64,000 bases of DNA from Amyelois transitella (taxonomy: Eukaryota > Arthropoda > Insecta > Lepidoptera > Pyralidae): contig NC_083514.1 in NCBI RefSeq assembly GCF_032362555.1, positions 3,705,001-3,769,000 on the forward strand, written 5' to 3'. Positions 1-64,000 of this stretch are shown in pieces. How positions within the stretch are numbered: position 1 is the first letter of the stretch; the number at the start of each line of letters is the position of its first letter. The notes below the pieces were generated by a model that was not told the DNA's origin, did no database searches, and saw only the letters and a program-made list of their open reading frames with translations. The position numbers were made by a program, and so were the translations under genes.

Positions 1-1109
1 ATGAATATTTTAAAGGAAGTACCAAGGATGGTCTTAAGGACTGTTAAGCGTTAGTTATCATATTTTTTACATGCGCATCAAGAGTTTGTGGTGTTTATAC
101 AATTGCTAGCTGTATTAGCACTTATATTTGCTAAAGTTAGTGATAAGTCGTTGGTTATGTAGGTCGCAGCTAGAGTGAAAGTAAAAGAACAGCTTTGATA
201 AGGAATTTTAATAGGTAGTTATGGTCATAAAACGGATAACACTAGCATTTGTGAGCCTAGGAAAACGAGTTAGTCAGAAGTGTCTGATTTTTAAAGTGAA
301 TGGGTGTTTTTAGGAATTCTCCAAAATTATAAGGGTTGGCATCAGCCCTAAAACAAACCGTATAATCTTGTTAAATTCAGGAAAAATAAAGCATTAATAT
401 ACATATATATAACTAGTATAATACTGCGGCATGGTGACTGATACTCGTAGTTCTCACTTCACATGCATACCGTTCCCAGATAATTTCTTCGCATGGAGTT
501 ACTTAGATAATAGTGATAGGCTGAGAAAGACACCGCAGAGAAACAAAAACCTTGTGACATTGTGGTGCCTCTCGGAATCTGTTACATCCGCGATCAGAAG
601 ACAATAAAATTGTTATATGTACTCGCAAACCTTCGACGTGGTTTCCATAGTTTTTAAGAGCTTTTTGTCTTCCATTAGTAACGTGCGAATGCGACGATGT
701 TAACAAAACCTATTATATATTTCTATTATATGATAATTCGTAGATTTATTCGTATTCGTATATTCATCAAGAATTTTTAATTGCAATGGTAAAAGCATGG
801 TGTTTTCCCAACTTGTAAGATGAGTAAAGTAAAGAGTGATTCTGATTCTGAATTGTAAATAGGTAACTCAAATCAATATCTAGCGGAGGATGGTCTCTTG
901 GACCATGAATAAGTTTCTACGTAGATAGGTATGTTATGTATCAGGTATCCTGGGCACATCTACATTAGCTCAGAAATATTTTATTTATATATTTTACTAA
1001 ATACCTACTTACTATAAAAAGATAGATCTAAATATTGTGAAAAGTATGACAAAATAATTTTGGTTTTGTGACATGCCAAATTTTTTTTTGATTAATAATA
1101 AATTTTGAG

Positions 1110-1166
1110 CTTTAATTTTGTATTTTTTATAACATTGGGTATATTATAAAAAATACAAAATTAAAG
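1110..1166. repeat. Perfect 23-bp inverted repeat (hairpin)
   Basis: The arms at 1110-1132 and 1144-1166 are exact reverse complements, separated by an 11-nt loop. It may be the remnant of a MITE or foldback element. No flanking duplication was found. Confidence 0.8.
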
Positions 1167-2150
1167 GTTAATATTTTGCGTTAAAATTACATAATGTTCA
1201 AAATGTTGAATAATATTATACGGATGACAAAATTTTGAAGTAAGTAGGTAGATATTAATTTATATTACTGTAATTTTGTCATTTTAAATTAAATATTTAA
1301 TTGTCAGATAGGTATCCTATCCTATCTGATATTTATATATCTCAATAAATTTATTTTGATTTTCCAGGGAAACGTTTCCAATGATGGTTATTCAAGGAAA
1401 AATAAAAATTACTTAGTTAAAAAAAAATTGAATATACGTTTTTTCTCATATTCTTTTTTTTTGTGCATAAAAGAGTTTACAAACAAACGAGTGATTTATC
1501 TACATGTTATTGATACTTAAATGATCGTTATCATTACACCGATACCTGTTTAATGACGTCATCGTGACGTGCCGCTTGCATGAGTCAGATAGAAAGAGAT
1601 GAAAACATTTTAGTCTCATCTACATTTAACAAGAATGTGGTTTCAAATATTGGTCACAAATATTTTAGTGCCTAGCTTGAAGTAGAACAAAAAAATAAGT
1701 AGGTACAAATTTTGGTCATGGACAATAAAATAATGTAAAATTCAATTCCATAATTGTCTTTTTCTGCATTGCCTATGTGGGCTGAAGGAAAAAAAAAAAA
1801 AATTGATGACATTAATTTGACAGGTACCAAACTTACAATACGTCTGGGGTTGGCCTCTTTGTGAGTCTAACACAAGTTCAAAAGCCGATTCTGTAAGGTG
1901 TTTAGAATATGTAAGCGCAAATAGAAGTAATCGTGACAGCTCATGGGGAGCAGGTAGCAGAGCAAACAATGATAGCTCTCCCCTTTTTTACCATTGCACT
2001 TGACTGCGCTCGCACAATCGTTGCACCTGACTGCACTTTAGCAATTTAACTATAGTTTACAATGACACGAGAAAGTTTCATAATATTGATTTAAAATATT
2101 TTTATAAGTATAAATTTAGTTGTATTTATTAAATTTTAATGTTTAAAAAT

Positions 2151-2245
2151 ATTACAATGTTTTAGAAAATAGTAGTTACTATTCCTTTGAATATAAAATT
2201 TATTACAATGTTTCAGAGAATAGTACTATTCCTTTGAATATAAAT
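2151..2245. repeat. Imperfect tandem duplication, about 45-50 bp unit
   Basis: Two adjacent copies (2151-2198 and 2202-2245) begin ATTACAATGTTT and end CTATTCCTTTGAATATAAA. They differ by a few substitutions and a short indel. No function is apparent. Confidence 0.75.
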
Positions 2246-2496
2246 TTCGTCTCCGTGTAGTTGTCAATTTCTTAATTAGGTTTATAAAAGCACCTTATTG
2301 GAGTGCTCTATCATTTGTAGGGAGATTTTCCCGAATAGAATTAATACCTATTCTTCCTAAAAGCTAGGTACTTATTTACCTATCTTTTGGAATACGAGAC
2401 TCTCTCTTTAGTTTAAGTTCTATTCCTAATATTAAACTTAAATTCCTAATTCTAAATATTTAAATAAACAAAAAAAATATAACAAAAGAAACATAC

Positions 2497-2640
2497 CTTG
2501 ACCACAAATTGCCCGCCTAACAAACAAGAATGGGGCAAGCGTCGTCGGCGATGATGATAAAAGCCTCCAAGTCAAGGACCAAAGGCACAACACAAGAAAA
2601 CTTGTTGTCACTCTTTCGAAACTAAGCACTGAAAGAACAC
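2497..2640 (-). promoter_or_regulatory. Possible non-coding first exon of a minus-strand gene
   Basis: Read on the minus strand, a TCAGT initiator-like site near 2637 is followed by about 140 nt of mixed composition ending in CAAG before a GTATGT donor (exon end 2497). The DNA upstream (about 2800-2930) is richer in CpG than its surroundings, as at insect promoters. A long minus-strand frame crosses the segment, but its very hydrophobic product looks accidental. If real, the rest of the gene lies left of the window or within 1-2490. This is inference only. Confidence 0.25.
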
Positions 2641-3307
2641 AGAACGAAAAACTAACACAATAATTCCAAATCAATGTTTTGAACACGCAAATCTATTTCG
2701 TTTTATCTAAGTAACATAAAACGTTGTGCTTTTAATATAAAACAGGTTTTATTTACGATTGTCAAACACAGCACCGAGAACACACCTATGAATCACACTG
2801 GAGTTTCGCGTTGACTGAATGTAATCCGAGACAAAGACAGCGCCATTCCGTCAGAGGGAGATGGACGATACGTGGGTGGGAAGACGACCGCTACTATGCA
2901 GTGCACACTGTTCTACGTTCTACTTTCCTAGAATGAAACGCCGATTAATATTTTTTATTTTCATGATTTCTTCTTAACATGAGAAATTGAGGTGAAAAAT
3001 CAATTGACTCTTTAATTGTCATATGTAAAGCCTTCAACATCTGTAAGCGAAACGAGAGAAAATAGCTTAACTCTTTAATATCTTAACTATTGCGTTATGA
3101 ATGATTTTGCTTACGTCTACATTTTGTAGTCCATATCATCGTACAATGAATAAGACAGATTCATGAGGTATAATTTTTTGCCTCAAATATAATTTATTCA
3201 AATGATCTTTATTAGTACCTTGGTACCAAAATAGTGCTTTAAAAAATTCCCTTTCAGCATCATATAAAAAATGTACTTATAGCTAGGAAATAGATATTTT
3301 GATAGTT

Positions 3308-5495
3308 ACATACATACATAAAATCACGCCTCTTTCCCGGAGGGGTAGGCAGAGACTACCTCTTTCCACTTGCCACGATCTCTGCATACTTCTTTCGCTT
3401 CGTCCACATTCATAACTCTCTTCATACAAGCTCGGCGGTTTCGGGTACTTTTGACCTGACCCTTTACCAGGACGTCCTTAATTTGATCAAGATACGTTCG
3501 TCTAGGTCTTCCCACTCCGACCTTTCCCTCCACACTCTCCTTGTATATCTGCTTAGTCAACCTGCTTTCATTCATCCTCTCCACATGACCGAACCATCTT
3601 AACATACCCTTTTCTATTCCTGTAACTACATCTTCTTTCACATCACAACATTCCCTTATCACGCTGTTCCTTATCCTGTCACTCAATTTCACACCCATCA
3701 TACTCCTTAACGCTCTCATTTCCACTGCATTTATTCTGCTTTCATGCTTCTTTTGCCATACCCAACTTTCACTCCCATACATTAATGTCGGGACCAACAC
3801 GCCCCTGTGCACAGCCAGTCGAGCCTTTTTGGATAGTTTCTGACTGCTCATAAAGGCATGCAAAGCTCCATTCACCATGTTCCCCGCGTTCACTCTCCTT
3901 TCAATATCACTATCATACTTGCCATCTGATGTAAACTTTGATCCTAGATATACAAACTCTTTCACTTGCTCCACTTTTTCTCCTCCAATCAAAATATTAC
4001 ATGCTGTCATTTCTTTCTCCATTTCAAAAACCAGTGTTTTAGTTTTACTTACGTTCACTTTCATTCCTTTCTCTTTTAAAGCTTCATGCATACAGTTTAC
4101 CATCTCCTGTAACTCCTCCGCTGATGACGCCAGTATAACCTGATCGTCGGCATAGAGCAGACATTTGACGAGTAACTCATTCATCCTTAATCCACTTTAA
4201 GACTCTTTCAAATCTGTCAAACAGCTATCCATAAATAGGTTGAACAGCCACGGTGACGCAACACATCCTTGCCTAACGCCTTTCTCAATCTTAAACCACT
4301 CAGTGTGCGCTCCGTTTATCCTGACACAAGCACTCGAATCCTCATATAAGGATTTCAGTGCTCGTATTAAGAGACTGCTCACCCCATGCATAGAAAGTGC
4401 TGACCACAATTCATTCCTCTCAACTCTGTCATAGGCCTTTTCCAGATCTACGAATGTGCAATAGACTTTTTGACTCTTGGCCAAAAACTTTTCGGCTATG
4501 CACCGCAAGGAAAAGACCTGATCAGTACATCCCATTCCCTTTCGAAATCCCGCTTGAGCATCCCATATTTTGTCATCAGTTTCATTCCTGACTCTATTAA
4601 TCAATACCTTAGCATACAATTTGCCGACGACGCTAAGCAGGCTTATACCACGATAATTTTTGCAGTCCAGCTGTGACCCTTTTCCTTTGTAAAGTGGCAC
4701 GATAACAGCCTTACACCAATCTTTTGGTACTCGGCCGCTTCTCCAACACAAATTGAAAAGGCAGTACAACTGACTAGCTACTACGCCTTTTCCTGCTTTA
4801 AGCATCTCGACCGACACTCTATCACACCCAGCAGCCTTTCCCGCTTTCATACTCTTAAGTGCTTCCACAATTTCGAACATTTCAATTTCGCCTTCCATCT
4901 TATTCTCTTTTTCTTCGCTATAGCGGAAATCTTTCTTATTTCCTTCCTTTTTTTCAAATAAACTTTCAAAATAGTCCTTCCATATCTTTAGTACACATTC
5001 TTCTCCTTTCACAACGCTACCATCCTGGCATCTGATCCTAGTCAGCTCTCTGGTTATAGTATTTCCTCGGGCTGACCTTACGGATTTCCAGAATACTTTC
5101 AGATTTGACTGAAAGTCTTCTGATAGCCTTTTATCAAAATCCTCTTTATACTCTTCTTTCTTTCTAATCACAGCTTTCTTAACCAAATCTTTCATTTTCT
5201 TATATTCCTTACGTGCTTCATTCACATCTTCATCTATAACCTCTTGCATTCTTAAGTTAGCTTTTGCTGCTAACAAATCCAGCCATGCTTTCTTCTTTAA
5301 TCGCACAAGTTCTTGCACATCTTTACTCATCCACGCATTTTTGTGATTTTTTCCTTTCCTTCTTCTACTTACACCACACACTTCAACAGCTACTTTCACA
5401 ATTCTTTCTTTAAATTCCTTCCATCCATCTTCAATATCGCTCATTTCCTCTAAATCTTCAAATTCATCCTTCAGTCTATTAATATACTTCTTACC
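3308..5495 (-). mobile_element. 5'-truncated RTE-clade non-LTR retrotransposon
   Basis: A LINE on the minus strand, bounded by a 13-bp direct repeat, TATTTTGATAGTT, at 3295-3307 and 5496-5508, which I read as the target-site duplication. The 5' end (right side) is truncated within the coding region, so the endonuclease domain is missing. The 3' end is a short tandem (ATGT)n tail, as in RTE elements. Pieces of the same 3' end recur across the window (7181-7452, 8217-8330, 16250-16366, 18248-18300, 22803-22925, 24085-24165, 27720-27840, 28517-28695, 32696-32790, 34614-34703, 41885-41975, 47001-47088, 57932-57970). Reverse transcriptase and tail type support RTE; no search was run. Confidence 0.92.
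3324..5495 (-). pseudogene. RTE reverse transcriptase ORF, interrupted by one stop
   Basis: One frame stays open from the 5' truncation at 5495 to the stop at 3324, except for a single TAA at 4197-4199; about 707 codons lie between the first ATG at 5444 and the end. Reverse transcriptase blocks appear in order: GISLLSVVGKLYAKVL, AGFRKGMGCTDQVFSLR, FVDLEKAYDRVERNELW, GVRQGCVASPWLFNLF and the catalytic LLYADD box just after the stop. The C-terminal part includes MRWFGHVERM-like residues (seen as MLRWFGHVERM), usual at the end of such proteins. The stop lies between the QGC and YADD boxes, so this copy cannot encode a complete polymerase. Otherwise the frame is intact, which points to a young insertion. 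Confidence 0.9.
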
Positions 5496-6404
5496 TATTT
5501 TGATAGTTTTCTACTAAAATATTATCACCAATAAATTAAAAACATTTCACTTGCATTCCATATTTTAAAAAAAAATCCGTCAAAGCTTAGACGAATCGTG
5601 GTGATTATTTTTCCCACGTGGTTCGCATTCGGAGCATTGTGCCGTACCTCCTGTTACCTGGTACCGCGGCGTTACCTCGCCCCGCGCCTCTCGCCTCACA
5701 TTTACGATCTACTATGCCACGGATTTATCTTGCAAGTTTGTGAACTTTTATCTTTGTTTAATTCTATCTGAGGGGAATGTATGGGAAATAGTTAAAAAAA
5801 TATTTTTATTTCCTATAATTATTAACAAAAAAATTGGGAACTTTAATGGTCGAATAGATACACGAATTAAAAAAATGTCGCCTTAGTTCACCTTTGTGAA
5901 TCGATTTCAAGGTTAACCAAGTTCTTCACTAGGTAAAGTCTTCTATTATTTCATCTGGGTGATATTTTTTATTTATCGTGGCATAGGTACCTACTTTAAA
6001 AGACCACTAGGTAGGTAAGTAGGTATCTACTGCGAAGTTAGAATTGTTTTTGGTGTAAGTACCTACCTACGTAATTATTATCCTTGAAATTTGGCAAAAC
6101 GGTTTTTTATATTCCAATCTTTTGTGAAAAAATAGTTTTTTATAGTAGATACTTATCTATTTACCGGCCGGTCGGTCCCTTCCTGTAACTTTTTTGAATA
6201 CTATATACCTATTATGTAAGTAAATAAAATTCAAAAATAAATCTATCAAGTAAGTAGGTATTTGTTTGAACTTTTTAACTATGGACCCATGGACCAAATG
6301 ATGAAATAAGTTAAATATCAGAAGACCAAAATGAACTTTATAATTAAATATTGGCATTTATTAAAAAAAATACTTAAATTAAATAAAATATGAATAAGCT
6401 GAAC

Positions 6405-6485
6405 GTTAGACTCTCAAGACTGGTGGCTCTGTCTACCCCGCAAAGGATAAATTGGTTTAGACATGATAATATGGATGGATGATTG
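6405..6485 (+). repeat. 3' fragment of the S1 SINE-like family
   Basis: It matches the terminal part of the S1 repeat (described at 9096-9363): CTCAAGACTGGTGGCTCTG, then TCTACCCCGCAA and an ATGGATGG tail. Confidence 0.7.
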
Positions 6486-6829
6486 ATAAAACATTAATTC
6501 AAAAAACAGGTAAGCCAACAAAATATATAATATACGTATCTACTTGTTCTTATCAATTATCAACCAAGAGAAATACTCACGTACTTACTTACTTATTAGA
6601 TATGTAATATTAGATACATATTGTACTTTATCATAAATACAATTCCACAAATACTGAGTATCTAGGTATGTGACATAGAGACACGATGCCTTTATGTTTT
6701 TTTATAATTAAAACATTATTTTGACGTACTTCTTATACATACTCAAAGCTCGTATTTGAATTATTAACATAATTTATAATTTTAAATAAATAATAAATAT
6801 TAAGTTATAAAAGTTAGTATCTAATCAAG

Positions 6830-6895
6830 CCTTGGGCGGGATTCGAACCCGGGACCAACTGTGACACAGACAAGCGTATTGAGCCAGATGCCATA
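6830..6895 (-). repeat. tRNA-derived SINE head fragment
   Basis: On the minus strand it contains the pol III B-box-like GGTTCGAATCC in a tRNA-like context, with a CTGGCTCAATACGC A-box-like stretch upstream. It resembles the better preserved copy at 39211-39447. It does not fold as a proper tRNA, so I call it a SINE fragment. Confidence 0.55.
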
Positions 6896-7180
6896 CCTAC
6901 GTACCTATAAGTATTAGTCGAGAGCAGATTAAGGTGACCCTGGATAGATCAACGATAATTCAGGAAGACTTTGATGGCAGCCGCAGAAATCTGAATTGAA
7001 TACACTGACGACATATCACGTCTTCTTTACGACATAGACAGAGCCAGGACATAACTAAAACTTATATTAGCTGAATGGCTTGAAGAAAAATTGAGATTCG
7101 GATAGTGATAGGTTGAGAGAAGATTACTACTAAGAGAATAATTACAAGTTTATAACTTTGCCCTTGGTTAACAATTTTTG

Positions 7181-7452
7181 AACGAATGAAAGCAGGTTGA
7201 CTAAGCAGATTTACAAGGAGAGTGTGGAGGGAAAGGTCGGAGTGGGAAGACCTAGACGAACGTATCTTGATCAAATTAAGGACGTCCTGGTAAAGGGTCA
7301 GGTCAAAAGTACCCGAAACCGCCGAGCTTGTATGAAGAGAGTTATGAATGTGGACGAAGCGAAAGAAGTATGCAGAGATCGTGGCAAGTGGAAAGAGGTA
7401 GTCTCTGCCTACCCCTCCGGGAAAGAGGCGTGATTTTATGTATGTATGTATG
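7181..7452 (+). mobile_element. Short 5'-truncated RTE LINE copy
   Basis: A 272-bp 3' fragment of the same LINE as 3308-5495, flanked by a 12-bp target duplication TAACAATTTTTG (7169-7180 and 7453-7464). Its last 78 codons (7197-7433) match the end of the larger copy apart from one base I noticed, and it ends in the same (ATGT)n tail. The near identity shows that both copies descend from a recently active element. Confidence 0.93.
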
Positions 7453-7798
7453 TAACAATTTTTGCAATCTGCGCAAATAGAGAAGCACTTGACAAACACT
7501 ATTAGGCCGAAGAAATAAGAAAACCGAGAATATAGAAGACCTAAGGAAGTGAAGAGATAAATGGTTAATTAAGATGCGGTCCCAATTAAACACTGCTTCA
7601 GTATAAAATCACAGATCATTCACGATATAGTTCCGAGTTGTTTGATAAGATATGGTATCAGTTACTTGTTACATAACGTTTGACACTTGTTTAGTCGTTG
7701 TCAGTGGAAGGTAACAAACGATTAATTATTCTATTGAATTCAATTGGAGACGAAGGACCACGTTTAGTATGGTCCCTCATACAAGTGATAACAGTCGT

Positions 7799-7935
7799 GT
7801 ATATTTATATTTTTATAATATTCAGTGATATTTATTCACCTAAAACATATTGACTTTTATGTGATTTGTGTTGGAAGTTGTAATTGTGAGCAAGTGTGTC
7901 GTTTTCTTTAAATTATTTGCATATTATTTTAAAAG
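7799..7935 (+). promoter_or_regulatory. Candidate promoter and 5' UTR exon of the Mpv17-family gene
   Basis: A TATATTTATA box (7799-7808) lies about 25 bp before a TCAGT initiator (7822-7826). The following 110 nt end in AAAAG before a GTGAGT donor at 7936. The first coding exon at 9378 starts with an acceptor, so an upstream non-coding exon is needed, and this is the best candidate I see. The start site and the splice are inferred. Confidence 0.4.
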
Positions 7936-8129
7936 GTGAGTTGAGTGGTCAAATAAAATATTTCCGTTGATTATTGTTCTATGTAATAGCAACTAGTTTT
8001 TTAAAAGTCTAGCAGTAGCAGACAAGTAGTTTCATCCTCAAGTTTTATGATTGGGTTACATTACATTGCTTGACAAAATCTTTTCTGTCTGACAAGGTAG
8101 CCCCTTTATAAATACATAGGTACATTTTT

Positions 8130-8330
8130 ATAATCACGTCTTTATCCTGTATTGGGTAGACAGAGCCACGATCAAATCGTGGAAAACCTGGCAAAACGTT
8201 AGGATACCCTTAACAGACGAGCTTACATAAATGTGGATAAAGCGAAAGAAGTTTGCAGAGATCGTGGGAAAATGTAATCTCTGCCCAACCCTTCGGAAAA
8301 GTGTCTAGATTTAATGTTTGTAAAAAATTC
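8130..8330 (+). repeat. Degenerate repeat fragments (S1 end and RTE 3' end)
   Basis: 8130-8180 matches the S1 terminus in reverse. 8217-8330 matches the RTE 3' coding end in forward orientation (ACGAGCTTACATAAATGTGG, then GCAGAGATCGTGGGAAAATG). Both have diverged considerably and lie in the first intron of the Mpv17-family gene. Confidence 0.7.
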
Positions 8331-9095
8331 CGGAAATCAGGTAACAAATCAGGTAAGGTATAACCACTTTCACTAGAAGATAATAATGCAAGCAGCTTAA
8401 CAGGTACAAACCTTGCTTACAGGATGTTTATCTATGGCGACCTAACAGGACGACTAGGTATAATTTAAAAACGTAGTGTATCTCGTGTTACAATCGACCG
8501 TGTAGTTCATGACTATGAATAAGTTTTGATTACTTCCTACTTGTACGTCAATTCTGAATGTACCATACATCATCAAGTGATCCTTTACGCGGTATTCATA
8601 CCCAACAGTTTCGAAAGCAAATTTTAGCTGGGTGGCTTACTGACGAAATTGAGATTTACCTAGATTGTCACAGCTCGCTAGCCCCCGCCTAAATGGAGAA
8701 TCCTGTCTATAATAAGCATTCCCCTTGATTGAATTACATATACATTCGGCACGGAACGAGATACACGTGGCACACTCTAAGTATATTTTTTACAATTTCG
8801 TCGCATTTAATGACCTCCATTGGAAAGAGCTGGAGTCGCCCTAATCAAAAGTGCTGTGATCCACACGGCACCAGTTTGTTTTAGAAGATAAAAATACATA
8901 TTGTGTTTAATTAATATTAGATTACTTACAGCAAGTAAGTACATATGTAGCTCCGCCATCCATGGAATATCGGAAAATCTAGACCACATGAGAACAACAT
9001 GCCAAATTTAAAATATCTAGAGCCGAATACTTGGACTACTGCGCTATCATATGTCAGTCAGTCTTATATATGTATTTATGTAGATCTTTTCATGT

Positions 9096-9363
9096 TTTCA
9101 TCCGTGTGGTTCCCGGCACCAATAAAAAAAAAGAGTAGGACCACTCCATCTCGTTCCCATGGATGTCGTAAAAGGCGACTAAGGGATAGGCTTATAAACT
9201 TGGGATTCTTCTTTTAGGCGATGGGTTAGCAACCCGTCACTATTTGAATCTCAATTCTATCATTAAGCCAAGCAGGTGAACGTGGCCTATCAGTCTTTTC
9301 AAGACTGTTGGCTCTGTCTTCCCCGTAAGGGATAAAGACGTGATCATATGTATGTATGTATGT
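9096..9363 (+). mobile_element. Full-length S1 SINE-like element with 12-bp target duplication
   Basis: The S1 repeat starts with GTGTGGTTCCCGGCACCAAT, runs through GGATGTCGTAAAAGGCGACT and GGATTCTTCTTTTAGGCGAT, and ends with GTTGGCTCTGTCTNCCCCG and an ATGTATGT tail. Direct repeats ATCTTTTCATGT at 9084-9095 and 9364-9375 bound it. The right-hand duplication forms the pyrimidine tract of the 3' splice site at 9376-9377. It has no coding capacity. Its last 50 or so bases resemble the RTE tail, suggesting that the LINE mobilises it. Confidence 0.9.
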
Positions 9364-9383
9364 ATCTTTTCATGTAGGACGCG

Positions 9384-11041
9384 ATGCTGTCACGAGTGGC
9401 TCAAGTCTGGCGGCAGTCCCTGAAGCAGTACCCCGTGGCTACCAACACTGGGGTCTACGCCAGCTTCTACTTAGCAGCTGAGCTGATGCAGCAGACGTAC
9501 AATAAGATGAACAAGGTAAGTTACCGGTCACAAGCTTTTTCTTAGTTGGACTCTTTTGTTAGAGTGGTCGTGGTTGCGCAAGTGGGGATCACATATATTG
9601 CGATACCTTTATAAAGCAATTTTTTCCATGTAAATAATTTTTATATCTAGCTTTTAAATAGATACCTTTTTGCAGCCAGAAAAGCCAGATATTGACTTGA
9701 CAGCGGCTGCGCGAATCTCAGCGGTGGGAAGCACTTTGTACGCCCCAACTTTATATTATTGGTACGTATTCATTTATTTTTAATGTCCGAAATTCAGTGT
9801 AAATTACAGTATAAGAACGTACGAGTTCTGATTTCTATGGGTCTGGCAAAACAGAGTTTATAGCTTGGGAAAATGGTTATGTACCAACAGGTAAAGGCCG
9901 TCAAAAATTTTCAATATTTTTTTTTATTTCAAATTCTCAAAAGGATCTGACTCAGTCCCGGTACATTTGAATCTTCTCACCCAGGCTAAACAATAAACAC
10001 GAAATAAATTCAAACATCCTTAATGCTTTTTGTATGCAGGTAAAGACGTAGCAATACCTAATAAAGGACAATAGTTGGACAATATTATTAAATAGATTAT
10101 GTGGTTTACAACGTATATAGTTTTCTGCGCACTTACGAGTATTTACAGAATTCGTTCGTATTTCCGTGGGAATTTCGGAAAATTCTCTGATAGTGCTCCT
10201 CTAGACCACTTATGGTCGATGCTGCATGTCCATTCAAATCCCTAGACCTCCCGGTTTTGGCTGTCAGATTTATAACACTGTGATACAGGTACAAGTTCCT
10301 GGACCGAAAATTCGCCGGCAAGGCAATGAAGACGGTGATCACGAAAGTAGCCGCTGATCAGTTCCTGATGACACCAGTTTTATTAGCCTCATTTTTCACC
10401 AGTAAGTATAATATTATACCTACATGGTGTCTCTAAAAAAAATCCTGTAGTGGACTCCTTCACGTTTTACACGAAGCGACTCCCGTCTGATCTCCGCAAT
10501 CTTATAGGTTAACCTAGCTCTATTTGAATCATGATTATACTTTTATGTTACTTATTTAATAGTTTCCTTACGTAATCCCAAGTTTATTAGCCAACATGGA
10601 TTCTTCTTTATGGCGATTGATTATTCTTTATTTTCTTCTTATTTCAATTCAATCTCACCCGTTACAATTTAAATCCATCATTAACCCAGCTAACCGTGGC
10701 TTTTCAGTCTTGTCAAGACGGTTGGCTCTGTCTAGAGATATAGACATGATTATACTGTGTATATGATGTACCAATAAGTATTTTTGATAATTCCAGTTAT
10801 GAGTGTCGTGGAACGCAAGGAAGACATTTTCGCTGAACTTCGAGAAAAATACTGGATGGCCTTCATGGCCAACCAATCCTTCTGGATACCGGCGCAAATG
10901 GTCAACTTCTCCTTCATGCCCCCTCATTTGAGGGTCGTTTACGTGGCGACTGCCTCGTTTCTATGGATTAATGTTTTGTGCTTCATCAAAAGACAAAAGA
11001 CTGGCAAAGAAATGATCTTAGAAGTTACACCAAGCTTGTAA
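9384..11041 (+). CDS. Mpv17/PMP22-family membrane protein
   Basis: Four coding exons, 9384-9515, 9676-9761, 10289-10401 and 10797-11041, join in phase to a 191-residue protein, the usual size for the family. Introns are GT-AG. The start is the first ATG after the acceptor at 9376-9377. The N-terminus MLSRVAQVWRQSLKQYPV shows the family's W-x-Y-L-x-x-x-P-type opening. The middle WYKFLDRKFAGKAM matches the conserved Y-x-x-L-D block, and the last exon has FWIPAQMVNFSFMPPHLRV, the W-P-x-x-Q-x-x-N-F-x-x-V-P-type signature, before a hydrophobic segment. Members are four-helix proteins of the mitochondrial inner membrane or peroxisome, with a channel-like role in mitochondrial DNA or metabolite balance. 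Which paralogue this is, and its compartment, I cannot tell. Confidence 0.93.
10440..10525 (+). repeat. S2 repeat fragment
   Basis: It shares ACACGAAGCGACTCCCGTCTGA and the following CTCCGCAATCTT with a second interspersed family (S2) whose core is CTCCGCAACCTTTGCAGG. It lies in the third coding intron of the Mpv17-family gene. Confidence 0.65.
10598..10765 (+). repeat. Diverged S1 repeat fragment
   Basis: It carries the S1 second half: CTTGTCAAGACGGTTGGCT and CTGTCTAGAGATATAGACATGATTATA. It lies just before the last exon of the Mpv17-family gene. Confidence 0.75.
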
Positions 11042-11314
11042 ATATAATCTTCTGATCAAAATTTTTCTCTCACCATTTTCTTTGTGATATTTTAAGTGTA
11101 ATACACGTGGTTTTTGGGATTAAGAACTTGAGACTGTACCCATTAAGGAATGAAGATGTAATTAATATGTTCATGTTTGTGCTTTATAAGTAAGTACTTT
11201 GCATAAAAGTGTTAATTGTTTACGTACTTCCTAAGATAAGACGTAAAAATATATTTTAGTGAATAATATTCCATTTACATATTTTATAAGGAAATGTAAC
11301 CAATTTATTTTGTA

Positions 11315-11372
11315 AATAAATGTGTAATAGCTTTGAGTCTATTTTTACAGTCTTTCGAAAAATATCAATAAA
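11315..11372 (+). terminator. Polyadenylation signals of the Mpv17-family gene
   Basis: AATAAA occurs at 11315-11320 and 11367-11372, 270-330 bp after the stop. The next gene's start codon is only 280 bp further on. Confidence 0.6.
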
Positions 11373-11652
11373 CGTCCTAAGAATTAGACCTCTGAATTTT
11401 GTCCTGTGAGTAATGTTTATTTATTATTGCATAATATCACAAAAAGGGGCCAAGACAAATGTACCTACTAATTGGATTACTAGGAAGACTAATACTGTTA
11501 AGGTTTCCATGTCTATAGTAAGATTACCTGTAGGTTTCTTTCCGTTTTCCAGTCTAGTCGTAACGCCGGGAGAGTCTAGGCTACATAGTACGGAAATATT
11601 AGAAAAGTGTTAAAAAAATTCTTGGAATTGTATTTTAGGGCAATTATTCAAG

Positions 11653-14317
11653 ATGGATGACGACGCTTTAAATATGAGTTGTTCTGTGAAAAGTGTTTAT
11701 AATTTGACTGATCCTTTTATAGTTGAAAATGAAACTTCTAAGGCATTCGGTCTCGGAACCATTACGGGAATAATGATTTCATTTGTTGGTAACATCATCT
11801 TGAGTCTCGGGGTAAGTATTATTTTAAATCTTAAATTTTTAATGCAGTCTTTTATAAAATAAAAAGTAAAATATTGCTTGATGAGAGCAAATTAAAAAAA
11901 AATAAAAGTGTACTCCATAATTCTTGTTTCAGTATTTTACGAAGAAACCTTCAATAACAACAGACTCGCTTGATAACAAAATACTTTTGAGAACTCTAGT
12001 GTTGATGATATTAGTAGCGATAAGTCCAATTCTTATAATGTTCATTACATTTGGCATCTTATACAAGTTATTGTGTTCAGTGATAATAAAATTAAAGGAC
12101 CAGAGTTTCGTAAAATTTTTAGACAGTTTTGATGTGTTTTGGTTCTTGGAGGGTGATTCAGTTATAAATATTCTGGGTGTCATTGAAACTGAATCCCCGG
12201 AATTGTTGGTAGAAAATATGAGACACAGATTGGAAAACCTCTTTGAAAAAGGAACGTGTGATAAAATATTTTATAGAAGAAATGAAGATTATGGATTCTA
12301 CTATTGGAGGAAAAACAGCGTTATAGATATGACTGAATATGTTGAAATGTTAGAGATGCCCGACAAATGTGTGCTAAATGAAAGAGACCTAGAAAATATA
12401 ATGACTGATCTGTCTAGCCAACCTTTGCCATATAACGATGAAGGTCTATTCAAAATTATTATTACGAAACAAAGAGTGAGTAATAATAACAATGAAAGAG
12501 AAGAATTTGGGATAATAATTAGAATTCACCATTCTGTTGGAGATGGAGTTGCTTTAATAGACTTTTTGTGCGAGTCCTTAGCTGATAAAGGCCAATCCTT
12601 CAATAATGCCTTTAATATCTCTGAATTTCAAAATCGCAATACACCAGATGACTTAGTTAAAATGATAACAAAATTATGTGAAATTCCTTTGTGTGTTGTT
12701 GATCTCATTCTAAGAAAGCCTGATGAAAATTCACTTCATGGTCCAACTTTATTGGGAGTAAAGCATTTTAAATGGACGACATCAGATGAAAACTTGTTGA
12801 TAATGATTAAAGAAATAAAAGAGAATGTTAAGTTAAACTTTTTTGATGTTATCTGTACGGCACTAGCGGGCGGCCTTAACAATTATTTTAATAAGGTAAT
12901 ATGTGGTGATGTAGTTTAACTCACGACGTGTTTTAAATTAACTAATAGATGTTTAATTCAACAGACAATGACACATGTTCCAGAAGACGTAGCTGTTATT
13001 GTACCAATAAGATTTCCCCCAACAACCGTTGCCAGTGAAGATCGAAACAAATTGAATAACGATTTCACGGTTGCCATGTTTGATTTGCCAGTAAATGAAC
13101 ATAAAAATATTAATAAGATGAAAAGTAGATTTGCGGATTTCAAACTTAACAACGAATATCTGGTAATTATAATGATAGATATAGTAGATGTAATACAAAT
13201 TTCGTGGTGAAGAAAAAAATATTGAAATACTAATAACAAGATGATAAAAACGTAAAAATAATCGTCTCTTTGGTAATTTTGATCTTTTGATTTCAGGCAA
13301 ATTATTACATTCTAAAGTTAGCAAGTATATTTCCTAAACAAATCCTCAAGCCTATTTTCTTTAGTAGCCAGGCCACGGTGACACTAAGCAATATGCCTGG
13401 ACCCGACGTTTTGACTGTCTGTGGTGGCACACTCAAGAAATTAGTGTTCTTCTTGCCTCTGAAAGGAATATCAGGTAATATATGGGATGGATGGAAATTC
13501 TATATACCTACCTACTTAGAGTAAAAATAATTGTGCTAAAGCATTTTATGTTGAGTACCTACCTGTATACAAAGAAATATTTCTTCCTCTTCCTAGGCTG
13601 TGGTTTACGCGAGCGTACTCTAGTTTGACATCAACCGTAGCATTCAAACCGCATATCCTGTTATTCAATATGCGTTAGACGTCTTCACGCAAATGTTAAT
13701 ACACAAAGACCTGCATAAAAGAAATACTTAAAGAATACGACGAACAAAGAAATAGTGGTTTCTTATACACGTATAGCCTGGATAATGATTTTGACTTTTG
13801 CTATCCCAAGGATATAAAACAGAAACACGGGTTTACCGTGCTATTTAGTCACTGTTACATTTGTGCATTTTGAGTGGGTTCAAGATTCACACAAACATTC
13901 TGCTTTTCGTACGTATCGTACTTTTTTCTTGAGTTGTGCCATTAGGAAGACATAACTGGGATGGCACAACTAGTTGTGCATATCAGTTGGTCCACGAAAT
14001 AAAACGTGATCTGTCTCATTAATTGCCCTTAGTCTTGTCTGTTTTTCTTTGTTATTTATAGCAATAACAGTATTGTCTTAAGTTCTGTTTTCAGATTTTC
14101 AATAATACAAGGAAATCTTAACTGGTTTTAGCTCAAGAAATTTATATCCCTATAAATTTTAGGTGTAGGAGTATCGGCTTTCTGTTACGGTGGCGTTCTT
14201 CGTCTAGCACTATCTGTTGATGCTGCACTGGTCCCCAACGCTGATGATCTGGACTTCATTCTGGAGGGAATGGTCGACGAGATCAGGCGAATGCACGAAT
14301 TGTACGCAAAGAAGTAA
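11653..14317 (+). CDS. WS/DGAT-type O-acyltransferase (wax ester synthase/diacylglycerol acyltransferase-like)
   Basis: Five exons, 11653-11811, 11933-12895, 12965-13162, 13297-13474 and 14163-14317, join in phase to 550 residues. Two hydrophobic segments lie near residues 31-53 (FGLGTITGIMISFVGNIILS) and about 73-100, so the enzyme is probably membrane-anchored. The condensation motif HHSVGDG (residues 252-258) fits HHxxxDG, whose second His and Asp act in acyl transfer from acyl-CoA to an alcohol or diacylglycerol. The C-terminal half has TLSNMPGPDVLTVCGG, the conserved S-N-x-P-G-P block of the WSD C-terminal domain, then GVGVSAFCYGGVLRLALSVD. Wax ester or triacylglycerol synthesis is the known role of the family; the true substrate is unknown. 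ATG 11653 has a good AAGATGG context. Confidence 0.93.
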
Positions 14318-14473
14318 CTTAAAAGGTTAATGACGGCTGTGCTTTGGCATCTCAGTAAAAGGTGGGTATTGTATAATCAAGAGGACATGATTATTGCCCC
14401 TTTTGTACCCAAACACAAATAAGAGTATTGCAGTTCTACATTTTTTTAAATTATTAAAAGGGTTATTAAAAAT

Positions 14474-14590
14474 GGAAGGAGGGCTTATTAACTTGAGCTT
14501 CTCCTTTTAGTCGATGGGCTAGCAATCTGTCACAATTTAAAGCACAAAACAGCTGAACGTGGCCTGTAGCAAGACTGTAGCAAACGCATG
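14474..14590 (+). repeat. S1 repeat fragment in the acyltransferase 3' region
   Basis: It matches the middle of S1: TTTTAGTCGATGGGCTAGCA, then ACAGCTGAACGTGGCCTGT. Both ends are lost. Confidence 0.8.
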
Positions 14591-15001
14591 TGCAGTCTTA
14601 GAAGTTTCCCGTGCCAGCACCCGTAGATGCGCCCGCGCGTGCCTTCGTGAACAAGCACTTAGACTCTATTTGTATCTTATACTGCCTATAAGAACGTGAT
14701 ATTTGTGTCAAATTATCAACATTTGAGTTTATGTGTTCCATACAGGTTTATTTTTTAGTAAATTTGCGAATATAACTAAAAATTAAATACTTAGTAAATG
14801 GTTTTGTTTCAGGTAATGGAGATAGCTACATTAAGCCACAAAACTGTACAAGTTACTATAAGTAAATATTTCCAGATAATAATAATATTTACCTAATCAT
14901 TTAACTTACAGATAATTAATACCCGAATGTGAATCAAGCTTAAAATATTTAACTTCAACAGTGTTAGTGGAGAACACAAATGAGTGTTATTTAAGTTATG
15001 C

Positions 15002-15037
15002 AATAAATAAAAAAAATGTTAGTGTAACATTTTTATT
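15002..15037. terminator. Back-to-back polyadenylation signals of convergent genes
   Basis: AATAAA on the plus strand at 15002-15007 would end the acyltransferase transcript. TTTATT at 15032-15037 is AATAAA on the minus strand and would end the coiled-coil gene transcript. If both are used, the 3' UTRs overlap by some tens of bases. Confidence 0.55.
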
Positions 15038-15127
15038 ATAATATTCCTGCTAAGAACATACATTTGTATGTATGTTCATGTATATGTAATAGAACAATAA
15101 TTAACTAAGAATTGAATATGAAGTCAA

Positions 15128-17232
15128 TCAAACAGACTCTATATCCCAATCGATAAGGCCTGGTTCAAAATTTTCAATGCATGTTTTTAGACGAAGGTTT
15201 TCCACATAGAGAATGTTGCATTTTCTTATCTACAGCAAAGAATAGCTCGTCAAAAGAAAATTTTGTTAACATACATAATATTACAGTGATTGAGAAATTT
15301 ATTTGGCGTTTTGCACCAAAGTAACAAGGTACACACGGCTTAGGCCTGGCCCACCTTAATACACCAATAAAAGCGAGGTGGTACAGATATCTCCTGAGCC
15401 CACTGTACCTATTCATCAAATGATTTCAAAGTTACCCAGATCTTGTTTATTAATTACCTTTTGAAATAAAATCTTACCTCGGCGAGTAGCAATGCTTTCG
15501 AAGTATCTTTCTCTGCTCTCATACATTTCTCGAGTTGGCGATCTAGGTGCGCGCGCGCACGCTCCGTGTAGTCCACCACTCGACTCACCGCCTCCCTCAG
15601 AGATATGATGATTTCTTCGTAAAATGCTGTCTGAGAAGATATTAGATTTGAAAGTCTAGATAGAAGAAATTTTAGTAGATATTTGTCCATTAGAAGTATT
15701 CATTAATACTTCTAATGAAAACGAACCATGGAAACGAAGAAGTTGAGCTTTTGAGTGAAGATTTTAATGTTATTAAAAAAACATCTGAATGCGAGATTCC
15801 CTTCATTCTGCAAATCTAACGCCTGACTTTTAAGCCTTTTAAATCGGGGTACTTTATCCGTAAACGCATAGATAGACTCATATTTCGCTTAAAAAGATAC
15901 CCAATCTATCAATCTTTTCTTTGAAACATTCAATCTCCATTTCTATGAAAATTACTGAACTGAAGAAAAAGAAAATATACTTACTTCAGATTTTTTCTTG
16001 TGTTTAAGCTCCAAGAATTTCTCGCCAACCGCGAGCAATGATTGGTGTGCTTGCTTCAACTCTGATCTATTTTCTTCAAGACAGCGCTGCAGGTTTTCTA
16101 AAGCGATATCACGTGAATTGACAGCGCTGCAGCGTTCGTCATAAGCTTTCAGGAGAGCTTCATAACGTTTCGAAAGTTCTTCGTATCTAGAATAATATAA
16201 ATGCATACCTACATTATATAATTACGTCTACGTAAGAGTATACGAAATCGACGAGCTTGCATGAATACAGATGAATGTGATGAAGTGAAAGAAGTACGCA
16301 TGGATCGTAGCAAGTGGAAAGACGTAGTCTCTGCCTATCTCTCCGGGAAAGGGGCGTTAATTAATGTATCGTACGTCTTTATCCTTTGATTTTATGATAA
16401 AATTGACATTAGTGACAGGTTGCCAGCCCATCGCCTACAAGAAGAATCCAAAGTTTATAAGCCATTCCTTAAGTCGCCATTTACGATATAACTCATGGAA
16501 AAAACACCTATATTCTTCTTAGTTCGTCCTTCGTTCTTCAGCGTTAGTTACGGTTCACCTCTAAAGAGTCGGGCGGGGGCGCGTTTGACCATGATCTTGG
16601 ATAGGATAAGTCAGGTTTTTACATGAAGCTACTTCCGTCACCTCTGCAAACTTTGCAGAGGAACCTTAACCACTTTAGATTTTAGTTACGAATTATTTTT
16701 TTTTTTAAATTGCTATAGTTCTGTAAATATAATGTCACAGACGAGACATTGAATAGGGAAAATAAATTACACATTTACTAACTGATATTGAAGGCACACG
16801 ACGCTCACAGTAGACCACGATTGAGTCATATCGACTGGAGTTCTTGAAAATATTATTCCTAAAAAATATGCATAACCAGGGAGATTAAATAGTTATCGTA
16901 ATTTAATGATATAGGTATTTTGTAATTACTGATTTAAAAAAACAGTCAATCTGGCAGAAACACAATAAGACTCCAAACCATTAACTAATTTTAAAGTTAA
17001 AAACTATTTTTTCTTATTGCAATTGAACAAAGTTACCAGTCTTCACTTTTTCGTCCGCCTCACTGCCGCACCACTCGTTGACGCCATGCGCGTGCGAGTG
17101 TTTGGCCCTGCATCGCATCAATTGCTGCTCATATCTATCAGTCTTCTGGATGCTATGCTCAATGCTCTTGAGCAAGTTACGAGCATTCTTCAGACCACTT
17201 AAGAAGTGCTTTTGACGTTCGATCTGATCAGG
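15128..17232 (-). CDS. Coiled-coil protein, C-terminal exons (5' part not found)
   Basis: Four minus-strand exons are supported: 17037-17232, 15985-16186, 15478-15630 and 15128-15229 (ending in TGA). The last three join in phase and the frame is open throughout. The product is highly charged and helical, with runs such as RYEELSKRYEALLKAYDERC and VVDYTERARAHLDRQLEKC, ending in FEPGLIDWDIESV. I do not recognise the family. The first exon listed ends in phase 1 (donor GTAACT), whereas the next begins as the third base of a codon, so at least one exon between 16187 and 17036 is missing from this model. No start codon or promoter was found; the 5' exons lie to the right. Degenerate copies of exon 17037-17232 follow at 17280-17880. 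Confidence 0.7.
16250..16366 (+). repeat. Diverged RTE 3'-end fragment
   Basis: GAAGTGAAAGAAGTACGCATG, then GTAGCAAGTGGAAAGACGTA and CTCTCCGGGAAAGGGGCG, correspond to the last codons and tail of the RTE element. It lies in an intron of the coiled-coil gene. Confidence 0.85.
16380..16505 (-). repeat. S1 repeat fragment
   Basis: The central part of S1 in reverse: GTGACAGGTTGCCAGCCCAT and AAGTTTATAAGCCATTCCTT. Confidence 0.85.
16545..16685 (+). repeat. S2 repeat copy
   Basis: It carries the S2 features GACCATGATCTTGGATAGG, AAGTCAGGTTTTTACATGAA and CACCTCTGCAAACTTTGCAG, and ends in GGAACCTTAACC. It is one of about ten S2 copies in the window. Confidence 0.8.
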
Positions 17233-17279
17233 CTGTAAGTAGGGTAGCAAAGAATTAGTAAGTAAGTATCTACTATACA

Positions 17280-17880
17280 GTACCACTCGTTACCGCCACG
17301 AATACGCGAGTGTTTGGTGGACTGGATGTTATGCTCAATAGTCTAAACAACATTCTTCAGACCACTTAGGAAGTGCTTTTGACGTTTGTCATCATCGAAT
17401 TAGTTACTTTACACAAAATCACTCGCAAATACCGTGAGGGAGCGAGTGTTTAGCGTTGCATCGCATCAGTTCTTGCTTAAATCTGTCAAGTTGCAAGCAT
17501 TTTTTAGTTCTGTAGAAAGTGCTCTTGTCTTTCGATCTAATTCGGCTGTTAAAAGGTTCAGCATAAAATTAGTTACAATACTCACTCTTTAATGTCGTGA
17601 GTCTGCAAGTCTCAGTTTTCTGTTCTGTATTGTGTATTGAACAAGTTGCAAGCAGTCTATAAACTACTAAGAAGTGTTTTCGATGTAAGTTCTAATCGAG
17701 CTGTAGATAATTATATGAAGCTCTACTACAGAAACGGATGGGATACACCTCTTGGACGGTTTACAAGATTAATGCCTCTCGTTTATGGTCAAAAGAGTAA
17801 CAATAGCAAGTTACTTGCAAACTTAACTTTTGCGCTCCTTTTTGCTTTTATTGTTCGTCTCCCGATTAGCTAAAAGGTTG
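17280..17880 (-). pseudogene. Tandem array of decayed copies of a coiled-coil exon
   Basis: At least three degenerate copies of exon 17037-17232 and its flanking intron follow it in tandem: about 17280-17400, 17421-17560 and 17580-17715, with a doubtful one at about 17786-17880. Shared landmarks include GCGAGTGTTTGG, ACATTCTTCAGACCACTT and AAGTGCTTTTGACGTT. Copy two has an internal deletion and a stop in the exon frame. Copy three keeps its CAG acceptor but has TAG where the live exon has CAG. Copy four has a one-base shift. They cannot replace the live exon. Confidence 0.8.
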
Positions 17881-18247
17881 TCGTAAACGGTGATGTTTTT
17901 TGCTAACGCTACTGTTTACTAGTTTAACTGGCTCTTATTAGTAAGTAGATACCTACTCAGAGAACATGCCAGTTTGGCAACACAATTAGAAAAGGTATCT
18001 CTTACCATCAAAAGGCTTACTACTTACGGAAAAGTTGTTCACTTCTACATATTTCAAATTATCTGGAGAAAACAAACGATCATGATTAATTATTTTTTGC
18101 ATTTGCTTAAATGTACTTTATATTATAATCTTTGTAAGATCCTCGGGAACAAGTTTTCTGCGAATTCAAGTTACGTTTGTCAGTTATGACATTTGGTGAA
18201 TTCGTTTGAAGTTTGACACATTTTTATCCACGGTGAAGTAAGATAAA

Positions 18248-18300
18248 GAGGTAGTCTCTGCCTACCTCTCCGGGAAAGAGGGGTGATTTTATGTATGTAT
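18248..18300 (+). repeat. RTE 3' tail fragment
   Basis: AGAGGTAGTCTCTGCCTACC, then CTCCGGGAAAGAGG and TGATTTTATGTATGTAT: the last 50 bases of the RTE element only. Confidence 0.9.
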
Positions 18301-18524
18301 ATGAAGTAAGATTTTTTTCTCGACATCTAGGTACTCTACTTATTTGCCAAATCTTCAAAAGTCCTCCAACATACCTAGAACCTCGACTGCGGTTCCTTTA
18401 TTCTTTGAAACTATATGAGAATAACACGCGACATTAGTCATTTTTTAACGTTTTACCTCTCTTAACTGTGTCGATGAATTTTCAGTTTCAACGAGTCATG
18501 GGCTAATCTAAAAATCAAAACACC

Positions 18525-21500
18525 ACAAACATTGTCAGACGGTTTTTATTCAACTACAACAAAGCATAACTTTTACAACTAAATCAGTCTAAAAATATTC
18601 TCCTGCGATTTATCTACTATGACTCAAATATTTCATCTAAAAGGATAAAAACTATACTAAAATTCGTGCATTTATTGCCTTTGCAAATTAAACCACTTGT
18701 AATGAATGCACACTCGTATTATTTCAATACATATGCAAATCTTTTACAGATACAATGTATTTTTAGATTTAGCAGTGTACAAAAGGATCAATTACTGAGT
18801 TATTCAGTACTATGTAATAATAATATGTTTTACCATAAAATTCTTACGTAAGACACTACTGTAAATGATTGTTATTCCAACAAACGTCCAAAGACGAAAA
18901 TATAATATAAAATCAGAATATCTGAAAATATAAAATAATCTATGAAAACAAAAAATATGTACATAAACATCATTCTATTGCTGTTTTGATAGAAATGTTA
19001 AAATATCACTTACAGTAGCCTCAGGGGAAATAGCGGCGACGCAATATACCGTTAGTTGTCATGTAAAAAAAAAGAACAAAAAAACCAATATTCTAAAGAT
19101 TACTTATATAATTTTCTGGAAGACATTATTCAGCTCCAGAATGAAGCTATAAGTGCAACATACAAGTACAACGGCGCTTTTTATGCTTCAACAAACAGTT
19201 CTAAAACGGTAACTATACATACATACATGTGATTATATTTTCTTAGAAAATCAGCTTGACTTTGACAATGTGGTTTAAAAATCGACCTTTACATGATCTA
19301 CCGTTTGGAGGAAAAAAAACCAACTGCCTGTTAAAAATGTTAATGGCGAACCAAAATATTCGTACCAACTTCGTACTATACATATGTAATGTGTCTGCTT
19401 GAACATACAGTTTGAAATATTTCAACTGTACTAAGGGGACACTCCATCCATTTTAGGTTTCCTTCCAGCCTGAGCTTGATAGAAAGAGATTGTTTCACGA
19501 AGAATCCCCCGTTGTACTATTTTTCATTTAACTATAACGAGGCGACTCCTAACGCAATAAACGATATCTTTTTATCGACCAATGGGGCCGAGATATCGAT
19601 AAGACTGGAAGCAGTCTCTCTTTTTCATTTATTAAGATTTTTTGACAATAGGCAGATTTAAAAATTTAACGAACAAATAGATACAAGTTTTGTTGGCTTT
19701 GAAGATCTAGCTTAGATCGTATGTAATTTAAAATGAAAGTTATAAATGAAATCCTATTAGAGTCTTATAAGGATTTAATTCATGGGACTTATATATTCTG
19801 TCATATTTATGATGATGTTACAATAAACTTATAAAATTCAACTGATTTGTTTAATACTTGTAAATATGTTAAACGACACTTCATAATATGGAATAGAGAG
19901 GAGAGCTTGCTCTTAGAGGCATTGTGTAACTATAAAAATTCAAATTGTTTCAACATCACAACACTGATTTATAATATGCACAACACCAATTAAAAAAGCA
20001 TCTACAATTAATTAACAATCACGTTTTTGCTGCCATAGTAGATAGCAGCTGCTGTAGAGCGGGGTTTTGAAAAGTAAGTAAGTAACCTATCACAAACTGC
20101 GATCTTATATCATCTACCAAAAGATGGTGCAAACAATTTATATCTAGTATATATTTACAAGGTTCATTTCCTTTAGTTTGTCAAACTTAGAATAGTGGTT
20201 TACATGGGATAAAGGTACCAATTTGCGATTTTCATAATATTTTTGAATTATATTTTTGTAATAATGTATTTACAATTTTGTAAAATTTATTAGTTATTCA
20301 AAACGCTAGTGACGCCATTTTTAGGTAGATAATCTAAATTTGTATCATTCGCATTGTTGAGGCACTTTTTATGAATTTTGACGAATATATACTTTGTTAA
20401 AAATGTACAAAGCTGCAATTTTACAAAAAGAATAATATAATTAAATCCTTAATACATTAGTATACTAAATATTCAGTGTCGTAATAAACTTGTATGTGAA
20501 AATCACCTTACAATTATACCGTAAAAATATTTTTTACAAATTTAAAAAGGCCATTATTATACAGGGAATAAAAATGATGTTTTTAAAGCCTGAAAGATGA
20601 TTTTAGTACATAATTTATTTTGTGGCTATTTTTTAAGTATTTGAAAGTTAAATACTGCAATTAATAAATCATTTTTAAAGGACGTCCAACCGCCTATAAC
20701 ACGTCCATATTGATGGAGTCTTATAGAAAACAATTGACTTAATTCTTAAAGATAATAGCGATTTTCTATTTTCAAATTTTATTCGAAACTTTATGACATA
20801 TAAATTTGGCAAATTTTTGGTTTATATTGCACTACAATATGAGTAACTACATTGCATTCTTTGGTCACCTACGAAAAAAGAAGATATAACAACAAAAACT
20901 ATAACATTCAATAAACAAAACACTCTTAAAGAATATTGGTTCCAACATCATAATCGCAAAAAGAATTTGAGCGTATGGAAATTTTTTCTTAAGATATGAC
21001 GTAACTAACTACTGAGATCCACAATCAACCGAAGGTTACTAATATTTTTACAACTGTTCGGTATTATCTGAAACATAATATACATAATTAATATGTCGAT
21101 AAATTAATTGTACTAATTTAAATGTAAATTTCCGTGTTTATGATGACTGTACAAATATGGTGACGTTTTTTTATATTGCATGCCAGTTTCAGTTATTTTA
21201 AGCAATTAAAAATATGCTATTTACAGTATTAAATAGTTTGTAAATCTGGTGGTATGAAAATTGGTGTTTATCAAGGTTCATGGTGAACAAATACTTCATT
21301 GTAATATTAATGCTGGTAAAAACATAAAAAGCTAATATTAACTATGAAAATAAAAATAAAAAACTAGTTTAAATATAAGAGGTATTTATAATTGTGATGT
21401 AACCTATAAAAAATATATTTCTTAGCAGGTTCTACCGGCGCACTGTTTTGGTATCGGAGCATGTATTCTTTTCGTTGCAACGTGTTCTTTGTAACAATGG

Positions 21501-21856
21501 GCCAATAGGAATCGTTTGTATGCTAATAGGTTCAAATTTAAGTAAGGGTGTTTATTTAGTTCTAAAATTATAAGCTTATTCATAAGTTTGATCTAATTCA
21601 TTTTAAAAAGAGCGATACATTGAGATTTCGCTGCATAGTCTTTCATCAAGTTATGTTATCCTTACGCTTATACGACAGTGATATATTCGCAAAATTGAAC
21701 CTAAAATCTGCGCGTTAGGCTAAAAACAATATTTCAATATATCTACCGCCTTAACAAACTTTAAAATAGTTACAAACGCGTATAAAACTTAGTAAACTAC
21801 AGTTGATTGTGACTTACGCTATCGCGGGCTACCTTCCCGGGGGATGGTCCGGAGGC
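18525..21856 (-). other. Probable 3.3-kb 3' UTR of the MCRIP-like gene
   Basis: This minus-strand stretch follows the MCRIP-like stop and ends at AATAAA (minus, 18545-18550). It is AT-rich with no long frames, and none of the S1, S2, RTE or tRNA-SINE families common elsewhere appear in it, which suits transcribed UTR. Four minus-strand TGTANATA words, the Pumilio-binding core, occur (18956-18963, 20152-20159, 20267-20274, 21218-21225). The extent is inferred from the signal and the absence of repeats. Confidence 0.45.
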
Positions 21857-24689
21857 TCAGAGGGAATTGGTGATGTTCTGGAACAATCGTTTGCCCCACC
21901 ACGTCTCCAGGTCGAAGGGTTTGAAGTCCCGAAGGACCGGGCTTGGCGCTTCGTCTTGGTAGTAGAGGTTAGAGGGCGGCGCGGGGGACGAACTGCCTGA
22001 ACCTTTAAAAATAGAAAGTGCACTAATTGTTTATTTGAATCAACATGTTCTGCACAATTTTTTTTGTCTATATTAAGAAACATTCTTTATTGTTAATTTG
22101 GTATTTTTTTACATGTGATACTTTTCGATTACTAATGTAGGTTAGTAGTTTTGGGACTTTGAGCTTTAGCCAACTTAGTAACCCAGATAAGTTTCTTATC
22201 GTTTATATTAATAAGATATTCCTTATCTTAAAAATATTATGTCAGAAAGTAAAATATTGTTGTACATATGAATGGCAATCAATGCAATAATTTAATACAT
22301 GCATGCATTTTTTAATATAATCACACTGATAGTGTGTTATCAGATTAATCAATCATTCTGAAGACAGTAAGAGAAAAACGATAGTTATGTTTTACTATAG
22401 ATAAGTGTCCTAAATTCTCAGTCAAATCGCCGTGTAAGACTTAAATATAAAGAGGTGTTCTTCCAGTTTTATCGAGATCGATTGCTCTGTCTCCCCCGTA
22501 AGGAATGAAGACGTGATTATATGTATGTAGTAAAATTATAAACAGTAAAATTAGTTGGCAACACTAATTCAATCTAATCAATTTCTACAATTGGTAATTC
22601 TTGTCGGTTGTGACTTCTCCTCTGTGGAGAGGAATCCGGGGTACGCCTGTGACCATGATTCTGGTTTGGGTGAGTTAGGTTTTTACATCAAGTGCGTTTA
22701 CCTCCGCAACCTTTGCAGGGAAACTTATTGGCATTGGAGCTGTTACGAATTCCCTATTTAACCGTAACAGCTATTACACATTTACTTAATATTTACATAA
22801 AATATCTTTCCCGGAGGTGAAGGCAGAGACTACATCTTTTCACTCCCCATGAGCACTGCATACTTCTTTCGCTTCATCCTCATTCATAAATCTATTCAGG
22901 CATTTCGGTTTCTAGAACCCTTGACCTAAATTACTTCCTGAAGTTATTTTGTTGCAGACAATTTACTGACATGTAAATAAGGTTTTTAAAGATTTCCTTT
23001 GTACCAGGCCTCTATTCATATTGTACAGTGGGTAATAACATTGTATAGTTCTATTCTGTTGACTTGTGGAATAGTTATGAACATGTATTGTTATCATTGT
23101 TTGCATGATAAAAAGTGTGTCTTTTGATTGTTCTGATTGGAGACTGAAAAACAATTTTCGAAGGCAGGCATAGTAACATAATATCTATCTACAGTTGATA
23201 AGAAATTTGCCTGTCTTGTTTCTATCGAGTGGGGGGGTAATGTATAAATTTTATTCTCCTTATATAAGTCGCTTTTACCCGTAGTTTCGGTCGCGCAAAT
23301 TTAGCCCCACCTACAAAAGGAACCAACAGGATGCACAACAGCAAGCATAAATAATGCTATATAATATAAAAGCATAAATAATAGTAATGTGTATACGTGC
23401 ATGCTTTACTAGTAACGGGTACTCAGTAACAGGCAGGGCTTGAGTTACCGTTAAACAATTGGTATCATTATTAATGTCAAACTGTGATACAGTTATAAAT
23501 TCAGTACTGTTATGCTGGGTAACGATATTTTTGGCGGTATTTACTTTTATACTCATATTACATTACCAGTAAACTTTACGGCAATAAACGGTAAGAGGTA
23601 TCGTCAAGACTGTTTAACGTTAATTAAAAGGAACGCACGGGGCGCGCGCAGAACGGCCCATCCGTTGCTTTGGTATAGATTTTAATAACGTTAATTCGTA
23701 TCGTTATTCTTAACGTTAATTGATAATGTAATTTAATATCATTATTTAAGCTTATAAGATTACATTACCGATATCACGCCTATAACGGTATCAGTCATAA
23801 CTTTTTGAAAATATCAGTTGTTACCGTTACTTTTAGTGTTAATCTGGTAACAGAAACAAGCCCTGGTAACAGGTGTTACCGTGTGTCCAAAGTTTGAATA
23901 AAATAGAGGAAGAGAAGAGAATAACTTACCATTTGTACTTGTAGGTGTTGACGGCTCACTGTCACCATATGCTGTTTGTGTCCACGCTGAAAAATTACAT
24001 TCACTCATTAATTATTGCTATTCAAATGTATTCTAGTCTGTAATGAACAAGATCTCTCCTCACTTATTTTCTTAGATACAAATTACAGGAAGAGACTACA
24101 TCTTTCCAATTGCTACAATACCTGTATACTTCTTTCGCATAATCCACATTCATAACTCTTTTTATTTTTGTTCTTCATTCTATTGATGGGTAAGGAGTTT
24201 ATTACAACAACATTCACTTGTCAATTAGAAAGGGCAAGACATATGTCTCAAGTTCTTACTTAGTTTGTTTGTTTGTAATATTTTTATTGCACAGAAATTT
24301 ATGCAGTACAAGAAATAGTACATATTCAAAAAAGAAATAAACCACTAGTTTTTAGTTTAGTTGGCCTTGTAAAAAACAATGAATAGGTGAATCTGCAAGA
24401 TCCATTGTTTAAAATAATATTTTAAAATTCAACTAGAGAGCGCCCATTTAAAACAAAAATCCATAATCACCCTTTTCGAAGGGAATTTCCAAAATTTTGT
24501 GTGTGAAAGTGGACATTTCCTAGTTACGATATATCTTTAGCCAAATATCGCTTTTATATATAGGTAGATATTGTACTTACTTTCACTTATATACCTAATA
24601 ATTTCCTCGTGTTGTGGAGTTATCACATGGTGCTGTATTCTCTGGTGGACTGTCTTTTTGCCATTGGAATGAAATACTGGTTTGGGCAT
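21857..24689 (-). CDS. MCRIP-like (MAPK-regulated corepressor-interacting protein) gene
   Basis: Three coding exons, 24581-24689, 23930-23986 and 21857-22002 (minus), join in phase to 103 residues, close to the roughly 100 of MCRIP (FAM195) proteins. The N-terminus MPKPVFHSNGKKT resembles the V-x-x-N-G-K-R-T opening. The block TPQHEEIIRYISETW matches the conserved TP-x-HEE-x-(I/V)-R-(F/Y)-I-x-E-x-W segment. The C-terminus LRDFKPFDLETWWGKRLFQN matches the F-K-P-x-D-L tail. Vertebrate MCRIPs bind the CtBP corepressor under ERK control and associate with RNA granule proteins; a similar role here is inferred. The initiator ATG lies one base after an acceptor (TTTTCAG), so a 5' leader exon exists upstream. 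Confidence 0.85.
22465..22532 (+). repeat. S1 3' end fragment
   Basis: ATTGCTCTGTCTCCCCCGTA, then AAGACGTGATTATATGTATG: the S1 terminus. It lies in the second intron of the MCRIP-like gene. Confidence 0.85.
22600..22730 (+). repeat. S2 repeat copy
   Basis: GACTTCTCCTCTGTGGAGAG, GTGACCATGATTCTGG, TTAGGTTTTTACATCAAG and CTCCGCAACCTTTGCAGG define this S2 copy. Confidence 0.8.
22803..22925 (-). repeat. Diverged RTE 3'-end fragment
   Basis: TTTCCCGGAGGTGAAGGCAG, then ACTTCTTTCGCTTCATCC and CATTCATAAATC, in the orientation of the large RTE copy. Confidence 0.85.
23434..23865. mobile_element. Non-autonomous hAT-like DNA transposon (MITE), 432 bp
   Basis: The element begins CAGGGCTTGAGTTACC and ends with the inverse of CAGGGCTTG. 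It is flanked by identical 8-bp duplications GTAACAGG at 23426-23433 and 23866-23873. A CAGGG-type terminus with an 8-bp target duplication is the hallmark of hAT elements. It has no transposase frame. It lies in the second intron of the MCRIP-like gene. Confidence 0.85.
24085..24165 (-). repeat. Diverged RTE 3'-end fragment
   Basis: GAGACTACATCTTTCCAATT and ACTTCTTTCGCATAATCCAC, then CATTCATAACTCTTTTTA, follow the RTE 3' coding end in reverse. Confidence 0.8.
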
Positions 24690-25160
24690 ACTGAAAATAT
24701 TGTTTAAAAATGTTAATGAAATTACATAAGAGTCATCACTATCCAACTACTAAACTACAACAAAAGTTAAGAACTTACTTAGGGTGCTAATAAAGTGCCG
24801 TTTGCAAGAAAATTGTCCTCACTGTAGAAGGACCTAAGGTCTGATTGTTACCAAGAGTGGAAGGGTTACAATGTGTACTGCTATTGTTATACCACCACAC
24901 AATACAAAGAGGTACCAGATTGGATCATGGTTTAGTAATGATTTTTCATAGAAAAATTTATAACTTTCTTGACAAAATGCAATGTGAAATTATGGTGAAA
25001 CAAGTATGTAATGAGAGAGAGATACCTTGTGACAATGGCATTGAGCCATTATCATTCATTCTTATACATTAGCCAGCCCCCGGCTGAGAGGTTATGTAAA
25101 AACACTAATGAAATTCCCAAACATCACACATTGCATCATTTGGGTCCCTGCGATACGTAC

Positions 25161-25245
25161 TTGATAACTTCTCCATTGTCTGATTCCGAAGACTTTCTGC
25201 TTTGATCCTTTCGACTATCCAGTCTTTCTAAGTTCTGAGATATGC
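25161..25245 (-). other. Candidate upstream exon of the MCRIP-like gene
   Basis: On the minus strand, an 85-nt segment lies between a TTTTCAG acceptor and a GTACGT donor. One frame is open across it (for example ISQNLERLDSRKDQSRK) and leaves two bases that would join the next exon's leading T in frame with the MPKPVF start. It may be a 5' UTR exon or an N-terminal extension. No ATG occurs in that frame, so an exon further right would have to supply one. Confidence 0.4.
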
Positions 25246-26375
25246 CTGAAAATTTTAATAAATCAGAAGGTTACCTCTTACAACAGTACTTAGGAATAAC
25301 ATATCACACTTTCACTAACAGGAGGAAACAAGTAATTACCCCTTCGAGTTTTTGCGAAAATCTTGTTATTAGGCCCTTTTGAGACAGTATACATTTTATA
25401 ATTTAGCTCAGAAATTAAAAAAATAAACGTAAAAAGTCACACACGGATTATGAGACCGATCTGAAACTAGTATTGCCAGTAATATGCTAAATGTATCATC
25501 ATAATAGTAGTTTTGTTTTTGACATTAAATGTCAAAAGTAAAGCACATGAATTTTATGTCTACAATTAATAATGGTAGGTACCTAGTTTCTTGGCTTGCC
25601 TGATGGTTGTTTTTTCTTAAACTTTTTTTTTCTCATTGATGTTTTATCCTGTAGATTAGGATTTTCCATGAAAATCACGACGACGCTCTGTGAAGGGGCA
25701 CGTCATTCGTGAAAGTTAAAAAGCAAAACGTCCTTTCTTTTCTTTCTTTCCACCAGTTCAGTTAACCTTTGAGCTAGAAAGAGTATTATTATAGCTCAAT
25801 AGGGTATAATTGTCTCTCAACGTTCGTGAATAAGGAGGTTTGTTCACGAAGCATAACTCTTTCTAACTTTTCGCTTACCTAAATGATATAAAACGAGATA
25901 TCAAAAGACATATGCATTTTCAATGTTTGCAAGTATAGGGACAAAGTTTCGATGAACTTTATGTACTTGATTGATTGAGAAAATCTTACAAAAAGCCGTC
26001 TTCACTTTTATTCGTCATTTAGGTACATATAAAAGTCATCCAAAATAGATCATAATGTATTGGAAAAAAAACTACACGCAATGCTGATGTGCAGAGTTTT
26101 ATAAAAGAACTATCTGTTCGAGTACTTCTTGAGACTTCTCGAATAAGTACAATAAATCGTAAAATCCATTTTCTTCATTGGCAGATACTTTCGAACAAAT
26201 TAAGTCAAGTCAAATGGGAAAATCAGGCTCTCGGTCGCTCAAAAAATAAAGTATTGAGTTTGACAGTATGTTGTATTTGGTAGTTTTCTGCTAACATGTA
26301 TGGCAATATCATTTTACATTTCGATTTACGCAACATGAAATGTAAAGAATTTCATATGAATAAAATTATTTTATT

Positions 26376-26608
26376 CATTCATTCATATAGCTAGGTCTAT
26401 ATCCCTTGCGGGGCAGACAGAGCCAACAGTCTTGAAAGGCTACCTTTGAGATGAAATTGAGATTCAAGTAGTGACAGGTTGCTAGCCCATCTTCTAAAAT
26501 AAGAATCCCAAAGTTTTTAAGCCTATCCTTTAGTCGCTCTTACGACATCCATGGGAAATGAGATGAAGTTGCCCTATCCTTTTTTATATTGGTGCCGGGA
26601 ACCACACA
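26376..26608 (-). mobile_element. Nearly full-length S1 copy
   Basis: In reverse it reads TATATCCCTTGCGGGGCAGA, GGTTGCTAGCCCATC, TTACGACATCCATGGG and GGTGCCGGGAACCACAC, covering the S1 head to tail with scattered changes. Confidence 0.88.
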
Positions 26609-27719
26609 CTATTGACTATTAATGATTACAAAATTATTAATGATGTTAAAATACCTAACTATGACTTCATGCAGGGTTTATACCTAAATGTTTCATTTGA
26701 TTCCAATACAATACAGAAACGATGCAAAAAAAAAGAAGTTAGTTGGAACTAGCGCTATTTCCGTATCCGATTAAAGGAAGTTGTTTCGAATATGATTCTG
26801 ATGTGTAGAAAAAGAACTTAGATAATTAAAAGTTTTTTTTTTTTGCTGTAGTGTAGATAGATAGCACAGACCATAGAGATAGTTACCATAAGTTTCTTCG
26901 AAATTAACTGTTTGAATTTCTTAATTAGGTACATAGATAAAAAATTACTTGCAGGATGTTATTATATGTTGTAAAATTTTTAGCTCTTCATGCCCTTTCA
27001 TAAGTACCTTAACATTTCACTTAAAGTTTCAGCACTCAAAATACAGAAAAAACCTGCTAAAATCTGTGAGTTGAGTAAAGGTAGGTACTTGATGTTAGGT
27101 ATAATAGCTGTGTTATTATTACTTATGTATAATTTACTCGTTTGTAAATTGTCTGTAATTCTATTCAAGAACAGATAGTTCTAAGTAGGTAGGTACCTAC
27201 CTACCTATTTTATGTTAGTAATTATTGGTACATGCTACCGTAATACATAGTGTGGGAGTGTGGGGTACGTAAGTTTTTTTTTGTTATAAACTACTGCTGT
27301 CTATCTACTTATTAAGATTCTTGATGACAAACATTTATTTTATTTATTTATTCTTTATTGTAACACTTGCAATTCGTAAAGTACCATAGGCGAATCTCAC
27401 AGTCTACAATTAAAAACATTTATTATCATTAATAATAGAATACATATCTACCATATGTACTCACAGATTCTTGATCGACATTGTAAAAATATATTATTAT
27501 AAGCCTCCAATTCAACTCCATGGAATCATATATAAAGGTGGCTATGGTGACAACACTGAGGAAAATGTGACTACAAAAGATAGCGAAGAAAATTAGAATT
27601 GTCCTGAATTATTTACCTAATTAGAAGTAATTATATAATAATAATAATAAATAAGTAAGAAGGTATTATGAAGTTTGGGTTATTCTAAGATTTTTGTCCT
27701 GGTCCTGAAAGGGACTCCA

Positions 27720-27840
27720 AACTTAACCGATGAGCTTCGCGCAACGATTAATGAGTGTAGGTGGATTAATCAAAAAAGTACACAGGGATCGTGGCAAGCG
27801 AAAAGACGAAGTCTCTGCCTGCCCTTAAGAGAAAGTGAAG
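27720..27840 (+). repeat. Diverged RTE 3'-end fragment
   Basis: GATGAGCTTCGCGCAACG, then CAGGGATCGTGGCAAGCG and CGAAGTCTCTGCCTGCCC, follow the RTE C-terminal coding end. Confidence 0.75.
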
Positions 27841-28067
27841 TGAAAAGATCGGAAAGCAAATGGCGGGCAGGACTTTCGCCGTCAAGGAACTTTCACTGCA
27901 GTCATTAAACAGCAAAGTATAGGTACAGCTTGCATCTTAGACCAACATTAATTATGCTTATTTACCAATTGGAAATAAATGGTGCTTAGGAACTGCTAAA
28001 GGTGTAAACCTTTTATAAATGCTGTAAACGTTTTTAAAGGTCATAAGACTGGCAACGTTTAGAAACT

Positions 28068-28130
28068 TTGCCAATCTTTTGGACACTGTTGGCTCTGTCG
28101 GTCCCGGAAGAGAATATGACGTAACAATTG
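28068..28130 (+). repeat. S1 3' fragment
   Basis: GGACACTGTTGGCTCTGTC and a modified tail ending in ATGACGTAAC. Confidence 0.6.
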
Positions 28131-28516
28131 TGTGTAAATCTGTTCTTATTTTTTTTTTAATTATCCTACTCATATCAGGAAACTAAAGAGATTTGTCATT
28201 TGCCTAACGCTTTTTCCTACTGACATACTAATAAATAATCGATTTCCAATAAGTGTGTTGTTATTGTAAACTAAGTATGATTTTTAATGGAGATGAAGCG
28301 ATAACCGGTGGTCCAAATGAGCAAAGTCGTAAAAAATTCCGATAAATAGGAACATTTGCAAAGAGGGTTCAGCTTCAAGTAGGTACCTATATATAGATAA
28401 TAATTATTTCTCTTGCTGTTGACCAAACTGCGTCTACCATGGGGATTGGTGTTCTTCTATGAATACGTTCATTGGACTGCATACCTACGATTTCTTCGTT
28501 TAGTGTCTTTATATAC

Positions 28517-28695
28517 ATAGATACATACATAAAATCACGCCTCCTTCCCGGAGGGGTAGGCAGAGACTACATCTTTCCACTTGCCACGATCTCTGCATAC
28601 TTCCTTCGCTTCCTCTTCATGCAAGCTCAGCGGCTTCGGGTACTCTTTGACTTGACCCTTTACCAGGATGTCCTTAATTTGATCAAGATAAGTTC
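28517..28695 (-). repeat. RTE 3'-end fragment
   Basis: It starts with the ATACATACATAAAATCACGC tail and covers about 55 codons of the RTE C-terminus, with one internal deletion compared with 3324-3500. Confidence 0.92.
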
Positions 28696-29053
28696 TGTCT
28701 CTATATATAAGTACTTAATATTTTTTTGGGATATGAAACTTTTCAATCATTTTTGTGGGAATGTAATATACTTAGGTATAATTAATGGGATGAAAGGTAT
28801 ACCTATCAGGAACCAAAGACAGAAAGCATGTAAGTAGGTACTTATGTTGAACACTCGCCGCAGGCCGAAGAAATCCTGGCTTGACGCTGTTAAAGATGAT
28901 ATGCATGCCAAAGGTCTGGAGAAAGTGGAAATATAAATGTAGGAAAGCGGACCCCAGGCCCCGAACCAATAAGGACGGTGCAATAGAGAATGCGCAAAGA
29001 TGAGAGCGGTTGCGATGGGTGATTTTTTAATCTGTGTAACGTTATAGGTATTA

Positions 29054-29315
29054 AGTAAGTACATACATACTTATGGTCACGTGTATATCCCTTGTGGGGT
29101 AGACAGATTCAACAATCTCGAAAAGACTGATACTGATTCAGCTGTTTGGCTTAATGATAGAATTGAGGTTCAAATAGTGACTGGTTGCTAGCCCATCGCC
29201 TAAAAGAACAATGCCTAGTTTATAAGCATATCCCTTAGTCGCCTTTTACGACATCAATGGGTAAGAGATGGAGTGTTCCTATTCTTTTTTGTATCGGTGC
29301 CGGGAATCATACGGC
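29054..29315 (-). mobile_element. Nearly full-length S1 copy
   Basis: In reverse it contains ATATCCCTTGTGGGGTAGAC, GGTTGCTAGCCCATCGCC, CCCTTAGTCGCCTTTTACGA and GGTGCCGGGAATCATACGG. Confidence 0.88.
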
Positions 29316-29864
29316 TAATTATAAAGTAAGTAGGTATATCAATTTGACTTTTTTCGCTTAGATACTATTATTTTTTTCTAAGTATAAAATACCCTGCCAT
29401 AAAAATGTTCAGCAATTTCGTATCCTTAGTAGGCACCTATTGCACACATTCTACGTAAATCTAGGTTAGATTTAGCAACGGCAAGTATACATAAGTATAG
29501 GTATATATAAGTATAGGTACTTAGCTTAGTTACAGATCCTAAAACATTAGTATTATTCAAGTTGCTCACTTGAATATTAAAAATGAATAGGTAATTATAA
29601 ATTTTATATAGAAGTGGTGTTAACCACACATAGGTACTAAGTACGTAAGTACCTAAGTACTTTGTTTTCTGTGTTGTTACTCCTTACCCCTCTTAATATG
29701 GACAAATCAACAAAAATAAAAGGAAAGAGGCGGGATTTTTGTATGTATAGGTAGATAATAATAATGCTTGCTTACCAATATGAAGCGAGTATTATTAACA
29801 GTACTATTAATACGTCCTGTCTCATATCATGTAAATTACATGAAAAATATTTACTCATCAGGAA

Positions 29865-30030
29865 AAGGCTAATACACTTTGGATTCTACTTTTACGCGAT
29901 GGGCTAGTAACCTGTCACTACTTGAATCTCATATCTTTCATAACGCCAAACGGCTGAACATGGCCTGTCAGTCTCTCAGGACTGTTGGTGCTGTCTACCC
30001 CGTAAGATGGATGGAAGAATGGATGGTTGT
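29865..30030 (+). repeat. S1 repeat copy without head
   Basis: TTTTACGCGATGGGCTAGTA, GGCTGAACATGGCCTGTCAG and GTGCTGTCTACCCCGTAAG, running into an ATGGATGG tail. Confidence 0.85.
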
Positions 30031-30089
30031 ATAATAAAATTCCGGAAAAATGGTACACGGAATTGAATTCCAATACAATTTTAACTTAC

Positions 30090-30181
30090 CTTGGCTCATT
30101 GAAAAAAAAAACATACAGTGCCATTGTAATAGCCCGCTCTAAATTCTTCATAATTTTCGGGATCAATTGAATCATTGCTGT
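30090..30181 (-). other. Orphan exon-like segment (minus)
   Basis: On the minus strand a 92-nt segment lies between ACTTCAG and a GTAAGT donor. One frame is open from acceptor to donor, with a hydrophobic stretch (ERAITMALYVFFF). A second frame reads like acidic protein (SIDPENYEEFRAGYYNGT) up to an alternative GTATGT donor. I cannot tie it to a gene: its outgoing phase does not match 25161-25245. It may be spurious. Confidence 0.25.
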
Positions 30182-30432
30182 CTGAAGTTGCAATTGAACA
30201 TAATAAAGGGAATATTAATGTGATTGCTGGTAGCTGTTCAGACGTGCTCCGGTTTTACCGAAGTGGATCTGGTAGGAACTTATATGAACTAGATGATTTG
30301 AAGCGTCGTCGGTGGTTGAAAAGGTGCTCGTTTAAAAACATGAGATGCTTGTACAGAAGGCAAAGATTCAAATCCTCATCCAGTCATGACTCTTTTCTGA
30401 TTTATGTACGTTATCTGAGTAGAAGCCGATAT

Positions 30433-30545
30433 TTATCTTATTTATTTATTCTTCATTGTAACAATTACAATTTGTAAAGTACAATAGGCGGACTTAAGGC
30501 TAACAGCATTATCTAACAGTTTACCATTGGGTTAAGCCGATATTA
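30433..30545 (+). repeat. Interspersed repeat 3' end (retroelement tail type)
   Basis: TTATTTATTCTTCATTGTAA, then CAATTTGTAAAGTACAATAG and GCGGACTTAAGGCTAACAGC. A related copy lies at 27340-27430. The sequence is typical of an old LINE 3' end read in reverse. The exact family is uncertain. Confidence 0.55.
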
Positions 30546-30584
30546 TTACGAGGAGGGAAAACATGGTGAGGAAAGTTGCACATT

Positions 30585-30725
30585 CAAGCAAGTGGTTGTA
30601 AGTATATAACCAAGATCCTATAAGGGTTAAAAACCACTGCAAGATTGCGGAGATCAGACGGGGTCGTTTCATTTAAAAACCTGACTTAACCGATCCAGAA
30701 TCTTTGCAACGGAAAGTCTAAGTAG
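30585..30725 (-). repeat. S2 repeat copy
   Basis: In reverse it carries TGCAAGATTGCGGAGATCAG and AAACCTGACTTAACCGATCC. Confidence 0.7.
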
Positions 30726-31288
30726 CGGAATGTAAAACAAAGCGAATAGTCTTGTGACCAAATCTATTTTCTAAGTCGATTTTTATGACATCCATCTACA
30801 CAGCGAAACTATAATAGACCCCACAAAGCACACACAGTAATAAAGGCAAAAGAAAATAGATTTCCTCAACGCCTTTCCGGTTGAGTTGCTTTTGAACTTC
30901 CACCAGTTACGTTGCGTGTGCGCATTCATGAAATAAACAATGAGGTGCCGTTAGCAGTTTTTGTTGTGTAAAAAGAAGTATGAGTATCGGAATGGTGGAT
31001 ACATTTTCATTTTTTTCTGGAGTGCGTTTATGACCATTGGTTTCAATAAACAGAACGGAAAACTGTATTAAGACCTCGTATTTTATGATCCAGGGACCTT
31101 GAAATGAAAGGTATATTTAGGTATTTTATTGTATGTTAAAAATATTCGACTATGCTTTTTAATTGGAACAATCAAGACAAAATTTAAATAAATCTACACC
31201 AGAATAAATCTATACGGTTATTACATGAGCGATGATACTTTTTGTAATGGGAAAATATTACAACATGTATGGGATATACATATACTAT

Positions 31289-31343
31289 AGACACAAATAT
31301 GACAGGCCCTATATATTATATAGGGCCTGTCACATTTGTGTCT
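31289..31343. repeat. Near-perfect 27-bp palindrome with 1-nt loop
   Basis: The arms at 31289-31315 and 31317-31343 are reverse complements with one mismatch. The core is GGCCCTATATA and its inverse. No flanking duplication is obvious. Confidence 0.85.
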
Positions 31344-31545
31344 CCAAGTCATACGAGAGAACCGTGACACGTACTAACGATCCACGATGACTCTATAAGG
31401 CCATAAATAATGGGAACGCGTGCCAAATACTTTGTATTATTAGCTGCAACAATACATAATCACAATAGCGTTTCACACCACGGCGCTCGCTCCCAGGTGA
31501 ATGCTAACGGTCCTTGCATAGAGGAAATTAGTCTGACGTTGTTAA

Positions 31546-31700
31546 TACGGGACAAATTACACGGATTGAGCTAGCCTCGAAGTAAGTTCGAGACCTATGT
31601 TATGAGATATTAACTTAAAGACGTATGTAAACTTTTTTATAATACTTTGGAGAAACACCAATACTCCCAAGCCAATCAGAAATAGTAAGGTGCGGGTGAA
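31546..31700 (-). repeat. tRNA-SINE family body fragment
   Basis: It shares TACGGGACAAATTACAC, TAGCCTCGAAGTAAG and CCAATCAGAAA with the fuller copy at 39211-39447 but lacks the tRNA-like head. Confidence 0.75.
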
Positions 31701-31756
31701 GCTGCGGTTAAAAACTATTGTTATTATTAAAAGTCAATATTGAGAAAAGATATTTA

Positions 31757-32040
31757 CCACTAGCTGTGCCCGCGACTTCGTCCGCGTGGAATAGTGATTT
31801 TAGGCATCATTGAAGCCCTCAAGGATGAATAATTATCCCCGTTTTTTCACATTTTCCATTATTTCTTCGCTCATAAAAGTTGCAGCGTGATGTTATATAG
31901 CCTAAGCCTTCCTCGGTAAATGGTCTATGCAACATGAAAAGAATTTTTCAATTCGAACCAGTAGTCGGGAACTACGGGATCAGCGCGTTCAAACAAACAT
32001 ACAAACTCTTCAGCTTTATAATATTAGTATAGATATGTAC
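31757..32040 (+). repeat. Interspersed repeat, GCCCGCGACTTCGTCCGCG family
   Basis: It begins CTAGCTGTGCCCGCGACTTC and ends near ATAATATTAGTATAGAT. Shorter relatives occur at 34800-34820, 38455-38580 and 60370-60400. This is a familiar lepidopteran repeat type; I do not assign a class. Confidence 0.7.
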
Positions 32041-32044
32041 CTAC

Positions 32045-33895
32045 ATCCCTTTTTTGTTTTGATGGTTTTCGTAACGCGCGGTTCTTTCTTCGCTTCAATT
32101 CGGCCTATTTTCTAACAATACTTTTTTTAATGGCAATATTTTTAGATAGTTATGACATTGTTTAACGTGGGCAGTAGTGTCCCATTTGTGTAAGATCCAC
32201 TTTGATTTTGGCTTCGTTTCGATACATTGACGTCACGGGAAGCGAAGGGCTATTCGCGTATACGATGGTCTAATAATACCATCGAACTACGTACCCAGTT
32301 ATAACTATTCGATACAGTTTTATGGTTTTAACCGCATTCGAAATAAGTACTATACGTTTATTCTTATTTATTTATTCTAAGGCATCGAAGGCCCTTAGAT
32401 ACATACGTTAAAGACTAACATGTATAATTATTACTTACAAAATAACTATTTATTTCGCTGCGATTTTCTTACATTTATAAAATTCATTGGTCTGGCAGCA
32501 AAGACGACAAAGTGTGTGCAAGCTGCCTTTTGTTCCCATGCATACTGTAAAAGTCAATCAAGGGACAGGTTAGTACACTTTGGATTCTTATATAAGGCGA
32601 TCTGCCACTTAGAATCACGTTTATATACAGTAGAACGTGGCCTTACGGTCTTTTGAAGATCGTTGGCTCTGGAAGGATAAAGAAATGATTGTATGTTTGT
32701 ATAAATAGTGCCTCTTTCTCGAAGGAGTAGCCAGAGACTACTTTTCATTTGCGATTATCCCTGTATACTACTTTTTATGCTTCAATAAATTCGGCAATAT
32801 TTTTAGAAGAACTTATCTAATAATTTTGTTAAGGCTGTTAGTCTTTCCTCACTTCTCAAAATAGGGTAATTTATGTTTTGACACAAAGGGACTTCTGTCT
32901 GACCTGCGCCATCTTTGCAAGGGATTTATTTACAAGGAAGATTCTCCCATGATGTTTACCATCACCGTAAAAGCATCGATAAGCAATAAAACTAATGTCA
33001 CATTAATAGTGAACTCGGAACAGAGCGGTAGGATTGGAAGCTGTGATACGACGCTTTTTATGATGACGCCTTTTATCATTGAGCCAAATAGCTGAACGTG
33101 GACTGTTAGTCATTTCAAGACTATTGGCTCTATTTACCCCGCAAGCGACATAGACGTGATAGTATGTATGTACGACGCCTTATAATACTAGAACTATTAT
33201 ATTATAGATACAGGTACGTACTCGTAGAATAAATGATTTAGTTTACGAAGTTAAAATCATGAACATTAATGGGATTTTAATTTACAACTGCACAAATCGA
33301 TAGACACGATTCTCTATCAAATAATAGTCAATGTCATGATAATAATAGCACTTCTCTGATCGATATTAGATAAGATGGGTATCTGAAAGAAACTGTTATT
33401 AGTTTTAACAACTATTAATACTGTGGGGTATTTCCTTTACTAAACTATAGGTAACGTTTTTTACAATGAAGATGTCGAGTTTTCTTTCTATTGGTTAAAA
33501 ATTGTACTGAACATCAAAATTGGTAAGTACTTACTGTGGTTTGGGCAGTATGGGATGAAATGTATATGAAAATTAGAATCCGGGTAATACCAACAATATT
33601 GTACTTAATTGCTGCACTAAAAACGAAGATCGGAAAGAGAATACGAATAAAAGTATATAATTATTTTTAAACAATCCATTGTGTTTATGCGTCCGAGTAA
33701 TGTAACTACAAATATACATACTTAGAACTTTAATGGAGATCACATTGACCTTTCTCAATTGAGATTAATTTATTGCATCATCCATCATATTCTCAATTCA
33801 TTAATTGTCACATCCTGTGTGGGAAATTTCGCTTCTATTACTTTTCAACAATCTTGTAGCATGTTGTTCAGATGTAAAGTTCAAGGTAGCAAAAT
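32045..33895. other. Intergenic, repeat-bearing
   Basis: No gene recognised. It includes diverged S1 copies at 32520-32700 and 33060-33175 (both plus), an RTE tail at 32696-32790 (minus) and an S2 fragment at 32870-32945 (plus). Confidence 0.55.
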
Positions 33896-33899
33896 TAGA

Positions 33900-34451
33900 A
33901 AGGCAGCAGTTTAAGTAGGTGCCCTAGCGATCTCCCGCCAAAACGTCTGTTCGTTCGAATTTCGAACAGTAGTAAACCAGTCCGCCAATCACAGTGGTTC
34001 GCGCCTTACGTTAGCGCGCGTCTTATCAAACCCGATATGCCGCGATAATGGCTCGACGGCTAAACAATAACAAAAGTTAACTTAAAACAAATCGTACAAA
34101 ATATTTTGCAGCAAAGCATCGTCGGCCTTCGAGCGAGCACATTCTGCCAGTTACGGCAAATAAATAAAATAAAAAAGAAACGAATACGCGGCGAGCCGGT
34201 TCCGACGTCGTGTTTTAAAAAACGAATTGTAATGCCGTTTCAGTAATAAAATATTTCAAATTATTAACGATATGGAGATAGATATATTTTTCTTTTAAAA
34301 TGAAATAATGTGAGTTGTTTGTATTTTTAATTGTACTTAGAAATTCTGGTAGAGAAATTGATTGAATGACAGTGTGTGTACTAAAAAGTGGTGACGTGCT
34401 ATCGTAAAATCAACTTACTTTCATTTGTGCGGTTGCAACTTGATTGAAATC
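33900..34451 (+). promoter_or_regulatory. CpG-rich candidate promoter and leader exon of the hexosaminidase gene
   Basis: Between 33930 and 34210 CpG is frequent in an otherwise AT-rich region, with a CCAAT box (CCGCCAATCACAG, about 33990). Further on, a GTAAGT donor at 34452-34457 would end a non-coding exon. The hexosaminidase coding exon begins after an acceptor at 40846-40847, so a 6.4-kb leader intron would fit. Direction and target gene are inferred; it could serve an unseen minus-strand gene instead. Confidence 0.35.
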
Positions 34452-34613
34452 GTAAGTGAGTAAGCAAGTAAGTAAGTAAATAAATGCTATATTGTTCACT
34501 AAAGGAGTACATAAGTGATTTTGAATAAAATGTTATATTAAAAAAAAAAAACTTTTAGTTAGTATCTCATTTGGGATGAAACGTTTTTAAGACGGGTAAA
34601 TAAAACTTACTTA

Positions 34614-34703
34614 AAATACATACATACATAAAATTGCGCCTTTTTCCTGAAGGGGTATGCAGAGACTACATTTTTCAACTTGCCACGATCTCTGCATACT
34701 TAC
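34614..34703 (-). repeat. RTE 3' tail fragment
   Basis: ATACATACATACATAAAATT, then CAACTTGCCACGATCTCTGC: 90 bp of the RTE end. Confidence 0.88.
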
Positions 34704-35279
34704 TTAAAATGTTTCAATGAAATCGAAATAAGTATCTCGATAGAATTGTAAAAATCAATAGTTCATTGTTCTGGTTTTATAAAATGTAAATTCTAGTTTT
34801 TGCCGCGACTTCGTCAGCTCTATAAATTTAACTTAGGTATAAAGTAAACTATACTTGAAAATGCAAAGTTTTAGCAAACATACACATTCGCATTTATATT
34901 AAGTAGGTACCTATTCGTAGGATTTAGACAAAAGAAAGCAAGTTTTTTGATTTATAGCAATTCAGGAAGTATTGCAACAAAAAAGAGGTCATGAGTCGAA
35001 ACTAGATAACGCAATGCATGCAGTATGCGATAGAGCCTAATATTACAATGCATGCATTTGTTAAAAAATATAACTGCTTACCAAAGTAAGTATATTATGT
35101 TTCTAGTTTTGTTGACAGATTTATTTTTAAAATGTATGTAGAATTTCCATCTACTGGGTTATTTTAGTTTAACACGCGCTATTTCTAGTATTATCGGTGT
35201 TAAAGTTTATGATTACCTAAGTAATTTTTCTTTTATATTGATTAGTTAATGTTTTAGATCATTAATTTTTGTAATGAGG

Positions 35280-37426
35280 TAAGGTAAAAGCACCTATTAC
35301 GGAGGTATTTCGCAACATTTGAAAGTAAGAAGCAAAAATAAGCATAAGTAAGTATTTTGAAAGGTTCCAAACAAAATTATTATCTAAAATGGAATTTAAA
35401 TTTTGTATTGCTGTTGAGTCTAAGTATCCTTTCATGCGATTTCTTATTTAAAAAAAATATTTAAAAAGGCAGGTCGATTTTCCCTAATACGGAGGTATGA
35501 TTTTGGTCAGAGCCTATTACTGCGGTAGACGGCTCCTAATACGGAGGGTCAGGAAGTACATTAATTTAGGTTCCGTACAAATAATATGTATAACAATAAT
35601 AGAAATGTGTAAGTACCTTTATTGTAAGTTTTTCGTTCATTGACTATTTAATTACATTATTTCACTTTAATGAAATTAAAGACGACTTTGAATTTAAAGT
35701 ATATTATTTATTTAAAGTATATATATGTATATATTATTATTTAGTGTTTTCTACACGCGTGTGTACAGCTTTCACGGATTTAACAATATAAAAAAATGCA
35801 GGTTCATTTAGGAATTAAGTTTTATTTTTTATTACAATTAGTTACTTTGGCTAAGAAATAATGACGAACAATAACAATCATCTAAAATCTTTCAAAAATC
35901 AACACTTCGTAGAGGAACAAAAAGTAACAATAATGAAATATTTATAACATCAGTCTTTCAAAAACTAACACTCCGCAGAGGATAGTAAACTGTAACTAAA
36001 AGTTTTACATATTAAAAAATAATCACTTTAGTAATGGGTAGTGAACTTAATATAAGATACCTAAGTAAAGTTTAGGGTCAATTCAGGCTGCAGTTACAGT
36101 GGTCGACAGCAGCCCGAAGAGCATTTACAGCTTCGGAAGAATTTTAAACGTTCGCTACTAGACTAGCTTCGCTTCAAAACTGCTGGCTGTCGTCAGCAAC
36201 CGACGCCGCATCAGCCACCAACAGTTTTATTTTTTCGAGCGATTACTGGTCTATAAAATAATGAAAATAAAGTTTAAAACTCTTTTAAAACTTGCGTCAA
36301 TGCTGCCCGCTGCCACTGCTGCCTGAATTGAGCTATGAAAAAATGAAAAGAACAATTACGTAGATTGCATTAATTGATATTAAAATATTTAATTATTTCA
36401 ATGTTATTGATTTTACAAAAAAAAAAAACATTTATAAAAAATAAGAATCAGAAAAAAGACGATTTTTTTATTTATTTACGAAACCCTAAAATCTTGTGAT
36501 TTTCTGTTTAATTAATAAAGCCATAATAGGAAACCATATTACCTAATACAGAGTTACCTGGAAATAACTACCACCGTATTAGGAAAACTACTCGTGTTTT
36601 TAATAATCCTAATTCTGACCCATCAAAATTCCGATTAACAAAAGAGTGTAAATTTTTAATCAAACTACAACTATTTTGTGGCTAAGATGTGTAAAACTGA
36701 AGTAACAGTTATACACAGGATATTATTTGTGATAAATTAAAACACACCTCTCAATTTTTACCTCTCCTAAGAAACTAACATTTTGTACTCAACAGTTTTA
36801 TTATTTAACTAGATTTCTAATTGAGAACACATACCTCAGAATATGGTTATTAATTTATGAGATTAATAATTATTTCAATTGAACTTTTAACTAATTCAAA
36901 AACTTAATAATTTGAAAGTTATAAACAATTAAATTTTATCAGTATTTTTCCTATTACGGAGTTATACCACCGAGTTAGGATTAGTCTATAAAATTCGTAT
37001 CCTATTACGGCGGTATTTTATTTCTTATTTTTTGGGTAAAAACTGAGTTACAAACGTGAAACAAGCTATTTAATTTAAAAATTTAAAAGTAGGGAAATGC
37101 TATAAGTTATTCATAAACAAACTTGAACGGCCTATTAATACGAAAAATTGCCTTTGTAAATATTAGTGTGCTTACTTTTGTTGTTCCGCGTTTGTATGAA
37201 AACACCTGTTCCGTCGATGCCGTGACACAAACTGATTGATTTTGTTATGTTGCCAATGTGTTGTAGTTGCAAATGTCGGTTAAGTCGTGCCGTAATAAAT
37301 TTAGAATAAGACATTTGCGTTATGATGTACTTACACTGAATAGAACAGGAATAAAACTAAGAAATATAAATACCACCGTAATTGGAAGCGATTTTGACTA
37401 CCGCCGTATTAGGAGCTTTTACCTTA
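35280..37426. mobile_element. Non-autonomous DNA transposon with an array of a 15-bp motif
   Basis: The ends are 28-bp inverted repeats (35280-35307 and 37399-37426) with three mismatches, starting TAAGGTAAAAGC; a TA duplication would fit. Copies of CCTAATACGGAGGTA and its variants occur inside: plus at 35293, 35483, 35513, 35535, 36542, 36950 and 37001; minus at 36569, 36965, 37371 and 37399. Such subterminal repeats usually bind transposase. No frame long enough for a transposase exists. A smaller foldback element sits inside at 36078-36331. I do not recognise the family. Confidence 0.8.
36078..36331. mobile_element. Foldback MITE nested in the 35280-37426 element
   Basis: The termini TCAATTCAGGCTGCAG (36078-36093) and the inverse of TCAATTCAGGCAGCAG (ending 36331) form inverted repeats. 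The inside is rich in GCTGC/GCAGC words. A target duplication is not evident. Confidence 0.65.
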
Positions 37427-37537
37427 TGTTAAATTTTATGTGTTATTCCATTAAAATTAGAATCATAGTAAGTACCATAAAACCTTATGATACTGAGTAA
37501 CCAATGCACTTAGCACAGTTTTCTCTGCATGCATACA

Positions 37538-37722
37538 TACGAATATAATCACGTCTATATCCCTTGCGGGGTAGGCAGAGCCTACAGTCTCCAAAAGACT
37601 AGAAGGCCTGGTTCAGCTGTAAAGCCTCATGATGGAATTGAGATTTAAATTGTGTCAGGTTTCTAGCACATCGCCCACAATAAGAATCCCTAGTTTATTA
37701 ACCTTTCCCTTAGTCGCCTTAG
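37538..37722 (-). mobile_element. S1 copy, 3' two-thirds
   Basis: In reverse: ATCACGTCTATATCCCTTGC, GGTTCAGCTG, TTTCTAGCACATCGCC and CCTTTCCCTTAGTCGCC. The head is lost. Confidence 0.88.
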
Positions 37723-37729
37723 TAATTAG

Positions 37730-37925
37730 TTTCTTCTTCCTCCTGCCGTTAATCCCGGTTACTTCCTCTCTGGAGCTAATATCGACCAACCTCCTGGTTG
37801 GGTAAGGCCTGGTAACTGATCATTTTAAATGTGTCTTTATCAGACTTTACTATCCAAATTTAGGGTCACTCGTGTCGTTCTGTAGTCGTCGTAAGAGACA
37901 AATAGCCACTGGACATAATATCATA
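37730..37925 (+). repeat. S2-related fragment
   Basis: TTCTTCCTCCTGCCGTTAAT, then TTACTTCCTCTCTGGAG, resembles the head of the copy at 38750-38960. Confidence 0.5.
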
Positions 37926-38749
37926 ACAAATAGATAAAAAATCGCCAGACATCATATAGCAGCCTATTAAGCCAGCATAATAAGCTTTATCTAATCTTTT
38001 CAAAGCATGAGTAGTTTTTACAAGCTGCCTTTACCAGGTTCCGAGTTTTGAAGCCAACAGCAAAGAATTCAAGAGATCTATAGTAGAATCCCGGCATGTT
38101 GGTACGATTTTTCTATGAAAATGTCACCAGATGATCTTTGAAAAAAAATCCGATTCTTGTATAAGCAAAGAAAATAATTTTGGTGTTTAAGAAGTCACTA
38201 GGTAGGTAACTACTTATATATATATTATAAAAATACGACCATTGAACTCAACATCAATCTTTTTATGTTTGTTAGAAAAAAAAATACTGATAAATTTGAT
38301 AAATTATTCACAGAATGATAAATTCATTTTACTGAGATATATTATTTCCTTAGCCGTAGTCACTCTAATCTTAATGCAGATAGATATTGAGTATTTTATG
38401 ATGTTTAAGAAATATCACATAATCATAACCACGACGTCCATAACACATTATGCACTTGCCCGCGACTTTGTCCGTGGGAAAAGTACCCTATGTGCTTACC
38501 CTACTTCAAACTATATCAATGATAAATTTCATACTGTGAGCAGGTAACAACCAAACTTACTTTCGCATTTATAATATATGTAATACAAAGGAATTTTGAT
38601 ATTAATAGGAAAAAAATATAGATACCTACCTACAAACGATATTAAAACAATTGAAGCACAGTCTAAAGCAAGGCTTCGAGTACGAGTGACGTATAAGAGT
38701 TAGGTACCAAAAAATTGTGTAAGTCGAAAGCTGATCATTTCTGCTGTTC

Positions 38750-38960
38750 ATTCTTCTTCTTCCTCCTGGCCTTAACATAACGGTTACATCCTGACTCCTT
38801 TGGAGAGAAGCACGACCATGATCCTCAGTTCGTTACTCACAATAATCGTCTGAGTGTGCTACCCTGTGTTGGTACAGTTTGAATCCATATCGTCCGTATT
38901 TCTTAAGAGTTTGGTGGTCCTAACCTAGGTGATTTGGCATGATTGCTTGTTACATAGAGC
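38750..38960 (+). repeat. S2 repeat, head part
   Basis: CTTCTTCTTCCTCCTGGCCT, CTCCTTTGGAGAGAAGC and ACGACCATGATCCTC correspond to the 5' half of S2. Confidence 0.6.
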
Positions 38961-39210
38961 GACCGTCTTCTGATCTAGTCTAATATAGGTTTATTAGACA
39001 TGAATGATGATGAATAGAAAAAACACTTGCTTAATTTTTTAACTTTTGATATACCAAGATTTTACGGTTTAGAATGTGCGCTGAGAAATATGGCAGTACT
39101 TCCTTACCTTGTTCTTCTCTTGTTCCGGCCTTCGTCTTTTCGATCTCCACCATTTCGGTCTTCAGAATTTTCCATTTTAAGTACTTTAAATAAAAAAATA
39201 TATAAATATA

Positions 39211-39447
39211 TACGGGACAAATTACACAGATTAAGTTAGCCTCGTAGTAAGATCGTGACTTGTGCTACGTGATACTAACGCAATGATACTATATTATATA
39301 ATAAATACTTAGGTATGTATATAGATAAACATTCAAGACCCAGGCCAATCAGAAAAAGTTTTTTTTTTCATCATGCCCTAGCCGGGATTCGAACCCTGGA
39401 CCTCCGGTGTCATGGACAAGCGTACTACCGCTGCGCCACAGAGGCCG
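39211..39447 (-). mobile_element. tRNA-derived SINE
   Basis: Read on the minus strand, the head (39447 down to 39375) is tRNA-like: A box TGGCGCAGCGGTAG, B box GGTTCGAATCC. A tRNA-unrelated body follows, ending CTGTGTAATTTGTCCCGTA. The acceptor stem does not pair properly, so it is a SINE and not a working tRNA gene. Body fragments occur at 31546-31700 (same orientation) and 45211-45262 (opposite). Confidence 0.85.
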
Positions 39448-39449
39448 TT

Positions 39450-40660
39450 AAACTTTATAACATATTAGCTGGCATATCATCTTTAGCCACGATTTCAGCT
39501 AGTTCTCATTAAGTAAAAATTAATTTTATAAAAACAAACAAATAAATCAGGTTTTGCCGATAGTTTGCAAATAATACTCTGACCAATTATTTATTATTAT
39601 TATTATATATATAAGTTGACAGCAAACCGCTTATTTTTATTGCAGAAGATAACTGGCGTGTCTTACGACTTTACCTTGACTATTCAGAAGATATTTTATG
39701 TTATGAAGGAAAATAGTATGGTTTGTTATACTACATTTTAAAGGAAAAGAGTTGAACGCATTACAAACATAAAATATTGTATTGGTTTAATAACTAAGCA
39801 TAGTCATAGCTTTAGAATTTTCATTTGGCAACCGCAAATCACCCTATATCTAACTTCTATGCTTCTTCTCCTAAAAAAAAGGTGACTTGCTTAATATAGC
39901 AAGGTTAAATAGTTGCATTTCAACATACAGGTATAACTATTTAAAGATCTGCTTCTTATAACTTTTAGATAAATCTTACTAGAGAGGAGCTGTTCGTAGT
40001 AAAGCAACTCTTAACAAACCATTAACTATGTATAAATTCGTACGCTTCTGATCTAAATATATCAAGTATTCTATTGATTTTCAATTCATGTCGCTTGTAA
40101 AGATGTGATCGAAGCTAATCCTAGACAAAACCCACTTAAAGTGCATAGCGTGCGCGGAAATGAACGTGACACAGCAGTTCCGTTCCGTTCCACGCGTTGA
40201 CGGCGACTGTTCCGTCACATGTCACGCTAACCAGGTGTTGATGATTATCATCAATCGATTTGATGATTTGGAATGGTATGCCTCAATGTCACTTTCACTG
40301 ATCTTTTGTTTCATATGTTACACCGGCTCTGATGACATTCGACGTTCTTACAGATAGTGAGTTAGTTTCCAAAGGGATAGGAAAAAAACACTCTTCCGAT
40401 CTGTCACGATCCATGCCAATTTCTGTAGCTTTTCTTATCTGCGCTATTCATCAACCCCTTTATGCTGGCTTGTCGTGTTTACTCCGAAGCTAAGACGTAA
40501 TATAATAAGTAAATACAGGTTAATAGTCTCGAGGGTTTTTGAAATCACCTGAAAAATCAAAATATAACCTGTTGCGATGTTCCTGTATTCCTATACATAT
40601 GACCTACATAGGCCGATCAGAAAATATATTTATTTATATCTGATAATTAAGAGTAATCAA
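39450..40660. other. Non-coding sequence upstream of the hexosaminidase gene
   Basis: No gene recognised; probably intron or upstream region of the gene at 40854. There is a GC-richer patch around 40145-40215 (for example TTCCGTTCCACGCGTTGACG), but no supported exon. Confidence 0.5.
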
Positions 40661-40674
40661 AACTATGGGAACAC

Positions 40675-40853
40675 TATAAAAATACTGCAGGGAGTTTAGA
40701 AAGAGTGCGCAGTAAGAGAAACACGCGCGAGAGCAGTGCACTACTCTCCTACGATTCAGCTCGTATAACCGGCAGGTTGATAGAGTAATAAGTGGTGGTA
40801 TATTAATCTTAGAATTTAACAATTTGCTTACCTATATTTTTGTTCAGTTGGCG
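40675..40853 (+). promoter_or_regulatory. Candidate proximal promoter and leader of the hexosaminidase gene
   Basis: TATAAAAA at 40675-40682 lies about 35 bp before a CAGTA initiator-like site (40710). A CpG-bearing leader then runs to the ATG at 40854. The CAG at 40845-40847 could alternatively be a splice acceptor used with the leader exon near 34.4 kb. Two promoters are possible. Confidence 0.35.
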
Positions 40854-43800
40854 ATGGCTGGCTGGGTGCTACCGCTGGTTCTGGCTGCTCACCTAGTTCA
40901 CTGCAACGATGAGAACACAGTCAAGGATGTCACACCTATTATCTACGAGTAAGTATCGTTATATTAATTGGTTAATAATAAATATAATTATTTAATTATA
41001 ACAAAATGAAACGAAAAGAATAATGAAATGAAAACCAAAGAAAGAATCTACTATAAATAGAAACTTCCAGAACGCAAGCGAAGTCACGGCAACAAGTTAA
41101 GACTTTGTATTTCTAGCAACACAATGATGCATGCGTCTATGGTAAACATACCTACTTAGATACGTGAAAGGTTCTGTAATAAGGCCAAAATTTATCAAAG
41201 ACAGTCAACTCAAGCGCCTATGGATTACGTAACTTCCGTAACACATCCTCTACATTCCCAAACGAGCCGTAAATGGTTATCTATGTTTATTTTTATTTTA
41301 TTCAAGTATACTGCAGAACATTATCGTATTTGAAATGGTTAATGTATTTTTTACCTAAACTTACATTTAATTTATTTCTGTGTCATGTGTTAAATAAGTA
41401 AGTTACTTCCATCTAAGCCCATGTAAAGTTTGTAATGAAAAAAATACTTTCTGTGAAATAACCAAAATGTAGGTAGGTACTTTATGAAATAAAAATCAGA
41501 TATATGTATCTTATTACGTAAGATAACATTTAAAAAAAAAAAAAATATCCTAACTAACTAAGGGAATTCCCCGCAGCTCCACACATATCAGCGATAGTTC
41601 AAAAAATAACGAACCGATACACAACATGTTCTTTTAATTCCACAGACCATCATGGGTGTACAAATGCGTTACCAACGAGGGTTGCCAGCGTTCAAACCGA
41701 CCCCATCCCAGCTCATCATCCAATTCTTCGGCTCCAGTCTTCGAGAGTTTGGACCACTGTCGGTTGGTCTGTGGTCGGTTTGGTGGACTCTGGCCCAGAC
41801 CAGTTTCAGCCACCCTCAGCATGCAAACTGTTTCTTTCCATCCTAATTATTTAAGGTAAGTTGTACGTGAACAGACTTTGATTTAATCAGGACGCCCTGG
41901 CAAAAGGTCAGGTCGGTGTTTGCTTGAAAAGAGTGATAAAAGTTGATGAAGCGAAAGAAGTATGCAAAGTTCCGCGTGTTTCCCGGCGCCAATTGAAAAA
42001 TGAATAGATGGATGTCGCAAAAAGGCGTTCTTTTAGGCGATACGATAGCAACCGGTCACTATTTGAATCTTAATTGAATTCTCAGTTTCTTCAAGAATTT
42101 ATTTTATGTAAATCTTATGAGAATAAAGTTATTCTAAACCTAAAATAGACTTGTTTACATCTTATATGTACTTATATAAGTATGCAAAAATCGTGTAGGT
42201 ACCTAGTCTTTGCTTATCCTTCCGCAATAATGGCGTTTATGCATGTATGTCCAAGAATGAAAACCGGGATGAAATAAATGTCGAACTTCAAATAAACATT
42301 GATAGGACTGCATCCGCATTTATATGGACTGACGCCAGCTCGGTGAGCGATGTGATTAAAAATGATTCAATTCATCATTGTTGCTTTTTCTAGATATACT
42401 TAGATAGTATTTTTACATCTAACACTAGACTATATTAGGTGGCACTATGAATTGAATAGAATATAATCTTTGTTTGCTTTTGATAAGGATTATAATTATT
42501 TATTTTTGAGTACCAGGCACCGAAGTATAGATGCGAAGGGTGTAACTAAAAAATGAGAGAGACTCTTTCTTTCTAAGTTCTATTCTTCTCGTTAGTTCTT
42601 CTTAAGTATTGTTCAAAAAGTATCTTCTAATATATCCGATTGGACGATGCCCAGACATAACAACACAGGTGTCTCCCGGTCGTCTGACTATTTCTGGCGA
42701 GCCCTTTGCGTCACATTCATCGCAACAGTTTGATACCCGGCGAAAATGAGGGTTATTATACATTTGATTTATTTAAAACTATCTTACTATATAGAATTTG
42801 GGGTAATTTTGATTTCTATGGTGCATCACTACATATGATAGTCCCCCATTTTTTTCTGTCTGTTTGCATGAGCTTATCTCGCAAAGTTGTGTACGGATTC
42901 TGTTCCTGTTTGAAATGTTGGAAAAACGGTCTTCTGAGGAAGATTTATTTCATAAATGCTATTCGACCGGAGCCAGGGCGAGTCACTAGTTGATAATAAA
43001 TTCTTGTAATTATATCTAATTATTCCGTTAAATATCCAAAAACGTGAAATTATTTACATTTATATCAACTACTTAATTGAAGAACCGGATCATAACTAAC
43101 TAGAACTTCTCCTGCGTAATAGAAGAGAGAAATTGAACAATTAAATTACTTATATTAAATACATAATAAATTTACGAATGATGGCTATAAAAATTCTGTA
43201 AGAATTTTTATAGCCATCATTCGTAAATTTACACAATTCATACTGAGAATTACTTTGCATGTGCCTTTATATCAGACCCAGACAATGGGCGTAGGTGTTA
43301 CTGCTAAAAGTTAGTTAGGTACTTATATTATGATATTAGGGACATTGCCCTGAACCTCGAGGCTATTTTAGTCAATATTGTAACCAATAACTCGAATTCG
43401 CTTCTTGAAAATGACTGAGTACCTAAAACATGATCACTTGAGTTGATGTTTAACTATAGCTAGGTGATAGAGGAAATGTAAAAGATAAAAGGAGACGTTT
43501 GAATGACAACAGTAGACGAGAGAAGAAAATAATTCCCCTTTATAACATTTCTAACATAGTTACAAACAAAATTCTCTAAAACGTTCGGTGTCTTTCTCAA
43601 AAATTAAGCATTATAGGCACGATGGTCCCGACAGCGACCGAAATAAAAAAAATCTAATAACTTTTGTTGAAAGGAAACCGCCACCCATCAATATATTTCT
43701 TTTTTGAAGTCGCATTTCGTGTTACAAACAATTTTATGAAAACCTTATCAAAATCGGAGCAGTGAAACGCGAGATAATCGCGGACAAACATACATATCCA

Positions 43801-46800
43801 CATAAAAATCAATCTGAGAACCTACTTTTTTTGAAGGCAGATGGAAGGTTAAAGAGGCTTTATTTCTGTATCAAAATCATAGAAAATATTATTGCCTATC
43901 CCGCCCGATCCTACTGATTTAATTCACAGAACTGTGACCTCGTTTCTGACACTACAAAGAAACCATCAAATAGTTTGAACAGTTTTACTCGGCTATTTAA
44001 CTGTGGAGTTATTACCGCGGTAAAATACTATGATCATTATCTGTTCATACACCAATTTGATGGTTTCCGTATATTTCAGCTCTGACCAAACATATTGAAT
44101 ACCTATTTATTTGGCTTGATGCTCAACAAACATTGATTCATTTGATTTTATGTTTTTGATAAGTAATTTAAAATCAAGCTTTTTATTTTTGAAACATATA
44201 TTATATACATTCTTTTATTAATTAGATTCTGTTTTAAATATTGTTTGCGGTTTTCCTTATGATATTTGTCAGAGAAATTGAATGATTTGCTAAAGTTTTA
44301 AATGTACCTATTGGATACTTAGCTAGAAAATTCATTAATAATTTTTGAATTAAACTTTTTTATACCTCACAAATATATTAATACACGTCAATCATTACTT
44401 ATCTGATAAAAATAAACAAATGAAGACCTATTTGGTTTGGGTTCATTAAAATAAATAAGGAAAACCACAAACTGTTATTTAGGAAACGTATCTTCTGAAA
44501 CTAGTTTAGTTGCTTAGTTTAGTCCAGTTATTGCGTGTATCCATCTCTTCATCTATTGGCTGGGTGACGTCCAACAGACTGACAAACAGAATTCTAATAT
44601 TAGATGCCGACAATGTAGAAATCTTGTGTAGATTTATTTATAACTTTATAATAGGATCAATATCGTACATTCATAGACTTCTGTAATCTACGTAGCTCTG
44701 TAAAAATATGTAAGGTTCGATGCAGTAAAAATAAACGCTCTCATAATGACATAACGACGTAAAAATCATTAAAAAAGAGCTAAAAGATAAAACAAAACAA
44801 GCATTAATATTATATCTCAGGTAACTTTTTACCTGACTGAGCTTATAAATCAGTGAGATAAAATTAATGCTTCAAGTTCGATGACTTTTTCCAATCTTTG
44901 ATTTGCATAAGTCAATATTGTCGAAGATTTTAGTAAAGAAGGAAGGTCGTTGATCCGAGGGCTAACGGTACTTCGACCTACGATCCTCGAAGCGTTTATA
45001 TGACAAACGAATCGCCAGAAGCAAGTAGATTGTAATGGGTTATTCTCATTTTATTGCACCAAAAAGATGTTACTGCAAATCAAAATTTTATTGCGCATAG
45101 AGAAAACAAATAAAAATTTGCATGAGAATGTTTGGATATATTATGGGCTATTGGGTAAAAATAAAATTGTATATTAAAAAATATCATATCGTTGCGTTAA
45201 TACCTCGTAATACAAGTCTCGAACTTACTTCGAGGATAACTCATCTGAGTTATCTGTCCCGTATATATTCCAATATAACAATAAATATTTATTTCTGGGA
45301 AAAAGCTTTGGTTTCTAAAGTGCTGTGACACACACGGGTCCAAAAAAGATGGATGCTTTTGTTATATTTTGCCTAAATAAATGTACGGAATAACCCAACT
45401 ACTAGATCACGTTACTTATTAAAAAAACTAGCTTTATCACCAGGAAGTGCCGATTTCGCCCGACCTTCGAATAACTTGTTATGTTTTATACAATCATATC
45501 GCAATTCGCCATGTCGAGTTATTAAAATCAACAATGCCAATTAATGTATCCATAACAATAACTTACATACATTCTTGCTTATATTATTCCTTCGACCTCA
45601 TACAATTCCATTACTTATAATTAATTCTTGATATTACATCATTCAGACGATTTTCCGTTTGCTGGTGACGAGCCTGGAATCCTATGACCAGAATTAAATC
45701 CCGTTTAGCTTTTAATTGCCGCACAAGGTGTAGGCAATAGCTACCTCATAACACTTGTTTGGATAATAATAATTTGCATAGTACCTGATATGTATAAAGT
45801 TGCGTTTTTAAAGCAAGAGTGAATAGGCATTATTTGACCTTTCGGGTACCATCTTAGACCTTATTTGTATCAGGCAGAATCAGGTATACTAAAATTTCCA
45901 ATAAAAAAGTTCAGACACCAAATATAAAATGTGGTTAGAGTTGTATCACAGAAGTGAGAATAATACCTATAATTTTTTTGTTGTTGAATGTTGCGGTTGG
46001 ATGATAATTATTATCTATTGTATTCCAGATATGATCTCCACGAGGTGCCAGCCGAAGCCAGGGCGATGCTAGCCAAAATGACCCAGGTGACCAGTGCCAA
46101 CCTGCTGGCAGAGTGTGGCCGCAACGTCACGAAGATCTCCACCACTCCTGTGGTCGTCTACCTTACTGTCAAGAGTCCCGATCTGTCTCTAACCTGGGAT
46201 ACAGATGAGGAATATGTTTTGGATGTTCAAACAAAAGGTGAGTATTTCTAAAATAACATTTTTTTTTTAAAACAACCTTTAAGATGTGCAACCTATATCA
46301 TCTGAAGAAGAGAGTTCACTATTATTGAATACCAAGCCGGATTATCTTTTAATTCATTGTCCGTGGTATAAGTTGGTATAGATGATTTTTTGCAGTGCAA
46401 AGAACTTCCCCGTGTGATTGAGAAAAGACCAGCTTTACAGCTTTAAAAAAAACAATAAACTTATTCCAGATGGCAACGTGGCCGTCCGAATCATTGGTGA
46501 AACTATATACGGAGTACGTCATGGGCTCGAGTCTTTTTCACAACTGGTCGCTGCTGACAAACCAGAATTTTCTGACGAAAAGGAATGTGGTCTTCGCATG
46601 GTTACTGGGGCCAAGATACGGGATCGTCCTGTTTACAAACATAGAGGATTAGTCTTGGATACTTCAAGGAATTTTATCCCGATGAAAGATATCAAGAGGA
46701 CCATTGATGGCTTGGCCGCTACTAAAATGAACGTTTTCCATTGGCATGTGACTGATTCACACAGTTTTCCTTTGGAGTCTACTCGGGTGCCACAGTTTAC

Positions 46801-49800
46801 TAGGTACGTAAATTATGTTTTGAATTCAGTAAAAAAATATTCTGGAAATCCATTTTCAAATTAAATATTTCAAAACATTTATGTTTCCTTAAAAATTTTT
46901 CATGTTGCTTTATATCTTGGTGTGTGTTCCCATAATTTATTAATTTTCATACCCATTTAAATCGTTATTCTAAATGGTGAATGTTATCAGTTTCAAACAT
47001 AGGTACATACATAAAATCACGCCTCTTTCCCGGAGGGGTAGGCAGAGACTACATCTTTCCATTTGCCACGATCTCTGCATACTTCCTTCATCAGTTTCAT
47101 TTTCGCTATAAAAATATAGTACCCAATATTTGCACTCAGGATGGGTGCAAATATATTTTTATGCTTTGTAACCGTATTTCATCAATGACAAGATTGTTGT
47201 TTTTAATTTGTTTAGACCGAGCCGCATTACCTATGTAAATATCCAAGAATAATTCTACAATGAATATTTTATTGATTTCCAGATACGGTGCATATTCATC
47301 ATCAGAAATCTATTCGGCTAAGGAAGTGAGGGACTTGGTGGAATATGCGCAAATACGAGGAGTTCGTGTGGTTATCGAGATAGATGCGCCTGCGCACGCC
47401 GGCAACGGTTGGCAGTGGGGCAATGTAAGTAAATACGTTGATTATGAAAATATACTGAACACATGAATAATTATTACAAATAATAGGACTCCCTTTGTCG
47501 ACGTGTCTAGATTTAAGGAACGTAGATATCTCAATATAATGTGGGTTAATAAATAATGAACTTGTTACAGTGACACGAAATTGAACTTAGGTCCTACTTA
47601 TGTACATTATTCGTTCATTACTTAGTACTTATGAAAAATAGTTGGCAAATTTTAAGATCGGTTGATTACTCAACACCAAATCTTCGAAAACTGTTTTTTT
47701 AGTAAGTAACTGCAAAATCTTATCACCAGTAAACTACAATACCATTCGTCGTTCTACTTCCAGGATTACGGGTACGGGGACCTGGCGGTTTGCGTCAACT
47801 CCCAGCCCTGGAGGAACCTGTGCATCCAGCCGCCGTGTGGCCAGCTCAATCCTGCCAACGAAGTCATGTATAAAGTCCTAAGGAATTTGTACAGAGATAT
47901 CGCTGAAGTACTGCCCAAGCCTGCGCTGTTCCATATGGGTGGAGACGAGGTAAAAATCAAGCTTGTTAGACGAAGACGCCCGCGGTTTCACCCTCGTTAA
48001 ACGAAAATATCCATACATTGTCGTTCCCGCGGAAATTTTGTTTCCTCTGATAGTGCACTTCTAGACAGCAAGGTTTGGGATGTGCGTTGATTTGTTAGTA
48101 TGTCAATTCGTTTTACGCCACTTGGTTTGCTAGTTTTGAGCATCAGTCGACTACAAAATCTACTCACAAATATATATTACTAACAAATGTTTGTAAAATA
48201 TGAGTGTTTTCGTTGGCAGTAGTAGATGTAAAACAGAAAATAGTGTCTAGGTACCACGAGCTATAAAATAAAATGGTATTTATACTTATACATTACACAC
48301 TACTTAAAGCGGAAGTCACTGAACGGATTTCATAAAACATCAAACCTATTCAACGGGTAGCAAAATCCAAAGAATTTTTGAAAATTTCCTACAGGACCTA
48401 ACACCTTATCACTCATTAGTCGTTTTATTGCTTCCAGGTTTTCTTCGGGTGTTGGAACTCAAGTCAAGACATCCAATCGTACATGGCCAACAAAGGCTTC
48501 AGTTTGGACCAAGAAGGCTTCATCCGGCTCTGGGCAGAATTTCACGCAAAGTCCCTTCAGATTTGGGATGAGGAACTGGTGGCCGAAGGAGCAGTGGGAA
48601 ACCAACCGGTGATGCTTTGGTCTTCAGAGCTTACCCAAGCGCATAGGATACAGAAGTATCTGAATAAGGACCGGTAAGGATTTAGCAACTAACGTTACAA
48701 TTATAACATCATTTGTTCTCCTACGATCTTCTGAGCTCATGCAGTTCAAAAGTATTTAAATAAATACCAGTTATTTAGTATCCTTGCTAGACAGAAATAT
48801 TTTGTACACCTTATAGCGAAGAGCTAACGCTGATACAGAGCATATTTCCTGAGTATTTCAGACAAAGATCATATTTTCCAAGTAAAACAAAAAATGTATC
48901 CCCACGGGTATTTTGGTACATCTTCTTGGTGCACCCGTAAATAACATAAAGAACGTGAATTACAAACCTCTAAACCCAGCGGTTTGGAGTCAATCAGTGT
49001 CTTTCTTTGAAGAATGCTGACATAGTATATGTTAAGAAAAGGATTTGGCAAAACAAATGACAACCCCTGATCAGTTGTTACATTGACTATTTATGGTTCA
49101 AGATAACCAGCAAGGGTACAAAAGACCACACAATAATAATAGTAATCATATTTTCTTTCAAGCTACGTCATTGAAGTATGGGAGCCACTGAGTAGTCCAC
49201 TCCTCACTCAACTACTAAAGATGGGTTACCGCGTGGTGTCCGTGCCCAAAGACATCTGGTACCTAGACCATGGGTTCTGGGGGACCACCAGGTTCTCCAA
49301 CTGGAGGCGTATGTATTCCCACATTCTCCCGCGGGATCCGGGAGTGTTGGGTGGGGAAGTCGCTATGTGGAGCGAGTATATGGATGCACAGGTTTTAGGT
49401 AAGTTTTGATTCATCTCATTCTAACTAATAGCGTATCCTCAATTTACTAAACTGTTGGCAGAATTTTACGTCAATCTGTTTCTTCAACTTTTCTTCTCAT
49501 AAGTCTCGCCCAGTCACATCCTTAGCTCTCTGGGGAGGAGTTGGGTTTGCGCCGTTGACCAACACTTCACATGGTTTTTACGCGAACACGAAGCGACACC
49601 TGACCACCTCCGCAACCTTTACAGGAGACCCTCAGCCATACTTATTCGATCATCGCAAAAGCTGCACTAGATGAATTTGCCTATATCTTTTCACGACCTC
49701 CACGGTAAAAAGCGGTGCAATCCTATTCTCAGGTTGGATATGTTTGTTTCCGTGAATGTAGATACACGCGTATGGCCACGCGCAGCAGCAGTGGGGGAGC

Positions 49801-49940
49801 GGCTGTGGTCCGACCCGCCGGCGGCGCGCGCGCCCGACGCGCGGCTGCACGCGCAGCGCGCGCGGCTCGTGGCGCGCGGCCTCGCGCCCGACGCCATATC
49901 GCCCGGCTGGTGCCAACAGCACGACGGGAAATGTCTCTAG
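40854..49940 (+). CDS. GH20 beta-N-acetylhexosaminidase (chitooligosaccharidolytic type)
   Basis: Nine exons, 40854-40948, 41646-41855, 46029-46237, 46470-46803, 47283-47424, 47764-47949, 48438-48673, 49163-49398 and 49762-49940, join in phase to 608 residues, normal for insect GH20. Residues 1-17 (MAGWVLPLVLAAHLVHC) form a signal peptide, so the enzyme is secreted or lysosomal. The N-terminal domain carries GRFGGLWPRP. The barrel shows HWHVTDSHSFP (262-272), EIDAPAHAGN and HMGGDE (387-392), whose Asp391-Glu392 are the catalytic pair of substrate-assisted hydrolysis, then GGEVAMWSEY and RVWPRAAAVGERLWS. Family members remove terminal GlcNAc from chitin oligomers during moulting or trim N-glycans. 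Which subgroup this is remains open. The last exon is unusually GC-rich. Confidence 0.96.
41885..42110 (+). repeat. Joined RTE and S1 fragments in hexosaminidase intron 2
   Basis: 41885-41975 follows the RTE end (AAAAGGTCAGGTCGG, GATGAAGCGAAAGAAGTATG) and runs straight into S1 (CGTGTTTCCCGGCGCCAAT, then TTTTAGGCGATACGATAGCA). The S1 tail is missing. Confidence 0.8.
42120..43165 (+). other. Hexosaminidase intron 2, left part
   Basis: Intronic sequence without a supported exon. A 95-codon open frame at 42706-42993 has no recognisable domain and no splice context that fits the gene. Confidence 0.5.
43167..43231. repeat. Perfect 31-bp palindrome with 3-nt loop
   Basis: The arms at 43167-43197 and 43201-43231 are exact reverse complements around GTA. 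It lies in hexosaminidase intron 2. The loop is too short for a standard microRNA precursor. Confidence 0.9.
43560..43830 (+). repeat. Interspersed repeat end in hexosaminidase intron 2
   Basis: ATCAAAATCGGAGCAGTGAA, then GCGAGATAATCGCGGACAAA and CATACATATCC, is a familiar terminal sequence of lepidopteran interspersed repeats. The boundaries are approximate and the class is not assigned. Confidence 0.5.
44798..44873. repeat. Imperfect inverted repeat
   Basis: AAGCATTAATATTATATCTCA is answered by TGAGATAAAATTAATGCTT about 35 bp later, forming a foldback with a small bulge in hexosaminidase intron 2. Confidence 0.6.
45211..45262 (+). repeat. tRNA-SINE family tail fragment
   Basis: CTCGAACTTACTTCGAGG, then TATCTGTCCCGTA, is the inverse of the tail seen at 39211 and 31546. 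Confidence 0.65.
47001..47088 (-). repeat. RTE 3' tail fragment in hexosaminidase intron 4
   Basis: GGTACATACATAAAATCACG, then CTCTTTCCCGGAGGGG and TTGCCACGATCTCTGCATAC, are close to the 3308-5495 copy and therefore fairly young. Confidence 0.92.
49520..49640 (+). repeat. S2 repeat copy in hexosaminidase intron 8
   Basis: TCTCTGGGGAGGAGTTGGG, GGTTTTTACGCGAACACGA and CTCCGCAACCTTTACAGGAG define the copy. Confidence 0.78.
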
Positions 49941-50159
49941 TGGTCACATTGTTACGTCACACGACATCAACCAATCACAGCGAAGCGTGCTTCAGTGAGA
50001 ACGCTAATTCGCGGTTTCTACGGATTGAAGCATAAATACAATCTGTGACTCAACATCGTCGGAGATGCGGTTCCCCAGACATAACACCTTGTATGGCGGA
50101 AGATCTTCCCTTTGGTGGCGATCGACATAACTGACGGACTTACCAACTAGAATGAAGAT

Positions 50160-50165
50160 AATAAA
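50160..50165 (+). terminator. Polyadenylation signal of the hexosaminidase gene
   Basis: The first AATAAA after the stop, 220 bp downstream. Further AATAAA words lie near 50905, so longer 3' ends are possible. Confidence 0.5.
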
Positions 50166-50169
50166 GTAT

Positions 50170-52120
50170 GATATAGAGTCTATGGTCTCATTGCAAGTGG
50201 ACTCACGCCGAATGTTACATCGCCGTACTGATGTAGACAATAGGCAACTTAATAGGAAAGCGTTACCTACCTATATATCAAATTATTGACTTCCTTACAA
50301 CAATTTTGGAAACAAAATAGCAATTCCAGCCGTTCGTCTATGAAATGTGAAATTCGTATCCTTACTTAATTAGGCACAAATATTTATAAAATTGATTTTT
50401 TCATCTGTAATTTTTTAATTTTTGAAAACATATCTAGGTGTTATGTATTTGTAAGGTTTGAACTGAAATATCCATTTTAAAAGACTGATCTCTTTATATA
50501 ATCAGAAAATAACATAAGTGTGAAAAGTATTGCCAGTCTCTCTTAATTAAATTTCATTTGGATATATGTATTTTGTAGACATTAGGTATATATATTATTT
50601 TTAACGTAGTAGTACATGTATGTATGTTTCATATGTTCATAGATTTAGGTATAATATGGATAAAATAATAATCCTTAGTTCCTGTACGAGTTTTTATAAT
50701 TTCGTGATTCATAAATTTCCTACATACTTTTTTGGGGTTGTACCTATAGAGCTATGTGTAGTGAAAAATATGCAAATGATGTGTCGGTATTCCTTTATAT
50801 TTTAATTACGGTAATATTTATTCAATATTTATGTTTTATTGTATGCTACTGATAAAACCAGTTGTGATATCTTTGTATGCAAAAGACTTGTGAATCGTGT
50901 GCATAATAAATATGATTTTGGATTTACACATTGGGTTTATTTCTTTAAATTTTTTATATTATAATGTTAATGAGTTTCTTAGCAAGCTTTTTCATTTAGC
51001 GAATGATTTTTTTTCTTTTTTTTATTGTATTTACCAGAACATAATACTTATTGATACATTTCTTAAAAAAAAATATGTAGATAATAATGAATAAAAAATG
51101 CTACTTCATAATTATGAGATCTTTATTTTCTTTTCGTAGCAGTGAATTTAATTAAAGACTTACATTATTTTTTATTTAGTTTACAGTGATTTATTCAGTT
51201 CTTACAAGAAAAATACTTGATCTGAAAATGAATGTTTAGGTATTAAGATTTTTATATTGATAATATTCTGTTTTTAAATAGAATAGAACATAGTTTTTAG
51301 AAAAGAAGTAATTCATTTATAAGTATGAATGAGATGTAAATAAATTACCAAAGTAATCAATCGTATTAGTTTAAAGTAACGAACATATAGGTACTTCCCG
51401 GCAGAGTGTGCATGTCGTAGAAGGTGTCTAAAGGAAAAATGGAAAAAAGTAACATGAGGTATAATTGTTTGTTAAATAATATAAATTGGGTTTTAAATCA
51501 ACTGAGGGTAGAAAAGGCAATCCATGTATTCTTTAATTACCATCTACGATAACAACAGGAACGAATACACATAATACAAGAAGAAAGTAGGTACTTATGA
51601 AAATGACAAATTGAAAAGTATGCAGTTGGTAGGTACTATGTTTGTTAACAAAATAATAACTTTTTCTAACAGACAGCTAAACATATTTGGAAGCTACAGA
51701 AACTACTTATTTATTTTAAATACAAAATAAAAAATTGCTAGGTTCACACGTGAATCAAATAACATTTATATAAGTATCCTATTCTTAAATATTGGCGTAT
51801 GTGGTAATATAATGTCCAGAACGTGTAAAATTGTATCATACTTTTGAATTAAGATTTTTATGTAACTTGGCAAGTAAGAGTATGAAGTGATGACAGGGGA
51901 AGATTAAATTGATAAGAGTTAGGTACTTAAACATTAAAATTATTTTACTTATACTATTTACATTACGCAAGATACATTTATTTATAATACTTATTACAAT
52001 GTACCTAAGTACAAATGCATCATATTTTTACCATTATTTTTATATTATTGAGATTAAGAAATATTTATGTTTAGACTCTTTTTGCCAAGCTGTATTTTTG
52101 TTTACATAATTTATTTATTT
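50170..52120. other. Non-coding interval between convergent genes
   Basis: Very AT-rich, with short frames only. It probably holds 3' UTR of the homeobox gene (minus-strand AATAAA words directly after its stop near 52107-52120 and again near 51706) and perhaps longer hexosaminidase 3' ends. Confidence 0.5.
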
Positions 52121-52122
52121 AT

Positions 52123-54613
52123 TTACATCGATATGTTGCTTCTGTTAATGTTTCTATTTTCACCAGAATTTCTCCCAGAACCTAAACTTAGGTCATTTGG
52201 AACTAACTCATTTAACACAGTGTCACTTCTAAAAATGCTTGTGGCTATTCTACTAGCAAGTCTTTCCGAATCCCTTAAATCATCATCTTTGGAAGAGTGA
52301 GACGTAAGGTCAATTTCTGTATCGCTTTCACTATCGCTCTCCTTTTCTTGTCTTCGGTAAGCCAGGTTTTGCGGTTCATCCATATTTTGAACAGAAGTGG
52401 CGCAAGCACACGGGTTTTTAGATATGACTCTTAGATCAGTAGGTGCTACTTCGGAATTATCCATTTGGGGTGGCATTAGAATTGGTGGGAATGGGAAAGG
52501 CTGTTGCAGCATCCTGTTATCTTCAGAATTATAAATGGGAGGAGGGATTTCATGTGTCGGAGTTGGAATTGGTGGATGAGGTTCATTGACTCCGTTGTGC
52601 ATGTATGGGTCATGTCTCGGCGATTTGAGATCTCTGGTTTCCATCTGCGGAGGCTCTGGTGAATCTTTTTCGGTTGGTGAATCAGGAGCCTCGGGTGAAG
52701 AATCCGGTGGTTTAGCATGCCCTGAAAAAATTATTGTTATGTTTAAAAAAAAACTATTGATGATGCGGTAATAATTTCAAGAATAGTTGGTGACGAGTTG
52801 CACGGCAGCCATTTGTAATATACTTTTCCAAATCTCAGCTAAGCACTGTGCAGTATCACTTAAACTTAGATTCTTCCAAACCTTCTCTTAAAAGGGCACT
52901 TCTTTATAATCTTAAAAATCTTGCTTGCTAATTGCGAGAACCACTAGTGATTGGATGTTAAGAAGTAGCAGAGGTACTCTGAAAATGAAAGTCAACGCAA
53001 TGCAAAACCTTTACAAAAACAGGTAAGTACCTTGAAGCGACAGCGGCGGAGATCCCAGGCCGAGGCACCTCATCCTCCAAGCGTCCTGCAGGAGTTGAAG
53101 CCGGGCCTGCTTCCTCCACTTCGCGCGACGGTTCTGGAACCACACCTGTTGTGCCAAATTAAAAATTGCTCTGAAGTGTTTATAAAAGTAAATAAAATCT
53201 TTAACGTTTGCGAAAACGTGCCGCGTGGTTCCCGGCACTAATATAAAAAAAGAATAGGACCACTCCATCTCTTTCCCATGGATGTCATAAAAGCCGGCTA
53301 GTGGATACGCTTAAAACTAGGGTTTCTTCTTTAAGGCGATAGGCTAGCAACCTGCCCCTATTTGAATCTCAATTCTATCATTCTAGCCCAACAGCTGAAC
53401 GTGGCCTGTCAGTTTTTCAAGACTGCCGGCTCTATCTACCCAGCAAGGGATATAGACGTAATTATATGAATGAATGAACGTTTGCGAAAAAGATATTGCA
53501 ATATAGTTTTCTTAAAAATACTATGCTTTAGAACAAAAAATCTTTTGGCTATGAGAAAGGTGAAGTAAGATTATAAGTCCATAAAATTTTCTCGCATAAT
53601 TTCGTTGCCATATGATATGTGCTTTCCAGTTTCTCTTTATATTCCGAGAGTAAAATTGTAACTGGTCTGGTCAATATTGGAGACAATTTTAAAAATTGTG
53701 CACTTTATAAGTAACAATATCCTTAAGTTTGTTTTTTTTTAGGTACATTGAATGATATAAACTGCTGCTTTTGGTTGCCAGAGGATTTGGCCTTGTCAAT
53801 TTCATCTCGATAAGCCACTTTAAATGCCAATATTAAAACTAATTGTCAACCCACGGAAACAGAACATTATTCAGTGATCATATAAGTAAAAATAGCACCT
53901 AAATTTTTTCAAAGACATTTTTAACTTGTGTTATAAAAGGTGTTTCTCATTTGAGTTCGATGTATTAGGTACTTCACGACCGTTATTAGTTAGTATTAAA
54001 AAAAGTATCAATAAATGAAACATTCGTTTAAAAATTTAAACAATTCAATTTTATAAGTTAAAAAATATTCTAGGGTACCCCATTTTTAAAAACACTTCAC
54101 GGCATTCACAAAACGTAAAATTAATATTGATAGCATTAAAATATCTAACAAACTTACAAAAATATATGATTCATTCGAAACTTATAGTTAGCATATAAAA
54201 AATATGTACGAGTATCATACATTTAACATACATGCTAAAAATAAAATGTATGTCAGCAGGTTATGAAAGTTTTTTTATTTTTTCTAAAGGAAGGATAAGT
54301 ACTTGAAAGACGGAATAAAGATGACATTACGATTAATCAGAATAATAAATCGTTCATAGAATATTTATTCTCAAAGAGTATTATGTAGAAGGAATAAATG
54401 ACGAACCTGCACCCTAGCCTCCGACAGACTGATCCTCAGCGCTACCTCCTCCCTCAGAAAGACATCAGGGTAATGTGTCTTCTGGAACAGTGACTCCAGC
54501 TCACTCAGTTGCTGCGGTGTAAAGGTGGTGCGGTTCCTGCGCTGACGCCGCCGACCAAACATGTACTCAGTCAACAAATCTCCCGGTAAAGGAGAAAGAT
54601 ATGGACCAGCCAT
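52123..54613 (-). CDS. PRD-class (paired-like) homeobox transcription factor
   Basis: Three minus-strand exons, 54407-54613, 53031-53145 and 52123-52721, join in phase to 306 residues. The homeodomain spans residues 24-83, opening [20 protein letters not shown], with helix 3 [13 protein letters not shown]. Position 50 is Gln (residue 73), as in paired-like proteins without a paired domain. Helix 3 is split by the intron after RVQ, a common site in this class. The flank [17 protein letters not shown] is distinctive and, from memory, recalls Drosophila CG11294; that assignment is tentative. The C-terminus is rich in Pro, Ser and acidic residues (for example [14 protein letters not shown]), as in regulatory tails. 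The donor of exon 1 is GTTCGT, weaker than usual. It is a nuclear DNA-binding regulator; targets are unknown. Confidence 0.95.
53217..53476 (+). mobile_element. Full-length S1 element in homeobox intron 1
   Basis: It runs from CCGCGTGGTTCCCGGCAC to an ATGAATGA tail and is flanked by a 14-bp duplication AACGTTTGCGAAAA (53203-53216 and 53477-53490). At 260 bp it helps define the S1 ends. It is opposite to the gene and lies 70 bp upstream (in the gene's direction) of the 115-nt homeobox exon. Confidence 0.93.
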
Positions 54614-54639
54614 TTTGGATCACTCTATATCTAGTCAAT

Positions 54640-54960
54640 CAGATTTTAAATGACACTTTTTTTAGATATGTATTTTTTTAGTTTTTTTTCTAAATAACAT
54701 AATTTGTTTCTAAACTATTTCTAAGTTCACGTAATCGGATGTATCGCGTGAAAGTTTAGGTCTAAAAACTGTTATGCCAAGGGTGTTCGGCTCAGTACTG
54801 CTTAAGTTCGCGAAATTTTCGTGGTGAAAACCCCCCGAGCTCCACCCCTAAGCAATGGAATAAAGGGTCGTGATTGGTTAACGACGACGGGGGTTGGAAA
54901 TTCCGACCAATCACGAGCGTGTCTGAGGGTAGCGGTTAATAGGTGTAGATTAAGTTATGG
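54640..54960 (-). promoter_or_regulatory. Candidate promoter of the homeobox gene
   Basis: Upstream of the ATG at 54613 the sequence becomes richer in G, C and CpG. It carries an 11-bp perfect inverted repeat TCGTGATTGGT (54868-54878) and ACCAATCACGA (54906-54916), that is, two CCAAT boxes in opposite orientation 27 bp apart. The transcription start was not located. Confidence 0.45.
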
Positions 54961-57535
54961 CGTATGAGGAAATATAAATATTGTATAAACACTTACTTCA
55001 TTTATTTGCGAGGTATTAATGAATTTTGATGAAATTAACACCTAATTTTTATAAATTACATTCAAACCATTTCCTTGTTTATAATTATTTATTTGACCAG
55101 TTAAGGTAAAGAACAAGTTTTACTTGAGCACAGGAAATTTAATAAATATATTAGTACATAACTTACAATCACGTGTACACTCCTTGCGGGGTGTACGGAG
55201 CCAACAGTCACCAAAAGACTGATAGGCCACGCTTATTACCAAAGTAACTTTTTTCACAAAATTAATTTGGTGGTTTGCACACTTTTTAAAGTAATTCATA
55301 TTTATTTATTTTTCTTTTTATACTTTATGCACTATTCACACATTAGAATAACAGTAATGAAAACAAACTATGTATTTATATTTCCAAATTAATTGAAATA
55401 ATCAACTGTCTGTTAGGCGTTTCAGGCTAAATCGTTGGACTGATTTTCATAAAATTACAAAAAGCATTTCATAAATTTTAAATAACGAGTTTTATCTAAG
55501 TTTACTTTTTTTTAAATTGGAGGAGGAGAGTAAGTAGTTTGTATGAACAAATCGCTACCTAGGTACTAGGTTAGAATTTTATATTGCGGACCCGATTATA
55601 AAATAGGGTAGGTAATTTTTGTTTCTTGTAATCTAATCACTGGTTTTAGAGAAAAACCATTAAAATTGATTGTGATAAAAAGTGCTTGCAAGAAAACATT
55701 TTTTTTAATTTTATTCCCTTAAAAATGACATTTTTAATGGAAATAGCTTCCTTGGCTACTCGTTGAACCGATTTTGATGAAACTGCTCGATATACTTACA
55801 CGCACATACATGTGTTCGAACTTAAACATGAAATAACTATTTTAGGTTTCTGATGTAACTGCTTTACAGCAATGAATTCCCGGGTAAACAGCTGGTCCAT
55901 ACCTACTTCCATCCATAATGATATGAAAAGATTTGTGTCTATGTTTTTTTGTCTGCAATAAATGAACTCAAAAACTAAAAAGAATTATCTAGTAACATAG
56001 GCTACTTTTTGCAAAAACCCACGAGAGCGAAACCCCGCCCAAAGTCTAGTTCAAGATGCACAATCGTCTCACTTATCCAAAAATTCAAATTTAAAATTTT
56101 TTTGTCTTTGTGCCATGTCTTGTTTTGACCATAACCTGTCATAACAGGCCAATTCAATGGAACTAGTGGGATAGATCGAAATACCAAATAATAGATTTAT
56201 TTTAAAAGTGGATATTACCTGATCAATTTCTAGAATCTATTCTGTAATATTCTTTCTCCTGGCGTCAATAGTGGTTGCATCTTCACCTCTACGGGTACGG
56301 GTCTCAACTCTCCGGGTACGGATACATCTTTTAACCGATTAATTGATTACTTTATTGGGTAAGTCAGGTTTTTCCAGTATGTGACTCCCTTCTGACCCAC
56401 GCAAGAGGAACCTCATACTCGTTCAATATACAGAATAAAAATTTAAAAACATAATGTTGGCTATTGTCTCATAACATCTAATTAATTTAATTCTTGCATG
56501 TTGTTCATATATATACACCAATAGAAAAAGATAAGGACTACTTCTCTTCCTATGGATGATTTTTCTCTTTCTCATGAATGTCGTAAAAGGCGACTAAGGA
56601 ATATAAAATTGGGATTCTTCTTTTAGGCGATGGGCTAACAACCTGTCACTATTTGAATCTTAATTCCATAATTTAGCCAAACAGCTGAACGTGGCCAATC
56701 AGTCTTGTCAAGACTGTTGGCTCTGTCAACCCCGCAAGGGAAACAGACGTGATTATATGTAAGTAAGTATGGTCATATATATACAGAGGATATTAATATA
56801 TAGAACAAAATATCCCACTTTTCTATTTCGCGGGAAATCTGGGACATGAGGCAATTACATGCCGAATTTTAAATTTCTAGACGCAAGAAGACGAGTAGGT
56901 AATTAAGTAACTATTAAGGAATAATTATAAGCATAATTACATGATTTAAGATTTTGATCCTAATTAGACCGTAGTCAGTTTGTAAGTCTTTTAATTATGA
57001 TATTCATAAGTATATATCATACTAAATTGACGATGAGCTGAAATGATAAAATAAAATTTTAAAAGCAGCTGAGATAACGAACAGGTATTAAATACAGCAA
57101 AGTGGGTTGAGATAGCAAAAACAGCGATCACTGGTAAATTAATGTCGCGTTGCATCGTCGGTGACGGACTTGTTAGGGTTGCCAAATTGGAAAATTTAAA
57201 CAAAGTAAAGCATATTTACTAAGATACTACTTATTTGACGACCTCATTGATAACAAAATAGCAACCGGTATTGGAAAAATTCTGAGCAAAATCATTAGTA
57301 GACGGTCGTCAGATGGATTAGAATTAAGACACAGATTTGTTTTTATATGAACTTTTCTATAGTTTCTGAAACCCATGCCATTGATATTGAGGGGGGAAAG
57401 CTTTGTTACAACTTAAAGTCTTAAATAAGTACCTCAATATCAAAAGTTGAGTTCCTATGGGTAAAATTATTTATTACATAAATCAAGATAATTTTTTATT
57501 AAAAAAAATCCATGGATTGCCAGAATTTTCTTTTA
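54961..57535. other. Intergenic stretch upstream of the homeobox gene
   Basis: No gene recognised. It includes an S1 end at 55160-55240 (minus), an S2 copy at 56270-56425 (plus), a headless S1 copy at 56516-56770 (plus), and AT-rich filler. Confidence 0.5.
56516..56770 (+). mobile_element. S1 copy with rearranged head
   Basis: AATGTCGTAAAAGGCGACTA, TTTTAGGCGATGGGCTAACA, CAGCTGAACGTGGCC and ACCCCGCAAGGGAAACAGAC, with an ATGTAAGTAAGT tail. A short duplication disturbs the head. Confidence 0.88.
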
Positions 57536-57559
57536 TTTTTAACTTTTGACCAATTTACC

Positions 57560-57720
57560 AGCCAGCCCTAGAAGCAATGGCTGGGCGGGCGCCGCCCACC
57601 GCAACGCCGCTAAACGAGTTTCCGCAAACATTTTAATGAATAACACCTCCCTCCCCTGTCCCCCGCCATCCCTCACCCCCCTCCACCGCCTGCAATGCGC
57701 TAATTAAACATTCGAGCCCA
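57560..57720. promoter_or_regulatory. GC-rich island upstream of the homeobox gene
   Basis: GGGCGGGCGCCGCCCACC, pyrimidine-rich CTCCCTCCCCTGTCCCCC and TGCGCTAATTAAAC stand out from AT-rich surroundings about 3 kb upstream of the homeobox start. An enhancer or distal promoter is possible; there is no direct evidence. Confidence 0.25.
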
Positions 57721-57931
57721 AAGAGTTGGTATATAACTTTCGTTATTCTATATACAGAACGCACCTTAAATTCATATCCGGATACAGAGTAAGATTTAAT
57801 TGGGCTTAGGTAATTAACTATATTCGTGCGAGATGTAGGCAAGAGATAAACTTAAGTTATCACTTAATAACTGCGAGTGACTAACTGACAACACACAATT
57901 AAAATCTTAACTCCTTGGTATTTGTAGGTAC

Positions 57932-57970
57932 ATACATAAAATCACGCCTTTTTCCCGGAGTAATTGTAGG
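57932..57970 (-). repeat. RTE tail fragment
   Basis: GGTACATACATAAAATCACG, then CCTTTTTCCCGGAG: the last 35 or so bases only. Confidence 0.8.
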
Positions 57971-58029
57971 TAGGAAGCAAAGATTTGGCATACTCTGTGG
58001 AGTATGCAAATATTTTATGCGACTTCTCT

Positions 58030-58125
58030 GGAAAGATATTTCAAGGTGCGCTTAGGACCACGAGTCTGGGTTGAGTAAGTCAGATTTTTACACGAAGCGA
58101 CAAAGCGAAGCAGGGGAACCTAACC
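58030..58125 (+). repeat. S2 repeat fragment
   Basis: AAGTCAGATTTTTACACGAA, then GCGACAAAGCG and GGGGAACCTAACCC. Confidence 0.7.
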
Positions 58126-58692
58126 CATATTGTATGGTTGTATATCCAGTTGTCTATGTGCGGATTTCCTGACAATGTTCATTCTAATAATTTCCTCATC
58201 GTAATAGCATAATATAGAAATCAAACCTGTAAATTATATGTAAAGATCATTTAACAACGACTAATATACATCCATACTTAAATAATAATAATATGAAGTT
58301 TTTAACTTCAAAACCACAGAACCGATCCCCATGACATTGTGCATACATACAGTGTGGAGTACAGAGAATATATAACAGAACATTTTCCACGCGAACGGAG
58401 CCGCGTGCGGAAGCTAATGCGGCAATAATCGCGATCTATAGACAAGTGGTTACTCTGATTTGGAGCCATATTGTTTCAGTTACCACGTTTCGCCGGACTG
58501 CAAATGCTAAATGAGTTTTCGCTTAATTAAAACATGTTTTAACAAATTAAAACCGCATTTTCAAAGGAAGTATGTAATATTCGCATTATGCGATGTTAAG
58601 ATATTTTGAACAGGCAACAAAAAAAAAAAAGAAAAAAAGAACAATAAGTAGACTAAAATATTACATTCTGGTAATTAACAAGTTATTATATA

Positions 58693-58907
58693 CATACATA
58701 TAATCCTATATTTTTTATTATACCTTGCGGGATAGACAGAGCCAACAGGCTTGAAAAGAAGAAAAAGGCCACGGTCAGCTGTTTGGCTTTATGATCGAAT
58801 TGAGATTCAAAGAGTGACAGGTTGCTAGCCCATCGTCAAGAGAAATAAAGAGATGGAGTGGTCTTATTCTTTTTTTCTTTCGGTGCCGGTAACCACACGG
58901 CACCTAA
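58693..58907 (-). mobile_element. S1 copy with small internal deletion
   Basis: In reverse: CATACATATAATCC, CCTTGCGGGATAGACAGAGC, GGTTGCTAGCCCATCG and GGTGCCGGTAACCACACGGC. About 60 bp of the centre-to-head part is missing. Confidence 0.88.
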
Positions 58908-58909
58908 AA

Positions 58910-60960
58910 TAATGGCATAGGAATAATAATAATAGACAGGTGGTACTTAGGTAACTCAAGTGTACGCTGAAATCAGCTTCCGCTTTCGCTCATTTTAATT
59001 ATTTTTCCGTTCGGTCTACATTTTAGAAGAGACAAGACATTTTTAATAAAGTTCAACAAATATCGAGAATCTGCTTAATACCAATCTTCACCGTACTTTC
59101 TATATTATGAAGTATTTCAAGATCATGTCGAAAAGATAAAACAAACAAAAATGAAATTGAATCCCTGTACGAGCGTATCAACCAATCTGCGTAATTATGT
59201 TCGTATGAAAAGTTATAAAAATGCACGTCCCGACAGCTCAATTAGTTAATTAATCTTTTTTTCCGCGCTAAAATAGCATTTATAAACCGGTGCAAACCAG
59301 TGGCAGTGGGAACTGCCTCCCCTACAACCGGTTAGGGATGAGCCACAAAGATATTTTGTTTATAGATATTTAATTTTATCTAAAAAATTTTAATGATGCC
59401 TGACTATAACCCGAAGCCTTGCTCCCGACGAGTATTTCCTAAATTTATTAGGACTAAGATTTGGTGTTGATGCCACAATGCTATTAAAGTAAGTATGTAT
59501 AAATTAAACTTTTACTCGAAACTTCGTTACTACGTTTACGCTAGATAATTGCATCTTTAGCATTAGCTACTATGCGTTGCTACGTCAGAAAAGCGACTAA
59601 GCTGCTACGCCTCTGCCTAAACTACTCTATGATTGCTACGACGACTATAAACTCCCAGGAGTTTGAATGATTTATTTAAATCAATTATATTGTTTTATTT
59701 TTAGGTAGATAGAGATAAACACTTTATTGAACCAAAAAAAAAAAAGAAAATCACAAAATAAAAAAAAAAAAACATTTGATACTCGTATTTCTGTAAGAAA
59801 AAGTTTTGTGTAATTGTGGTACATTACCCCCACCATGACTGCTAAATTAATAGAAAATTGAACAAAAAAATATTGCTTTAGTTTAAGAAATAATTGTAGT
59901 TGACAGGAAGAGATCTCCGCTATATAAGTCCGCCTTTGTATATTTTGTCTTACAAATTTACTGTATTTTTGTGTTATTTCGTATGTCCAATAAAGAAATT
60001 ACAAACAAACAAACAAACAAAGTCCCCCGTTGCAATATGTATGGTATGGTTTCTTTAATATTTTGTTATGTAAGTAATAACGTTATAACAACAACAAAAA
60101 ATTTTTCATCCGTGGCAACCCTATGCCACTAACAGTGTTTACTTATTCTCTACGGAGCGGACAATACAGTCATCCGCGCGGTGTGCGCTAATTAATGCGC
60201 TTTCAAACTAACTGCGTAGCTGACTGTACCTATTCGTACTACCTTGATTAACTGCTAATCACTAAACTGTGTGGATTGTGGATGTGATTTGTGGTTGGAT
60301 CGATTGATGTGAAATGTAATCGAATGGGATCGGTTTTGAAAATTTGTCATTTATCTATCATGAAACTAATTTTTGCCCGCGGCTTCGCGATAGAACTAGG
60401 ATAGAAGTAATTTATTTGATTTTGATGCGGTTGTTTGATTTTGATACGTTGATCGTTTATAACATGGAAATATCCCATTTTTCTGGGGAGGAAGATTGGT
60501 AGAAAACACTGGAAAACATGGATATTGCTGCCGTGTGGTTTTCAAGAATATGACTAATTCAAATCTTTTTTTACCATATTATTATGAAAGAACCAAATGT
60601 TTCAAACAGGCACTGGACCACATTGACAAATGTTTGCCCCAAGTAAACTTAAAGTTATTGTCGACTGATTAATAATTTGCAAATTTTTAACAACTTTAAA
60701 AAAAGAATATTTGAAAATAGAACATATATTTTTACATCAAAAATAGCAAACGAACAACGAAACAAAACTTAATTTCTCGCTAGCGGAACTCGCGAAACCG
60801 ATTTGCGCCTTGATATTACGTCAGGTGCTCGACTCGAGGTAGTTTTGTTTCATCTCCCCCACCCTAGCACTACAGTGAGTCTTCGTCGCGTCTGGAAATT
60901 AATTCCTCTACATAATCAAAACTTCCGTAAGCCACGCCGCGCCGCGCCACGCCGTGTAAC
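58910..60960. other. Intergenic stretch
   Basis: No gene recognised. It contains a nested small hairpin (59285-59333), a retroelement-like tail at about 59925-60020 ending CAATAAAGAAATTACAAA and (ACAA)n, and a GC-richer patch at 60140-60250 with GCGCTAATTAATGCGC. Confidence 0.5.
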
Positions 60961-60984
60961 TTTAAGGCCTATCTCCACACATTA

Positions 60985-61158
60985 GAGGGGTTAGTGCGAG
61001 TTTTACTCGATCAAACGCGTCGAGCGAGTAATCACGAATTTGTATGGTATTGAATTAGTGCCATCGCGTTACCACTAGGTGGCACTGATCAAATCACATT
61101 CAGATTCGCGTTTACTTGCTCGACGTGTTTGATCGTGTAAAACTCGCACTATCCCCTC
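60985..61158. mobile_element. Foldback MITE, 174 bp, with about 50-bp inverted arms
   Basis: The arms starting GAGGGGTTAGTGCGAGTTTT at 60985 and, inverted, at 61158 match over about 55 bp with seven or so differences. The centre includes a CACTAGGTGGCACTG segment. No clear target duplication. Confidence 0.85.
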
Positions 61159-61199
61159 AGGGCCGTATTGAAGAGGTGTCTCGTCCGGAGTTCTGGAGT

Positions 61200-61385
61200 T
61201 TAAAGAAAAGTACATAATATCCTATGGATCGACAAGGCTAATAAATCACGATTCTTCTTTTAGACTAGCCACCTATAACTGTCTGAATTTCGATTGCATC
61301 ATAAAGCTATCCGAATATGGCTTTTCAGTTTGTTCGAAATTGTTGGCTATGTCTACCCGGTGAAGGATAAAGACGTCATATATAC
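61200..61385 (+). repeat. Diverged S1 copy
   Basis: GGCTAATAAATCACGATTCT, then TCATAAAGCTATCCGAATAT and GTTGGCTATGTCTACCCGG. It is old and many positions have changed. Confidence 0.75.
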
Positions 61386-61859
61386 TGACATTGAATTTCT
61401 ATTGACGGCACCATTACGGACGTGACTGTATTATCTAATTCATAGACAATTTATGCACGATATTTTTTTAGACTCCGGAAACAAGTCCCGGTCTCGTCTC
61501 CGCTCTGATGTGTGGAGATAGACCTTTACTGAGACACGCCGTCGTGTAGCTTCACCGAGATTAATATTGTAGGTGGGCGAATTGGTTTCGACGTATTGTG
61601 TACAAGTGTAATCAAAGTTCCGCTTTTGACCAAAATTCTTTGTTGGGTTGTGTAAAATGAAAACGACTTTTTTAAACTACTGGGCGGAGCTGGACGCGTA
61701 TCTGCGTTCCATTATGGAATGATGTGTGATGGACACTCATAGACGCGTGGATGGTAATAAAAGGAAAAAGTTAAGAGAGTATCATACCTATTGCACTTTA
61801 TATTATTACACTATAGGGAAAACATCGTGTGGAAATGTACAGGTTTCATATAAATTAGG

Positions 61860-61975
61860 TTCCTCTGCGGACTTTCTGAGGTAGCAGTTACTTTGCGCAA
61901 AATGTTGATTAACCCCATCCAGGATCATGGTCACAGGCCTCCACTCTTCTCTTTTGCGAGGTAAGGCTGTAACCT
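61860..61975 (-). repeat. S2 repeat copy
   Basis: In reverse: GTTCCTCTGCGGACTTTCTG and AACCCCATCCAGGATCATGG, then CACAGGCCTCCACTCTTCTC. Confidence 0.7.
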
Positions 61976-62224
61976 GAACTAACAGATGTGACTCTAAATT
62001 ATTTTCTTAACTTTATATTTTACAATTTAACAAGTATTATTTTAATTGATTAAGCTTCTTGATTATAAATGTAAAAATACCAGATACATCTACAGAGTAA
62101 GTAGGTATTTTTGTCGAAACACCAAAGTAAGGAATCAAACCTACTACTTGACCAGGTATATTCCTACACCACCGGGCACCTCGTAGCATAGACAAAAAGG
62201 CTCAACGTCATAATTAAAAAAATC

Positions 62225-62710
62225 TCGTGCCTCAAAGAAAGGGGGAAGTGGCGTGAAAGGAGGGGTGCCGCAGCGGGGCTCCAAAGACAATGTCAGCTTT
62301 GGACGCTCAGCTTAATCATAAATATATCAAGTGGAGCTGTAAGGGATAGGATATAAGTTAGGAAATTTCACAATTTACATTTAATACATTTATTAATATC
62401 TATGTCACGTTTTTACCTCTATAGTACGAATAGTCTCAAAAACACTCGAAGGTTATCCAGCTATAAAAAAATATGTAAGTAACAATTTTACTGTAATAGT
62501 TTAGCTGGCGTATGGCGATTAGACGCGCATTTAAACTGAAGTTCCGAAGACAAATTATTAAAGTTATTGCACGTGAAAAGGAAATCATTAAGTCTTTTAG
62601 CGATAGACGCACCACCAACTTAAAGTTTTTTGACTGGTAGAGAATGCCAAACGGCATTAAGTCCGCCTTTTGTACATTTTTGTTTTTTGTGCAACAAAGT
62701 TTAAATAAAT
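62225..62710 (+). repeat. Degenerate LINE remnants
   Basis: 62250-62285 encodes GGVPQRGS, a damaged form of the GVPQGS reverse transcriptase motif of Jockey/CR1-type LINEs. 62640-62710 is a LINE-like 3' end: GGCATTAAGTCCGCCTTTTG, then TTTAAATAAATAAATAG. The two parts may or may not belong together. Confidence 0.5.
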
Positions 62711-63077
62711 AAATAGTTCAATAGATAATAATTTTCACCTAAATATTATGCAATCTCATTTATTATGTGGACGGGTACAGTTAATATACGCGATATTAGC
62801 TCTACTCGTATTAATATCCTTTTATAACTAATTTAAATACTTTGATAATTTTTAGCCATATTAAAAATTGCCTATGGTAGTGCGGCACCATTTCATTTTT
62901 TAAATTTGACATAAGTATATCTTTTTTAAAAAAAAAATTACTTTTTCCAAAACTATTAGATATCTAATCTAAATTTTGTCAAAGGGTTTTCTGAGTAAGT
63001 ACCTATATCAAATTATGAACTTTCTTCAGTTAATATTATAAATAATATATTTTTCTTCCGTGTAAACCCAACTCAAG

Positions 63078-63219
63078 ATTCGAAGGAGGCATGCATGAGT
63101 GTATGCAAGTTAAAAGGGGCGTTAAAACAAAACGGATGAGTTTGGACAAAGCGGCGAGCGACGCGTCCTCAGATTACTACTCTTTTGACGACACCCGCGT
63201 GCCCGACAGCAATACCTAA
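63078..63219 (+). CDS. Orphan terminal exon (partial gene)
   Basis: After an acceptor-like CTCAAG (AG 63076-63077) a frame of 46 codons runs to TAA at 63217-63219. The product is basic, then acidic: HECMQVKRGVKTKR followed by AASDASSDYYSFDDTRVPD. The 3' half is CpG-rich in very AT-rich surroundings, and AATAAA follows at 63385-63390. It looks like the cytoplasmic tail or C-terminus of a real protein, but I cannot name it or find its other exons. Confidence 0.35.
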
Positions 63220-63296
63220 CGTATTTTCATTAAGTATATGTATTTGTTAAAAAAAGAATCATTGTTTTATTGTGTGTTGGTTCCTGTCAGCGACTT

Positions 63297-63341
63297 ATTT
63301 CTACCGACTTTATACTCTGACAGTATAAAGTCGGTAGAAAT
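63297..63341. repeat. Perfect 20-bp hairpin
   Basis: The arms at 63297-63316 and 63322-63341 are exact reverse complements around CTGAC, with core TACCGACTTTATACT. It lies between the orphan exon and its possible polyadenylation signal. Confidence 0.9.
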
Positions 63342-63390
63342 TTCCATTAGGAATTTTGTTTGTTCAGTTCAGAGATAAACTAACAATAAA

Positions 63391-64000
63391 TTTTTTGATA
63401 TCAAATTAATTTGAAAAAATGAAACATATGTCCCTATTAGAAAATAGAATGACAATAAGTTAGTTATTGGAATATAACTAAATTGTTATATTGCTATAGG
63501 TATCTTATAACATCCTTAAAGATTAACATAATCATGCAATTGGCCTATTTATATCATCACGGCCAACAATTCAGATTCAAGACCTAGGTATTATTGGACA
63601 CAGCATCTTGAGCTTGACAGTTTGGAAGTAGCTTGTTTTTTTTATTGGATGAAATTGTTTTAGAAAGCCATACATACTACATCTTCATCGACTATGGGTA
63701 GTCTGAGCCAATAGTTAAAAAACTTGAAGACCACGTTAAATGACTTGATGGTGGGACTGTGGGAGAGAGACTTAAAAATACATAATATATGAAATCGTCT
63801 TGCTTGATACACTTAAACAATTTGATCTTAAACGGGAAAAGAAGCATCTGTAATCCATTATATTTGTCCTTTTTTAATAGACTAGAATATATATTTGAAG
63901 TCCCCATTAATACGTATCAAATTGCTATGACAAGACAAGACTAACATTGAAAAGTTCAGACACCCGGTGAAGAACAGAAAACTACTTAACCACCTTCCCT
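63391..64000. other. AT-rich window end
   Basis: Nothing recognisable apart from short frames. Confidence 0.6.

Follow-up and report, generated by a model that had tools for sequence, protein, structure and literature searches.

A probable internally deleted pogo-superfamily transposon in Amyelois transitella and its array of predicted transposase sites

Introduction

What is a 2.1-kb element that ends in short inverted repeats, carries eleven variants of a 15-bp motif and encodes no transposase? The question is posed by a locus in a 64-kb stretch (hereafter the window) of the 327-Mb A. transitella genome, which is assembled in 33 contigs. A first-pass annotation had offered two explanations for the motif copies, multiple transposase binding sites or an array with a function of its own. 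The comparisons described below make it very probable that the locus is a non-autonomous element, derived by internal deletion from a DNA transposon of the pogo superfamily that was active recently; its motif copies represent predicted transposase sites.

Structure of the element

The element proper (35282..37424, plus strand, 2143 bp) lies between two TA dinucleotides, at 35280..35281 on the left and 37425..37426 on the right. The inverted-repeat element proposed for 35280..37426 was confirmed, except that its bounds move inward by the TA on each side, which belongs to the target DNA. With the TA counted in, 25 of 28 positions (89%) pair between segments 35280-35307 and 37399-37426, as originally observed. 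Comparison of the ends with each other and with copies elsewhere in the genome placed the terminal inverted repeats (TIRs) at 35282..35307 (left, plus strand) and 37399..37424 (right, minus strand). No open reading frame of at least 100 aa overlaps the element in the window, in agreement with the claim that it has no transposase frame, and no RNA family reached its gathering score anywhere in the window.

Allowing up to 3 mismatches, CCTAATACGGAGGTA was found 12 times in the window, once outside the element and 11 times within 35293-37413, which matches the number of variants first reported there. The chance expectation is 1.2 per window, and the largest count in 100 shuffles was 4. Four sites on the left, all in plus orientation, are located 12 bp (the outer site, 35293..35307), 202 bp (35483..35497), 232 bp (35513..35527) and 254 bp (35535..35549) from the left end. 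The sites on the right are of mixed orientation and are found 869 bp (36542..36556, plus), 842 bp (36569..36583, minus), 461 bp (36950..36964, plus), 446 bp (36965..36979, minus), 410 bp (37001..37015, plus), 40 bp (37371..37385, minus) and 12 bp (the outer site, 37399..37413, minus) from the right end. The one at 40 bp, referred to below as the second or tandem site, was called by the PWM as well. These orientations, with the close inverted pairs 36542/36569 and 36950/36965, are those given in the first description. A simple tandem repeat was considered as the source of the motif and rejected, because no tandem array was reported in the element. CCTAATACGGAGGTA probably marks the place at which a transposase binds.

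One stretch within the element, 36078-36331, has 25-bp imperfect inverted ends of its own. It was not accepted as an independent MITE: its 57 candidates equal the number expected from the element family, and no separate copies occurred among the best 40 of these 57.

Copies of the element in the genome

The 26-bp end has 56 exact matches per strand genome-wide, and 56 and 57 matches when up to 3 mismatches are allowed. Among the matches listed, 49 copies have both ends exact, while C4:6031111 and C4:8086106 have one end each; their bodies align, and the other end was not found within 3 mismatches. Queries taken from the left (279 bp), right (525 bp) and middle (254 bp) of the element each gave 57 first-look candidates; the best 40 of 57 are 98-100% identical, none of them decayed. 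The best 40 matches of a full-length query are 96-100% identical. The search for the termini, recommended in the first-pass annotation, thus revealed about 57 copies sharing the same ends, a lower-bound count, and the locus is not the only one of its kind.

Among the 49 listed pairs of ends, 47 enclose 1945-2417 bp and the remaining two 4684 and 5223 bp; the gene-less form accounts for approximately 54 copies. TA was present directly outside both ends in all 23 copies checked (21 plus two more). Mean pairwise divergence among 21 aligned copies is 1.06%; the invariant ends in this alignment are a biased observation, because the copies were found by their exact ends. The element family is young and has been recently active.

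To look for empty sites, another check proposed earlier, the joined flanks of 21 copies were compared with already retrieved sequence only. The joined flanks of L010 match repeat paralogues of about 73% identity over the junction, which is consistent with a single TA, with an alignment gap just beyond. The match for L018 starts only 11 bp left of the junction. L010 is the 5.2-kb copy; it is non-autonomous and contains a nested reverse-transcriptase-like frame (identified by eye).

Two copies on C8 (C8:381597-383736 and C8:440478-442617) are 59 kb apart. Their alignment contains no differences and their flanks differ, which suggests a recent local jump.

Autonomous copies and classification

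Three long copies with the same ends, L009 (C8, 4684 bp), L030 (C27, 4684 bp) and L039 (C32, 4683 bp), provide the autonomous partner whose existence was to be checked. L030 and L039 differ little from L009 (99.96% and 99.83% identity), and each of the three contains one uninterrupted 837-codon frame of pogo type, the product of which has 824 aa. The gene is located on the minus strand of the element, so that the right end is its 5′ side and the left TIR lies on its 3′ side. The 824-aa protein matches the Pfam domains HTH_psq (31.6 bits) and HTH_Tnp_Tc5 (25.2 bits), both over the cut-off, and DDE_1 (55.1 bits, cut-off 22), a domain absent from the window copy. Its catalytic triad is DD35D. The same spacing was reported in 6 of the 11 families measured below; the pattern searched for was not matched in the remaining five. 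No solved structure resembling the transposase was matched at E 0.001, and no relative was confirmed in viral or prokaryote contigs (20 and 90 pattern stretches, respectively).

Some 2.54 kb of L009 are absent from the window copy; this segment begins close to the start codon and extends approximately 60 bp past the stop codon. Both edges of this segment in L009 carry CTATG, and BLAST breakpoints place the corresponding junction in the window copy at 36333..36337 (plus strand). The window copy thus arose by an internal deletion at CTATG microhomology, which removed the gene but left all 11 sites in place; as is typical of such non-autonomous derivatives, its ends are those of the autonomous element and the coding part is gone. 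In L009 the same 11 sites (3 mismatches) are all noncoding and none lies in the open frame; its noncoding DNA, when shuffled, contained on average 0.03 sites and at most 1. The alternative that the extra segment of L009 is a second, nested transposon was rejected, as this segment has no inverted ends (by eye) and its edges are the CTATG direct repeats.

The features given for pogo elements in PMC7386202 assign the element to this superfamily, and at the superfamily level only: TA target duplication, DDE_1 with a DDxD triad, HTH_psq/HTH_Tnp_Tc5 domains and short TIRs (26-28 bp). According to the same source, pogo is a superfamily of IS630-Tc1-mariner transposons comprising six families. The transposase tree constructed here covered proteins of the A. 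transitella genome only. The earlier remark that no named family with this motif was known holds insofar as no description of the element was found, but the superfamily itself is well known. In summary, this is a deletion derivative of the ordinary kind, and no description of the pogo family it comes from was found in the literature. From the shared ends and low divergence we infer that the gene-less copies would have been mobilised in trans by the 824-aa transposase.

Motif sites in other pogo families

A protein search of the same genome gave 60 matches (494 candidates, of which the best 55 were scored), and a DDE_1 profile search gave 150 (the best 150 of 246 candidates). From these, 13 families, which are part of those in the DDE_1 listing, were examined in one copy each from this one genome; all were found through similarity to the 824-aa transposase or its DDE_1 domain. 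Eleven were measured: A (L009), B (L041), C (L042), D (L044), E (L048), F (L051), G (L053), H (L055), I (L046), J (L047) and K (L059). For B, C, F, G, H, I and J the ends were assigned manually, on the basis of repeat searches or inspection of the sequence.

In all 11 families, the commonest 12-mer outside the gene (with at least 4 G or C and all four bases present) is a variant of the inner TIR of the same family. The motifs differ between families, being CCTAATTCCGCGGTA in B, CCAGTAATCGACA in C, CCAGTACTCAGCC in E, GGGGTAATTGCGTC in F, AAATATGGCCA in G and TTACTTGAGACAGT in H. The transposases of nine families share 27-64% identity over aligned parts. Families C and D have VPRITLHDK in common in the psq region and their motifs are nearly the same, while the other families shown differ in both. 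BLAST hits between the flanks of different families are few and short, with the most distinct one (38 bp) linking C and D on corresponding sides.

These data bear on the idea that the motif is bound not by the transposase but by a host protein, such as an enhancer, insulator or replication factor. Motif arrays of such size can be host-factor sites, although nothing direct points to one here. However, in each of 11 families within a single genome the motif is a variant of that family's inner TIR, and it changes from one family to the next, so a family-specific transposase is expected rather than one host factor. We consider binding by a host protein highly unlikely.

Of the remaining two families, L058 yielded no ends. 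L060 (G000:C16:9558280-9561516) is a 2115-bp element with a 512-aa Tigger-like product and an array of its own inner-TIR motif. Its matches (3 mismatches in 12, without a shuffle control) occur at 8, 67 and 83 bp on the left and at 8, 23, 115, 159 and 208 bp on the right, with one more inside the gene. It also has a tandem site on the gene-5′ side, but its spacing is shorter, and for this reason the 190/380 layout described below is not general to pogo elements.

Positions of the sites

Distances were counted from the outer site, with every gene set on the minus strand. The first internal left site is at 190, 191, 189, 189, 191, 189 and 191 bp in A, B, C, D, E, I and J, respectively, i.e. at 189-191 bp in 7 of 11 families, and at 187, 175, 161 and 174 bp in F, G, H and K. 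There are no PWM calls less than 160 bp from the left outer site in any of the 11 families; a weaker left match of H at 56 bp (3 mismatches) is absent from the PWM calls. On the right, the second site follows the outer one at 28 bp in A, 29 bp in B, 18 bp in C, D, E, H and I, 17 bp in F and G, and 20 bp in K. In J the distance is 18 bp, measured from an outer site that the PWM did not call and that was located by eye. Including this case, all 11 families have the second, gene-5′ site at 17-29 bp. The first site of the right cluster is found at 359-401 bp in ten families, and J, which is without it, joins at the next positions. The span from the tandem site to the cluster is 360-373 bp in 9 of 11 families, 342 bp in G and 399 bp in J. 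Within the coding parts, PWM calls number 3 in A, 2 in C, 4 in D, 1 in E, 1 in F and 2 in H, with none in B, G, I, J and K.

Agreement of these positions between families was compared with random placement, omitting the close pairs A-B and C-D. For the 11 families, agreements within 5 bp number 134 on the left (null mean 15.2, maximum 38) and 180 on the right (null mean 43.3, maximum 74), and none of 2000 random placements reached the observed value at either end. When whole clusters were randomly shifted (nine families), the observed value was again never reached (0/5000 at each end). Seven families (A, B, C, E, F, G and H) served to write down where sites should fall, and the sites of D, I, J and K were measured after that. 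Three qualifications apply: the sequence at the TIR start of D was already visible at that point, no usable ends had at first been obtained for L046 and L047, and the numeric windows (left 195-260, right 25-45 and right 385-465) were drawn up from the position note only at a later stage. Random placement reached the three-window counts in 0/20000 trials for D, 1/20000 for K and 31/20000 for I, with J outside this test.

An array that is merely a passive by-product, i.e. functionless copies of the end sequence scattered by duplication, would agree with the situation within the family, where site conservation is not significantly above background (6/135 variable columns at sites versus 156/1956 elsewhere, p = 0.18; ends versus middle, p = 0.19). 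Selection on the sites is for this reason inferred across families only. There, positions agree among families whose flanks hardly align, and passive copies are not expected to hold a distance of 189-191 bp, which makes a functionless origin the least credible of the explanations weighed here. Because ten other pogo families keep the positions with different motifs, the comparison would indicate selection on the spacing and not on the motif alone. As arrays recur at matching positions with other motifs, predicted transposase sites, the first of the two explanations originally offered, also fit better than a motif with a private function.

Another possibility is that the internal sites are mainly operators through which the transposase, or a truncated form of it, autoregulates its promoter, and that the outer sites alone matter for transposition. 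In its favour, all 11 families have the tandem second site on the gene-5′ side, where called sites also outnumber those of the other side in 8 of 11 (equal numbers in F and G, fewer in K, with the outer site of J placed by eye). On the other hand, the left cluster on the gene-3′ side is also present in 11 of 11 families and its distance is the tighter one (189-191 bp in 7 of 11). The gene-less window copy needs no promoter, yet it retains every site, and none of the 49 listed copies with two exact ends is shorter than 1945 bp. A founder effect might likewise account for the retention of sites in gene-less copies. On balance, a predominantly regulatory role of the internal sites seems improbable, and transposase sites serving transposition remain the preferred reading.

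Neighbouring features

Two adjacent frames with RVT_1 matches at 3324-5444 (minus strand) represent a broken non-LTR-like element and are very similar, by eye, to the frame nested in L010. An exon-like frame matching Glyco_hydro_20 is located at 46418-46864 (plus strand). A SINE-like interspersed repeat of about 120 bp occurs at 9242-9364, 29060-29175, 37528-37650, 53360-53476 and 56651-56771, as well as in the flanks of the element copies. Elsewhere in the genome, five DDE_1 matches with an exact 3249-bp period at G000:C32:4068788-4082215 form a tandem array of a pogo-like transposase gene, and many other pogo frames on C32 are among the DDE_1 matches listed.

Discussion

The layout suggests how such an element might work. 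The N-terminal helix-turn-helix domains of the transposase would recognise the motif, and the protein may form a complex of fixed geometry over the outer and inner sites. In this complex the outer site would lie 12 bp inside each cut end, with a second site close behind it on the gene-5′ end only and internal clusters approximately 190 bp (left) and 360-450 bp (right) inward. The DDE_1 domain would then cut at the TA-flanked ends and insert the element at a new TA. The extra 10 bp at the tandem site of A and B correspond to about one helical turn and would fit phased binding.

More tentatively, the sites may build an asymmetric nucleoprotein scaffold common to this group of pogo elements, with a geometry that stays nearly constant at the base-pair level even as the recognition sequence changes, and with the two ends synapsed with one and two nucleosomes, respectively. 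The nucleosome reading starts from the two spans, one of about 190 bp and one of 360-373 bp, which are near one and two nucleosome repeats; the one-to-two ratio is not kept in H and K. We regard this scaffold as a conjecture with odds somewhat against it.

Binding of a transposase to sites within the ends of its element is known from several systems. For Drosophila pogo, Wang, Hartswood and Finnegan are said to have described, in 1999, a 12-bp transposase site in the TIRs, reportedly 26 nt long. The site is said to lie about 14 nt from each end and to have inner copies, giving two copies per end. The outer sites described here are very similar to the 12-bp sites so reported. In contrast to Drosophila pogo, the present element has 11 sites, which extend inward as far as 254 bp on the left and 869 bp on the right.

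Sleeping Beauty and its kin, the IR/DR elements, have an outer and an inner site at each end, within TIRs of about 220 bp, and all four sites are needed; as presented in PMC7827188 and PMC3680223, transposase sites spread over some 200 bp per end and an ordered synaptic complex is formed, the former being a likeness to the element studied here. The IR/DR structure itself, with inverted repeats of more than 200 bp and two direct sites in each, is not present: the inverted repeat extends over 28 bp only (TIR of approximately 26-28 bp), the ends are unequal, and the sites are more numerous and partly inverted. In the hAT elements Herves and Hermes, the transposase is likewise reported to contact several sites inside the ends. 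These elements belong to another superfamily, with an 8-bp target duplication, unlike the TA flank and DDE_1 transposase found here.

In the literature covered, mainly open-access titles and abstracts, fixed-geometry site arrays in pogo elements were not found, which is weak evidence of absence; the main text of PMC7386202 does not contain the word "subterminal", and no site arrays were encountered there.

The wider result is the agreement of site positions in 11 pogo families despite diverged motifs and flanking DNA. It turns the notion that a transposase binds several sites into a testable geometric rule, and the families offer a natural series of DNA-binding domains paired with motifs. CENP-B, a domesticated pogo transposase, binds regularly spaced boxes in satellite DNA. 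The geometry may also bear on how pogo transposases became centromere-binding proteins; if the nucleosome reading is true, a habit of nucleosome-scale spacing would have preceded their domestication into CENP-B.
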